DNA from: Aphelidium insulamus | Lineage: Eukaryota > Aphelidiomycota > Aphelidea > Aphelidiaceae | DNA length: 64,000 nucleotides | Direction: 5' to 3' | Assembly (NCBI GenBank): GCA_036784855.1 | Contig: JAZDSV010000001.1 | Span: 372,001-436,000, forward strand | Shown: piece after piece, positions 1 to 64,000 of the stretch | Numbering within the stretch: the stretch's first letter is position 1 | Layout of the letters: every line of letters begins with the position of its first letter | The notes under the pieces: model-generated | What the model saw: the letters and a program-made list of their open reading frames with translations, nothing else | Databases searched by the model: none | Told to the model about the DNA's origin: nothing | Translations under genes and position numbers: made by a program

Positions 1-2
1 GC

Positions 3-107
3 CCGCAGTCAGGCGGCCAGTCAAAGTACGCTGGCAGTGGCAGCCGCGCATCGCCCTCTAACGGTCCGAAGTCAAGCTCCAAGCCTGCGGGCACCGCCAA
101 GCAGTAA
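3..107 (+). CDS. 3' end of an unidentified protein gene
   Basis: An open frame runs from the left window edge to a TAA at 105-107. It encodes a low-complexity tail rich in Ser, Gly, Pro, Lys and Gln, the sort of disordered C-terminus common in this window. The frame has no start here, so the gene begins outside. The two other forward frames also stay open for a while, so the frame choice rests on composition only. I do not recognise the protein. Confidence 0.3.
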   Translation, partial: PQSGGQSKYAGSGSRASPSNGPKSSSKPAGTAKQ

Positions 108-233
108 AGAGCCCAACAATCTGCCGCACGACTCTCACTCGGACAACACACAAAATATACAGCATTAGCATGTGTCTCTGTGGGCAATATATCTACAGGT
201 AGTACGGAAAACAAATGATCAATGTCACTGTGT

Positions 234-1825
234 CTATGCAGGCGGGTAGAAGGCACTAAAGGTGATGGCGGTGCACATGGAATACCCAAGAAAGTACGTA
301 AGAAGCAGTTTTGCACGCCGCTCATCAATGCACCCCTCTACCGGCGCCATCCACTCCGCCAGGAACCAGAACAGCGGCGGCATGGACGAGAAGAGCCGCG
401 TAATCACTTGCACGTGCATCATGAACACTCCGTACACCAGCATGAATGCCCACAGCACCATGTACGGCAGTAGACGGGCAAGCGCGCTGCCAGGATCCAA
501 TACTTGTCGGCCAGTTGCAGCAACCCTGTTGAACATTGAGTATACACCACAGACAGAGATGGCAATAATTGGGGCGGCCAGCAGAAAGTTGGGCACTTGC
601 TGCTGTGTAAAGTAGCGCAAGAATCCATTATTCCTTGATAGGGATGTCAGCAAGAGAGAGAAATTATATAACGTACCAATATTCCAGCTGGACAAACGAG
701 TAGAGGAGTGGCGGTGTATGGCTGCACCACGGGCGCTGCGGTACGGTCGACAGACAGAATTCCTGGTAGCCATACCACTGGAATGCCGTGAACCCACTCA
801 AAGTGATAAAAGTGCAAAGCAGTGTTTTGGCCAGGTGATGAAATAGAACTAAACTACGCGCACTGTGCCACCCACCGCCACGAAACCATTGAATGACGGC
901 CAGAAGCAGGCGCCACCAGAAAAATCCACACAACACAATTCCATTGGAGCGCGTGGTGGATGCCAGCCCGAATGCGACGGATGCCGCAACATATCGGCCT
1001 TGCTCATGCAGCAACATTCCACCAAATGCCAGCATGGCAAACGGAGACTCGGTGTACCTGGTCAGAAGTGCAATGTGAGTACATACTACATATAAGACAG
1101 GATGGCGCCACGTACAACGCCGACATGAATATCCCGGCTGGCTGGCTGGCAAACAGGACTGCGGCAAGCCATGCAACATGTCTGGCCTTGCCAACAGCCA
1201 GTGTCAACCTGTCGCAATGTGAAAGACGTTCCAGCCAGTACTTCTGCTGCACATCCAGACGTATATATATGTATATACGTACCTGTATAGGAGAACGCTT
1301 GCCGCGACAAAGCACGCGTGTGTTATGAACAGGCCACAGAGAAGGTGCAGCGTGGTGGTTGAAAGCTGAAGTGCATGAAGGCCCGGCCACAGCGCAGTGA
1401 CCAGTTGGGCCAACCACCGCGTGGCCAGTGGCAGCAGCGGGAAGAAGGCGTGTTCCTGCTCCCACACGTAGCCATGGACGGACACGTCCAGCGTCCCAGC
1501 GCACATAAACACCTAACCATCGCCGCAGCAGTGCGTCAAAGCTGCCAGCTGGCGGGGTCGATGATGGAGATGGTGATGCGGTGTCCATGTACACCTGGCC
1601 AGACGTGTCGAAGGTGGGTACCAGTAGGCGCGCGGCATTTGCCACCGCAAACACCCCGACGCGACTCAGCACCGCCGCCAGGGCAATGGCCACTTCGTCT
1701 CGTCGGCGCGCAGAGATTAGGCTAGCAGCAGCAGCAGTGGCCGGCAAAGCTCGCCCCAACTGGTCTATGGCGTTGTCGGCGATGACAGTAGCCTTGTCGG
1801 GCCGAGTGGCAGCGCGCTGTCGCAT
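234..1825 (-). CDS. PIGV: GPI mannosyltransferase 2 (PIG-V/Gpi18 family)
   Basis: ER membrane enzyme that adds the second mannose to the GPI anchor precursor. Seen: an N-terminal hydrophobic segment ending in VANAARLLVP, the RWDA motif, HGYVWEQEHAFFPLLP, the ESPFAMLAFGG block followed by STTRSNG, and a C-terminal block with MHVQVITRLFSSMPPLFWF and a final TYFLGY helix; these are the family landmarks in order. At least three introns are readable: 634-676, one near 1053-1115 (joined codons read ALYTE) and a ~35-nt one near 1260. RWDA and the following GYVWEQ segment lie in different frames near 1490, so either the sequence has an indel or an unusual splice occurs. The ATG at 1825 was chosen; another at 1939 would lie only 27 bp from the divergent start at 1967. 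The two genes downstream on the other strand encode GPI-type proteins. Confidence 0.85.
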
Positions 1826-1966
1826 CAGTGCGTACGTGTTGACAACGGGCGATTGACACGCGCAACAGGCTCCTGTCACGCCCGCCTGCTGCTGTCGCAC
1901 CTGTTCTCTGCGGGACTCGGGACTTATAGCGGCGTGCATCAACCGGTGTGCGCTAGGGTGCCTGCA

Positions 1967-2320
1967 ATGCGAATACTGTTTGCAGTGTCCGTGTCCGTGG
2001 CGCTGACCAATGCCGGCCCGTGTCCAAACCCCACGGACCCTGGATGCTGCTTGCAGACGGCCATTGTCAACGGGGAGCCGATACCACTCGGCTTCGACGC
2101 CACCACAAACCAGTGCGTGTGGCCCAATGTCGCGCTGACACCGACAGTAACCATATCAAGTATCAGCGGCACTACTAGCGGCACCATCAGCAGTACCATC
2201 AACACTGCATCAACACCGCAGCCCACGACATCGCAGATATCCAACAGTTCTCCTGCAAGCAACAAGCAGACTATCGTGGGATGGTCGACACTGTTGGCCC
2301 TGTTGACGTGTCTCGCATAA
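1967..2320 (+). CDS. small secreted, probably GPI-anchored Cys-rich protein (copy 1)
   Basis: A 117-residue protein with an N-terminal signal peptide (hydrophobic VSVSVAL, likely cut near TNA-GP), a Cys-rich head GPCPNPTDPGCCLQ then TNQCVWP, a long Ser/Thr stalk and a C-terminal hydrophobic tail (WSTLLALLTCLA), the usual layout of a GPI-anchored surface protein. The same head occurs in the next gene at 2775, so the two are tandem paralogues of a family I do not recognise. Four cysteines in a C-CC-C pattern could form two disulphides. The start was chosen at 1967 because the signal peptide follows immediately; the frame is open further upstream. Intronless. Confidence 0.75.
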   Translation: MRILFAVSVSVALTNAGPCPNPTDPGCCLQTAIVNGEPIPLGFDATTNQCVWPNVALTPTVTISSISGTTSGTISSTINTASTPQPTTSQISNSSPASNKQTIVGWSTLLALLTCLA

Positions 2321-2774
2321 CACATGGAACGCTCACTCATTGAAAATATATTTCGGTGCCGAACGCTCTAAGTTGAATGCTGTTTGTGTGCTGCTGTGGT
2401 TGTGTGGGATGTGTGTGGGTGGATGTCTATGTGGAATGCTATGTAATTATTCAATTCAGCTTCGACAGAGACCTCCAGCTACACAATGCATAAAATAGAA
2501 CATGGAATACAAGAATACAATCCAGATTATATTATCTGCACCTTACAGTTGAGTGTCAGTGACTTGTTGAGTGTCAGTGACTTGTGCAACGGCAACAGCA
2601 AATCAGTGTTGCCGCCACCTTTGCACAATGCAATTTCACCGACGCGTCTGATTGGCTGAGCCTTAAATTGATCAGCGCGCATAGAAAAGCGCGTCAAAGC
2701 GCTGCACTTCAACTATTTACTTCAACTGTTTCTTGCACTCTTCCAACTTCTATTCTCTTAATAGCAATAATAAT
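2321..2774. other. intergenic, 3' and 5' flanks of the secreted paralogues
   Basis: No gene is supported here. The first half is GT-rich (3' flank of the upstream gene). A perfect 18-bp tandem duplication lies at 2548-2583. Just before the next start there is an A/T-rich leader with repeated AATAAT. Confidence 0.5.
2548..2583. repeat. 18-bp perfect tandem duplication
   Basis: The unit gttgagtgtcagtgactt occurs twice without a mismatch, about 190 bp upstream of the second secreted-protein start. Confidence 0.9.
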
Positions 2775-3122
2775 ATGAAGCTCTTCTTGATTGCCGCAGC
2801 CCTGGTTGCCAGCGTGTCGGCCGGTCCGTGCTCCAATCCCGCCGACACTGGTTGCTGCCTGCAGTTCACACAGGTGAACGGTGTGGCCACCCCGCTCGGC
2901 TATGATCCCGCCACCAACCAGTGCGTGTGGCCCGCTGGTTCCGCGGGAAGTGCCAACCCGTCCACGGGTGGAAACGGTACCACCACCGGCGGTAATGGCA
3001 CCACAACTGGCACTCGCCCGGGAAACAATGGCAAGGCTGACGGTTCGGCCTCGGGTGCCGCGTCCAACACTGCCACCGTGGCCAGCGTTGTGGCCGCCGT
3101 GTCCTACCTGCTCCTTGCCTAA
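2775..3122 (+). CDS. small secreted, probably GPI-anchored Cys-rich protein (copy 2)
   Basis: A 115-residue paralogue of the protein at 1967. Signal peptide MKLFLIAAALVASVSA is followed by GPCSNPADTGCCLQ, a VNG...PLGYD segment and TNQCVWP; the four cysteines align with those of copy 1. The stalk is Gly/Thr/Asn rich and contains a short internal repeat (GGNGTTTG twice, also possible N-glycosylation sites), and the C-terminus is hydrophobic (VASVVAAVSYLLLA), consistent with GPI attachment. Intronless. The real ATG at 2775 follows an A-rich leader; the upstream in-frame extension has no conserved counterpart. Function unknown; a cell-wall or zoospore-surface role is inference. Confidence 0.8.
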   Translation: MKLFLIAAALVASVSAGPCSNPADTGCCLQFTQVNGVATPLGYDPATNQCVWPAGSAGSANPSTGGNGTTTGGNGTTTGTRPGNNGKADGSASGAASNTATVASVVAAVSYLLLA

Positions 3123-3246
3123 ATAATATGGCATCAACAGTCACCCTGAATATAATATGCACACATTACATAACATTAATTGTGAACTGTGAGTGTGAAC
3201 TGTAAGTGTGAGCATACATATACATACTTACTCCCCGCCAGTAATA

Positions 3247-4504
3247 ATGGAGGCCGAGTGCTCGCGGTGCAGCCGTCGCGGCAAGCGGCTGCAAAAGTAC
3301 AAGCGGCGTCTGCGCAAGGCCAAGCGTCGCGCTGCCAAAGCCAGTGACCGCGCCGCCAAGCTGGCCATCACGGTGGAGAAGCTGCGGTCGGGTCTGACGT
3401 GCTCCATCTGCTGCGACTACTTTGCCCTGCCGCACACGCTGCAGTGCGGCCACTCCTTCTGCTACAAGTGCCTCATTGAGTGGTGCCGCACGTGTTTTGA
3501 CCCCGCGGCGGCGGCAAGTAATGCATTATTGGCCGCTGAAGATGGCGACGATGATGCCGATGCCGTGGTCAAGGTGCGGTCGCCCACGTGTCCCATGTGT
3601 CGGCAGCGCATTAAGCGTCGGCCGACGCCCGCGCACACACTGGAGCAGCAAGTTCAGGATTTGGTGGCGGCGCAGGACAAGCCGCTGGATGCCGAGCAAA
3701 TACGTGTGTTTCAGCGGCGGCAGAGTGCGGCGCGCGCGGCCCACGATCGTGACACTGTCCACGGAACCGTTGACCCCTGGCAGCTACTATTTCCCGGCGA
3801 TGTCTTGAATGACCAGTTGGATGGTGTCAAGTAGGATCATTGCTGATTATGTAGTTAGTCCCATGTTTATATAACATCTCTACAGGCGCTGCCAGTACTG
3901 TCTATGGGAGATTGTGGGCAAGCGCTGCATAAACTGCGGTGTCCAGTTCGATGATATAAACACCGACGACGATGAGGCGCAAGAAGGGTCCCACAATACG
4001 GATTGTGAAGCTGGCTCACAGCACTCGTCCGTGTATCTGTCCACCTCCAACGATGACAATGATGATGATGATGCGGACGATGATGAGTCGCTCGATGAGG
4101 AAGACTCCAAATTTATTGATGATTGCATCGATGGCGACGATGGAAGTGATAATGACGGCACAGATGCAGAGTCTGCGGAACATAATATCACCTCACGGCC
4201 ACGCACAAAGAAACGGCGGCGTCTTCGCGCGAGGAAAAGAAGCAAATTTGTTGATGTGGATGCCGACTCTACTGATGGCGCAGATTCTGACACTGCTTCT
4301 CGTGATGATGCGGACCACGCCGCACCGCCACGCAAACTTGTCCGAATTGTCGAGTCGTCTGAAGATGAGCAGCAACAAGATTCCATTATCGCAGGACCTG
4401 TCATGAACACAATTGTTGCCAAGGACCCGTCTACTCCAGAAAGCTCCGAAGCCTCGAGTGACTCTAGGGGGTCACCACAGCCAAACATTTTATTAACACT
4501 GTGA
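3247..4504 (+). CDS. PSH1: PSH1-like RING E3 ubiquitin ligase
   Basis: Two exons, 3247-3830 and 3886-4504, separated by a 55-nt GT-AG intron; joining gives AAG across the boundary. The N-terminus is basic and helical (coiled-coil-like), then a C3HC4 RING: CSICCDYFALPHTLQCGHSF, CYKC, and CPMC, with an acidic insert between the zinc pairs. After the intron comes a second zinc-binding motif (RCQYCLWEIVGKRCINCG) and a very acidic Asp/Ser tail with a basic patch. This order, RING then CxxC-x-W-E...CxxC then acidic tail, is that of yeast Psh1, the ligase for centromeric histone Cse4/CENP-A. The RING and second zinc motif are seen; the CENP-A substrate is inference from the family. Confidence 0.75.
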
Positions 4505-4574
4505 TGTTAAAATCAACTATTTGTTCCGTGCTGCCATTACTTAGCAGTTGTAAGCAGTATCTTATAAGTTATAT

Positions 4575-5928
4575 TTAGTTCAAGTTGAGCTTCTCCCAAC
4601 CAATTGGACCCTCTGGACTGCGGCCCTGGCCATTAAGTCCGCCCGCAGAGTCCATCGGAATGCACAATGAGAACCGAGGTTCGGCGCGAAACTTTATCGG
4701 CGACATGTCCTCGGCGGGGAATGGCGCATTGTGCGGGTACATTTTCGCCGCGTGCAAGTCACGGTAGTCTTCCCACTTGTATGCCAGCTTCACACGCGGC
4801 ACCACAATTCGGCGCTGGAATCCATGTGACGCCATGTCCAGACACAACTGGCTCATCTCGGACCCGGAGCACGACGAGTAGATTGGGCGCTTCTTCTTGA
4901 GATCAGTTGTGATCTTGTGCGAGATCTCGCGGCGGAATCGTATGTTGTGCGGTGGCAAAAACACTGCCGGCTTCATCACTGTGGCGCCGTTCCAGCAGCA
5001 GTACACCTGGAATGGCAGCCCTTTCCTGAGCAACTTATTCGTCCCTGGGTCGCGAATATAGTCATCAACTTTTCTAGCAGGGATGTATGTTAGACACAAT
5101 GAGTACATATGACCATGTGCCGCACCTCTGACTGATGAAATCACCAGAGACATCGCGCATCACCCATGAGTCGTAGAAGCCGAGTTCATTGTTCAAGCGG
5201 TCGAAATCCGACGCGCACGTCATGTCGGCATTGTGGAAGAGGGACTGATGAAGCAGCTCCAGAATATCATTGGCACATATAAATACATCGTTCAGCACAA
5301 CCACACGATCCACGGGGATGGCCGACGAGCTGGCATACTTTACCACCAATTCCACTAGCTGGTTCCGCACGCCGGCCAGATACTCTATGCGGTGCATGCC
5401 AGGCGGGCGCTTGGACTTGTCCATGATCACGTCGAATTGCACGCCAAGACCTTTTAACAGCATTTGAAACAGTAGCAGGTCCGACTTGGTGCGATCGCTG
5501 GACCCATTCTCGAATATCGCCAGGTACACGTGCTTGGTGCCCAGATGACGGAACACGGCCAGCAGCTGCAGAATCAGATCAGGCAGCACTCCTTGCGCGT
5601 TGTACAAGTTGAGTGCGAATGCGTACACCTTGTGGCGGCTGGCGGTGGTGACATTGGCCGCCGGTGCCAGATATTCGTATCGCGCCGATACGTGGCTGGG
5701 ACACAGATAATTGACGGACGAGACGCGCACGGAGCCCAGCACATCAGCCAGAATTCGACCCCGCCGTATAGTAAGATCCGTTCTGAGTTCGTCCAGATTA
5801 GATGGCGTCACGTCAAACAGCGCGTCAAAATCAACGTCGTCGAGCTGCACGTAAGCAATGCGCGCAACTATCGCCATTATGACCAGTGCGCACAACCATT
5901 TTCGAATTGATCTCTGCATGATTCCCAT
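4575..5928 (-). CDS. CAP59/CMT1-type alpha-1,3-mannosyltransferase, copy 1
   Basis: A type II membrane protein: a short cytoplasmic N-terminus, one transmembrane helix (WLCALVIMAIVARIAYV) and a lumenal catalytic domain. Family blocks are IFENGSSDRTK, MHRIEYLAGVRN, RVVVLNDVFIC, the acidic DMTCASDFDR and GFYDSWVMRDVSG, then QVYCCWNGATV, SECSE-like Cys motif and RRIVVPRVKLAY near the C-terminus, matching the Cryptococcus capsule-associated CAP59/CMT1 family. One intron, 5074-5125 (52 nt); the joined frame reads SQRKVDDY. The start could be 5928 or 5919 (both ATG). Likely Golgi/ER, adding mannose to wall or surface glycans. A paralogue lies directly upstream at 6076-7512. Confidence 0.85.
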
Positions 5929-6075
5929 GGCTAAATACAGGTACAAAAAAGTGTATTGGTAATAGTTCGAGACACTAGACACGAGGACGCGAAGAAGTAA
6001 AGTTTGAGCACTGTCGAATCAAGCGGCAACATTCATTTCGCTGCGGACGCTGGTTGGTGCAATGTAGCCGGCCAA

Positions 6076-7512
6076 TCAGAGCGCCGCGTTGAGTACTTCT
6101 TCGCCTGGCCGTCCCTCGGGCGACCTGAACCCGCCATCACCCTGGTCAACGTCCATTGGGTGGCAGAACACTGAGTCGGGTTCGGGTTGAAAGTCTACCA
6201 GCTCCTGCTCGGCTGGTAGATGCGGCACCCCGTATCGGAACTGATTGGTGCCGTGCAGCTCCGAATAAACCGGCCACTCGTACGCGACCCTTACGCTGGG
6301 CACCACCATTCGCCTGTTCATGCCACTGTCTCGCATATCCCGGCAGAGCTGGCTGATTTCAGAGCCGGAACATTTTGCGTACCGGGCATCGCCTTCCTCT
6401 CCGTCCGATTGAATCATCACCGAATGCTCGCGCCGAAATCGCAGACTGTTTGGTGGCAGAAACACGGCGGGATTCAACACAGCTGCTCCATTCCTATGTA
6501 TGCATGAAGTTATTGATGTCAAATGAATATATATATATAATATATGTATATATATATCACATACCAGCAGCAGTACACTTGAAACGGCATGTTGTTGGTG
6601 AGCCGTTCACGACTGTGACGGTCTTCCACGAAACCGTCTGTCGGCCTGTGCCACAAAATAATTATGGCAGTACTTAATATAATATAATTTACAGCATAGC
6701 TACCTCTTGGTAAAGGGGCGTCCGTTAACATCCCTGGCGACCCAGGTGTCGTAGAACCCAACGCCCAGATGATCCGCATCAAAGTCCAGGCCACACGTCA
6801 AATCGGCACTGTTCCTCTCCGACCGGTACAAAAGCTCCATGACACCCTCGGCGCAAAAGAGAATGTCGTTCAGCATGACCACGCGGTGCAGCTGTTGCTG
6901 GATGGACTCTGCCTCGGCGTGCTGTGCCATCATGTCCACCACACGGTTCCGAATGCCCGCCAGGTATTCGATGCGATGCATGTTTGGATCGCGCTGTGTC
7001 GCATCCAGCACTATATCGTTCTGCACGCCGATATTACTGAGCACCGTGGCAAAGAGGCGCAGATAGGTTTTGGTGTGGTCGTGCGAGCCGTTCTCGAATA
7101 TGGCCACGTAGACATTGTCTTCGCCCAGGAAACTGATCACTCGCAGCAGCTGCACAATCATGTCGGGCGCCACTTCTTGTGCATTTTGCAGCGCCGCTCC
7201 GATAAAGTACCGGCGACCGGTTTCTGCGTTTGCCGACGCCGATAGCGCAGCATAGCGCTCCGTGCCCATCGCGGTGGGACACAGACGATTGATTGCAGAT
7301 AGTCTGACGGCGTGGAGCAGCTCGTCCACCATGCGCGCGTGGTCCGCCTTCATTATGGCCTCAGAGTTGCGGATGAACGCGCCGGAGAGCCATTGCTGCT
7401 TGTTCGTGCGCCAGTTGTAGCCGACAATGAACGGGCCGACCAGCACCAGCGCAATCACTGACAACACAATGATGTACTGCGCCACTCGCGACACCTTTCT
7501 GGGCGGCGGCAT
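6076..7512 (-). CDS. CAP59/CMT1-type alpha-1,3-mannosyltransferase, copy 2
   Basis: Tandem paralogue of the preceding gene with the same layout: N-terminal signal anchor (YIIVLSVIALVLVGPFIV), FENGSHDHTK, MHRIEYLAGIRN, RVVMLNDILFC, DLTCGLDFDAD, GFYDTWVARDVNG, QVYCCW-NGAAV and RRMVVPSVRVAY. Two introns: 6646-6703, at the same place as the only intron of copy 1, and 6494-6564, which splits the TGG of CCW-NGA and is absent from copy 1. The ATG at 7512 puts the anchor near the N-terminus; the upstream frame covers a TATA-rich stretch (around 7555-7570) and is probably leader. Same-strand tandem arrangement and similarity point to a local duplication. Confidence 0.85.
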
Positions 7513-7720
7513 TTCTGGGAGAGCGGCCCGGCTGTGTACGACCGCATATGTGCTCTCTATATATATGCATATCGGCGGACCACGGCATCGGTGCGTACGT
7601 CGCACCAATGACAAGCTTGCGTTGCCACGTGTGCCTTGGCGCCGCCCGCTTGATTGCTCCCTGCCACTGTTTGTCTCGCCGCGTCTTCCCGACCTCTACA
7701 TATCTTCAGACGCCGTAGCA

Positions 7721-10138
7721 ATGTCGTCGTCGCGCACGCCACTGAGCGCCAGACGCAATCCATCAGAGTCCGTGAACACGGTCTCGATTGCATTCGAAGC
7801 GGAGCCGGATGTCTCGCTGTCCCGGCCGCCCATTCCGGCCGCAGTCACCGCGCCAGACTTTCCCGAAATGTCACGCTCCGTCGACGATCTGGTACAAATG
7901 AACAAGAACTCTCGGATGAGCAAGTTGCGCAAGAAAATGGCGCCATCTACATCGGAGAACGTGCCACCTTCGCCACAGCAGCCCGCAGTGTCCGCGCCAT
8001 CATCACCCGCCCAGTCACACACGGCAAGTCACCACGGACACGCGCGCGCCGTCACCGCACAGTCGGATCCCGTGCCACGGCACCTCAGCTCGGCAGACAA
8101 TTCTGGCCCCGTCGGGGACGGTCAGCCGGGGTTCACAAACAGACGCGACACCATAACGAGGATGCGCGGGTTCACGCACGACATGCCGCTCAAGATGATG
8201 AAGCGTATGAAGGCCACACACATTCCGATAGTGACGAGATACATTACCTACTGTCGTGCGCACTGGTACTTATATCATTTATGTGTACTCCTATACTGAC
8301 CGCTAGGCCGGGGCATCCGCAGTACAAACGCATTTTCTACTCGCCCTACTTTTTCCTGTACATCATCTCAATGTCCCTGATACAAGCGTTTCTGTCTGGA
8401 ATAGCCGTCTATGACGTTGTCGTTTTTGACACCTGGCAGCTTGGCTCCGTGGTCAGCTTGACTTTCTTTGCCATGTACATTGTGGAAGTGTTGATACGGG
8501 TACGATATTTGTATGTGAACTTAAATTCTCGATACTTACGGCACATGTAGATGTACATTAAAGGGTATGCATGGCATATATTGGTGGTAAAATATGCTTA
8601 ATTAAGTAGTTTCGAGTTCTTTTTGCAAATATACAACATTGCCGAGGTTTGCCTCACGCTGGCGGTGTGTACTCTTGCTGGCAAATTAGCTCACACCCAC
8701 TAACCTAAATAGGCCTTCATTATGGACTTTCAGCTAAAAGGCACATCGTTTGTCGCAAATGTTCTTTCGCTGCGCATAATTTGGTGCATACAGTAAGTAC
8801 CTATTGCGGTTTTGAGTACGGAACCTGACACACTTATATCAGCAAAGTTCCCGGGATGACCTTCATCATTGAAGGCATAAAGGTGAAGAATGGTTGTTGC
8901 ACGTTTAATGCGATCTAACTTTTACAGCTTGCGGCCCCAAGAATATCCATCATTCTGTTCCCTCTGATGATATTGATTTACGTCTTTGCCGGTAACTATG
9001 TGTACTATCCGTTCAATCCGTCTGAATAATTAGTGATTGTAACCAGCGTGCTTGGACCAGCATCATATGACTATCCAAGTAAGTCGGCTAATATCTTGCT
9101 ACTAGTGGCAGAACTAATACTGCCTAGGCCAAGATTATTGGAGGTCGACATATAATCATACATTCGAGTGAGCGTAACAGTTTGTCTATTCGTAACTGAT
9201 GCATATTAAAAGGAATGGAACACAGATTATTGTCAAGGGAGCTAACTTGGACTATGATTACTATGGGTACGTTATTCAATTTGTAGTTGCTTTTCTCGGC
9301 TAATATTGCTCAGAGATATCGCGGTATGACATGATGCGATAGATGCACTTTCTAATCTCTACGTACAGAAAAGCATGTTTACATTATTTCAAGGTACATC
9401 ACACATTATTTTTTCCGTGGCCAGACCTAACTTTAAGTCATGACTGGTGATGCTTGGGCAGACAACAGTACGCTCCTCAACGAGCTTATGAACACGCTCA
9501 CCAGTTTCTAGTTGCACGGCCGACAATGAGCAACCGGCCGTGGAGTTTCATCTTGTTCATTGCCTTCTACTCGCTCTTTGCCTTTGTCCTCCTCAACATC
9601 TTTACCGGTATCATGGTCAAGTACGTGCACTTTAATTCCATGTTATCATTCGTGAAACATTAACATTGTTGTGCAGTGCCATTCAGGTAAGAATGTTGCA
9701 TTCACGAGATGCCACAGGTATAATACTTTGTAGTCTTACGAGGAGGAGCGACGAAAGCTACTGAAGAGCGCCAAACGAGCAGAGAAGCTGCGCAAGAACG
9801 AAAAGCTGGCAGCTGATAATAACACTGTAGATACGGGGGACGAACGGTCGGAAGTGTCGGACGCAGACATCACGGACCGCAACGAAGAGTCATGGAGTAG
9901 GCGTGGGTCGAGTTTCGACCTTGTGAAATCGTCATCGAAAACACTGGGATCCGTGCAGAAATCGGCCCAGTTGTCGCCGGAAGAGTATGGCGGCGGCAAA
10001 GGCGGCGACGCAAATGCCAGTGTTGCAATTGCCCCCATACTGCATGAAGTACACCAACTGCGCGACGAACTGATACGTGGCCAGAGCAAGCTGATGAACA
10101 AGCTAGCGTTGCTAGAGACCAAGCTAAATGCCCCTTGA
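7721..10138 (+). CDS. single-domain CatSper-like voltage-gated cation channel A
   Basis: Reconstructed across about a dozen exons. A long Ser/Pro-rich cytoplasmic N-terminus is followed by S1 (SPYFFLYIISMSLIQAFL), S2 (VVSLTFFAMYIVEVLIR), S3, a weak S4 (SLRIIWCIHK, few positive charges), S5, and the pore loop KSMFTLFQVMTGDAW, which fits the TxDxW filter of CatSper channels. Then IARPTMSNRP and S6 (FAFVLLNIFTGIMV), and a basic/acidic coiled-coil C-terminus from SYEEERRK on. Firm introns: 8266-8306, 8500-8550, 9468-9511, 9687-9733. Exon 9677-9686 is only 10 nt long, and the exon 3-4 boundary near 8587-8616 is unclear. Presumed flagellar Ca2+ entry channel; that role is inferred from the family. 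Confidence 0.7.
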
Positions 10139-10233
10139 GCCACCAGGAATATACAGATGTATCACTGTATATCATTGATACTATACGTACACTATATACA
10201 TACACTACCCTATGCTATCATACATGCCGATTC

Positions 10234-10439
10234 GCGTCCACATGCTAGCATAGAACGATGGCCTATATATATACATACACCTATGTATTGCTGCCAATTG
10301 TATTAGAACTGTGGACAGCAAGCGTCCACATGCTAGCATAGAACGATGGCCTATATATATACATACACCTATGTATTGCTGCCAATTGTATTAGAACTGT
10401 GGACACCAAGCGTCCACATGCTAGCATAGAACGATGGCC
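10234..10439. repeat. 88-bp tandem repeat with terminal inverted ends
   Basis: Nearly identical units start at 10234, 10322 and 10410; the third is cut short after about 30 bp. Each unit opens with gcgtccaca and closes with tgtggac, so its ends are inverted repeats, and it contains TGCTAGCA and a TA tract. It lies between the stop of channel A and the start of the PA-RING gene. Confidence 0.9.
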
Positions 10440-10497
10440 CAATCAGACCCGGTAGGTCAAGTGACGCGAAGCACCGCCATTGTAACACTCAATTGAA

Positions 10498-11700
10498 ATG
10501 AAACCGCTGTCAACGTGTCAACGCGTCGTGGTGTTTCTGCTGCTTGCGCGCTTTGCCGTGTGTGCCGTGCATGGATACCGCAGCGTGCTCGTGGTGCACA
10601 ACACGTACAACCACACAGAGTTCCTGCCCACACTGTCGGCAGCATTCGGTGTGCGGCTGCCACGGCGCGGCATACGAAGCGTACTGTTGTCGGATGTGAG
10701 GTCGGACGGGTGTGATGGCGACGCGCTCAGTCGGGCCGTCGCGGCGCACAGATATCAGCAGAATGTTCATGGCAGCCGTGCATTGCGCATGCAGCGCCAC
10801 GCAACCAGTGAGAATGCACCCATATCGACTATTGACTACGATACAGCCAGTAGCATCAGTACCATGGTGATGCTGTCGCGCGGCAACTGTTCATTCGAGC
10901 AAAAGGTGCTTAATGCACGGATGGCTGGTGCGGGCGCCGTGCTCATCCACGACTGTGTGCCGCCTAGTGGGGCAGAGAGTGAAGTGCGCATTGCACCACG
11001 CAGGGATGTCGCTCCAGAGCTGTACTCGGCAGCCAGGGCGGCGCGAGAATACCGCAGCCTCGTGCACATGACAGTGGACAAATTGGGTGGCGGTGGTGGC
11101 ATTGACACTGTGTCCACCATAGGTGTGTACGCCGCCTACATATCGGGACCGCACGCGGCATTGCTACGGCGCTATGCCTCAGGCAGGCCCATGGCAGCCT
11201 TCTCATATGGCCTCCATAGCGCTGCGCAGTGCGACGATGAGTATGTCGGTGGTGACTACCAGCGGAGACGGCATATGCGTCGCCGGCTCCGCGTGGTGCT
11301 TGCCGGGCTGTTTGTGGGTGCCGTGTGCTGCAGCATTGCCGCCCTGGCCGCCGCCCTGACACTGGCCACGGCGAGGCTGAGGTACGAGCAAGAGGCTAGG
11401 CGACGCGACCACAGGCGCCGTCTCACCCCACTGGAGCTGTCACTGATTCCCGTGCGCCTTGTGGACCACACGGACATGGCTGGTGCCAATGCAACGGTGG
11501 AGGGCGGCGCGGACAGCATACGGCGCATTCAACAGTCGCTGTGCCCGATCTGCCTGGACGCGTTCCTCGTGGGCTCCACAGTGCGCGAGCTGCACTGCGC
11601 CCACGTATTCCATGCGGCGTGCGTGGACAGCTGGCTGCTGAGACGGCATCGCAGCTGTCCCACGTGCCGGCGAGACGTGCTAGACCCCATCACAACATAG
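10498..11700 (+). CDS. PA-TM-RING membrane E3 ubiquitin ligase
   Basis: A 400-residue intronless protein. Signal peptide ([16 protein letters not shown]), a lumenal protease-associated domain with the typical [20 protein letters not shown] and VLIHD segment (about residues 125-155), one transmembrane helix (about 262-290, [20 protein letters not shown]), a basic juxtamembrane stretch and a C-terminal RING-H2: [33 protein letters not shown]. This is the layout of RNF13/GRAIL/RMR proteins, which ubiquitinate cargo at endosomes or the vacuole. The PA loop is longer than usual. Start chosen at the ATG just before the signal peptide. Confidence 0.9.
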
Positions 11701-11734
11701 ATGCTGCAGATGTCCCTCCCGTAGCAATCAGTCT

Positions 11735-12056
11735 CTAGTGACGTCCAGTGCCCGCCACAAAGGCCTGGTGGCACGCTTGGAACTCTTTCTGCGCGCACCG
11801 TGAGTGATATGGACAGGAGTACATACAGTAGGCGGTCTCGCGGGGCACGCACCATCTCCTGCTGGCACTTTGACCAGTCTTTGCCGTGCGCGTAGTAGCA
11901 TTCTTGGAGCCGCTCGTGGTGCTGCATGCAGCCCGTGCGCTCTATACGCCGCGTGAACTCATCCTCCGCGTCACCATCTGTGGCAGTGGTGGCGGTGGTG
12001 CTGGAACCCGCGTGTGAGGCGGCGGTGTGCTGTTTGGTGTCGGGCCGGGAGCGCAT
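11735..12056 (-). CDS. COA4: COA4 (twin CX9C cytochrome c oxidase assembly factor)
   Basis: Two exons (12056-11853 and 11788-11735) with a 64-nt intron. The joined protein has RTGCMQHHERLQECYYAHGK, then DWSKCQQEM, then KEFQACHQ: two CX9C pairs with exactly nine residues each, and the H-x-DW-x-x-C signature of COA4/CHCHD8 (yeast Cmc3). Such proteins are imported into the mitochondrial intermembrane space by Mia40 and help assemble cytochrome c oxidase. The N-terminus is short, acidic and polar. Its start codon is 47 bp from that of the divergent EAF6 gene. Confidence 0.85.
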
Positions 12057-12103
12057 TTTCTCTCACTGCCTGTGCGCTGTACTTCACCGCCTCCGTTCTC
12101 AAT

Positions 12104-12982
12104 ATGAGGCGCAAGCAGCAGCAGCAACGACAGCGGCGTAAACGGCCACCGCTGCCGCCCACGCTGACCATTGATGGTGTCGTCGATGTGGACGGCCTGG
12201 TCACTGCGGCGCCTGCAACTGCTGTCTCTGCCACGGGGCACACTGGCAGTGCAGCAGCCGGCTGTGTTTGGGACCTGCGCAGCGAGATCACGGGTCTGGC
12301 CGCCAGAAAGGCCGAGGTGGACCGCCGCCTGGCGCAGGTAGAGTCCCGTATCTACGCGCTGGAGGGCTCGTACTTTGGCGAGTTTGCCGGCGCCGCCAGT
12401 CTGGGCTGCATGGTGCTTGGCTACGGCACGCTCTTCAAGGTGCCAGAGGCGCCGACGAAAGCCGCAACAGATGGAGAGGCTGCTGGCGATCGCGAAGCTG
12501 TGGCGGTGGTAGATACTGATGGGTCCAAACCTGCAACTCCTCCCATCACCCCGACATGGACTGATGCTGACCGCATTTTCTCTGGCAGTTCCCTCACAGT
12601 CCATCAGGTCAGTCTCTGCACACATATGTATGCTTATATATATGTATGTATGTGTATGAACAGATTATGATGTTCACACCTGTGCGAGTTTAACAACAAA
12701 CAATTGCAAGTAATGTAGGCCATTGAGGCGTCAAACCGGCTGGCAGTCATGTCCGCACACTCGTCGCAGGCAGCTTCGTGTGCCTCTTCACAAACGGCAT
12801 CACGTGCCACCTCCCCGTTCAATGCCGGTAGCGCCATGAAGTTGGCCGGTCGACGGGGCGTGAAAACAATGAAGGCATCAGCGGGTGCGGAAGGTAAAGC
12901 TGCTTACAATACCATTGTACGGCGCAAGAAACGCACAAGTATTGTGGCCATGCCGCGTCGGCGCCGTTCAGTAAACAAGTAA
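12104..12982 (+). CDS. EAF6: EAF6 subunit of NuA4-type histone acetyltransferase
   Basis: Two exons, 12104-12607 and 12719-12982; the phase is exact (168 and 88 codons including stop). The core matches EAF6/MEAF6: LRSEITGLAARKAEVDRRLA coiled coil, ESRIYALEGSYFGEF, a GYGTLF segment, then WTDADRIFSGSSLT and, in exon 2, EASNRLAVMSAHS. The C-terminus is basic (RRKKRTS, RRRRS), a nuclear signal type. EAF6 is a small scaffold subunit of NuA4 and NuA3/MOZ-type complexes. The inserted Thr/Ala-rich segments and the Gln-rich N-terminus are lineage-specific. Confidence 0.85.
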
Positions 12983-13631
12983 ATGTGATGAGATACTGGA
13001 AGAATATTATCATGTTTGGTATATACTTGAACAGCTGTATGCCCCACAATTAAGTATCTTCATGTAGTAGCTGAACGTCCTTCGTCGTACAGTCGCAAGC
13101 CGCAATGGAGAAACTTACCTAATTAAAGAGATATTTAACTTTCTAGGGTCTTGCAAGTAAACATCACTGTAAGGTATACATATGCAGATTACAACGTAGC
13201 AGAAGAAGCAATGTCACACGTGAGGATCAGACTTCTAGATGGATATCGAAAAAAGGCATGCACACACGAAAAGTGCAGCATCGGAGTGACCACGTGAATA
13301 TTCCGCACAGTCGCGTTGATGGCTCGCGATAGAATATTTTGTGTGGTCGCGTGAATATTCCACACAGTCGGCAGTGATAATGGCAGAGCATGTGCCCACC
13401 TAACATGCAAATTCTGCGAGACCGCGTGAATATTCTGCACTATCCGAGAAAGACAATATGGATCGCTATGTGGCCGCGTGAATATTCCACACAGTCAGCG
13501 CCACGTGACGCACGCAGGGGCGCGCCGGCAGCCAATTACGCGTTTCAGGAGTCAATCGAGTCATATTAAATGCGCCGCCGCCGCCGCCACATTTATTCTC
13601 TCACGCTCGCCGTTTAATCAACCATCAACTT

Positions 13632-13672
<41 letters not shown>

Positions 13673-13699
13673 GCTTCACCCATCTTCACTGCCGCCAGA
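12983..13699. other. intergenic region upstream of the VIP1-like gene
   Basis: No coding gene is supported over these ~700 bp. It contains an array of a CGTGAATATTC motif (13293-13487), a CT microsatellite just before the next ATG (about 13636-13669) and GCC-repeat DNA. An open frame that starts inside the motif array is an artefact of the repeats. Confidence 0.6.
13293..13487. promoter_or_regulatory. four-copy CGTGAATATTC motif array
   Basis: The 11-mer CGTGAATATTC occurs at 13293, 13350, 13425 and 13477, spaced 52-75 bp apart. Each copy is preceded by CC/CG and most are followed by a CACACAGTC or CGCACAGTC tail, so the conserved block is about 22 bp. The core GAATATTC is a palindrome, typical of a dimeric factor site. 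The array ends about 210 bp before the ATG of the VIP1-like gene. One more exact copy is at 27159, about 90 bp upstream of acyl-CoA oxidase. A regulatory role is inferred from number, spacing and position. Confidence 0.5.
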
Positions 13700-14966
13700 A
13701 TGACCCAGAATGCTGCTGCACCCGCCACCACGGCCAATTTCGTCCGTGTCAAGGTGTGTGTATGTGTGTGTGTGTGTTGCTGTGCATTGCCTGAATATTC
13801 GCCGCAGATTCCTGCTGAGCCCACGGCCTGTCTGGTCCTTGTAAAGTCCATTGCCACCACGGTCAAGCCAGAGAAGTGTGCGTGGTCACAGTCATATTCA
13901 TATGAGACAAGACTCATCTGACTTATCTGGTGTGCAGTGCGCGAATTCTTCTCCTTCTGCGGCACTATCGTCGATATGGAGATTGCGCCAGCCGTGTGCG
14001 TGTCATGTGCCATTCCTTGTGCAACAATTACTAACGGCACATGTGCAGCGAGTCTGACCGCAAGGTGCAGCATGCTCTCATCCTGTTTGCAAACCCCGTG
14101 TCTGCCAACACGGCCACCATGTGAGTGTTTTCAGATTTCACCACCTGTCTAGTCATATAATTGATAGGCTGTCCAATGCCCGTCTGGAGGACGCTGTTCT
14201 CACCGTCTGCTACTACTTTGATCAATTCAATGCTGCCAACGGTGCCAAAGCTGCCGGCGCCGGCGAGCGTGACACCAATGTGAGTACTGTATCGTTGTAT
14301 TACATATATTGTGAGGTGATTCTCAATAATGCGCAGGCCAACAAGATTGTGTCCGAGTGGATCGTGTCCGGCATGGTCCTCACGGAGCAGCTGGTTGCGC
14401 ATGGCCGCAGTCTCCTCGGTATGATCAGGTTGTCTATCTACATCTTCCTTGCTGATAGTATGCCAGAAAAGTACAAGGTGTTTGAGACCATTGAGCCATA
14501 CTTGAAGCAGGCACAGACCGTGGCCACTGCTCAAGGTGCGTCTTAAATAATCTGTCTGTATTATTATTAGCGTCTCACACGACGCGTCAGCCACCAAGTT
14601 GGATGAAAAGTTTCACCTGACAGCCACTGCACAGGCCATCGACACCAAGTACAACGTGCGTGGCCAGGTGTCGCAGACGGTTGACTCGGCCAAGGGCATT
14701 GTCATTGCCGCCGCTTCCAAGGCGCAGAATGTGGCAAGTTTATTATTTGTTGATCTGCACACTCCATTAATACCATGTAGGCCATGCAGTACCCTATCGT
14801 GCAAAAGGGATCGCAGGTTGTAACCGACACCGTTACCAACACCAAACAGCTGTACGAGGAGCGAAAAAAGTCCACTGGAAGTACGTATCGCATTAGCAGT
14901 ATGTACACTATGCATCTCACTTAAACAGACGTGCCAGCTGCCGCCGTGCCGCAGACGGTCGAATAG
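13700..14966 (+). CDS. VIP1/BPA1-type RRM protein
   Basis: Eight or so exons with 40-70-nt introns. The joined product starts MTQNAAAPATTANF, has a degenerate RRM (LREFFSFCGTIVDMEIAPA; KVQHALILFANPVSANTATM; ARLEDAVLTV), then a helical region (KIVSEWIVSGMVLTEQLVAH) and an amphipathic tail with EKFHLTATAQAIDTKYNVRG and SKAQNVAMQYPIVQKG. That combination is found in fission yeast Vip1 and plant BPA1-like proteins, which lack a firm biochemical role and are linked to cytoskeleton or defence signalling. Introns were placed by keeping the frame, e.g. LLEKYKVFE and AQATKLDE across junctions. A CT microsatellite lies in the leader. Confidence 0.7.
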
Positions 14967-15051
14967 TCGCCGCGATCATCTCGATTGCTTTCATTTACTT
15001 TCTTCATAAACTATCGTCTACACATATAGTTATCTATATATCACTCTCTAT

Positions 15052-15959
15052 TCACGGATTAAGTCCCTGACCGCGCAACTCTCTACGGTGATGTGCCGAC
15101 CACTCAATTATAGCTTCGGCGCGCTTTTGCAGTGTCCTCTCGTCGGGATGGAGGGCCATCTCGGTGCCGGGGATGCTTGCACGTATCATGTGACACACGG
15201 TGGGAAATGCATGGTGCACCGACTGCGGAGAAGATGCGGATGCCGAGTTTGTGTTGCTGTGTTGTACTGTTGGAGATGGTGGTGCCGACGGGTCAGACAC
15301 TGGCGACAGGGGAGACAGTAGTGGCGGCAGGCCAAATCTCTGCTCCACCGGCAGCGCGTACTCGGGCGGCACTCCACTGGTGCATGTATATGTCCAATGT
15401 CAGCATCGGGTGGCAATCATATTTACACTTGCCTGGCCTGTGTGAGATGAAAGTAGAGCCGCGTCACGAGAGCCACGGCTGCCCCGGGTCGCCTATGATA
15501 ACATACATTAATATCATATGAATGAGAGAGGTGACACCTACTCGTGCATCACATCCAGCGCCGAGCGCCACGACACGGGGAAACAGTGCCGTTTGAAGAA
15601 GCGATGCAGCCGTGTCCAGTTGTCGAACCGTGTCCGCGCCGACTGCTCATTCACGAACCCGCTCATCTCCAGCCGGTTACTGCCGCGGTCCACCGCCACC
15701 GGCTCACCGGGATCCGGACAGCAAGTGTGCAGATTGTACCGTGACACTATTTCGGCGGCCAGGTACCCGTTGGCGAAATCACTGTCACGGATTATATATA
15801 TGTTAATATATATATATATATATTAACATATATGACGCACTGTCGGGGTGCAAGCACGGTGTACGACAGTTCAAGTGTTTGAAGCCATTTGAGCACGTGG
15901 CGACTGAATTGCCGTGGCTGCTTCTGCTGTGGTGATGGCGCAGTTGACACGGCGGGCAT
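15052..15959 (-). CDS. SPATA4/SPEF1-type CH-domain (CLAMP) protein
   Basis: Four exons. The N-terminal CH_2 domain reads RHVLKWLQTLELSY, then across an intron DFANGYLAAEIVSRY, and TRFDNWTRLHRFFKRH; the next exon has GAAVALVTRLYFHLTQ. These are the landmarks of SPATA4/SPEF1 (CLAMP), microtubule-associated proteins of cilia and flagella. The tail is Ser/Pro-rich and ends with a basic helix (RRELRG). The first intron is almost wholly a perfect (TA)n palindrome (15796-15833). The third, 15377-15432, needs a GC-AG boundary (AG/GCAAGT). SPATA4 versus SPEF1 cannot be settled by eye; flagellar function is inferred. Confidence 0.7.
15796..15833. repeat. 38-bp perfect palindrome with (TA)n core inside an intron
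   Basis: Arms ATATATGTTAA and TTAACATATAT flank a TA tract; position pairs were checked out from the centre. It lies in intron 1 of the SPATA4-like gene. Confidence 0.85.
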
Positions 15960-16034
15960 ACTAGGAGACAGTGGTAGGAGAAAGTCTTCTATAAATAGAC
16001 CATCGCCGCACCTTATTGTAGTGCTACAATATAC

Positions 16035-16073
<39 letters not shown>

Positions 16074-16156
16074 TGTCTACAGTATATAATGACTGTAAGA
16101 AGACTGTAGAGAAATGGTGCCGCGCCTGAAACGCTTCAACACACTTCCCACACACA

Positions 16157-17568
16157 ATGTCCTGGTTGAAGAAGGGATTCGGCGGCGGCGGTGGCGGCGC
16201 GTCTGCTTCCTCTGCCGGCGATAATGCTGCAGCTGCCGGTCCAACAAGCAAGTGTACCCGTACATACAGTCCACCGCATGCTTATCTAATGGCATCCATA
16301 GTCCAGTTTGTGGCAGAGCGGTCAGAGCGCGGCCCAGAGCTTATTCGTTACGTGCCGCCGCAAGATGTGCAATGGGTCCGGGAGACCAGCAGTGCCAGCG
16401 AGACCCAGACCTGGTACCTGAACGTGGATGGTGGCGCGAATGGTGGTGGTGCCGGAGACGCGTTCCTGTTCGTGCAAGTACTGTACAGCACTGTCGGTCT
16501 GGGCGCCACGGTGCAAGTCACTGCGCGCTATCGCCAGTTCAGCACCAACGTGGACCTGATGGCCACGCAATCGTTCTCGGGATCGGCATCCACATTTCGC
16601 GTCTCGCCGGATGGATGCAGTGCCACGCTGCAACCAAACGGCACGCTGTCCATTGCGATGGAGCCCGTGAAACTATCTACTAATGGTGACGTTAACACGG
16701 ACGGCGTCAAATACGCGGTCAGCCTGGCGCTGGACAAGGCCACGGTGGAGTTTGTCTTCACGTCGGCCACGCCCGTCACGCAGATCAAGGATGGCAAGTC
16801 AATTATCGGGCCGGATGTTGGCTACGTGAGACAGCGGTTCGCGCCCACCGGCACCTTCACCGGCAAGATCAACTTTCGTAATGGCGGAAGTGGTAGTGGG
16901 GGCAATGTGACTGCTGATGTCTCTGGCCGTGGTCTGTTTGTGCACGCCAACCTCGGTGCCAAACCGCACCTCATTGCGTCTCGCTGGGACTTTTTGTCGT
17001 AAGTAGCGATGTGCATGCATTGTAGCTGCATGCGCCATTCACGTGTATGATACGCGCTATATATCATTGCGCAGAAGTGTATGCGTCACAAAATATGGTG
17101 TATAACAATTTCAGGTACCAGTTCACGCACGGTAGCGAGGGAAAGCACGGGGCAGTAATCATGTGCCAGTTCAATCCGCCAACGGGTTGCGCCTCAACTG
17201 ACCCCTTGAATCAGTGTGTCGTGGTCCTGGACAACAAAGTGGTGGCGGTGACAACGGACGCCCGCATAGCCGTCACAGCTACTGCGCCGTGTCCCGTGTC
17301 GCAGTATCCGCTCCCCACCCACGAGAGCATCAGTGCCGAATTCTCTCAAGGCAAATTCCAACTTGAAACGGACATTGGGCGCATGGTGGCGCGGGTGGAT
17401 ATTCTGGGCGAGCTGCCGTACTTGGTGCGCAAGGTGCTCCAGGTGCTGGTGGCCAAACCCTTTTGCTACATGTTTCTGGAACGGTGCCGCGGCGAGTGCA
17501 CCATCGACGGCCAGGCTGTGCCGCTGGATGGTGTGGCCTACGTGGAGACCACATTTATCAATCCATAA
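16157..17568 (+). CDS. SVF1: SVF1-like survival/ceramide-transfer protein
   Basis: Two exons, 16157-16998 and 17115-17568; the phase joins as SYQFTHG. Svf1 landmarks in order: ETQTWYLN, FLFVQVLYSTVGLGATVQV, a VTQIKDGKSIIGPDVGYVR segment, RQRFAPTGTFTGKI, DVSGRGLFVHANLGAKPHLI, ASRWDFLS, then KHGAVIMCQFNPP and a C-terminal lipocalin-like domain ending VAYVETTFINP. Svf1 proteins have two lipocalin-like halves and in yeast bind ceramide and move it from ER to Golgi, protecting against oxidative stress. The family is essentially fungal, which supports the taxonomic call. The Gly-rich N-terminus (GFGGGGGG) may replace the amphipathic helix. It is divergent from the SPATA4-like gene (197 bp between starts). 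Confidence 0.85.
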
Positions 17569-17681
17569 TGGCGTCAGTCATCTGCCCACAGACACAATTA
17601 AAAAGCATGCAACCATCTGTTGAACAACTATTAACGCAGCATGTATTCAAAACGTTCCAACAGTTATCAAACAACAAGACG

Positions 17682-18437
17682 TTAAAGGCTCGACTCGGTC
17701 ATGATGGAGATAAATTCCTGCTCGTTGACTGCCCAGATACGTTAGTGAAATAGTAGAAGTTAAAAAATAACGTGCAACGACGAAATAGGCGGCACTCACT
17801 CTCTCCATCATTGTCCAGGTCAAACTCATCGATCATGGCCTGCAGCTCCTCCTCGTCAATCTCCTCGCCCAGCTCTTTGGCAACTCGCCGCAGATTCTTC
17901 AGGCTGATGGTGCCGGTGTTGTCGTCGTCAAACAGACGGAAAGCCTTTTTAATCTCCTCGATGGGGTCGCGCTCCAAGATCTTTTGTCCCACTGAGGTAG
18001 TTAGGTCCATACATATATATGTATATATATATATATATATACGTATACTACCAATACATACTTATTCGCTGAAAGTCGTCAAAGTCCATGAGCCCCTTGC
18101 CGTCCTTGTCGTGGTCCTTGAGCAGCTTCAGCACCTCGGCCTTCTTCATGTCGAATCCCAGCGCTCGCATCGCAACCCTGCATACACCCACAGCATCAGT
18201 TTCCTCTATCAGCATGCGCACACACTCAAAGGTGGCAATGCACAGGGGGTGCAGAGTACGGAGGGGTCACACGCACTTCAGCTCGTGAAAGTCCACGGCG
18301 CCGTCCTTGTTGATGTCAAACAGGTCAAACGCCTCCTTGATTTCGTGACGCTGCTCCTCCGTCAGCTCGGGGCGGGGCGGCTTGTTGCGCTTGCTGATGC
18401 TGTGTTTGAAGGGCGGCAGGCCGGCCATGGCGGACAT
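17682..18437 (-). CDS. centrin (CETN/Cdc31 family)
   Basis: Four exons. A basic N-terminus ([20 protein letters not shown]) precedes four EF-hands: [55 protein letters not shown]; and [20 protein letters not shown]. Loop residues for Ca2+ are intact in EF1 (D-N-D-A-D-E) and EF4 and good in EF2 and EF3. Centrins sit at basal bodies, spindle poles and in the nuclear TREX-2 and XPC complexes. A Cdc31-type and a CETN2-type centrin cannot be told apart by eye; [18 protein letters not shown] is the general form. The ATG at 18437 was chosen because the conserved part begins right after it. Confidence 0.9.
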
Positions 18438-18504
18438 TGTCGCTGTGTATTTGAGTGTGAGTGTATCTGAGTGAGTGAGTGTTGAGAGCACTGAATCAAC
18501 ATGT

Positions 18505-20134
18505 CTATTGAACACTGTCCAAGTAAACGGCGAGGATTTCCGCTGGCAGAATTGCACTGATAGCGCCGTGTCTGGAGGAGCCGGTGCCAAGCTGCTTGCT
18601 GGCTTGGGACATAGAGTGTGGCAAAATTGCGGCGACCAGTGGTGAGCGTTTATAGTTGAACTTTATGCGCATACTCTGCGACCCGGCAATTCTGCCATTG
18701 CATTGAGCACACTACACCGCTGTCAATACACTCAAATGTACCTCTTGGTCTCTGCGGGTCCACCAGCATTCACCTGGAATGCAATGCGAATGAGTCTATC
18801 TGTCAGGACAACATTGTGCGGAAAGATGGCTTCATAGATTTCTTTGGCCAGCGCGTACAGGAGCTTCACATGTGAATGCCCTGTAAGTACTACTTATGGA
18901 ACATGCCTCAAGCTGTCGCAACTCTTCCAGCGGCCGGTCCCTGTTGCACACAGCTGACCAGAGCGATGCATACGCTACACTAGCTTGTCGCAGTGTGTTT
19001 TTAAGTTCAGTCGCAATTCCACCAGCGCTACTGGCACGATTATCTCTTGTATATATACAGATGCACACGCATACTTGTCATCATGTGTCGCAGTTGTTTG
19101 ATGGCGGTGCTTGTCCTCGTCTATTGCGTGCAGGAATGCCTGAATGAATCGGGCAAGCATAAGTAGCAAGTTGTCTGCCTCGGCGCGGTACACAATCGCC
19201 TCTTGCCCGGCCTGACTCTCCTCGAGGCCAATTCCAAGCACACGCAGAGCACGTGCTGTCAGTTGGAATAATAAATTACTGTTCATTGCAATGTATATGC
19301 ACTGTACGCACGCTTGTTCTCCAGAATCCGCGCTAGTGTTATGTCATCAACGGCACCACGGACACCGCGCGCATTTGCATATACACTGGAGCGGCGGCGG
19401 CCCAGGTCTCGCCACCCGCTGCTTGATGATCGCGGTAGGCCGAACGACACTTCTTTGCCACCGCGCACAACACTGCTGCTGCTGTTGTGTTGTTGCAATT
19501 GATGATGTTGATGCTGTTGATGCTCGCCGGCACTGCGCCACATGCATCAAACGGTTAATGTGTTTATAGTAATCCATACAGTGTACGTACGAATCGTCAC
19601 GGTCGGCGATACGCGCCAGCTCCACCGCCAGATAGTTGATGGTGGTTTGAACAGAGTCGCCAGCCTCGCCGATGGCCTTCATCATCTCCTTCACGGCGGC
19701 CACTGATTGCGCCTTTGCCTGCGCCTGCGCCACCATGGACATGGATAGATCCGTGCTGCGTAGCGTGGATCCCGCAGTATTGTACTGCGAGTGCGTGGGT
19801 GATGGCGATGCATTACTATTGCTGGCGTTGGTGGTGCCGTTGTTGGTGCCGAATGCCGAAAAGTCGGCACGCGATGAAAACAGTTCAACACTGGCCGCCA
19901 GCTGCTCGCGTGATTGTTCGTGCTGTTGCTGCATGAATGTGTGTGTGTGTGTGTGTTGTATGCGATGCGCGTCTGTCTGTATGTCTCTGTATGTCTCTGT
20001 GTATCTCTGTGTGTAAGCAGACCTTTGTTGGCAGAGTTATGCAACGCGCCCTTATTGCTGCGGCGATTGGCGCGTGCCGCCGGGCAATGATCAGCCAGGC
20101 AAGTTAAGATTAAACAATAAATATATCTGACCAT
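18505..20134 (-). CDS. unrecognised helical protein, many exons
   Basis: Joined segments give a polar Ser/Asn-rich N-terminal part, a helix [20 protein letters not shown], an HQ-rich linker, a Ser/Arg block, then [13 protein letters not shown], a helical region ([20 protein letters not shown]), [20 protein letters not shown] and a C-terminal part ending [10 protein letters not shown] with a TAG at 18505. Splice sites at S|AGEHQQ, ENK|PRAL and TKR|IAGSQ keep frame. The exon join near 18890 would need either a 22-nt intron (ends GT..AG) or a ~100-nt one. The start could be 20134 or 19934. No family recognised; the coding nature is supported by the consistent frame over several introns. It ends 67 bp before the centrin start. 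Confidence 0.5.
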
Positions 20135-20143
20135 GGCCCCCGA

Positions 20144-20181
<38 letters not shown>
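20144..20181. repeat. 38-bp perfect palindrome with (TA)n core
   Basis: Arms TAACTA and TAGTTA flank a TA tract. It lies between the unrecognised gene and the oxidoreductase, and its right arm contains the oxidoreductase stop codon (20179-20181). Confidence 0.85.
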
Positions 20182-21159
20182 CTGGGCAGAGCTCTGCAGC
20201 TGCAGCAACAGCCCCATAATGTCCTCGCTGTCGGTCAGCGTTGGCGAGGGGTGCCGCACGGCAAAATCACCGTCAAGCACGGCCTTGTTGACCATTTCCA
20301 CCTGGAAGCCATAGCAGTCCATGGCGGCAACGTGCCGAACTACCTCGACGACGCTACTTCCATCACCACCCGCGCCAAACTTTGTCAGTGTGAATGCGGC
20401 ATCCAGCTCGGGCATGAATGGGTTGGTGTCGAATTTTATGCTCCCGGCGGTGCCCACCACGTCAAACTGATACGCCTTGACGCACCGCTCGCTGATGGAC
20501 ACCGAGGCAAAAGTGTCGCCGGGGAAGCGGATGCTGGCCACGTGTTCATGCGCACCGCGCACACCAGTAACCACGCGGTCCTGGCTGTTGAACACTTGGC
20601 GGCCGCGCGCGGCACACACCACCAGCTGGATGAGGCTGACGGGGTAGCAGCCCAGGTTGAACAGGCAGCCGTCGGCGGCGACAAACTGCGAAATGGGCGC
20701 GTGGTACATGGACGTGATGCTCTGCAGGCGGCCGATTTCCGGCAGCCGCTCCAGCAGCAGGCGGTGGATGGGGTGTGCCAGGTGCATCAGACCCTCGACA
20801 AAGTACTGGCGTGGGTGAGCCGCCACGCTCTTGACAATCGACAGCGTGTCCTGCGCCGTGGTGGCCAGCGACTTTTCGCTCAGCACGTGCTTCCCCGCGG
20901 CCAGACACTGCGCGATGAAGTGGGCGTGCGTGGCGTTGGGCGTGTTGATGTACACAATGTCAATGTCGTCGCGCGTAAGTAGCTGCGAGAGATCCGTGGT
21001 GCAGAGCGGCACTGCAGCCAGCGCGTGCTTGGCCACGAAGCGGTCCAGCGATGGCTGGGTGCGTGACCACACTGCCCGCAGCGACTTGCCAATGTGCGGA
21101 ATGACACGGCCGGCCACTTGGTTCGTGCCGATGCACGCCCATCCCAGCTCGCGTGGCAT
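20179..21159 (-). CDS. Gfo/Idh/MocA-family oxidoreductase (dihydrodiol/xylose dehydrogenase type)
   Basis: About 326 residues, intronless. The N-terminal Rossmann half has WACIGTNQVAGRVIPHIG, LLTRDDIDIVYINTPNATHA and the GKHVLSEKSLA segment that carries the catalytic lysine (usually EKP, here EKS). The C-terminal half has VEGLMHLAHPIHRLL, a GCLFNLGCYPVSLIQLV segment (usual GxxxDxGxY, here with Asn in place of Asp) and VVGTAGSIKFD. This fits the NAD(P)-dependent dihydrodiol/D-xylose dehydrogenase subgroup. The substitutions at D and P leave the substrate open. The ATG at 21159 is right at the Rossmann strand; upstream frame is leader. Confidence 0.8.
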
Positions 21160-21337
21160 CTTTGTGTCTTGCTGAACTTGCTTACAGTGGAAATGCAAGT
21201 AAGCCGTACACGCATGTAGATCAGGCGCCGCCCAGAGCTGATGTATACGTACAAGGATGTTGATTTTTATGTATTGACAATGGGGGCATCGAAATGGTGG
21301 AGGGCTGTGTATCTGCGGCATAGTAGCTTCCTGGACT

Positions 21338-21712
21338 TCATGCCAGGTCAGTGTCCTTCATATAGGGATCTCGGCGTAGATTCACACGATTCTGTCGTTT
21401 TGCACCAATACTATCTTCTTCGGTGTCTTCAGTGTTGGGTGTCCATGTAGCTGCACGCTTGCGACCTTTCTCCACCAAATCAGCATCACGCTCCACATAT
21501 CCTTCCAAACGGGTAGCCAACATAGCGTCGGATGCTGATTCACTTTTGCGCAAACGTTTAATTGCATCCATCACCGCATCGTTAGTTCTCGGTTGATCGA
21601 TGTGGCAATACTTGGCCAGCAAAAATTCCATCACTCTCGGCTGTTTGGCAGCAAGAAGCACATCTATAGGTTCAACCATTCCCTGACGATCATTGTGAAT
21701 CTTTTCATGCAA
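21338..21712 (-). pseudogene. ankyrin-like fragment, probably 5'-truncated
   Basis: An open frame whose first ATG is at 21679; the frame continues upstream as NILHEKIHNDRQG. The motif PIDVLLAAKQPRVMEFLLAKY looks like one ankyrin repeat, followed by a charged tail (KGRKRAATWTPN). Codon use is AT-richer than the neighbours, like the ankyrin ORF at 25055. No upstream exon is visible before the SART3 stop at 21809, so this may be a remnant. It could also be a short functional gene; that cannot be decided here. Confidence 0.35.
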
Positions 21713-21808
21713 TATATTTGGCTGTGGCCCAATTTTTATTTATTTATTTTTATTTTCTCATTGCCTGTTGCTTCTATTGACTTTAATCTTCTCAGCACAG
21801 CACATATT

Positions 21809-24805
21809 TTATTTCCTCAGGAACTGGCGGAAACTATCATTTGACGTCAAAGTCCTTGGTTCACCAGTGTGACCATCAGTTGATGCAGATTTCTTGGTGC
21901 TCTTCATCAATGCCGTGGGTACCATTGATAGCGCCATATGCCGTTTCGAGGTGCCTACTGTGCTCTGGGTTTTCCCAAACCTGTCATGTGTTCAGACATT
22001 GATTTTAGATGTACACCCCGACTTACCCTAGGCTCTTGCTAACATGGGTCTCGATGGGCCGATTTGATATCGCTGCCTTTAGCTTGGAACCGTCCCACTC
22101 AGTGCCGCTGACAGCCAGAGCCATCCGTGCTGCCCTCTCGTCTTTAAACTGTACATACGCAAACGGTTTTTGACCGCGTGGAATCAGCCGCACTTCTGTT
22201 ATATCCTCAGGCTGCACGATGAGGCATTAGCAAGAGCACAGTGCAAAACAAAGTGAACCTACAGCGGGAAATCGGAGTCTGAGCGCTTCCTCCGTAGCGT
22301 GCACTGGTATTCCCGTTACATAGAGCGTTTTGACATCAAGTATGGCACCGGGTGGCGGAGTTTTTGGCGCCAGTGGGCCTTTTGGCTTGTATGCACTGAT
22401 GAAAATGTGTCTTGGGCGTTCATCGAGTGCCCATTGCTGCGGTTGTCGATCTCGCTCCAAAGCCTTGGCGACGTCAGAAATCGACTCGAAAACAATATAC
22501 GCGAAATTCTTTTCCTGCCCTGGCCGGCGATCCTGCACCAGGCTTACCCGGCTGACACTGCCGATTTCGGTAAAGAACCCGCGCAGTTCATCTTCAGTGG
22601 CGCTGTCCGACAAATTGGACACAAACACGGTAAACGGAGCCAGCGCCGGGTCTACATTATTATCGGCGGCTGTTGCAGATTTTGCTTTGGCGCCGCTCGA
22701 AGTGGCTGCACTTTCGTGGGAAATGCGCTGCGCTTTATCGTCGGACGGTGATGGTCGATGATCATCACTTGCAGACTTGCTTGGCGCCTTGATTAATTCT
22801 TTATCCCTACTCCTTTTTACCTTTTTTGTCGACTCTTTTCGTTCCATATCCTCGGCACGTTCTCGTTTGGAAGTCTGCGACTTTTTCACGGCTGGCTCAT
22901 TCTTCACGGGAATTTCTTTAGCTAACTGTCCATTCGCAGCCACTGATTCCACCTTCATCTCATCAGGTTGAGGAACCAGTTGAGGGGCAGAACTTTTCGC
23001 TGCCTCTTTCAAGCGACGGCGCTGAACTTGTGGCATCAATCGTGCAACGCTGAGTCTAGCATTAATCAGACTATCGACGGTGCCAAACTCGCGCTCAAAC
23101 TTTATCCACCCATCAAGCAAGTGCTCTGGCCAGTCGATGCGGTACACGGCGCCCTTTTGCGTCAAAGCTCGGCTAAATAGCATAGGACAGTTGACCGCCG
23201 CATTCTCCACGTCGAAGCGTCTACGAGTGATAGCATGTGAGAATCGGCAAGAATATAACGATTTAGACCCACTTTTCAAACTCGACAGCTGCTAGCCACA
23301 ATGATGCAACAAACGGATGCTCTGACAGTATTGATCGCCAGCTCTCGCGTCCGGGCTCCGCATCGCCTGCCTCCAGGGACATCGCGTTGGCAGCGTACTG
23401 CTCCACGCGATGAAACATGTCGCCGCCACCGTCAGCATGCAACCGCTTCACGGTCTCGGAAGCGTACATAAATGCCTCAATGCGAACTTCAACTGCGATG
23501 GCGGTGTTTCGTCGATAATAGTCACAATAAGCCAGGCACAGAGCAACTGTAGACTCCAAGTCGGCACGCAGATACAAGTCGCACGCGGAAATGGCACTGT
23601 CAAAGAGCTGCTTGATGTAGGAATCGTTCGCACCATCCCGCTCTTCCAACGCCATCAAGTCCATCCAGAACGGAACGTGCCACGTAACGTTCTTGAGAGC
23701 ACGGCGTAGCAGCTCTTTCTTTGGCAGCACATTCGGGGTGCCAACAAAGGCCAGTGCAGCATGTTCCATCAATGCCGACCACAGCGGTACACTGAGCGGA
23801 TGGACTAGCAGCGCACGCTCAAGTACAGCACGACCAAGCGAATGTAAATAGTCTTGGGAAAGCTTGGCACTTTTCGGCACATGAAAGCCCTTGCCGTCCT
23901 TAAGCGCTTGCCAGTAGTGCAAGTATGCATCCTCTGTGTGGCCGGCGGTGGCCAGCTCCACCTCCAATGGGTATAGAGCGTCCCACTGCTGCACTGCTCG
24001 ATCATATGCACACTGCTTCATGCGCCACACTTTGGCATCGTAGTCGGCTTCGGAGAGGCTGCCATTCAACTCACGAAGCCACTCGCGGTACGCATCGAAC
24101 GAAGCTGCATGCTCGGCGTGCGGCTGCCGCAACAGCCTCTCAAACAGCGCTTCCACTTCCGCAACCGGCCACCGGCACTTTAATACCAGCTGGAGAAGTG
24201 GATGCCACACCAAGTGCATGGTGTCGACGCGGCCACTCATTGCCACGGATACATCCTCGACCAGTTGCTGCACGCACAGCCGCATCTGCACCTCCGCGGG
24301 AAAGAGGCGCTCATCATCGGCAAGGTCCGCCGCCAAATCCACCTCTTCGGCCAGAAATTCCACCATCTGGTGCCACAGCTGCACAGCTATGCACAGTTTT
24401 GGCCTACTGCAAAAATATATCATGTAGCATGCTGTGTCGCGTACCTGCGGGAGCGTCCGCGATGGCACGGCGATACAGGGCGAGCACGCGCTGCTTCTCG
24501 GTGCCCAGCAGCGCCATTCTCCCGTCATCCTCTATCCACGCATGCCACATGTCTGCACCGTTGTGCGTCAGTTCCAGCAATGGTACAAATCGCTGCCCCA
24601 TGTGTTATGTACCTGGCGTCAGGGAGAAGACGGCTGCCATGCGCTCGCGAGCCGCCGCTAGTTCCGTGAATGATGCCTTGTCGCGCAGAAGCAGCAGCAG
24701 CACACAGTGCGCCTCATAGTCGTATTCGCTAGCGGCCAGGCGCGCGAGCAGTTGGTCGTGGTTGGAAGGCGCTGGTTGCGCATTTCCTGGCGGTGCGCTG
24801 ATCAT
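21809..24805 (-). CDS. SART3: SART3/Prp24-type U4/U6 recycling factor
   Basis: A spliceosomal assembly protein that anneals U4 and U6 snRNAs. N-terminal HAT (half-TPR) repeats are spread over 22.2-24.8 kb (WHAWIEDD, LWHQMVEFLAEEVDL, YWQALKDGKG, WMDLMALEE). A charged linker with KVKRSRDKE leads to two RRMs: FVSNLSDSATEDELRGFFTE with KNFAYIVFESI, and TLYVTGIPVHATEEALRLRF with FAYVQFKDERAA. The last exon ends with LTSNDSFRQFLRK and stop, the Lsm-binding C-terminal motif typical of Prp24/SART3. Introns are 40-60 nt; the last one reads L-G-F-G-K across the join. SART3 size and HAT+RRM+Lsm motif are all present, so the call is firm. Confidence 0.9.
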
Positions 24806-25054
24806 TTGTTGGCGTAAGGAGTCGCTGACAGTATTTATTACATACTGGTTGCAATATTTACACTACATATACAACAGTGCACAGCAAATTATGTACAGTC
24901 TGCAACTGACATATAGCTGTAGAATATGTATCTACTGGAATAATAAGGTTTGCCGGATTGTTCAAGCCAGCAACCATATTCTGTTCTTTAAAATATTTGG
25001 GCAGAATTGCAGCAAATTCAGCTGGCGTGGCAAGCTACGGTATTGGTAAGGGTA

Positions 25055-25930
25055 TTAGCCTCCGGGTTGGTACAGCGTATCTACTCCTCCGCTGCGCGTG
25101 CCAATTTGTCCATCATTGAAGCTATATGCCTGCTCCCACTGGGCAAGATACGCAACAATTCGCTGAGCCAGCGCTTGATCTTCCTTGGACCCAGACATCT
25201 GTAGGCTTCTAACACAGTTCTGAAGACCATCTCGAGCAATATTAATTCCTAAACGCGTGGGAGCACAACCATTATCCAAGATGTAATTAGCGATTTCTGG
25301 TGAACGCTGCGACGCCATATAGAGGTCAATTTCTTTAAATTGGTAATCGAGCACATCGTCGAGCCATTTTACGACAGCAAGCTGGGAACTGCGGACAGCG
25401 GCGTGAAAAATTATAATTGGTGACATCAACAGACGCTCGTCCTGCGCCCAATCGAGTATGTCAACGTATCCACGAAAGGCAGCCTCCTCGTAGAAAAATG
25501 AATCTTGGGGAATATTGAACTCTTTAAGTTGCTTCAATGCTGCCAAATTATTGTGCTGGGCAGCTACATGGTATATACCGCTGGGATTGTTAGCCATTGT
25601 GGAGTCCTCAGGCAAAGATTCCAATAATGTGCGCAGCTTATCTGAATCGAAATCGGTGATAGCTTGGCGCAAAGCAAGGCGTTGTATGTAACCGAGTATT
25701 ATGCCACAGTCCCAATGAAATTCATCGCAATTTTTAAATGCCCAGTCCAAAATATCGGAATGCTTTGCCGTTGCTGCAATTTCAAATGTCTTGATGTCGA
25801 TCGGGTAGCCGAGTGCTTGCATATTCTTGAGAGTATTAATATCGCCGCGGTGGCTAGCAATGTGTGCCAGTTCCGCAATGCCTCTCTTGACAGCATCATC
25901 GTTTACATTCAATATACCGGCGAGTTTCAT
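25055..25930 (-). CDS. ankyrin-repeat protein
   Basis: About 291 residues, intronless. Degenerate ankyrin units repeat the pattern HxDILDWAFKN, FRGYVDILDWAQ, SQLAVVKWLDDVLD and PEIANYILDNG, the short type seen in amoebal and giant-virus ankyrins as well as in protist expansions. Codon use and base composition are AT-richer than nearby genes, and there are no introns. The first ATG in frame is 25930; an overlapping upstream frame with its own ATG (26022) is out of register. Function unknown, likely protein-binding. Confidence 0.65.
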   Translation of the reverse strand: MKLAGILNVNDDAVKRGIAELAHIASHRGDINTLKNMQALGYPIDIKTFEIAATAKHSDILDWAFKNCDEFHWDCGIILGYIQRLALRQAITDFDSDKLRTLLESLPEDSTMANNPSGIYHVAAQHNNLAALKQLKEFNIPQDSFFYEEAAFRGYVDILDWAQDERLLMSPIIIFHAAVRSSQLAVVKWLDDVLDYQFKEIDLYMASQRSPEIANYILDNGCAPTRLGINIARDGLQNCVRSLQMSGSKEDQALAQRIVAYLAQWEQAYSFNDGQIGTRSGGVDTLYQPGG

Positions 25931-26527
25931 AGCAGACAAACGCGAATCCCTGCGCGACGATAGGATCGTTGAAATGCTTTTCGCGCATTAGCAAGACGCC
26001 CCAAAGCCGCCTTTGAATCCATAGGTATAGCTTTACTGCCTAGAAAAAAAGTTGTAAAATAAACTAATCGAATGTGCAAGTAAAGTTTCTTTACTAGATC
26101 TAGTTGTGACCGCTACTGCAGCCAAGCATTGTGACACGGCCAGAACACACAGCGCGCGAATGAGAGTAAATGTCTGCATCACTGAAATGGTTGATAATCA
26201 AAATTTATCGTTGAATGCGCGTTGAATGCACGGTGCATGCGCGCACATCGACGCGCGTTTATAGCCGTTTACCCCTTGAAGATACAAGGTTGGCGTTGAT
26301 TGGCTCTTCCCAATTATAATTGGCGGAACGTCGCTGTCAGAGGTACCGGTGTTTGAACATAGAGAGTTTGTGTGTGTGTGTGTGTGCGTATGTGTGTGCA
26401 TGAGTGCGTAAATGCTTATCACAACTGGCCGTACCGAGAAATGCGGGACCCTGCGACTATGCACAGAAGTGATCAACTATCGTGACTAAAAATAGCACAT
26501 CGACCATATAAAAAAGATAAATACAAC
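25931..26527. other. intergenic between divergent ankyrin and CFAP144 genes
   Basis: No gene supported in nearly 600 bp. It has a (TG)n microsatellite at about 26369-26390 and AT-rich DNA near the CFAP144 start. Confidence 0.5.
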
Positions 26528-27136
26528 ATGCCCGACGCCGCACCACCGTCCACCGACCGCCAAGCAGCCGCGATAAAGGCCGACATATTGCTGCAAGAGA
26601 GTATTAATCGCGAGCGCAAGTTTCACCGCCTCTTCACTCAGTACACTGCGACTGCATCGCTAAAGAAGAGTCTGTACACTCTATGACAAAGTCATGGTGT
26701 CTGCCACTGACTACTCATTTACATCACAGACTTCCAGGCACAAAAACCAAACAATGTGGCCATGCTTCACGGCGGTGGCACTGCTGTGGTCGAGGAGGAA
26801 GATGGTAGCATTGTAAACATTATGTAACAATTGCCATAATACATGTGCAGAGGAATACAAGCGTATGGCCGCACGGATCTGCCAAGGCCCGCGTGAAAAG
26901 TATGCCTACCCCCAGACCTCGGGTCAGGAGTACGGCTGGGATACACGGCCGCTGGTAGGGCTTAGCGCACGGTACTTACAGGAAACGCTGAAAATTCACA
27001 GATCCCGGCCGTGCTGGACAGACGTCTGCACCACCCAAAGAGCGCGTGCGACATCACCAAATTCATGGCCGAGTCACGATCCACCTTTGCCAAGAGTGCT
27101 GGTGCTTCCGAGGCCGCGCGCCAAAAGGCGGCATGA
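26528..27136 (+). CDS. CFAP144: CFAP144 (FAM183) flagellar microtubule inner protein
   Basis: Four short exons. The product starts MPDAAPPSTDRQ, has a helix ILLQESINRERKFHRLFTQY, a second exon FQAQKPNNVAMLHGGG, then EEYKRMAARICQGPREKY, SGQEYGWDTRPL and, after a ~47-nt intron, IPAVLDRRLHHPKSACDITK and a Lys/Ala-rich end. QGPRxKY, EGQExGWDxxPL, DRRLxH and DIT are the conserved blocks of FAM183/CFAP144, a protein of the inside of doublet microtubules in motile cilia. Length (~140 residues) fits the family. Its presence implies a motile axoneme in the organism. Confidence 0.85.
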
Positions 27137-27261
27137 ACGGCGGGACGTGAATACGCTGCGTGAATATTCTCTCCTGCAAAATATATTCACGGAGCCTTAC
27201 GTCATGCTGCCGTGCTGTTTTCCACAATACAAAATCAACATATCTGTTCACTAGCGCCGCC

Positions 27262-29901
27262 ATGCCCGACTTCAGCCACCATGACACCGCCAAGCGTCGG
27301 CTAAACCAGTTGCAGGACCATCTGAGCTCCACTGCCTCCACGACGCTGGACCCGCTTCAAACCATGGCCCGGGAGCGGCAACGCACTTCCTTCCAGCCGC
27401 GCGAACTCACCCACTTTCTCAACGGCTCCGCGCAGCTGACCGAGGTATCCACCAGCCATTCACCTTTTGATATGTCTCACATATCGGCTCCTGCAGCTCA
27501 AGGAACGTATCCTGCTAGAGATTGAGCGGGACCCGTGTTTCCGTCTGGACGACATCTATGACCTGACCAAGGAAGAGTGGCGTGAGCGCACCATGGAAAA
27601 GTTTCAGGGTTTCGTGCATCATTTGAGCAATGAACCAATGAGCGTATTTCGTCTGCGTATGGAACTTGTGTCCCTTGTGGACCCGGGGTTCTGGACGCGG
27701 ATCGGTGTCCATGCAAGTTCATATATATGTATCTAGATAATGTTCTGGCCTCAGATATCACGTGTTGATAGTACGGACTGTTTTTCGGCACGTTGCGGGG
27801 ACAAGCCACGCCGTCCCAGTTCTCGTACTGGGTGGAGAAGGGCGCGATGGCGCTGACGGGATTTGTCGGCTGTTTTGCCATGACGGAGCTGGGGCAAGTA
27901 TAGTTCTACCACGTTTGCCGGGACTTCCATTCACAAGTACATAGTCACGGCTCCAACGTGGCGGGTATAGAGACCTCGGCCACATTTGATCCCGCGTCCG
28001 ACAGTTTCATCATCAATACGCCATCGCTGACTGCGACCAAGTGGTGGATCGGTGGCGCGGCGCACACGGCCACACACTCTGCTGTCTTTGCCCGGCTGAA
28101 AGTAAATGGCAAAGATTACGGCGTGAAGCCATTCATTGTGCCACTGCGCGACAATCAGACATTCAAGCTGAAACCGGGCGTGCGCATCGGTGACTGTGGC
28201 ATGAAAATGGTTGTTACATGTACACTTGTATCTGGTTGTAGTGTTTACAACAAGTATAAAGTATTCTTGTTGTCCACTCACCATCATCAGGGCCGCAACG
28301 GAATTGATAATGGGTGGATTCAGTTTACTAATGTGTCGATTCCGCGCACCTATATGCTTATGAAGTACACCAAGGTGTCTCGAGATGCAAGTATTTATCT
28401 GTTTTGACATGATGTAGTATATATACTGAACGAATGTTGCTGTAGGGAGTTGTTCAGGAGCCTGCGCTGAACCAGTTGTCATATGGTGCTCTCATCCAGG
28501 GCCGTGTGGCCATGGTCACAGACAGCGGGAACGTGGCCAAGAAGGCACTCACCATCGCCATTAGATACGGCGCTGTTCGGCGACAATTCGCTACCAGTAG
28601 TGGGGCCAATGCCGACAGTGTAGCGGTGGCCGAAGAGTATGTGGCGCCGGTGGAGACGCAGCTGCTCGACTACACCATTCATCAGCATCGGCTGATGCCG
28701 CTTCTCGCGCAGTCGTTTGCCATGCACTTCACGGCCGTTGAAATGACAAAGCTGTACGACCGCCTCATGGCCCAGCTAGACCAGATTAAACCTGGGGATG
28801 CCGGCATGGACATGGTGCTGGACACGCTCAAAGAGACGCATGCCACCAGTGCGGGACTGAAAGCGTTTTGCACCTGGAACTGTCTGCACACCATTGAACA
28901 GTGTCGACAGACGCTTGGCGGCCACGGCTACTCTAGCTATACGGGACTGGCGCAGATGTACAACGATTTCGCCGTACAGTGCTCGTGGGAGGTATGTTTT
29001 TTTCCATATAGCACTGGGGACATATGGCTGACTACTCGCGTAATCAGGGTGATAATACCATTTTAACGCTGCAACTGGGCCGCTATCTAATCAGTTCCAT
29101 TCGCGAATTGCAAAAGGGGAAGAAGGCGCCTGATGGCGTCGGGTATCTGAACGGTTTGCCCGCCATACTGTCCACAAAGTGCCCAGCGCGCAGCCGAGAG
29201 TATATGGCGCAATTGGATACAATTTCGCAGGCATTTGATGTTGTTAGCGCAAACTTGGTATCCAAGCTGGGTCAAGATTTCGAAAAGTGCGTAGCGAGTG
29301 GAATGGACGCCGACGCGGCGTACGAAGAGATCGGTACGTGTAGTTGCATTCCAGAATTCCAGGTGCCTTATGTTCACTGTGAGTATAGCAATATCACGTT
29401 TGTTTGCGGCCAAGGCACACTCCACTGGATATCTGTTCCACCGCTTCCACGATGCTGTACGCGGTGCTCCATTAAGCTTGAAGCCGATATTGTCCAAAGT
29501 GTGCGCGTTATACGGACTGTATCAGATACAGGAAAATGCTGGCAACTTTCTACAGTTTTCCTACTTTACACCGCAGCAAATGGATTTTGTGAAATATCAA
29601 GTACGTTGTAATAATCACTCGCTGCATCTTCCTTGCTTACACACGCGAAAAGGTGCTTGTACTGTGTAGGGATGTTCGCGCTGACGCCATCGGTCTGGTG
29701 GACTCATTTAATCTGCCAGACTTTGTGATGAACTCCCCATTCGGTCGGTATGATGGCGACGTGTACAAACACTACTTTGATCGTGTGGTTGCACGCAACC
29801 CACCTACGCACCCACCACCCTATTTCGATCGCATTATCAAACCGTTCATACATCGCCGCATCGAGGAGCCCAGTGAGCCGGATGATGAAAACGACATGTG
29901 A
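27262..29901 (+). CDS. POX1: peroxisomal acyl-CoA oxidase
   Basis: FAD enzyme of the first step of peroxisomal beta-oxidation. About nine exons. Landmarks: [142 protein letters not shown] and a C-terminal domain with [14 protein letters not shown]. Three introns need GC-AG boundaries: 27713-27771, 27894-27944 and 28387-28445, each with GCAAGT; the joined frames restore invariant motifs. The C-terminus ([11 protein letters not shown]) has no PTS1 tripeptide. A CGTGAATATTC motif sits at 27159-27169. Confidence 0.9.
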
Positions 29902-29978
29902 TCTGCTAAAAGCGGCCTGTGACAATAATACAACTTGCTGAAGCACACAGCGTTGCATTATACATTCATTATTGTGCA

Positions 29979-32900
29979 CTATTGCCCATGCGATATTGCC
30001 TCTGGTTTCGAGGATGTAGCGGCGCCATTCTTTCGCACCACATTTTCGGGGCTCAGATGCGCAGCCCTGAGGGGACTCGACAGGCGAGAAGGTGATTTGA
30101 TGAGTGAGCTAGGTGACGTAGCGCCAATGTCCGCCACCAGCTCTTGATTCCAGCCGTGCAGAGGCGGGGATCGGTCGCGGCGGGCAACCCGAGTCGAGTT
30201 CACACCAACCAGATTGTTGTCGGCTGTGGGTGACCAGCGACTGCGCGGCGACAGCGGAACGGGTGACGTGCTGGATGATCGCTCCGCTGGTGACGCGGGT
30301 CGTTCGCCGGGCTCATCGCTATCATCGAGTCCATAACCACGTTTCTTCTTGAGCAAGGACGGGGCAAACTTTGGCGCGGCAAGCTTCTTTGTGGCAGATA
30401 GCTGCGAGTTCCTCCGGATAAAGCCCGAGTCATCCTCGTCATCGTCATCGCGCGATTTTCGTTTTGGTGGCTGTAGTAACGGCGATTCTGGAGCGCCGCT
30501 ACCTGTAGCCTCCAAAGCAGGGGTATCCGCCGAAACGGGAGGATGTTCTGTATCATCATCGTCCCTGAAATAGGCATCCTCATCCTTGTCTTGGCGTGCC
30601 CAGCCCCTCTGACCAGATTTTAATTCGTGCTTCTGCACATCGTCAACTATGATCGCTGGGCTGCTTGCGGTGACTTCTTCCAAGTTTTGTTCGTAGCGGA
30701 GCAAGAACGCGGCACCGAGTGGATGATATGCCACCTGTTCGATCGAGACTCTATATTTGTCACAAACATACTTTAAAAGCGATTTCACATTGTTCTGCCA
30801 AATATTAGTTGAAGCACTAATATGGAGGAATATCACGTACCGCGCGTATATAATCCAATAATTCAAGGCACACAGAGTTGAAAAGGTTGTTTCTGGAAGC
30901 ATTGAGATCGAACGCAGCCATTAGCGGCCGAAATATGTCATGCTTCACAATAAACCTATTGTAAAACTCGTCATTTGCTCCGACCAATGTGCGGAGCAAT
31001 TTGACGGCAGCTAAGAGTATTAATATGGAAAGTATAAGATAGCGGGTTACCTATTCGCATCACGTTGCCCTTTGCCTGAAAGAACACCCCGACTTTTTGC
31101 AGCAAATCGTCGCGCAAAAGCGGAAACTTGGTTCGATGCGTGTGAGCCCTCAGCAAGAAGCACAACAGTTCAATGATGTGAGTGAACAGGACTTCCGTTT
31201 GACGGTCCAGCACAAGAACCCCGTTCTGATCTGCATTTGGCTGAGCAACCAAGTGATTCCGCACGGCTTGCAGGGGCGCCACCAGATGCTCGAAATTGGC
31301 AGAGTAAAACAGTTGCAAAAAGTCGGCCTTGTCTTCAGTGTCCGACTCTCGCTGTTGCGGCTGCTCTCGCCCGGGCATCAAGGACCAGTCGAGTAGCTGG
31401 CGAATGATTTCTGCATACTGAAATTTCATGCCAACATCCGCGTCGCCAACCAGTGCTTTAATCAGATCAGTCATCAGCGTTGTAGGGCCGTGCTTTTGCT
31501 GAGTTAAGATAAAGGTGCGGATCATTGACGCGTCATGGTCCATGAAGCAGGAAATAATGTCGACCACCCGGATTCGAAGTGTCAGATCAGGAGAACCAAA
31601 GTATTTGGACAACTCTTGCAGTATTCCCTTGGATGCCATGGCGCGATAGAATGCTTGCCGATTTTCGACTTGAACATTTTTGGCCGTGTTGCATACATCT
31701 TGAATAAACTTTAGAATCAACTCTTTCCGTGCCGGGGCAACTCCTTCATTGCGCAGCTCGGAAAACCTATTTTTTAATTTAATTACAAGTGCAGTTATAA
31801 CGGCTGTGATACGCGTACACGGAATTCAAGATGTCCTGCTTTTGTCCTAAAGCATGTAGCAGCTCCACTTGATTAAACAAAATTAAGGATGTTATAACTG
31901 AAAAATGTGAGTCGTCGATGATTCTGGCAAGCACAACGTCTTTCAAATATTGGGCGCGGAATGTTTCATGGATTTTCTCCTCAAATTCCTGATCCTGATA
32001 GTCCGATATTGGCTGATATCGAGACTCGTCTCCGATAAAGTCACGGTAAATGTGTTTCGGAATCGGATACTCGGGATCGTCTGCACAGTAAGAGTGGAAT
32101 CAAGTGCAACAGAATTGCATACGCTCAAATATGCTGCAGACTTTCACGATGACCTCTTTGGCCATCAACGCGCGAAACACCGATTGTTCATTTAATTGTA
32201 CTGAGTGATTAACGTATAAATTATACAAAAATAATTAAACGCACATACCAATATTTTTCATGATACTAAAGATTTCCAGGAGCTCGTCCTTCATTTCCAG
32301 GTCTTCTGCGACCTCGAATAAATCACAAACTTGTTCCACAAACTTGTCATCCACAATAAGCTGTAGAAGCTTATCGCGCCCACGCCGGAACTGGACGAAA
32401 TCGGCGACTTTACTGGCAAGCGCCTTCACGTTGCTGATGTCGATGGTTGGCAGAGTCAAATCGATTGAAGTGTCATCCTCAAAGTCGTTAATGATATCCA
32501 CTGTGCCAGATTAAAAATGCAATAAATTGGAATCATTGGAAACTTGCTGTCAAACTCGTTTTTAGCGCCTTCAATAGTTTTAATTCGTTTCTGAACTTCT
32601 TGTAGTGAATCCCTGACGATTTTAAGCAGTTGTCCGATTAATTAACATACGCATTACCATATTTCCGAGCAGCCAGTCGGATCCTGAAAGCTCAGCGCCA
32701 TGTCTTGCCCATCTGTCTCGGTCCATACAATCATAGTGCCTGCTTCAATTAGTTGTGGCCGAGACAGAGTAGAGGGCGTGCACCAACCCAACTGCAACTG
32801 GTAAACATCATCGACAATAATCTTGTTCTCCATCAGCATGGTTACATTGTCAACCTCGTCAAACACCACCAGGCAAAGAGCGTCCTTGGTCTATGCAAGC

Positions 32901-33400
32901 CGGTGTGTTAGAGCGGGGAGTGAAGTAGGCGTATACAGAGTTTAGCGAACCTCCGAGTACAGAATCTGACAGGTGCCAGTACCATTGTCAATCCACGCCG
33001 AAGCCTGGTTGAGCTTGAATATGCGCACCTTGAAGCGCTGTCGCTCCTCTTCACTCAGACTGCGACCGGTCGCCAATGCCGTCATTTCCTTGTGGTGCTG
33101 AGGCGCCTCGGGCATTAGCGACGCCGAGAGTGGTGGCGGCGGCGCAGGAATGCTCTTTTGGGAATAATAAGTACGCTTGTGTGCGTCCGTAGGAACCGGC
33201 TGGTATTCTTCTGGTGGTGCAGTTGCCAATACTGAGGTGTCGGCACCGAGAAACCGCAGAGGCGCGTCCTGGTCCTCCAGTGAGCGAGACGCCGACTCCG
33301 TAGCTGCTGCACTAGACCGAGATTTGGAATTGGACGTGACGCCGCTCTGAGCAGGCTTGGCGGTGTCGGCTGTATTGAGAGGCACTGCAGACGATAGCAT
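29979..33400 (-). CDS. PSY2: protein phosphatase 4 regulatory subunit 3 (SMEK/Psy2)
   Basis: Targets PP4 to substrates such as Rad53/H2A. Exons run over 3.4 kb. N-terminal EVH1/PH-like domain: VRIFKLNQASAWIDNGTG, NVTMLMENKIIVDDVYQLQ, TMIVWTETDGQDMALSFQ. Then Arm/HEAT repeats (VKALASKVADFVQFRRG; VEQVCDLFEVAEDLEMKDE; NRQAFYRAMASKGILQELSK; NDEFYNRFIVKHDIFRPL), ending with the NSVCLELLDYIR block. The C-terminal third is acidic/Ser-rich with KRKSRDDDD and KKKRGYGLD. The conserved start is preceded by ~120 residues of Ser/Ala-rich extension beginning at the ATG at 33400; upstream frame lacks an ATG. Convergent with acyl-CoA oxidase (77 bp). Confidence 0.85.
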
Positions 33401-33565
33401 GGACACTGGCGCCAACGCGCTCGCCGTCCAGTCGGGTGAAAAGAAAAAGAAGGAAATTGGCTGAGAACTTGATTGTGGCCATTGCTTGGCAATGCTCTTC
33501 TTTAATGCAAGGCCAATTCCATGGGTAGTTTTCACTATACATACATATATGCAAAATCTATCGAC

Positions 33566-34128
33566 ATCTATTCATCATCGAATGATAGGAGCTTCTTGTT
33601 GACTCGTGACGACGAGTCGGCGGGCAGCTTCCTCTTTGCTCTCTGTTGAGTTGAAGATGATTTATCAGTTGGTGATGGCTCTACTTTTGCTTCCTTCTTC
33701 TTGGTGCGAAATATCGGCTTGGTGGAGTAGGCTGGTATTTCTTGCGGAACTATTTATTTATGAGTATTATATATATGGTATACGTATGTAGCAAAAAACC
33801 CACCAGATTCGGGAGCAGATTGCTTATTTGCTGTAGTGCTTTGATCATCCCTCTTGACATTCTGCTTCGCCTCCTCTGAGGCAGCCTCCTCCAACGTGAG
33901 ATGCTTCTTGCCGTCCAGCACTACTACTGTCGGCGCATCATCGCGCGAATTGCCGCGAATGGTGTCATCGACAGCATCTGCGGAGTCATCGGATTCGTGC
34001 TGAAACTTCTTGTCCATCTCGTTATCATCACCCTGATACCCAGTCTTGGCCAGTAGGGCTGCCAGGAACGGTGGCACCTGGCGCTGATACTGTACACGCC
34101 CCTTTTCTTTGGAGGATGGTGGCGGCAT
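33566..34128 (-). CDS. KIAA1143/DUF4604-family protein
   Basis: Two exons. Begins MPPPSSKEKGRVQYQRQVPPF, with FLAALLAKTGYQGDD, an acidic stretch, APTVVVLDGKKHLTLEEA and, after an intron of ~55 nt, YSTKPIFRTKKKEAKVEPSP, a basic region and the end KKLLSFDDE. VxYxRPxxPxFL, PxVVVLKxGxLxxEE, and SLLSFDxE are the conserved blocks of vertebrate KIAA1143 and its fungal DUF4604 homologues. Function is not known. It begins only 29 bp after the condensin stop and ends 165 bp before the PP4R3 start. Confidence 0.8.
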
Positions 34129-34157
34129 GCAGACTTCAAATGATTTGAAGTGAAGGG

Positions 34158-36745
34158 TTATATTTTCTGCGAAGAAACCAAAAGGTCACTCAGATCTGAC
34201 TGGCCGTCAATACGGAGATTTCTTTCATTGGCCAAGTGGAGCAGGCAGATAAAGTAGTAAGACACAGTGATTTCATCTGCCTTGAGCGGGGTGTACATGG
34301 TCTTCACGTCGTCAATCAAGTGCGTGAAAGTGCTTGGTTGTTGGTGTTCCGAAGCGTTCAGAGACTGTGCATAGTCAATTTGTATTGTTCAGTCGTGCAT
34401 ATGATATACACAAAATATAATTGCCTCGCCGTCCAGCTTGGACCAAATGTCGTCCTTCAACTTTTTCACATCAACCTTTTTTGCCTTTTTCGAATAGTTT
34501 ATCGTTTCTGGCCGGCCATCATTACGACCGGTGGTCGGGGCTACAAACTGAGTCGCCCCGAGGTAATCACCTTGCGTTGCCTGAGTAAATCCATTGAACG
34601 GAGCATTGTCATCGTAATTGTCGTCGTCTTGGTCGTAGTCACCCATGGCATCATTAAACTGTTGCGACACATCGATGTGATCCAAATTATTATCGCCACC
34701 ATTTGTCTCTACTTTGACCACCTGTGCAGCTAATTAACCTTGTACAGAGAAAGGTCAATTGAATTCGCACTTGTAGTAGCGGCTTGCTGAAGAGCTTGTT
34801 CATGTCCGACCAAGAATAATGAATGTCACGCGGCAGCAAATGCAGGCTTTTCCCGCCGGTGGACTTAACCCGAGCTGCACTTGCTTTACCGCTTTTCGCC
34901 CGAACGCTCAAGATTTCATCATCAGTAGGCGTCTTAATATTAAAGTCGATCAAATTGACGGTCTTTTCCTTTCTTTGCCGTGTTACATTTGTCGCCTTTG
35001 GTTGCTCTATAGATTATTACTCAAAAACACATATGCCCCTCAACGAACTTTGAACAATATTCCTCATCAGCTGCCGACGCTTCCAATGCTCCGGGCCTGC
35101 CCACGATTTAAGAGACGCAGCGTCAAAGTACGAAAACTGATTAGCCGGAGCGGTGAATGGTCGGAGCAGAACACAGTGGCGTGTTTTATGGGATGCTCCA
35201 GACTCGGATGTAACGCTGGAATTGTGTTGCGTTGAAGTGTCGTCGTCGTTCATTGCCGCATCAACGCCTTCGGCAATAAGATCCTCAAATATGTATCCGC
35301 CGTGATCGTCATCATTGTCGATTTCATCGTGATCATCTCCACCCATGTCGTTATCATTGCCGCCATCAGACGCTACATCTTCTTTAATGGGCGTATCATC
35401 ACTACCATCAGACAGCCGAGATGGCTGCTCAACAAATGAGCCATCAATCCCGTCTGATGCCCATGGTAGATCACCAGAGCTTAATCTATAGCCGGCAAGT
35501 GTTGGACATATCTTCATGCGAGCTAACCCGGAAGGATCTCTGGGCAGAAAAGCTAATTAATTGTATCAACACGAGCAAATATGTAGTCAATGAACACGAG
35601 CACGCATACGTGTCAGAGGTCCCAGATCGAGCATTTCGCCAAGCAGCGCCTCTTCCTTGTCGGTCATCATAGCGTGGGCAACAGCGTTAATATCACTGGC
35701 ATCAAACACGATTTTGCCGTTGTCAAACACACTGAGGTGATTAAGCAGCAGACCGCTGGCGCCACCCTCGTCAAATTCTGCGCATGTCTTGCGGAAGAGC
35801 GGATCCACCGCAAACTCCGAGTCCAACTTCTTCATTGACAGGTTGGCCGCCGACTTTTCCAGAGTTTTTTCGCGCAGAGTACTTGCTGGCTATGTCGATT
35901 AATGCAATGTGTTAAAGATTGTATTATTTGAATACATACATACCTTTTTGCGTACACGCCGACCATCTTCAGCAACCTCGTCATCTCCGTCAGCATCATC
36001 GCCAGGCGAAGCCGATACCTTGCTCTGCTTGGCATTGCCGTCTACGGTTTGTGCAATATAACAGCAGTCAAGTATGAGCAATATATACAACACTTGCCGG
36101 AGGTGGACAGACCGCTGAGCAGCAGATTAGTTTCCGAGACTACGGCGTCAACCCTCGTGGTGTACACCTTGACACAGCCGTCCAGCGTGCAGGAAGCCCT
36201 CTGAAAGTTAATCGTATTGCCACCATTTTCGCCCGCCGTGCCCAGTTCGTGAAAGTAGTCGATAAGCTGCACATTCCAGCTGTTGTTGGTGTTGATTTTC
36301 TGCATTGCATGAAAGTGAGCTGAGCTAGTGTGGACACAGAGACAGGAATCTCTCTGGCAGGCACAGTGCATGTACAGAGAGACATCCAACCCACATTGTC
36401 AGTGGCAATCTTCATCCACTGCTCGTAGTTGCGCGCCAGATCTGCCTGTGACAGCGGCGCACCGTGCTGACCGTACGGCACAGCTGGCACAGCATCCGTG
36501 GGCGGAGCGTTGAGGGCAGTGCTGTTATCGCCGCCGTGGCCACCAGCAGCAAGCAGCGCCAGACTCTGACGGTGACGTTTCATGCAGGCGGACGACTCGC
36601 GGCGGGCAGCTCTCTCCGCAGCATCATTGTTTAACGCGGCATCGGCAGAGGTGGGAGCGGCTGAGTGGTGAGGGGACGCAGACACCGCACCCAGTGAAGG
36701 CCGAGCCGTTGGCAGCAGAACAGAGCGGCGCCGATCCGAGACCAT
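34158..36745 (-). CDS. BRN1: condensin subunit 2 (kleisin CAP-H/Brn1)
   Basis: Kleisin that bridges the SMC2 and SMC4 heads. Seven or so exons. Landmarks: RRRSVLLPTARPSLG, YEQWMKIATDN then NSWNVQLIDYFHEL, NFQRASCTLDGCVKVYTTRV, SETNLLLSGL, FDEGGASGLLLNHLSVF, SYFDAASLKSWAGPEHWK, FNIKTPTDDEI, TINYSKKAKKVDVKKLK, THLIDDVKTMYTPLKADEIT, SYYFICLLHLANERNL. These cover the N-terminal SMC-binding helices, the acidic middle and the C-terminal winged helix. The ATG at 36745 is chosen just before MVSDRRRSVLL; the frame upstream is open but hydrophobic and not conserved. Divergent from CatSper-like B (114 bp between starts). Confidence 0.9.
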
Positions 36746-36859
36746 TTCGGGTTGAAACAGTCCCCGGCGAATACGCGTCGGCCTTGTTGTGGTGTGCCGT
36801 GAGAGCAGTGAGAGCAGTGCATAGCAGAGCGTGACGCACAAGATAAACACCCGGCCAGG

Positions 36860-38954
36860 ATGCCCGTAAATGCTAACAGGACAAAGCATGGCGTGGACGT
36901 GGAGCTCACTGCCGGCGCGCTGCACTTGGTTTGCGCTGATGGTGTCTCTGTGTGACATACCTACGCTGCTAACCACGCACCGCCCGTGCAGCCACCCGTG
37001 CTAGAGACAGATTTCGGCAAATGGACCGCGGTACCCACCACGAGGTTGTTTGGCACGGCGGCGGATGGAGCAGATGCAAATGCCGACGACGACATAGATG
37101 CTGATGACACTGTCTCCTCCATCTACACGGCCACCGTTGACACCGCAGTGCTGGATGCCGACGATTCCGGCCAAAAGTACGCACATTAATAATGCGCATT
37201 GAAGTACTTATACTGACGGCCCTGCAGGCTGGCACAGGCACCGCTGCGGGAGTACATTGTCCACAACAAGATGCGGCAGGTAAGATCTTCCATATGTGTC
37301 AACATGGAACGCTTTACCATTTTGCCTCTGCAGCTGGAGGCAGACTTTAACCGCAAGATGGTCAACTTTGTGGACGTGGTTGATATGGACGACGAAGCAT
37401 TTCGCGACCACGTATCGGAAGACCTGGCAGGCAGGCTGTGCGAAAGTGATGCCTTCCAAACCATTATCACCATCTTGATTATTGTGCGTCAGTCACGGAG
37501 ATCTGCTTGCTTTTTAACCTGGAACACTGCAGCTGAACAGCATTATGATTGCTGTGGAGACTGACCGGAACATGGTACGAACATAAATCCATGTGACCCA
37601 CGACAACTAATATGTGCCAGATGTTGCGCTACTCGAACGTTTTTCATGGCTTGGATTCCGTGTTCCTAGCTGCCTTTTCGTTGGAAATTTGCCTGAAATT
37701 CTATGTCAACTTCACTGGCTTCTGGCACTCTGGCTGGAATGTGTTTGATTTTTCGCTGATTGCGTCGGCGTTGTTTGCCCCGGCCCTTACTTTCATGAGC
37801 AGCGGGAGAATGCTGCGCATACTTCGGGTCTTTAGAGCGTTCAAAGCACTGCGTGGTGTTCCTGCCCTGGAAGGACTTCGATCCATTGTCAAGACTATTA
37901 TCAGCTCCATACCGGATATGATCAACATTGGCATTTTGCTGCTTCTATTGATGTTCATCTATGCCGTGGTTGGAGTGACACTGTTCAAGAGCGTTTCGCC
38001 GGAAGATTTTGGAGACTTGTCAATGGGCAAGCATACCTTGCACTTGACGTGACTAAACTTCGCCTCACGTAGCAATGTTTTCCCTCTTCGTTATGCTCAC
38101 GCAGGACGGCTGGGAGAAAATTTTCAACCGACTGGAGGTGAGTCACTTAAATAACTTCAGCAGCTATCTAATCATGGATTAAAGGCCCGTGGGCAATGGC
38201 TTGCTGGAGTTATATATTGCGCCACGTTCATTCTTCTCGGTGTGATGGTTTTTGTGAACTTGATTGTGGGAGTTGTGGTTACCAGTCTGGTACGGCTACA
38301 ATCCAGGCAGTCAGTCGCCGCTTATCAGCAATGCAGGAAGAATCATACGATGAGCTGCAGAAGAACAAGACTGCCAAGTTCCGCTCGCTCACCACGAACC
38401 CGGCCGACAAGCCGCCACAACGTAGGTCTACATAAACAACGTTGGTGTCAATTCACGCAGCAGCCCTGCGGCCGGTCACTTTGCTCAATGACGAAGTGAT
38501 GCCGTTTCTGGAACACCAGGTGCCTCTTGAAATTCCGGTCAGTGATTACTGGTGCGACCAATGGCTATTTACCAACTAGAATCTGTCCAAAATATCGGAG
38601 CAAAAAGTACAAGACTATCTGCTCGTAGTCCGCCTGCTAGCCGAAAACATGAAAGAACATGCCCAGCTGAAAGAGTCATTGGACAAGGTGACTACAGATA
38701 GCATAGATGCTTATTATTGTGCTTTCATATATATTTGCAGATTGTCAAGGAAGTTCAGTCAGTGAACGACAAGGGAGCTCAAATTGAAGTGGAAGATGAC
38801 AGCGACAAGGACGATGGTGACGGCACCGAAACATCCAGCGAGGTATGTGTGTATGTGCAAGGATGAGGCACCGCTTGACCTGTCGCAGTACTCTGCCGCC
38901 CTGAACGGCGACCCGCTGTCGCGCATGTTGAATGCAAAAAAGGGCCGCAATTGA
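36860..38954 (+). CDS. single-domain CatSper-like voltage-gated cation channel B
   Basis: About 12 exons. N-terminus MPVNANRTKHGVD, an acidic linker, then S1 (TIITILIILNSIMIAVE), S2 (DSVFLAAFSLEICLKFY), S3 (GWNVFDFSLIASAL), a strong S4 (RMLRILRVFRAFKALRG, regularly spaced Arg), S5 (IGILLLLLMFIYAVVGVTLF), pore loop AMFSLFVMLTQDGW (TxDxW), S6 (LGVMVFVNLIVGVVV) and a C-terminal coiled coil (EESYDELQKNK; QDYLLVVRLLAENMKEHA; QSVNDKGAQIEVED). The CatSper-type filter and single domain argue against Cav/Cch1. Intron 38027-38072 is GC-AG. The S6-to-tail join near 38290-38330 has several solutions. It ends 40 bp before the TM9 start. Confidence 0.75.
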
Positions 38955-38994
38955 TTGCTGTTTAATACATTCAACGAATTAATTGTATTGTGCC

Positions 38995-41248
38995 ATGGTC
39001 ACTTGTCGCCGCCTTCCGCGGTTGCTGCCCGGCCTCCTCTTCTGTCTGTGCATTGCGGTACAGCAGTGTACTTCGTTCTCGCTGCTGCACCTGTCGGGCC
39101 ATCGCTTTCGCCGTGGCGACACGGTATGTGCCGCTTTGCAGTGGCTCTCGCAGATAATGCCACTCACACTGCTGCCAGATTCCCCTGTGGTTCAACAAGA
39201 TCTACTCCAGCAGTACGCAGGTTCCGTACGCCTACGCCGACTTGCCGTTCACATGCGGTGTGGCTCCTGATGACGACGAGGCGCCACTAAACTTTGGCGA
39301 GCTGTTTCGTGGCGACCGCATCATCAAGTCTGCACACGGCAAGTCTGTGCTCTGTATTGCCAGCTACCACATGGTAGACTTTGGCGGCCCCTGCTGACAA
39401 CGTACACTACGCAGATATCAAGGCTCTGCAGGAGCAAAAATGCGCAGAACTGTGCACCGCCCGGCACATTACGCCCACCGTACGGCAACAGATACGCACC
39501 TACATACAGCAAGACTATCGCGTAGAGTGGATCGTGGATGATTTGCCATCGGGGACGCCAGTAGAAGGAGACCAAATGCGAGACGAGGAGGACATGCAAG
39601 ATTTCAGCCATCAGCAGTACTTAGTGGGGTTCTCCCTCGGCATATACGACAAGATTAGCGATACCACATTCATATTCACACACCACCACATGATATTCAT
39701 GTACGAGCGAGTGGGCGCCGACGAGATACTGATCACCGGCTTTGAGATGTATCCCGAGAGTATGGCGCAGAATGGGACAGCGTGCGTCGACTTGAAAGCA
39801 ATCAAAGACGACCCGATGGTCATGGACGAGCAGATGGACAGTATTCGGTACACCTACACTGTGGAGTGGGTAGAGGACACAAAGGTGCGCTGGGGCCAGC
39901 GCTGGGAACGCTACACGGAAAAGTCGAATTCGAGCGTACATTGGTACAGCATTGCCAATTCGCTGATGCTGCTCGTCTTCCTGACGGTCCTCGTGGCCAT
40001 TATCATGCTGCGCACTCTGAACCACGACATATCCACTTACAACAATCCTGACATGCTGGTATATTGATGGCCATTAAATATTAAAAAATTAAATATCTGC
40101 GTGACACTCACACATTTACATAGGAAGAGCAGGACGAGGTGCTCGGCTGGAAGTTGGTGCACGGCGATGTGTTTCGACCACCTAGACGGTTGATGTTGCT
40201 CTCTGTGCTGGTCGGCTCGGGAGTTCAGGTGTTCAGCACATTGCTGGGCATCATGTTCTTTGCCCTAATAGGCGTGCTGAACCCATCGTATCGCGGTGGT
40301 TTAATGCAGTACGGCTTGGTCCTGTTCATATTTTCAAGGTGGGCATGAAGTTGACTTCACATGCGCCATTTACTCACAATACATTAGCATGTTTGCCGGT
40401 TATCACAGCGCCAGGATATACAAGGCATTCTCTGGCATATCATGGCGCACAAATGCCACGTGGGTTCGTAGGCTTGGTCTAGTTCATGTATTACCGAAAC
40501 TCATCTCTATAGACTGCTACCGTGGTCCCACTGTTTCTCTTTGTGGTATTGAGCGTGATCAACACCTACAATTGGCAGTTGGGTTCCTCAAATGCACTGC
40601 CTGCAGGCACCTTTGTGGCGCTCATATCACTGTGGCTGTTTGTGTCGGTGCCTTTGGTGCTTCTTGGATCATATTTTGGCTTCAAAAAGCAGCCAATAGA
40701 ACATCCGGTCCGCGTTAATCAGATACCGAGGCAGATACCCGCGCAAAGCTCGTACCTGGCACCTGTGCGAAGGTAGGCTTGCAATCATTCAAGTCAGCTC
40801 TCCTGACGGTGATACTAGCATGGTACTGGCCGGGATAATACCGTTCGCAGTGATATCGATGGAACTGTTCTTTGTGATGCAGTCCATGTGGGGCGATCAG
40901 TATTACTACATGTTTGGCTTCATGGCCTTTGTCTACCTCATTATGCTGGTCACTTGCGTGGAGATAACGATTGTGATGATATACTTTCAACTGTGCAGCG
41001 AGGACTATCGATGGCACTGGCGCAGTTTCTGGTTGTCCAGCAGCTCCACATGGTATATCCTGACGTTTGCACTGGTTTACTACTGGGGCCCATTCTCTGC
41101 GGAGAAGGAGCAGTTTCTTAGCGGCACTGTGTTTTTTGGCATGCTAGTGGCACCGCTGGCAGTACACTTTCTCTGCTCGGGCATGGTTGGCTTTGTCGCG
41201 TCCTATGTGTTCCTGAAGCACATTTACGGCGCTGTCAAAATCGACTGA
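38995..41248 (+). CDS. TM9SF/EMP70 nonaspanin
   Basis: A large Golgi/endosome membrane protein with a lumenal N-terminal domain and nine membrane helices. Exon 1 has a signal peptide (LLPGLLFCLCIAVQQC) and GHRFRRGDT; exon 2 IYSSSTQVPYAYADLPF and LNFGELFRGDRII, the family motifs GDxVPLxxNK and LGExLxGDR. The next exon ends the lumenal part (RVEWIVDDLP, FTHHHMIFMYE) and enters TM1. The TM region has GVLNPSYRGGLM, TATVVPLFLF, and ends GFVASYVFLKHIYGAVKID, the usual K-x-D type C-terminus for COPI/COPII signals. Six to eight introns of 40-80 nt. Convergent with Gna1 (68 bp between stops). Confidence 0.9.
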
Positions 41249-41315
41249 CGGTGGAATATCTGATAAAAATTTGAATATAATATCTGATAACATTGATTAC
41301 AGATATCATCCCAGT

Positions 41316-41430
41316 CTACAGCTTGGACACAACCGACGGCTTCTCAATGTACCACGCCATCTCGACTTCTTTGCGGGTAAAGCCGCACTTTTCATACTGA
41401 AAATGTCAACATATTAGTAATTAGGCAATT

Positions 41431-41473
<43 letters not shown>

Positions 41474-42127
41474 CTCCACGTACAAAGGCAACGTTCTTCT
41501 CGGAACAATCCAGAATAACCTTATAGCACCCAACTTGACGGCCAATGTGCTTCAACTGCTCAATGATGAAGCGGCCAAACTGCAAGCTTCGATAATCCTT
41601 GTTCACTACAATATCCTCAATGTGACCCACCTAGTAGTAGATAGATATTAATATGTGGGCGAAGTAAAGACATATACAGAGCTTGAAAATATGCAACTTG
41701 CCAGCCCATTCTCGTGCACAAACTTGCGCTCCACGAATATTGTGCCAGCTGCGGCAATACGTCGTTGTCTCTTGTCCTCGATAACTATCGTAAAGTACTC
41801 GTGGCTGTGGGCTTTCATGTACCAAAACCTGTCTGCGGCGAAGTGGTGTCAATGATGGAAGTGTTGATATGCAGCAAACTGTCCATATAGTGTGTACAAG
41901 TAGAGCACACACAGGCACATACCGGAAAACTGGGCTTCTGTGAGTGTGCCTACTGTGGTCAGGTGGCTGAGGGTGTCGAGAAATCCGCGGCCATAATCGG
42001 ACACGCAGAGCGGCCGAATGAGGAAGGAGCCACGACCGGCAGTCTTGCTAGTCAGCTCTGCCTGCACCTCTGCCGATATGAGCGTCGGGGAGAACTGCAA
42101 ATTGTCCGTCACAATGGTGGTGGTCAT
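41316..42127 (-). CDS. GNA1: glucosamine-6-phosphate N-acetyltransferase (copy 1)
   Basis: GNAT enzyme making GlcNAc-6-phosphate for UDP-GlcNAc, the precursor of chitin and GPI. Four exons. N-terminal helix FSPTLISAEVQAELTSK, LIRPLCVSDYGRGFLDTLSH, LTTVGTLTEAQF, FTIVIEDKRQRIAAAGTIFV, VGHIEDIVVNKDYRSLQFGR (acetyl-CoA loop RxxxxG region), GCYKVILDCSEKNVAF and YEKCGFTRKEVEMAWYIE. The intron 41631-41701 is best read as GC-AG (CTG/GCAAGT), since the join then matches copy 2 without an insertion; a GT donor further in would add seven residues. A palindromic (TA)n element (41431-41472) is in another intron. A paralogue is at 55208. Confidence 0.9.
41431..41472. repeat. 42-bp perfect palindrome with (TA)n core inside an intron
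   Basis: Arms ATACATACAT and ATGTATGTAT flank a TA tract, pairs checked outward from the centre. Lies in an intron of Gna1 copy 1. Confidence 0.85.
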
Positions 42128-42241
42128 GCTCCGGCGCTGTATGTGTGTGTGTATGAATGTATGTAAGCACGCAAGAAGATTTCAAAAACTTGTACAAGTG
42201 TGAATCGTGTGAATCTCGCAGATACTAAATAGCTGTTTTAA

Positions 42242-42556
42242 ATGCACAGCAATTCAGCGCCAATGACGACTGGCCCTTCTGTAGACGGCACTAGCGGTCA
42301 GACGGCGAGCGGTAGTGCGGCATCGCGGCTCCTGCAGACCACCGAGACCATGGAGAGTGCGTAGTCTACACGTGCGGCGGCTTGCTGACATAATACTCTA
42401 GTTCTGCAAGAGATATCGGACCTGCTCAACACGGGCCTGGACAAGGAGTCCCTGGGATTGTGTGTCTCTCTATGCGAGTCTGGTGTCAATCCAGAGGCGC
42501 TGGCCGCTGTTATCAAGGAGTTGAGGCGAGAGTATCGTCTGGCAGAGTCTTTGTGA
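42242..42556 (+). CDS. MZT1: MOZART1 (gamma-tubulin complex adaptor)
   Basis: Two exons, 42242-42356 and 42402-42556, with a 45-nt intron. A Thr/Ser-rich N-terminus is followed by [40 protein letters not shown] and [13 protein letters not shown], the helical MZT1 core (family: [43 protein letters not shown]). MZT1 binds the N-terminus of GCP proteins and recruits the gamma-tubulin ring complex to spindle poles and centrosomes. About 89 residues, the usual size. Divergent from Gna1 (114 bp between starts). Confidence 0.95.
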
Positions 42557-42689
42557 ATACATTACCGATACAAAGTTGTCTCTGCCTCTTACGACTATCA
42601 TACTACACCTCCTACACATGCAGCAATATACAAGCAACATTAACTGAAGTTTATAAACAACAGAGCCAGCTGGCCACACCATCGTCACT

Positions 42690-45394
42690 TCACTCATCAA
42701 TAGTAGGCGTCATGTGGGCGGCATAGGCATCACCATTACTGTTGTTGTTGTTGTCGTCGTCAAAGTCCATCAATTCGATACATGTCTGTTCGTCGCGCTG
42801 CACCGCGGCCACGACTTTGCTGGCACTGGCCTGCAGCCGCCACACACCCGTCACGCCGTCCACCACCCGGCGGATCAGGTCTCCACTTCGGGTCCACAGT
42901 TTAACACCGTCATCGCCGCCGCTCAGTATTCGTTCATCGTCAAACTGCAGAGTGGTCACCGAGTTGCGGTGTGCATGGAACCGCCGTATCATTTCGCCCG
43001 TCTCCACATTCCACTACGTAATAGAAGTGTTAGCGAATATGAATTGTGGAATTTCATTATCAACTTGCCAGGCAGACACGGCCGTCTGAACCGCCAGATA
43101 TAAGTGTATTGCCGCGCAGTTGCATGTGTCCCACCAGAGCGTCATGACCCTCCAGCAGCCATATCGACTACGAATAAAAGTTACAGCTGAGAACACAAAA
43201 TCACGCTTACCTGGCCAGTAATCGCATCCCAAACACGAACATCAGCGTCCAGCGAGCCGGAGCACACATAGCGGCCATCAAATGCCACAGAGTACACTTG
43301 AGCGTGGTGGTCGCGGAAAGTGTGCACGCAGCGCTCTCGGACAGTGTCCCATACTCGCACTGTAAAGTCATACGAGCCTGAAACCACCATGTGACCGTGA
43401 GTGGCAAGGCAGCGGATGGAATTAGAGTGGCCGCGGAACACGGCGTCGCATTGCCCGGAGTCAATGTCCCACAGGCTATTCGTGCGGAGATTAGTATACA
43501 CATTTATGGTAGTGACAATACAATACCGCAGAGTGTTGTCGCGGGATCCAGTGATCACTCGGCCATCGTCCATAATCTTCAAACAGCGAATAGTTGAGGT
43601 GTGTCCGGGTAGAATTTTACTACATTCACCACTGGCCAGATTCCAGACTCTGCAAGAAGATGTTAAACGAAATTTTGTGAGTGCAGATCCAACCAACCTG
43701 AGATCTCTGTCGCATCCACCAGACACCAGTGTGTCACCGCGAAATTCGAGTGCCCAAACACCGCCGTCGTGGCCGTGCAGGATCTGGCGCCGCTGCGGTA
43801 CAGATTGCAAATCACGCACTTCAATGTAGCCGTACGCCGTGCTATCGGTGCCGATGACTAGAAGACGCTCGTCAAACTGTAACGATGTGATGATTGCAAG
43901 CGATGGCCCGTCAAAGGCAGTCCGAGAACACCGTCCATGTGCCCAGTTGGAGCGGACAACATAGCGTGAGCGAAACAGCTGCCTGTAGGAAGGTTGACCG
44001 GCAGCAAAGTTGATATTCATTCGACTGAGCGGCTCCGAATTTCGTCGGTGCTGTCTGGCATGAGCTCGTGTTGCCGCGGCTGCCATTGCACCAAGTGACA
44101 TTGACCGCTGGCGTATAGTATGCACGTTCCCCGTAGCCACAGCAGTGTCATCTGGTTGTTCAGCCAGTGTATGGTTCACTGCTTCAGCCGGCTCCACGAA
44201 GCGATACCGTTCGCACAGCAGTCGCCACAGCTGGTTGTCAGTGGCAATGGCTGCATGAGCGCGCGACACCCGAGCCACGCGCCCGACTTCCCGTATCGGC
44301 AAGTAGTGGAGAATGTGTACGGAAATTTCGTGCGGCAACCTGCCGAGTATGTCCACCTTCAGCCGCGGTAATATGCTGTTTACCAGCAACGCCAGCTGTT
44401 CTCTCGAGCACACGTCCACCAGGCTGTGGATGAAGCTGGTCTGCTGGACGCGACCAAGTCGCGAGAATCTGCGTGACAGTCGAGTTGGCGAAGGCGGCGA
44501 TGAAGATGTTGATGACGAGGTTGAGGAGGGTGACGAAGGAGGCGGCGAAGACGAACGCGTGCTTGACTGTGGCGAGTAGAGCTGGCGATGACTGCGACGG
44601 CGTATGCGACGCTGATGTTCGCGCTGGTTAATGTGTCGCCACCTCGATGCCGAAGCGGTCATCGTGGCCTCGGTAGAGTCTTGAGACGAAGAAGACGACG
44701 ATGACGATACAGAGTCTGGGCGGTCTTGCGCGTCAGGTGCCAGCTGTTCAGCCGCCAGCGGGGAGGTGCCGGCAATGCGGCCATCGCGGCACTGTTTTAC
44801 AGCTTCGTCGCCCGGGGTCAAGTGCATGGCCACGTCAGCGAACCACTGCCGCCTACTGTCCATGGCGTGCTGGCAGCTGTAGTCGCCGTCGTTGGTCGCA
44901 GTCACAACCATGGCCTCCACGGCGCTGTTGGGCGGCGTGCACAGCTTCAGTGAAGCGGAGCAGCAGCCGTGTCTCCTTTGCGCGGCTTCATCGTGGCATC
45001 GGCACATGTCGTCGCACAGCGCCACGACTGTAGCAGGAGCGCTGTCGGCCACCATACCAGTACAAGTGGAGGCGGGGTCTGGTGTGTTGCCTGTGGCGAC
45101 AGAGAGACCGGCAGTCACCGTCGTTGTGGCAGGCGGCACCGTCATGGAAGCTGGAAGCGCCGAAACAACAACGGCAACAGTGGCTGTTGGGCGACCGGCG
45201 GCGGGCAGTTGACGGCGCGGCGACGGCTCTGACGGCAACAAAGACGACCGCGCTGCCAGCTGTGAGCACGGCCAGGAGGACGCGCACAGGCCGTCAACAC
45301 AATGCAAAGCGTTCGACGCGGTTGCGCGTTTCTGCGTCGACCGGATGCGCCGGCAATCTTGGCAGCGTTTTCGCGGTGGCGGTGTATGGGACAT
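42690..45394 (-). CDS. F-box/WD40 protein of the Fbw7/Cdc4 type
   Basis: SCF substrate receptor. A long low-complexity N-terminus (Ser tracts, His/Arg), then an F-box with RLPHEISVHILHYLPIREVG and QLWRLLCERYRF, then seven or eight WD40 repeats: LHGHDGGVWALEF with LVSGGCDRDLRVW; LPGHTSTIRCLKI with VITGSRDNTLRLW; FRGHSNSIRCLAT, VVSGSYDFTVRVW; FRDHHAQVYSVAF, VCSGSLDADVRVW; GGSDGRVCLAW; RNSVTTLQFDDERILSGG; and a last blade ending LMDFD, as in Fbw7. Two introns are in frame within the long open frame (after DRDLR and after DNTLR), so the raw ORF carries intron residues. Similar to Cdc4/Pop1/Fbw7; likely degrades phosphorylated cell-cycle proteins. Confidence 0.85.
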
Positions 45395-45580
45395 TGCGCG
45401 GGTCTACTTGAATACAGGGTGGTGGTTGTGTGAGGGTGTGTGAGGGTGTGAGGTGTGTGTGTAAGGGTGTAAGGGTGTCCCGGGAGAGCGTGAGCACACC
45501 TTGAGCAGGCACAAGGCCGACCGCGTGGAGGCGTCGAGCGGCGGCACTGTCGGACGGGCCGATCGCGCCTCCCGCACGCA

Positions 45581-47163
45581 ATGCCGCCGCCGCTACGCCA
45601 GCTGTGCATCGCCCACATTGTCCGCCACATCCACACCGTGCCTGTCGCGCGGTATGTGCACCCTCTGTGTGTTGTATGTCTATGTGACGCGTGCTGCAGG
45701 CCGGCCGTCTATGGACACCACGGGGCCGATATGCCGCTGCACCTGGCCGCCTTGGTGTATGCCCAGGCTCTGCGGCGATATGGCACCCGCGCATCCGGTC
45801 ACCTGTACATGTCTGTGGCGCTGGTGCGGCTACTGTGCTCGGTGCTGCGTACTCCGCTACCCCGACTAGACATCGCAGTCGCTTGGCACGCGCTGGGCAC
45901 AGCCGCGCGCCTAATCGCCTCTCTCCGCCCGCACGTAACCGCGCTGTACATCCATCTAGTCGACGGGGATGGTGATGACGACACTGGTATTGCGTCTATC
46001 ACGCCCTCCTCCGCCACGGGTCCCTACGGTACCTCCACGGCACGTCGTCCAAGGCACCGCTACCGTCACGGCGTCCCGCTGGCAGATCTAATGCCGCTTG
46101 CTGCTCTACATCTCCGCTCATTCGCCCTGCTGATGGATGCAGACGCCTTTTCATCGCTCGCACGCGCCACCGACGGCCGGATGGACATTGCTGACCGTGT
46201 GTGGAACGCCGTGGGCCGTTTGCACCCTGCCACACTTTGTTTCGTGCAAATTGGTGGCGTCGCGGCTGATCCCGGGACGCTTGTCCGGTGCCGCGCAAGC
46301 ATTGGGCGGCTTGTTTCGCTCACCGTACTGGACCTGAGCAGGTGTCACAATGTATCGATCTTGCCGCCGGGGATGCTTCAGAGTTTGCCCGCGCTGCGAT
46401 ATCTGTTCCTGGGCGGTGGCGTCCGATTAAAGAATTCTTCTTCAGCTGGCAGGACATCAGTCCCGGCAGCGGACTTGAAGAGGTTCATGTTGGAGCTGGC
46501 CACTTCGCCGGTAGAGTGGGTGGATCTGGGCGGTGTCCCCGTATCCCAGCTGGCATACCTTAGCAAGCGCGTATGGCGAGCCTTTTCAGTGGCGACATCG
46601 GCACGGGCGGGTCGTCGCTGCAAACCACTGGTCGGCGTGGGGCTGTCCATCGGCTCTCTGCATTCACTGGAATACTGTCACAAGCTGGCCGCGCTTTGGA
46701 CCGACACTGGTTTCTCTCGACAACTTACTGCACTCAGCATTTCTAGTGGCACCTCCTGGTATTTACATTCTGTGGTTGTTATTCATGCACTCACTTGCAA
46801 AGTGACAACGCCGAAGAAAATGATGATGACGATGATGATGAAGACAATAGTACTGGCGGCGACGAAATAGCCGCACTGGTCAACTGTGCTAATTCTCTCA
46901 CTTCCCTGCTGCTAAAGTCACAATATCGCTACGTGGAGGCGTACATGAAGCACGAAGTTTCTGCTGAAAGGCAACTGGCAAACCACATGACTGTTGTGAC
47001 AACTTGTCCGCCGGCTGCTGACCTCGCACCGTCCGTGCAAGCTATCAGATGGATTGTACGCGATAAAATGGGTATTGATGCCGCCGATTACGGTCTGGGA
47101 TTTCTGTATCGGCTTTCGTCTGATCAAGCCGAAAGCCTTGACATTGTCGATAATGATGATTAG
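45581..47163 (+). CDS. unrecognised leucine-rich protein with acidic insert
   Basis: Exons joined at VPVA-RPAVYGHH (a 48-nt in-frame intron, ending GCTGCAG) and at GTSC-DNAEEND (a ~45-nt intron). N-terminus resembles an F-box-like helix (PPPLRQLCIAHIVRHIH) and then Leu-rich helices; VSLTVLDLSRCHNVSILPPG and SLPALRYLFLGGG resemble leucine-rich repeats (LxxLxLxxC/N). An acidic Asp tract follows and the C-terminal 100 residues are helical (YRYVEAYMKHEV, RWIVRDKMGID). F-box LRR identity is possible but not proven. Divergent from the Fbw7 gene (186 bp between starts). Confidence 0.55.
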
Positions 47164-47278
47164 ATTATAGAACTTAAAGCTTGAATCTATTAATGGAACA
47201 TTCAGAGCTTGGTGGTCGCTGCAATGTCCGCAATTTGACCTCTGAGCAAAAGTTAGTCATTGATAGTTCGCATAATAT

Positions 47279-49411
47279 TTATCTTCTACGCCACCTTTCA
47301 GCAAAAATGTCATCCACTTCCTTGCACAACGATTGGACAGACTTGACCTGCTTCACCGCACTCTGCAGTCGAGCAATCTGCCGATGTACAACCTGGAGTG
47401 CGCCATTGTGCTTTTCTGAGTCATGCGGTTAATACATCGGTATTAACGATAGTGTGTTTGTACCGGCAATCGGTGACAGGGCATCTTCGACTGATTTGCA
47501 ATCGGGACTAATATTCTCCAGTTTGCGCACTGCGTAATATTATCAGAGTCAATGTACAATACCGCGTTTCATACCTGCTGCGTCCCGCATGATAAGAGTT
47601 TCATCCCTTGTCCGCTGCACAAGCTTGTTCAGCATTGAATAATTCTGGCCTAAGTAATAATTAGAAATTATATCCTATGTAGCAGAAATCATTACTTTGG
47701 TCGATGCATTGCAGCAAACTGGTCATAATCTGCTCTGGACCCTGTAATGTGTCAATATAATATCAAAACGTATACAATAGCACTAACCTGCTCCGGCTCA
47801 AGATCCAATAGCGAGATCATTGATCTGACAGTGCTGTGGCGGTCGGACATTTGCTCCACGGCAAAACTTTCGAGTGGTTGACGACTAAGTGATAAGTGTG
47901 TAAAGTTGCAACTGATGGACGTACTCATCCGTCATTCTGGCATTTGATATGCATGCTTTGTTAATGGCCAGCACTTCCGCACTCATTGAAGTGTCCAAGA
48001 CAAGCTTTTTGGTGCGATCGAGCTCCTCGATGCATGGCTGCATTTTGAAATCATTTAATCGTTCGCACTGCAAAGCAAGTTAGTCAAAGTAGTCGCGAAT
48101 ACCCGTTACTCACTTCAGATAGCATGTGCTGAATGTACTTGCGGTCACGAGAGCGTGAAAACACCATTGACTGCAGCTGCTCAATCTTGTCGAGCAAAAT
48201 GGCAGAACTGTGCTCGATGCTCTGCCGGCGGTCTGTTACATCCGATAATGAACTGGAATCTTCCATCGTGGTACAGAGTGATGAAATGGCATTTTTCGTG
48301 GCATTTTCCTTTTCGTCAACACCTGAATCAGCCATAAACTTTTGGTACAGCTTGGCCAAGTATTGATCGTGGTCGGCAGGTTCACTGAATGGTTATTCAA
48401 AATGCGTTCAGAGTTGTAACGTCAAACAGTACCAATGAATATCATCAGATGTCAGAGATAAAACTTTGCTTGCGGCTATTCCAGTCATGTCGGCCAGCGT
48501 GGCCAGGAACTCTTCTGTTGATGGAAAGACTTGCGCGTCAACAGCAGCCTCGCTGTTGTTCAGCTTTTGCGCCTCAAGTTGAATTTGAACAGCGGTGCTA
48601 GTGGAGTTAACTGCCACACCAGTATCACCAGCTTGTCGTAACCGTTCTGATTCCTTGACATACGCTGTATGCGTTTTCGATGCTACCTCCAGTTCGGCTT
48701 TGATTCGCCTTGTGTACTCTGCATGCTCACGAACAAACCGCAGCTGCTTCACCATGAAGGCAGTCTTGAGTAGAGTGTCACGTTCAATGACAGCACACTT
48801 TGTACGCACAGCCGTCAAACTGTCCTCTTTAAAAGTATAAGCTGAAAGTATGTGCAGTGAACATAAACTTGACTAGTCGCACCAGTGGCCGCAAGTTGTT
48901 GTCTCAACTGCAGTACACGATCTTGGCCGGCCCTGGCAGCATGCAGAGTTCGAGCACGTTTGTTGCGCACGGCTGTTGCCTTGGCATCAGCCCCGCCTAC
49001 TGCAGTAGTACCCAAACTGTGCACAGAGTGTCTATAAGGGTGATACTGCAGTGTAGCTGGTGCTTGCCTGGCACCAGTTTCCCGTGCAAATAGTTCAGCT
49101 TGTCCGCGTGGCTTCAAATGCGTGGCGACTTGCAGCCATATATCTGACACGTGTCCAGTGCACAGCCTGCATGTATGAATGTTCTGTAGCTGCCACTTTA
49201 TATACAGCACCAACTTTTCCAGCGACTGTGCCGTGAGTGGAATTGCCGACTGCCGCGAATCCAGCCGTGAACAGAAGCCGAGCTCGTTGCATAGCCACGA
49301 GTACAGTCGGTCGGCCACTATGTGCCGTGTGGCGGTTGTTGTGTGAGCTGGCGGGGCTGTTGAGGCACGGAGCGAGGAGACGGAAGCGCCTTTTGCATTG
49401 TGGCGCGACAT
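47279..49411 (-). CDS. coiled-coil protein, possible augmin HAUS5-like subunit
   Basis: Several exons. N-terminus: RLYSWLCNELGF, SLEKLVLYIKW, TGHVSDIWLQVATHLKPRG; this short pattern resembles the HAUS5 N-terminus (WLCxxxG...GxxSDIWxxxxxHxxxR). The rest is heptad-rich coiled coil (ERDTLLKTAFMVKQLRFVRE; RRIKAELEVASKTHTAYVKE; SILLDKIEQLQSM; LDRTKKLVLDTSMSAEVLA), ending KEVDDIFAERWRRR at a TAA at 47279. An augmin role would fit with MOZART1 nearby but is inference; another coiled-coil protein is possible. Its start lies 43 bp from the divergent gene at 49455. Confidence 0.45.
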
Positions 49412-49454
49412 CCCAACTGTTTTGTGCACACAACTGTTTCAAGAGGACCAACGA

Positions 49455-50508
49455 ATGCGGCGACACGAAAACCGCATTGCGCCCGCGCTGGCCGTGCCGC
49501 AGGTCTTCGTCAGTGGCGGCGACGACGGAGATACTAGTACTGGAAATGCTGGTGGTGCTGGCGGTGGCGCTGATGCTGCCTCGCCGTCTGTTCTGGTCAC
49601 TGTGCCGGCCACGCCGCAGATATTCATATCCACCGATGATGAGGATTCGCCCCCGGATGTCGTTGTTACGGCAGCTTCCGGTGACACTGCGCCACTGGAT
49701 GCCGTAGCAGCTGTTGCTGGTGTGTCGCCCAAGTTGACACTGGCATCAACACCTGTGGCCGCTGATATCGGCGCGTTTAATACTTCGCCAATGTTCGCCG
49801 CGCGCCGCCCCAGCATTGCGGGCAGTATCGCCAGCAGCCATCATCAACGCCGCGCATCCATCGCCTCGTCCGTGGCCTCATCCAGATTTGATGATGGACG
49901 CCTGACCGCGTCCATGAGCCAGCAACATCGGTTTACCGCCAAGCCGAAGCAATGGGCAAGTTCATGCATTTTAGTTCCTCATTGGCCCGCTGACCGTTGT
50001 GTCTATAGGACAGTGTGGCATACCGACACAAGGTTGTGTTCATTCACCTGGCAGCTGTTATGGGCGCACTATTAAGTGTCAACGTAATTGTGGACTTTGT
50101 GGCTTGGTCCGCCTACGAGCACATCAACTCTCTGTCGCAGAACTGGCTGTCGTCTCTGCTCGTAGGTCTTTCTTATACATTTAGCTATGCTGTGCTATGC
50201 TATGCTAAATATAATCAACTCCATATGTGTATGTATCCCTTCATAACACACACACACACAGATTATGCACATTGCAGCGCTGCACATCACTCTGCTGGGG
50301 TTCATATATTCTCGAGAGTCGGGAGATGTGCGCAATACACGCTTGGCCGTCGTTGTGGGTGGTAAGCTCAACTATAAAATGCCTTTTGAACATAATATTG
50401 TCCATATTGTATATAATATGGGCAGCTGTGAACGTGGCCGCTTTCCTGATGCGCTCGGCATTCCAGTGGGCCTACACTGGCTACATTCCCGCAGTTTACT
50501 ACGTGTAA
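49455..50508 (+). CDS. uncharacterised Ser-rich membrane protein
   Basis: Four exons or so. A cytoplasmic N-terminus of about 170 residues, Ala/Ser/Val-rich with SIAGSIASSHHQRRASIASS (possible phosphosites RRxS), then membrane helices: FIHLAAVMGALLSVNVIVDF, MHIAALHITLLGFIYS and LAVVVGAAVNVAAFLMRS, ending GYIPAVYYV. The joins at KPKQW-DSVAYRHK (intron 49956-50008, best read as GC-AG, TGG/GCAAGT, though an in-frame GT donor exists) and LL-IMHIA keep frame. Not recognised. Confidence 0.6.
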
Positions 50509-50640
50509 TATATAGTACTTAAGCATTTCATACATTATCAGCACTTGTCTGTCTGCAGTACGTACGTAACAGGAATAATTGTGTGTGTTCAATATTCAGA
50601 CAGACACTGACAGTCGCCTTAATTGTTTCCAACGTGATCA

Positions 50641-51962
50641 ATGGAAGCCGTGACGGTGCGTATTCCTGCCATGCTGCCTCCTGTGACGGGGTGGCTATAT
50701 CTGCCATTGACATACACCTAATGTCTCTGTACACAGAGCCTGTTTGGCCTGGTCGGGGTGGGCAGCCAGCCATGCGACATCAAGGTGCTGCTGCACCAGG
50801 AGGACAAGCGCAAGATGGTCGAGGTGCCGGCCAGGACGGCGTCGGCCAGCGGCACTGCTAGCGGCTCCACGTCGCCCGTTCTCTCCACGGGCAAGGAACG
50901 GCGTGCAAAGTGTCCGCTCTACTTTGATGGCGAGTCCGTTATTGGCAAGGTGGGAATGAGTGGATCTGCAGTGGGCTGCCATGCCACTAACTCATGCACT
51001 TTGCATGTGCAGGTGCAAATCCGCGCAAAAGACGGCAAGCGCATCGAGCACAACGGCATCAAGGTGGAGTTTGTGGGGCACATTGGCAAGTCAATTATCT
51101 GGCTCTGGCTGCTTATCTCTGCTTAACTGTATTTGCCCCCGGCAGAGCTCAGCTACGACCGCAGCCACCCGTTCGAGTTTGTGTCACTGGTGCAGGAGGT
51201 GGCCAACCCCGGAGAACTTAAGCACACCGTCAGCTATGATTTTGAATTCAAGAATGTGGAGAAAGCAATATGAATCGTACTCCGGCATCAACGTGCGACT
51301 GCGGTATTTCGTCCGCGTCACCATCGCCCGCAGACTGGCGCCCATAGTCAGCGAGAAGGATGTGTGGGTGTACTCGTACCGTATGCCGCCCGAGATCAAT
51401 GACTCTATCAAGATGGAGGTGGGCATCGAGGACTGTCTGCACATTGAGTTCGAGTACAACAAGGCCAAGTACAATCTACGCGACGTCATTGTCGGCCGGA
51501 TCTACTTTCTCCTCGTGCGCATAAAAGTAAAGCATATGGAGCTGGCTATAATTCGGCGGGAGACTACTGGAGCGCGTACGTAAACTTTATTAGCTATACT
51601 GTTATGTATATATTATGCACAGTGTAAAGATTACTTGTAATAATGCCCGCCTGACATTATGTGCAGCCCCAAATCAATACAACGAGAATGAGACAATAAC
51701 CAAGTTCGAGATAATGGACGGGGCGCCCGTTCGCGGCGAAACTATTCCCATCCGACTATTCCTGTCGGGATTCGACTTGACACCGACATTCCGGGAGGTG
51801 AACAAGAAGTTCTCCACCCGCTACTATTTGAATCTGGTGCTGGTGGACGAGGAGAATCGGCGCTACTTCAAGCAGCAAGAGATAACTCTGTACCGCAACA
51901 GTCAAGTGGACGAGCAGCCGCTGTCTCCTGCCGCTGGTGGCCCCGCCAAGCGGGTCACATAG
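50641..51962 (+). CDS. VPS26: retromer subunit VPS26, with an apparent +1 frameshift
   Basis: Retromer cargo-selective subunit on endosomes. Exons: [92 protein letters not shown], then [60 protein letters not shown], and a conserved end [40 protein letters not shown]. At 51262-51264 the sequence gagaaagcaa has one more A than is needed for EKQYESY, so the two halves of an otherwise intact, very conserved exon are in different frames. The insert disrupts the ORF if real. Length otherwise normal. Confidence 0.9.
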
Positions 51963-52169
51963 TTGCACACATTGCCGCCATATGCTCTTCATTCAACCAA
52001 CTATAAACTTGTGTGAATTACATATGCTGGATGGATGATATTGTTGTGCAATAGGTGTTTTGCGTTGAAAAACAGGGTGTGGTTACTCAGGTTAGGCCCA
52101 GGGTAAGTGTATTCCTGGCCCTGGGACAAATAAGCCTGGGAAAAATATAACTATTGACTGGCAACAACG

Positions 52170-53843
52170 ATGCTGAGGCGGGTCTACGCGCCAAGCAGGC
52201 ACTCGTGTCGCGTGCCAGTGCCGAGGCGCGCAGCTGCTACTGCCAGCGCACCCAGTGATGCCGTAGCACCCGAGGCAGCAGACGCCAATGTCCGCCACGA
52301 CGAGGATGATGATAACGATCCCTTCAAGTTGCCGGCACCGCGATGGCTCCCATTTACGGTGGACGCGGAACTGGCGCGTCGCCTGCATGACCGGCACTAC
52401 GCGCACGTGACTACGGCCCGCACTTCATGGCTGCCCACCAGCTTGGGGAGGTGGTGGAGGTGGCGGCGACAAGAATCCAATTCAAGTGCGCAGATGGTCG
52501 TGAAGCATATGCGCCCGCTGTACTTGCCATTCTACTTGTACTCTGTGCGCACGCTGTCCGCCATATACGTGCACGACGATACCACCACTCACACGCCGGG
52601 CGTCGCTGTGCCCACTCACGTCATACAGCACGAGTACGATGGACGCTCGCTGCCGGCGATGCAGGTTTTCGCCTCTTACGAGTTCCCGCGCGCCTACATC
52701 AACCAGTTTCGCGGTGACGCCTTTGCCGCGGTTCAACCCATTCACCGCCCCGAGACCGCCGCTGATAGTGGAGACTCTGTCCCGAGCTCAAGCGGTGGAC
52801 CGGACGCGCCGCCGCTATTGGCATTTTCTGTGCCGCCCGTGAACGCCACCTGCCGCACCGTGCAGCGCTTCATTGCCAGCCGCGCAGTACGCCGCGCCGA
52901 ACTGTTCATGCAGGCGCGGTATCCGCATGGCCGGCGCCGATTCTACACCGAAACGCATTATGACCACTTTTCCATACAGCCGGCCTACTTTCCGTGCTAC
53001 ATGGCCGAGAGCCGGCTGTACAGCGGCCGCGATCGACTGGTGACACTGGTGAGCGGGGTGGATGGCCGCGTTGTTGGCGAACGTGTCATGGACGCCTCGG
53101 GACTGGGCGCCAGGGTGGCGGCCGTGTCCACGCTGGGTGCCGCTCTCTGGTCGGCCGCCACCACTTTCCCGGACGCCGCGTCGCTGTGGGCCACACTGGC
53201 GACCACGGTGACTGTGAAATCCGCCCTGCTCTGGACAGCCACCTACTCTGTGTTACCGGCCGTAGTGGCCACCGTGGCCGCGCAGATGCTGCCGGGCCTG
53301 CGTGCCGTGTACCGCGAACAGATGACGGCGTACGAGGAGGGACTGGACTCGCGCAGTTTGCAGCTGCAACAGCCCGGCGACGCGCCGCCCACCTACTGGG
53401 ACCTGCGCAACCTGTGGCACCAGTACGACGAGTGGCAGGGCCGCCTGACCAATGAACAGCAGGCGCAGGACTGGCTAGAGTACAATGAACTGTTGCGCGA
53501 GAACAATATGGAGCATGCGGGTGGCATGGCATCGGCTGCGGGCATTGCCGGACAGCACCAACACCAACTGCCAAATGATATGCAGCAGCGCCCACGGCAC
53601 CCAGACATGCTGGGCTACTACCGAATGTTTGGACTGACTGGGCGGGAAGCATTGGCCACCACCGACGACATCAATGCGCGCTTCAAACAGCTGGCGTTGA
53701 AGTTCCACCCGGACCGCGCCTCGGATCCAGCTGCCAAGGAGTTGAACTCTCAGCGCTTCCGCGAAATAAGCCAGGCGTACAATGTGCTGCGAGACGGTGA
53801 TGCACGGCGCCAGTACGATGCGGGCCAGTTGAATGAGCGATAG
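52170..53843 (+). CDS. J-domain protein, probably mitochondrial membrane
   Basis: A 557-residue intronless frame. Arg-rich, acid-free N-terminus (MLRRVYAPSRHSCRVPVPRR) suggests mitochondrial import. The middle has PLYLPFYLYSVRTLSAIYVH, RRAELFMQARYPHGRRRFY and two Ala-rich hydrophobic stretches (about residues 320-375), possible membrane helices. The C-terminus holds a J-domain: YYRMFGLTGREALATTDDIN, KQLALKFHPDRAS with the catalytic HPD, FREISQAYNVLRDGDARRQY. It would recruit an Hsp70. The body is not recognised. Small inverted repeat CCCAGGG/CCCTGGG lies in its leader (52098-52127). Confidence 0.75.
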   Translation: MLRRVYAPSRHSCRVPVPRRAAATASAPSDAVAPEAADANVRHDEDDDNDPFKLPAPRWLPFTVDAELARRLHDRHYAHVTTARTSWLPTSLGRWWRWRRQESNSSAQMVVKHMRPLYLPFYLYSVRTLSAIYVHDDTTTHTPGVAVPTHVIQHEYDGRSLPAMQVFASYEFPRAYINQFRGDAFAAVQPIHRPETAADSGDSVPSSSGGPDAPPLLAFSVPPVNATCRTVQRFIASRAVRRAELFMQARYPHGRRRFYTETHYDHFSIQPAYFPCYMAESRLYSGRDRLVTLVSGVDGRVVGERVMDASGLGARVAAVSTLGAALWSAATTFPDAASLWATLATTVTVKSALLWTATYSVLPAVVATVAAQMLPGLRAVYREQMTAYEEGLDSRSLQLQQPGDAPPTYWDLRNLWHQYDEWQGRLTNEQQAQDWLEYNELLRENNMEHAGGMASAAGIAGQHQHQLPNDMQQRPRHPDMLGYYRMFGLTGREALATTDDINARFKQLALKFHPDRASDPAAKELNSQRFREISQAYNVLRDGDARRQYDAGQLNER

Positions 53844-53973
53844 TTGGATCTTGTAGATAATAAATTACGGGGCTAGATGTCATGGATTACTAGTTGTAGA
53901 TATATATATATATATATATAGATATTTAGCCACGACATAAACGCATAACAAGAACTTCAATGTATTGACTAAA

Positions 53974-54971
53974 TCAAGCAGCCAGTTTGCCGGGCGCCGA
54001 TGGCTCCGGAATGCCAAACTCATCCACGGGAACGGCGGTCTGTGGTGCAGTGCCCACTGGCACCGTGGGCGTGTCAATGTAGACCGGTGGCGCCGTAGAT
54101 CCCACATCGTCCAGGTACGACGGCGTGGCATCCTCAAACATGGCCTCGCCCTCCAGTGCCGCCAGCTCTGCCTCCAGATCAGCCTCGTCAATGTCCTCGG
54201 GAGTGCCATAACTCCTGCTCAGCGATTCCTGGATCTCATTCGCCTGTTCCAGCAGGTCCTCCATCTCATCTTGTATTTTCTGTGCGGTGGTTAGTGGTTG
54301 TATGTAATATGTGTGGTTCTGCGCATCGGCAAGACCATGTCTATACGAGATATGCATATATACCGGTACATGAACAAAGGTTCACCACACAGATTTAGAC
54401 ACATTGATGGCACTTACATCAATCTTGTCAATGTTGACCTTCTTGTACTGCTGCTTCATCTCTTTGGCGCCCACTTTCATGGCCTCCACGGTGGTGATGG
54501 TGTTTTTGAGATTCTCCGTGGTAAAGTTGGCCTGCTCCATGTTGAAGGACTGCTGCATTAACTGGTCGCGCTGCCCTTCATACCTGCACTGCGGTGAGTG
54601 ACATGGGCAGCGATGGCGCACCTACATCTTTTTCTGCTGCAGGATGCGCAGCGCCTTTTGCTTGACGGCATTCTACGTGCATATAAGTATACATATAAGT
54701 ATACAAGTAGACGTGGTCATCATGTGTGGCCGCACCTTTGCCGGACCGTCCCGCATCTTGGACATTTGCTCACGGTAGCGCATCAACTCGGCATCCAGAC
54801 GCTTCATCTTGACCTCCACCGAGTCTACGCGGGAGTCTGTCTACGCGTTGTGTGAGCGCGTGTGGTGGATGTGTGTACGATGTGTGCCAGCAGGACACGT
54901 ACCGAGGCGATGGCATCGCTTAGCGTGGCCTTGGGAGCGCGTGGCTTGGCCGAGCCGAATATGCGGTTCAT
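53974..54971 (-). CDS. VPS60: ESCRT-III subunit CHMP5/Vps60
   Basis: Five exons. Starts [20 protein letters not shown], then [130 protein letters not shown] and an end with [11 protein letters not shown]. The MNRxFG start, [15 protein letters not shown] and SRSYGTPE motifs are diagnostic for CHMP5. The protein acts late in multivesicular body formation and regulates Vps4 through LIP5/Vta1. Confidence 0.95.
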
Positions 54972-55207
54972 AGCCAGTGTATTGAAGGTGATAGCAAGGC
55001 GGTGAGTGAGCGCGGCCAGAGTCTATGCCCGAGCCTATATCAACTGCAAATCCACACTGATTATGAAGGCGCAGTCAGAGAAGTCGGAGTCCAGCCAATC
55101 GCCTGTCACGGCGGCAGCGCTGCATGGCAGACAGCTGCACTTATAGTCATCAGTTGCTGTAGTATAGGCCAGCGAGTAGCAGTATTATACAGAGCGAGAG
55201 AGAGAGT

Positions 55208-55998
55208 ATGACACCGCCGACTGCCGCCGAGGAGAGCGTGGTGGAGAGCGTGACCGCAGCACTGAATGCCACCAACATGGACAGCAACAGCACGGCCAAG
55301 CAGTCAGAGCTATTCTCCCCGTCGATGCTGAGCGCCGACATTCGCGACAAGTTGCCGCAGGGATACACGCTCAGGCCGCTGCACTTGGACGATCATGCGC
55401 GCAAGATTCTGGAATGTTACGCGCAACTGACACAGGTCGGCGCGGTGAGCCAGCCGGATTTCGTCGCCTGGTTCCGGTTCATGCAGAGCCGCGCGCCCGA
55501 CTACTACACCATTGTCATTGAGGAGCATGCGACAGGTGATGTGGTGGCGTGCGGCACAGTGCTGGTGGAACGGAAACTTATTCGAAGCTGTGGCCGCGTG
55601 GGACACATTGAAGACATCGTGGTGCACCAGTCGCAGCGTGGCAAGAACTTTGGTCGCATGTACGTCAGTGTCAGTGTGTGTCTTATCCCGGTGTCTTCCG
55701 CATCATATCTATGTGTGTCTGCTGTCTCTACGCAACTCTGTAGTACAGCTGGCCGCTCATATATATATCTTTGAATTGCAAATTATATCTGTGGTGTCTC
55801 ATTGTAGTGCTACATATTGGTGCCTCGGTCACAATTGTAATTAATCTGTATGCGTGCAGAATTATTGACCAGCTGACGGAACTGGCCAAGAGCGCCGGCT
55901 GCTACAAGGTGATTCTGTGCTGTAATGACAAGAATGTTGGGTTTTATGAAAAGTGCGGCTACACTCGCAAAGAGGCCGAGATGGTCAAATACTTCTGA
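55208..55998 (+). CDS. GNA1: glucosamine-6-phosphate N-acetyltransferase (copy 2)
   Basis: Second GNAT enzyme of the UDP-GlcNAc pathway. Two exons, the intron of about 200 nt lying after FGR; AT|A keeps frame giving GRIIDQLTELAK. Landmarks: SMLSADIRDKLPQGYTLRPL, HLDDHARKILECYAQLTQVG, TIVIEEHATGDVVACGTVLV, CGRVGHIEDIVVHQSQRG, GCYKVILCCNDKNVGF, YEKCGYTRKEAEMVKYF. About 200 residues, Thr/Asn-rich N-terminal extension. It lacks the copy 1 introns within the N-terminal half. Both copies keep the catalytic-type HIEDIVV and YEKCG. Confidence 0.9.
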
Positions 55999-56550
55999 AG
56001 CACAACCACTTGCACGTGTAATAGAATTATGGCATTAAATGGCTAGCATGTGCAAATATGGTCACGACAGCTGTCGCACTCGGCTGTGCTCGCACTTTGG
56101 ATTATGAGTTGTCAGTCTGCTAGCAACAGGCGATGCTTCATCGGAACGCTGCCTGGTGATGGGATAGTGCATCACTGCCTACACCGTTTGCGGCATCGAA
56201 CGTGATTGTGCGGGGGTAGCAATCGGTGGTTTGTGAACGAACTGCTTGTGGAAGTATGTAAATCGCGAGGATGATCAAACGTGCATGTACGTTTTCACGC
56301 CGCCCTCGTCGCTCAAGAAGGTTCCAGTGCATATGGACGACTCCAATACATCTATCTTATTTTTATGTGACACGACGTGTGTATATTACACGTAACGATT
56401 TTGAGAAAGCCACATGGAGTCAAATAGGCTTTTGCTAGAAGCCAGGGTGCTTTAAATGCCACGTTCCATGAAACGGCAGGTTCATAGACTAGAATCGTGC
56501 AAAATTAATATATTGAAGAGATAATATACAGCAGCGACTGTGCATCACGG
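55999..56550. other. intergenic, no gene seen
   Basis: About 550 bp between Gna1 copy 2 and the stop of the forkhead gene. I see no conserved frame, RNA gene or strong repeat. Confidence 0.4.
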
Positions 56551-58150
<1,600 letters not shown>

Positions 58151-58270
58151 TGTGTGCCTTCACACAAACACAAACAGAGCGCAGCTAATTTTTATGTATT
58201 TCTTCTTCTAGCAGAATATATAGATTTTCTGTCTTGATAAATTGTCTAATATGCTTTAATGAATATAGTT

Positions 58271-61200
58271 TTATGACTGCTTGGAGGTCCACCGTTCCAG
58301 GAGACGGCCAAGTGATCGCTCACTGGATGTTGATGTGACAGAGGTGACGCCGTTCTCGCTCTTTCGCGGCGACGGTTCGCACATCTGGCTGTACACATAG
58401 ATACGCTTCTCCGGCAGTACAATCAACCGTTTAGCGTACTCTGCCGCCGTGGGATTATCGCGGAATGCCGGATAGGGTATTTGTTGAAAGTGTCTCAAAC
58501 GCTCCACAATGTCGAATATTGCCCAGTTCTTGGAATAGTTTAGCGAGCCACTAGGCTGCAATACCTTTGAGTTGCCGTCGTTCGCAAATGTCAAGTCTTT
58601 CACGTACAGTCCCAGGAATGGTATGAACGGCTTGGAGTGCTGGTGGGCAAATTTGCTCTCGTAGTCGCGGTATAACTGGTAGTTCATATTGGAGTCCATC
58701 AGGCGCTCCATATCGTGCAGCTGGTTGACAAGCCGTGAGCTACACGAATCCCACGTGATCTTGAGGCGCTGTACTGACGCCGTATTCAACCCCGATATTA
58801 TAGCCATCACGCCGTTAAAGTTGTTCAGTTCCTTCAGCTCCTTAAGCAGCCGGATCATGTTCTCCAGCACGGCCACGCGGCGTTTTAGCACTGGCGTTGT
58901 GCAGATCTCGGTGCCCACCCAGAAGCTGAGCTGATTGAAGCGAGAGATCCAAGCTTCCATGGCGGCCGACTTGAAGGTCGGATTCCATATCTTGTCCACC
59001 AGGTCAACGGCGGTGATGTGGCCAAACAGTTCACTGTCGAGCTTTGTCAGTTGTTCAGCAATAACGGCTGGTCCATGAGGATTGAATGCGGACGAGTGTT
59101 CGGCGGTTGTTAGCGTCGATGGAACATCTGGTGTGATCTCGGCAATGTGTTCCACATATTTTGTGCGCTCCGCTACAATCTCCTCCTTCAAGCTAGCTGC
59201 AATGGTGGAGGTTACCGGTGACTCTAGCAGGATGGACACAAATTTCTCCAGTGACGCCAGCAGTTTTGGATCCCGGGCAAAATCTTGCCACGCATTTGTC
59301 ACCCATATGAGAGCAAGATTTGCTATTCGAACAAAGATGTCGTTCAGTGCCTCGGTTTGCTTTTCCGCCGTATAGCGCTTGTACTGCTCTACAATACGCA
59401 TCATAAATTCACTTGGTTTCAATACGCTCCGATATGTCAACACCAAGCATCGGGCACATTCCCGCTGTTCGTGGCCGGAGCACATTGACAGCACGTAGGG
59501 GATTACATCTTCAATACTTGCACTCGTTAGCCGTGGCCCACTACAAGAGACCGAAATAGCTACAGTCCCCTCCTTCATCAGCAATAGGTCATCATTTTGG
59601 CGAATGAATCCCAATTCCAGCTTGTCGGCTATGGCCTTTTCACGGTCGATTTTATGCGAGGATCGTTCCTTGTTCTTGTCAGTGCTGCGGTTGGGAATGG
59701 CCGACAGAATGCTGTCCACTGATAATCCGGTCGGTGTCTTTTGCCCCGAGATTCGTTTCAGCGACGGAAATGAGAATGTCGCCGTCTGAGATTGCTCTGA
59801 GGCGCTGTTTGACGACGATGCAGCGAGCGACGATTTGCTCGACTGTCCAGATCGCGCCACCGAGTTCAGTGCGTCAACGGACTGGCTTTGTGCTCCTCCG
59901 GCGTACAGCGACGGTTTGCCAAGTTTGTTGCGCAGTGCAGGGGCAGATACGCCGGCTATCATGATTAATGTCAGCTTGGAGACAAATTATCTGACTGACT
60001 GACCGGAAGCATTATCTGATGAGATTTTGACATCGGCGATCCGTGGCAGCTGTGAATTGGTAAGATCTGTACAGTGCATACTCTTTCAATACCTTGTCAG
60101 AGTCGTGGCCCGCAGCATTGCTGTAAACAATTTCGGGAACAGGTGTGAAGAACCCATTCTTGTCATCGCGGCTGCGACGCACTGCCAGGCGAGATGGCAC
60201 AGACGGCCGATGACCAATGGATGGCAAGAACTTTCCGCCGCCCATGTGCTCCGTCGAGTCACTTGTTGCCATTTCACTCTCGGTCTGCAGATCGTCAAAA
60301 CTGGTGAAAGCCGACGCCGACGATGCAGCAGCATTGAACGCCCCAAACTTGGACGCAGATCCGCGGCCAACAGTGGAGGACATGCTGTGCGACAAGCTGC
60401 TAGTGCCTGTATGATAAAGGTTTTCGGATGAGGCGACGATAGCCGACACTGCATCATTGCTTGCGGTGGTGTGAAGGTCCCCGAGTGACGGCGATCTGGC
60501 CCGGTCTCCATGCACGGAGCGATTTAGCAGCACGGCTGTTTTGACTGCCGACGCCATCGGATGCATGGCAGCAATGAGACGTTTTATGGAGGCGCTGTCG
60601 GTCTCCGTGTGTGCGCGTACATCCTTGACCGCGTCAATGAATTCCACCATGGCGCTGGCCTGAAGCAGGTTGGCAAAGTCCTGGTTGCCGGTCAGGCGCA
60701 TTACAAAGGCGCAGAGATCCGTGAGTCGGTCCAGCAGTGTGGTGCGCTCCAGTTCTCCCGACTTCAAGTACGCGGTCAGTGATGTACACGCTCTCACAAA
60801 TGCCGCCACGTCTTGAGTGAACTGTGACCGGGTCTTGGGGCGCGGCAGAGAGTCCTCCTGCAGATCGTTCTATCACAACATCGTTAGTGTGAGTGCTTCG
60901 TGCGCGTACTTGACCTGCCGATGTGCTGGTGGTGGAGTACCGCTGCTCATCTTCCGCCGCAATGAGTGCCGTGTAGTACTTGACAGCAGTGGCGACATTT
61001 AACACGAGCTGGTACGTTTTGCCGGCGATATCAACGATGCTCTCTGCCGACACTGTTACTCGGAGGACACACGTGTTAGCAACACTGACCGCCAGACGCC
61101 AGACGCTCGGTGAGTAGATGCAATTCGACCGCGACTGTATCGCGGACATTCTCTGTCAACAGATCTCCGTCATCGAGTTCTGCCTTGAAGTCCGCCACAA

Positions 61201-61369
61201 TCCGTGCCATGTGTCGCAAGGCGCCGGTGATCGCGTCCACATCAGGCTCGGTCTGCCTTTTGATCATTCCACTTATAGCGCGACCCTGCTCCACAATGGC
61301 TGTCAGATGCCTCATCATCGGGTCCTTGGTGTCTGGCTCGGCTGCACTGTTATCACTGTGAGCCGACAT
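58271..61369 (-). CDS. Ras guanine-nucleotide exchange factor (CDC25 type)
   Basis: Activates a Ras/Rap-family GTPase. Several exons; the last, 58271-59962, holds REM and catalytic domains. REM: ASIEDVIPYVLSMCSGHEQR, ARCLVLTYRSVLKPSEFMMR. CDC25: PAVIAEQLTKLDSELFGHIT, FNQLSFWVGTEICTTPVLKR, LKELKELNNFNGVMAIISGL, SKPFIPFLGLYVKDLTF, KNWAIFDIVERLRHFQQIPY. The upstream exons code for an N-terminal helical domain (MRHLTAIVEQGRAISGMIKR; RHMARIVADFKAELDDGD; CAFVMRLTGNQDFANLLQAS) and a Ser-rich linker. Catalytic pieces are intact. Similar to yeast/chytrid RasGEFs; which GTPase is unknown. Confidence 0.85.
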
Positions 61370-61540
61370 GTTGGAATATGTTGTGCGAAGCTGCAGTGCG
61401 GCAATGCGGAGTAATCCTAAATATAGCACAAGGGTGCACGCAACAATAGCACATTCTATTATCTATATTATATATATTATATTATCTATAGAATATATAT
61501 AATATAATATAATATGATATAATATATATAATGATAGATT

Positions 61541-63177
61541 CTATTTATTATTAAACTCCAAAATCTCTATCTGAACAGACGGTCTGCACATATAAAATGT
61601 ATTGAGCGTGAAGTTAATAAACAATTGACATACCGGAGCAATGGCTGTCCACAAGTACAGCAGAGAACACAGCCAGCCCGTGCAGATCTTGATCCACATG
61701 GAGGTGTAGCCGACCCCGATTTCCAGTTCATTTGTTGATGCATTCTCATCCAGCCGCGTCCAGTTGAGTAGCACTGCGCACACTGCGGCAATGTAGATAT
61801 TAGATGAGACCATGATCAACTTGATGCTCTGCGCACGCACTGTACATGGCGGCGAGAAAGAATACAAAGTGGAACCAGCTGTAGTTGTAGGCGGTCTCCA
61901 GTGTCTCATCGTCGTCATCATCCAGTGCCGCAGTGCCAGTATTGAACATTGTGCCCGAAGAAGAGCCAGTGGACAGCGCCTGCCAGCCGATAGCCAGCAC
62001 AAATATAACTATTCCCGCAACAGCCATAACACGTGTGAGGGGCGTTTCCACGGTGCCCACAGCCGAGTAGCTGCACGAGAAATCGGGCGTGGTGGGCTGG
62101 CTACCAATGGCGCTTCCCACCAGATACGTCACGTACACGCTCATGATGGCAGACTGGAACATGCCCGACCGCGGATTGTTCTCTTGCACGCGCGGCAGAA
62201 CGCTGACCACCGAGATGCCGGTGACAATGAACAGATTGAAGGTGACGAAGAATACATTCAGTCCGCACTGGCTGTAATGCACGTAGAGTACTATCGAGAA
62301 GGCCAGCACAAACAGGTATGCCAGCGCCGTCAGCGACACCAAGAGCACGGTGTACCGTCTGGGATGGTCACCCATCTCCATCTGCTCCACCCACTCGCTG
62401 GACAAGCTCCACGCAAAGTCAACCTGCAATTATAGTCTGGTTGTATAAAATAATGTCACGGACCCACCAGCAGTATGGACTGAATGATAATGAACAGCGC
62501 AGAGAAGACGTAGGTCACAATGTAAAAGTCGCTGAATGCCGCGGCGTCGATAAAGAACATTGAAATAGTGACCGCTGCCCACGCAATCACCTTCACTGGC
62601 CACCATCTACGCTAATTACATGGGTGCGTGTGTGCGTATTAAGCGACATAACAGCTCATAATCATACCCATTATGTAACGAGGCACGAATGTCGGAACCG
62701 CTCTTTACTCCGCACTGGGTGATGCAGAGGAATGCATGATAGAGGCAGAAGCCAAGGGTGACACGGTCAACCGCAAGATAATCCCAACAACTGGCACCAC
62801 ATTCTACGCTATGTTAGCACACTTGCATTACGGCCCAACCCCATTCACGCACTGTCTGTAAGAAGGGCCGACACGCCGCTTATTCGGTGTCCGTAACGCC
62901 TACGCAATACATAAACATTGCCTGCCCTAATGCACAGCGTACACTTACCCCAGCGCCCAGGCAAGCACAGTGGTCACCAGTAGTCCGGCAGAGTAGAGCA
63001 GTTTTGTGTTGGTGGTCTTTTTGCATGGTATCAAGCAGCAGCAACACCTCTACGACACGGTACAAAGCCATATAAGATACAGGAAGAAAATAGGAGCACC
63101 AAACAGCACGATAACCGTACAATGGCACCGGAGGCCACGCAGCACGCAGCCTCGCCCGCAATGCACGCCAGACACAT
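61541..63177 (-). CDS. TMS1: SERINC/TMS1-family membrane protein
   Basis: Multi-pass lipid-linked membrane protein. First exon MCLACIAGEAACCVASGAIV, next TKLLYSAGLLVTTVLAWAL, then WDYLAVDRVTLGFCLYHAFL, SGSDIRASLHNG, VDFAWSLSSEWVEQME, HYSQCGLNVFFVTFNLF, RVQENNPRSGMFQSAIMSV, TYLVGSAIG, SWFHFVFFLAAMYSA, and the last exon WTRLDENASTNELEIG, MWIKICTGWLCSLLYLWTAI, APVCQL. The order and Cys-rich N-terminus fit SERINC; ten to eleven helices. About seven exons with 40-70-nt introns. Function: phospholipid scrambling or serine incorporation in membranes, by family. Start taken at 63177. Confidence 0.85.
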
Positions 63178-64000
63178 TGTTGGCGCCTGTAAATATGTAC
63201 AAATGGCGTTAACACATCGGTTTACAGAGAGCTAAATACGTTCTGCAGATGAAGCTGCAACAATATCCTAGCAGTGTCAATTTGGCTAAATCATTAAAAC
63301 TCCTGTTGATTGCTTCTGCATAACTGGTACTGCGTAATTCAGCTCTAGTTAGATGCTAGTGGTCATGGTATGTCAAAAAAACAGCTTTTCCTTTTAATAT
63401 GTGCCATCTACATACTGCGTTATTAAGCATTATATAGCTCAAACAGGCGTGCATTCAATCTCTTGTATTTTGCTATTACGGTGGCACTATAAGTACTAAC
63501 CACACCATACATGGTGAATAAGGAATGTATTGCAGACACTTGCAATACGTGCAGTCAGTATCATGCGCTGCTTATATAATATATATAATATATATATATA
63601 TATATGCTATATAATATAATATAATATATATATGCTGTGTTATGGGGTGAAGAGAATAGGTAAACATATGAATTGGTATCGCTGATAAGTCCATATTGAT
63701 GATGCAGACACTTGCAATGCGTGCAGTCAGTATCATGCGCTGCTTATATAATATATATATATGCTATATAATATAATATAATATATATATGCTGTGTTAT
63801 GGGGTGAAGAGAATATAGGTAAACATATGAATTGGTAGCGCTGATAAGTCCATATTGATGATTTGAATATCAGAAACTCTTGACACTGCATGCCACATAT
63901 ATTTTGGTAACGTTTTATGCGGTGAACACGTCTCTATGCTTCAATATACACCATAAAAGTCGTGACATTTAATTTAATATCAATAACGGTGTTCTATCTT
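63178..64000. other. right-end intergenic region, AT-rich and repetitive
   Basis: No gene supported. The region beyond 63530 is a two-copy tandem duplication with TA tracts (listed separately). Nothing else stands out. Confidence 0.5.
63531..63864. repeat. ~170-bp two-copy tandem duplication
   Basis: The block starting TGCAGACACTTGCAAT at 63531 recurs at 63703, with TGCAGTCAGTATCATGCGC, a variable TA tract, GCTGTGTTATGGGGTGAAG and TTGGTATCGCTGATAAG or TTGGTAGCGCTGATAAG in each copy. The copies differ mainly in TA-tract length and a few bases, so the duplication is recent. Confidence 0.9.

Follow-up and report, generated by a model that had tools for sequence, protein, structure and literature searches.

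The CatSper4 locus

The stretch of Aphelidium insulamus DNA analyzed here (referred to as the window) is 64,000 nucleotides long and comes from an assembly that totals 17.95 Mb across 169 contigs. An intact ion channel gene, channel B, lies on its forward strand at 36860 to 38954, with an ATG start codon at the first of these positions and a TGA stop codon ending at the last. The model consists of 13 exons separated by 12 introns of 39 to 60 nt, and the joined frame is free of stops and encodes 504 amino acids (Table 1). Eleven introns are GT-AG, and the one that follows exon 6 is GC-AG. A full six-helix repeat had been proposed at this locus by the initial annotation, with coordinates that proved right to the base; the translated protein contains one Pfam Ion_trans domain (145 bits), the layout of a single-repeat, six-transmembrane channel.

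The intact voltage sensor and pore described in the same annotation were also borne out. The S4 helix, GRMLRILRVFRAFKALRG, carries six Arg or Lys residues in register at every third position, the pore reads TQDGW (a TxDxW motif with its Asp present), and the Asn usual in S6 is kept. Beyond the membrane part, alignment to relatives revealed a conserved block before S1, a conserved tail, and a C-terminal block, GDPLSRML. This block and HGVDVELT are short stretches near the two ends of the protein that channel B has in common with its relatives. Conservation of the tail was seen both in this alignment and in a match to a solved chain.

Table 1. Positions in the window of channel B, its neighbors, and channel A
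Feature	Position	Strand	Remarks
Channel A	about 7721..10138	+	heavily split gene with many tiny exons; poor spliced model
Tandem repeat	10234..10439		3' of channel A; 88-base unit, 2.3 copies, 99% matches
Condensin subunit 2 (Cnd2)	35017..36398	-	divergently oriented neighbor of channel B; not flagellar
Exon 1	36860..36949	+	start codon; HGVDVELT block, resembles chytrid CatSper4
Exon 2	36992..37176	+	acidic N-terminal region
Exon 3	37228..37279	+	
Exon 4	37334..37483	+	conserved pre-S1 block VNFVDVVDMDDE; start of S1
Exon 5	37533..37574	+	end of S1
Exon 6	37621..38026	+	S2 to S5; followed by the GC-AG intron, 38027..38072
S4	37807..37854	+	six basic residues, every third position; position counted by hand
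Exon 7	38073..38137	+	pore helix and filter
Selectivity filter TQDGW	38099..38113	+	Asp codon GAC at 38105..38107; position counted by hand
Exon 8	38185..38289	+	S6; conserved Asn codon AAC at 38257..38259 (codon counted by hand)
Exon 9	38337..38421	+	post-S6
Exon 10	38461..38519	+	
Exon 11	38580..38687	+	conserved tail common to channel B and chytrid CatSper4, NLSKISEQKVQDYLLVVRLLAENMKEH
Exon 12	38741..38842	+	end of tail, acidic stretch
Exon 13	38889..38954	+	stop codon; C-terminal GDPLSRML block (GDALSRWL or similar in chytrid CatSper4)
EMP70	39378..41248	+	downstream neighbor of channel B; not flagellar

Gene models for channel B and for the three further CatSper genes described below were joined by eye and with a home-made spliced aligner. 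Because the profile used by the aligner included the channel B protein itself, its agreement on the other exons of channel B is not independent, and independent support for the model comes from the match to relatives close to each terminus. A last intron of 19 nt was rejected in favor of one of 46 nt (38843 to 38888), on the evidence of spliced alignment against relatives and a size like that of the other introns. Database, solved-chain, Pfam, and relative-alignment comparisons were carried out with a 513-residue version of the protein, nine residues longer owing to an addition close to the C terminus.

Identity of channel B

A database search with channel B, in which the 7996 candidates sharing the most words were scored, returned 23 proteins. 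The seven best relatives (E values from 6e-92 to 8e-66) were six chytrid proteins and one EukProt protein labeled Rmarinus. The best chytrid match accounts for the value of 6e-92, and the chytrid alignments cover 80 to 98% of the query in five cases and 72% in the sixth; by sequence comparison, chance likeness to these proteins is excluded. NCBI names three of the six as CatSper4, from Phlyctochytrium (P0001), Podochytrium (P0003), and Dinochytrium (P0006). The other three, from Rhizoclosmatium (P0004), Polychytrium (P0005), and Zopfochytrium (P0007), carry no such name and belong to the same clade.

Resemblance between channel B and the chytrid proteins is not limited to the membrane core. 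Five of the six are 495 to 519 amino acids long (P0006 has 352), all share the tail and a C-terminal block of the GDxLSRxL type, and the five long ones have a GVDV-type block near the N terminus. Six basic residues are present in S4 in four of the six, and identity in the alignment is 38 to 45%. Where channel B has TQDGW and an S6 Asn, however, all six chytrid proteins have TQIGW and an S6 Lys. The protein m.11310 (P0002) of Rmarinus, which we take to be the genus Rhodelphis, resembles channel B in TQDGW, the S6 Asn, and the tail (39% identity over 80%) but has a longer C terminus.

Comparison with solved structures led to the same subunit. The best single-repeat match to channel B was a CatSper4 chain, PDB 7eeb chain D, with 149 bits over residues 117 to 459; chain D of 9ubw, also CatSper4, scored 119 bits. 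The 7eeb match extends past S6 into the tail, and this chain was the only one among the best 60 of 153 solved chains whose best stretch went beyond residue 380 of channel B; the likeness is a distant one, known by its score and matched stretch. None of the CatSper1, CatSper2, or CatSper3 chains was among those best 60 of 153. When scores were totaled, four-repeat chains of the Nav and Cav kinds ranked above CatSper4, because their repeats add up, and four-repeat chains likewise topped the totals in searches with the CatSper3 (C88) and CatSper1 (C156) proteins of this genome. Identity was consequently judged by the best single-repeat chain and by phylogeny, not by summed score.

The tree was built from 47 rows and 293 columns. 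Of 122 retrieved proteins, 36 were chosen by hand for it, two of which contributed two repeat rows apiece; the remaining rows were one CatSper2 fragment from a solved structure, the four CatSper models, and four further pieces of the A. insulamus genome. CatSper2 was represented by two rows and CatSper3 by three. Channel B fell inside a nine-row CatSper4 clade with support of 100/99. Separate clades were recovered for CatSper1 (100/99), CatSper2 (100/99), and CatSper3 (100/100), and each of them, like the CatSper4 clade, contained one A. insulamus gene. Support for a clade of all CatSper proteins, at 89/94, was not decisive. Channel B had been described as CatSper-like from its sequence features; chytrid relatives, the 7eeb match, and the 100/99 clade agree with this and make the assignment more specific, to CatSper4.

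Partner subunits in the genome

A search for the remaining subunits and auxiliary genes, suggested by the initial annotation, recovered candidates for both on other contigs. Ion_trans gave at least 16 matches at nine loci, four of which yielded CatSper-type proteins. As core fragments compared with solved CatSper chains, CatSper1 (contig C156) scored 128 bits, CatSper2 (C139) scored 102.8 bits versus 64.6 for a CatSper3 chain, and CatSper3 (C88) scored 98.7 bits versus 47.9 for a CatSper4 chain. Full models have 428, 520, and 398 amino acids for CatSper1, CatSper2, and CatSper3, respectively, and pairwise identity among the four A. insulamus CatSper proteins is 26 to 35%. CatSper1, 2, 3, and 4 were each found as one gene among the at least 16 matches, with no second copy of any seen among the Ion_trans loci, where counts are lower bounds. 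Other Ion_trans loci included a multi-repeat channel (C90) and potassium-channel-like sequences recognized from motifs read by eye: TVGYG on C97, TTTGYG on C87, and the post-S6 sequence on C93.

Domain models for the C-terminal regions of three auxiliary kinds were all matched above cut-off. CATSPERB_C scored 121.5 bits on C129, CATSPERD-E_C scored 48 bits on C35, and CATSPERG_C scored 46.3 and 35.4 bits on C97; the first two matches were repeated on translated frames. The models for the gamma beta-propeller, the delta beta-propeller, and the gamma N-terminal region had no match in the genome. Since none of the auxiliary-subunit models matched in any of 14 control genomes, these searches come with no positive control.

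Two further observations bear on the kind of organism that carries these genes. One gene family matched Radial_spoke with 134.5 bits, which fits a flagellated organism. The A. insulamus CatSper1 clustered (98/96) with two unnamed proteins and with those of Cladochytrium and Sorochytrium, an affinity that suggests a flagellated fungus or a close relation of one. A scan for the RFX X-box motif came up empty at the CatSper1, CatSper2, and CatSper3 loci and at those of beta, gamma, and delta/epsilon; two sites were present in the window, at 59222 and 45100, neither of them near channel B, and one in L013, a result that carries no evidential weight.

Taken at the level of sequence, channel B is very probably CatSper4, a pore subunit of a CatSper complex whose partners this genome encodes. 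The subunit kinds found are those of the CatSper complex of early-branching eukaryotes, for which the sections consulted of a 2017 paper give an early eukaryotic origin of CatSper1 to CatSper4, beta, gamma, and epsilon, citing Cai and coworkers (2014), with Allomyces among the genomes searched (PMC5362262). Set beside that complex, the A. insulamus CatSper1 differs in its filter, which is TFENW. Whole CatSper sets have been kept in several unrelated single-cell groups, according to the consulted part of a 2023 review (PMC10120453). CatSper subunits in flagellated fungi are likewise already published, as the portion consulted of an atlas of fungal flagellar proteins from 2026 assigns them to orthogroups specific to flagellated fungi (PMC13358043), and A. 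insulamus adds another case.

Channel A

The same window contains a second channel gene, channel A (about 8350 to 9620 as first paired with channel B), and the two had been put forward together as distinct subunits of one heteromeric channel. Channel A has an MTGDAW filter and a weak S4, which may partly be a fault of the model because the spliced model is poor. The best solved matches to its core were bacterial-Nav-type ion transport proteins with one repeat (78.8 bits), and no CatSper chain was among the best 60 of 82 solved chains. In the tree, channel A sat on a long branch among the bacterial Nav rows; a CatSper placement, assessed with this poor gene model, was not rejected (p-AU 0.395). 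Channel A thus looks bacterial-Nav-like, and its placement is unsure.

The pairing of channels A and B as two subunits is therefore not supported, although the broader proposal of a heteromeric channel gains from the CatSper1, CatSper2, and CatSper3 genes and the three auxiliary kinds. With channel A unsupported as a CatSper protein, the argument for a heteromer rests on genes on other contigs, and from these a CatSper heteromer in this lineage appears likely.

Proposed function and alternatives

The CatSper complex is mainly familiar from animal sperm, where it acts as the calcium gate. In A. insulamus, CatSper4 (channel B) would be one of four different pore subunits assembled in the flagellar membrane as a 1:1:1:1 tetramer, above whose pore the ectodomains of the auxiliary subunits would sit. 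The charges of S4 would sense depolarization, and opening would follow depolarization and probably alkaline pH. A filter ring of Glu, Asp, Asp, and Asp would then let calcium into the flagellum and change its beat. Calcium entry of this kind in a swimming cell is a probable role for the complex, as far as the genes themselves can indicate.

A true CatSper4 could also have a nonflagellar role or belong to a reduced complex, serving for instance as a route of calcium entry during a growing stage. According to the consulted portion of the fungal atlas, not every flagellated fungus has kept the complex (PMC13358043), which leaves room for such a role, but in A. insulamus the pore set and auxiliary subunits have been kept together with a radial-spoke gene, and we regard either alternative as unlikely. 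Less likely still is that channel B forms a homotetramer, as a one-repeat channel of the bacterial Nav or EukCat type that merely resembles CatSper. Channels of that type share the single-repeat layout, and channel B is matched by bacterial one-repeat chains with up to 119 bits. However, the bacterial Nav rows of the tree fall outside the CatSper4 clade that contains channel B, among the best 60 of 153 solved chains only the CatSper4 chain of 7eeb reaches into its tail beyond residue 380 with its best stretch, and the genome encodes three more CatSper types along with auxiliary subunits.

The possibility that channel B is a detached or misassembled repeat of a four-repeat Cch1/Cav channel can be dismissed as highly improbable at the sequence level: its matches to Cav and Nav repeats add up to high scores, but it is a single repeat that has a start and a stop of its own and whose relatives are of equal length, the multi-repeat channel of this genome was located on contig C90, and holding channel B with eight Cav-type rows (three of them pieces of this multi-repeat channel, in a tree made without two-pore channels, yeast Cch1, or animal Cav) costs 41.6 log-likelihood units and is rejected with a p-AU of 0.002. 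Clustering with Cch1/Cav repeats had been raised from the outset as the outcome that would speak against a CatSper identity.

Two possible pore types in flagellated fungi

For channel B as a CatSper4 subunit, the part worth following is the filter change in its chytrid relatives. Of 28 aligned CatSper rows, 21 have an acidic filter residue; the other 7 are all six chytrid CatSper4 proteins, with Ile (TQIGW), and the CatSper1 of Sorochytrium (P0029), with Asn, where the filter reads TLNNW. At the S6 position, 22 of the 28 rows retain Asn, and those six chytrid CatSper4 proteins (P0001, P0003, P0004, P0005, P0006, and P0007) have Lys instead. Three CatSper4 rows, those of channel B, P0002, and P0008, keep both the Asp and the Asn. 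The chytrid sample consists of six sequences that came from a capped search and rest on public gene models, at least two of which (P0006 and P0007) look imperfect, with an insertion before the pore and a gap in S4. These six form one clade with support of 100/97; a sister position of channel B to that clade received support of 65/33, which is not decisive.

In A. insulamus, by comparison, all four pore subunits have an acidic filter residue: Glu in CatSper1 and Asp in CatSper2, CatSper3, and CatSper4. The Glu lies in the TFENW filter of CatSper1 (locus L011, G000:C156:18000-24000, 2115-3875), which replaces Asp with Glu and is also found in an unnamed database protein, P0030. In the part consulted of a 2008 survey, the filter Asp is described as absolutely conserved among the animal CatSpers studied (PMC2572835). 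No mention of the chytrid CatSper4 filter change was found in the sources searched, which were consulted in part and exclude most subscription papers.

A separate observation concerns CatSper3, for which a search listed 48 matches and found animal CatSper3, with chytrid-named proteins accounting for none of the 48. CatSper3 may be missing from chytrids or present in them as a diverged copy.

These comparisons tentatively suggest that flagellated fungi have two types of CatSper pore, one with an all-acidic ring and the S6 Asn, as in the A. insulamus lineage, and one with TQIGW and the S6 Lys, arising in the sampled chytrids by one shared change; we consider this plausible at somewhat short of even chances. 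If true, chytrid CatSper4 would stay in the complex while taking no part in calcium selection, and the pore may be less calcium selective. A genome of about 18 Mb with four pore and three auxiliary kinds, apparently outside animals, would offer a compact setting in which to test the ancestral role of CatSper in swimming cells. The paired change of filter and S6 in chytrids would in turn be a natural comparison for learning the number of acidic residues required in the filter of a heteromeric CatSper.
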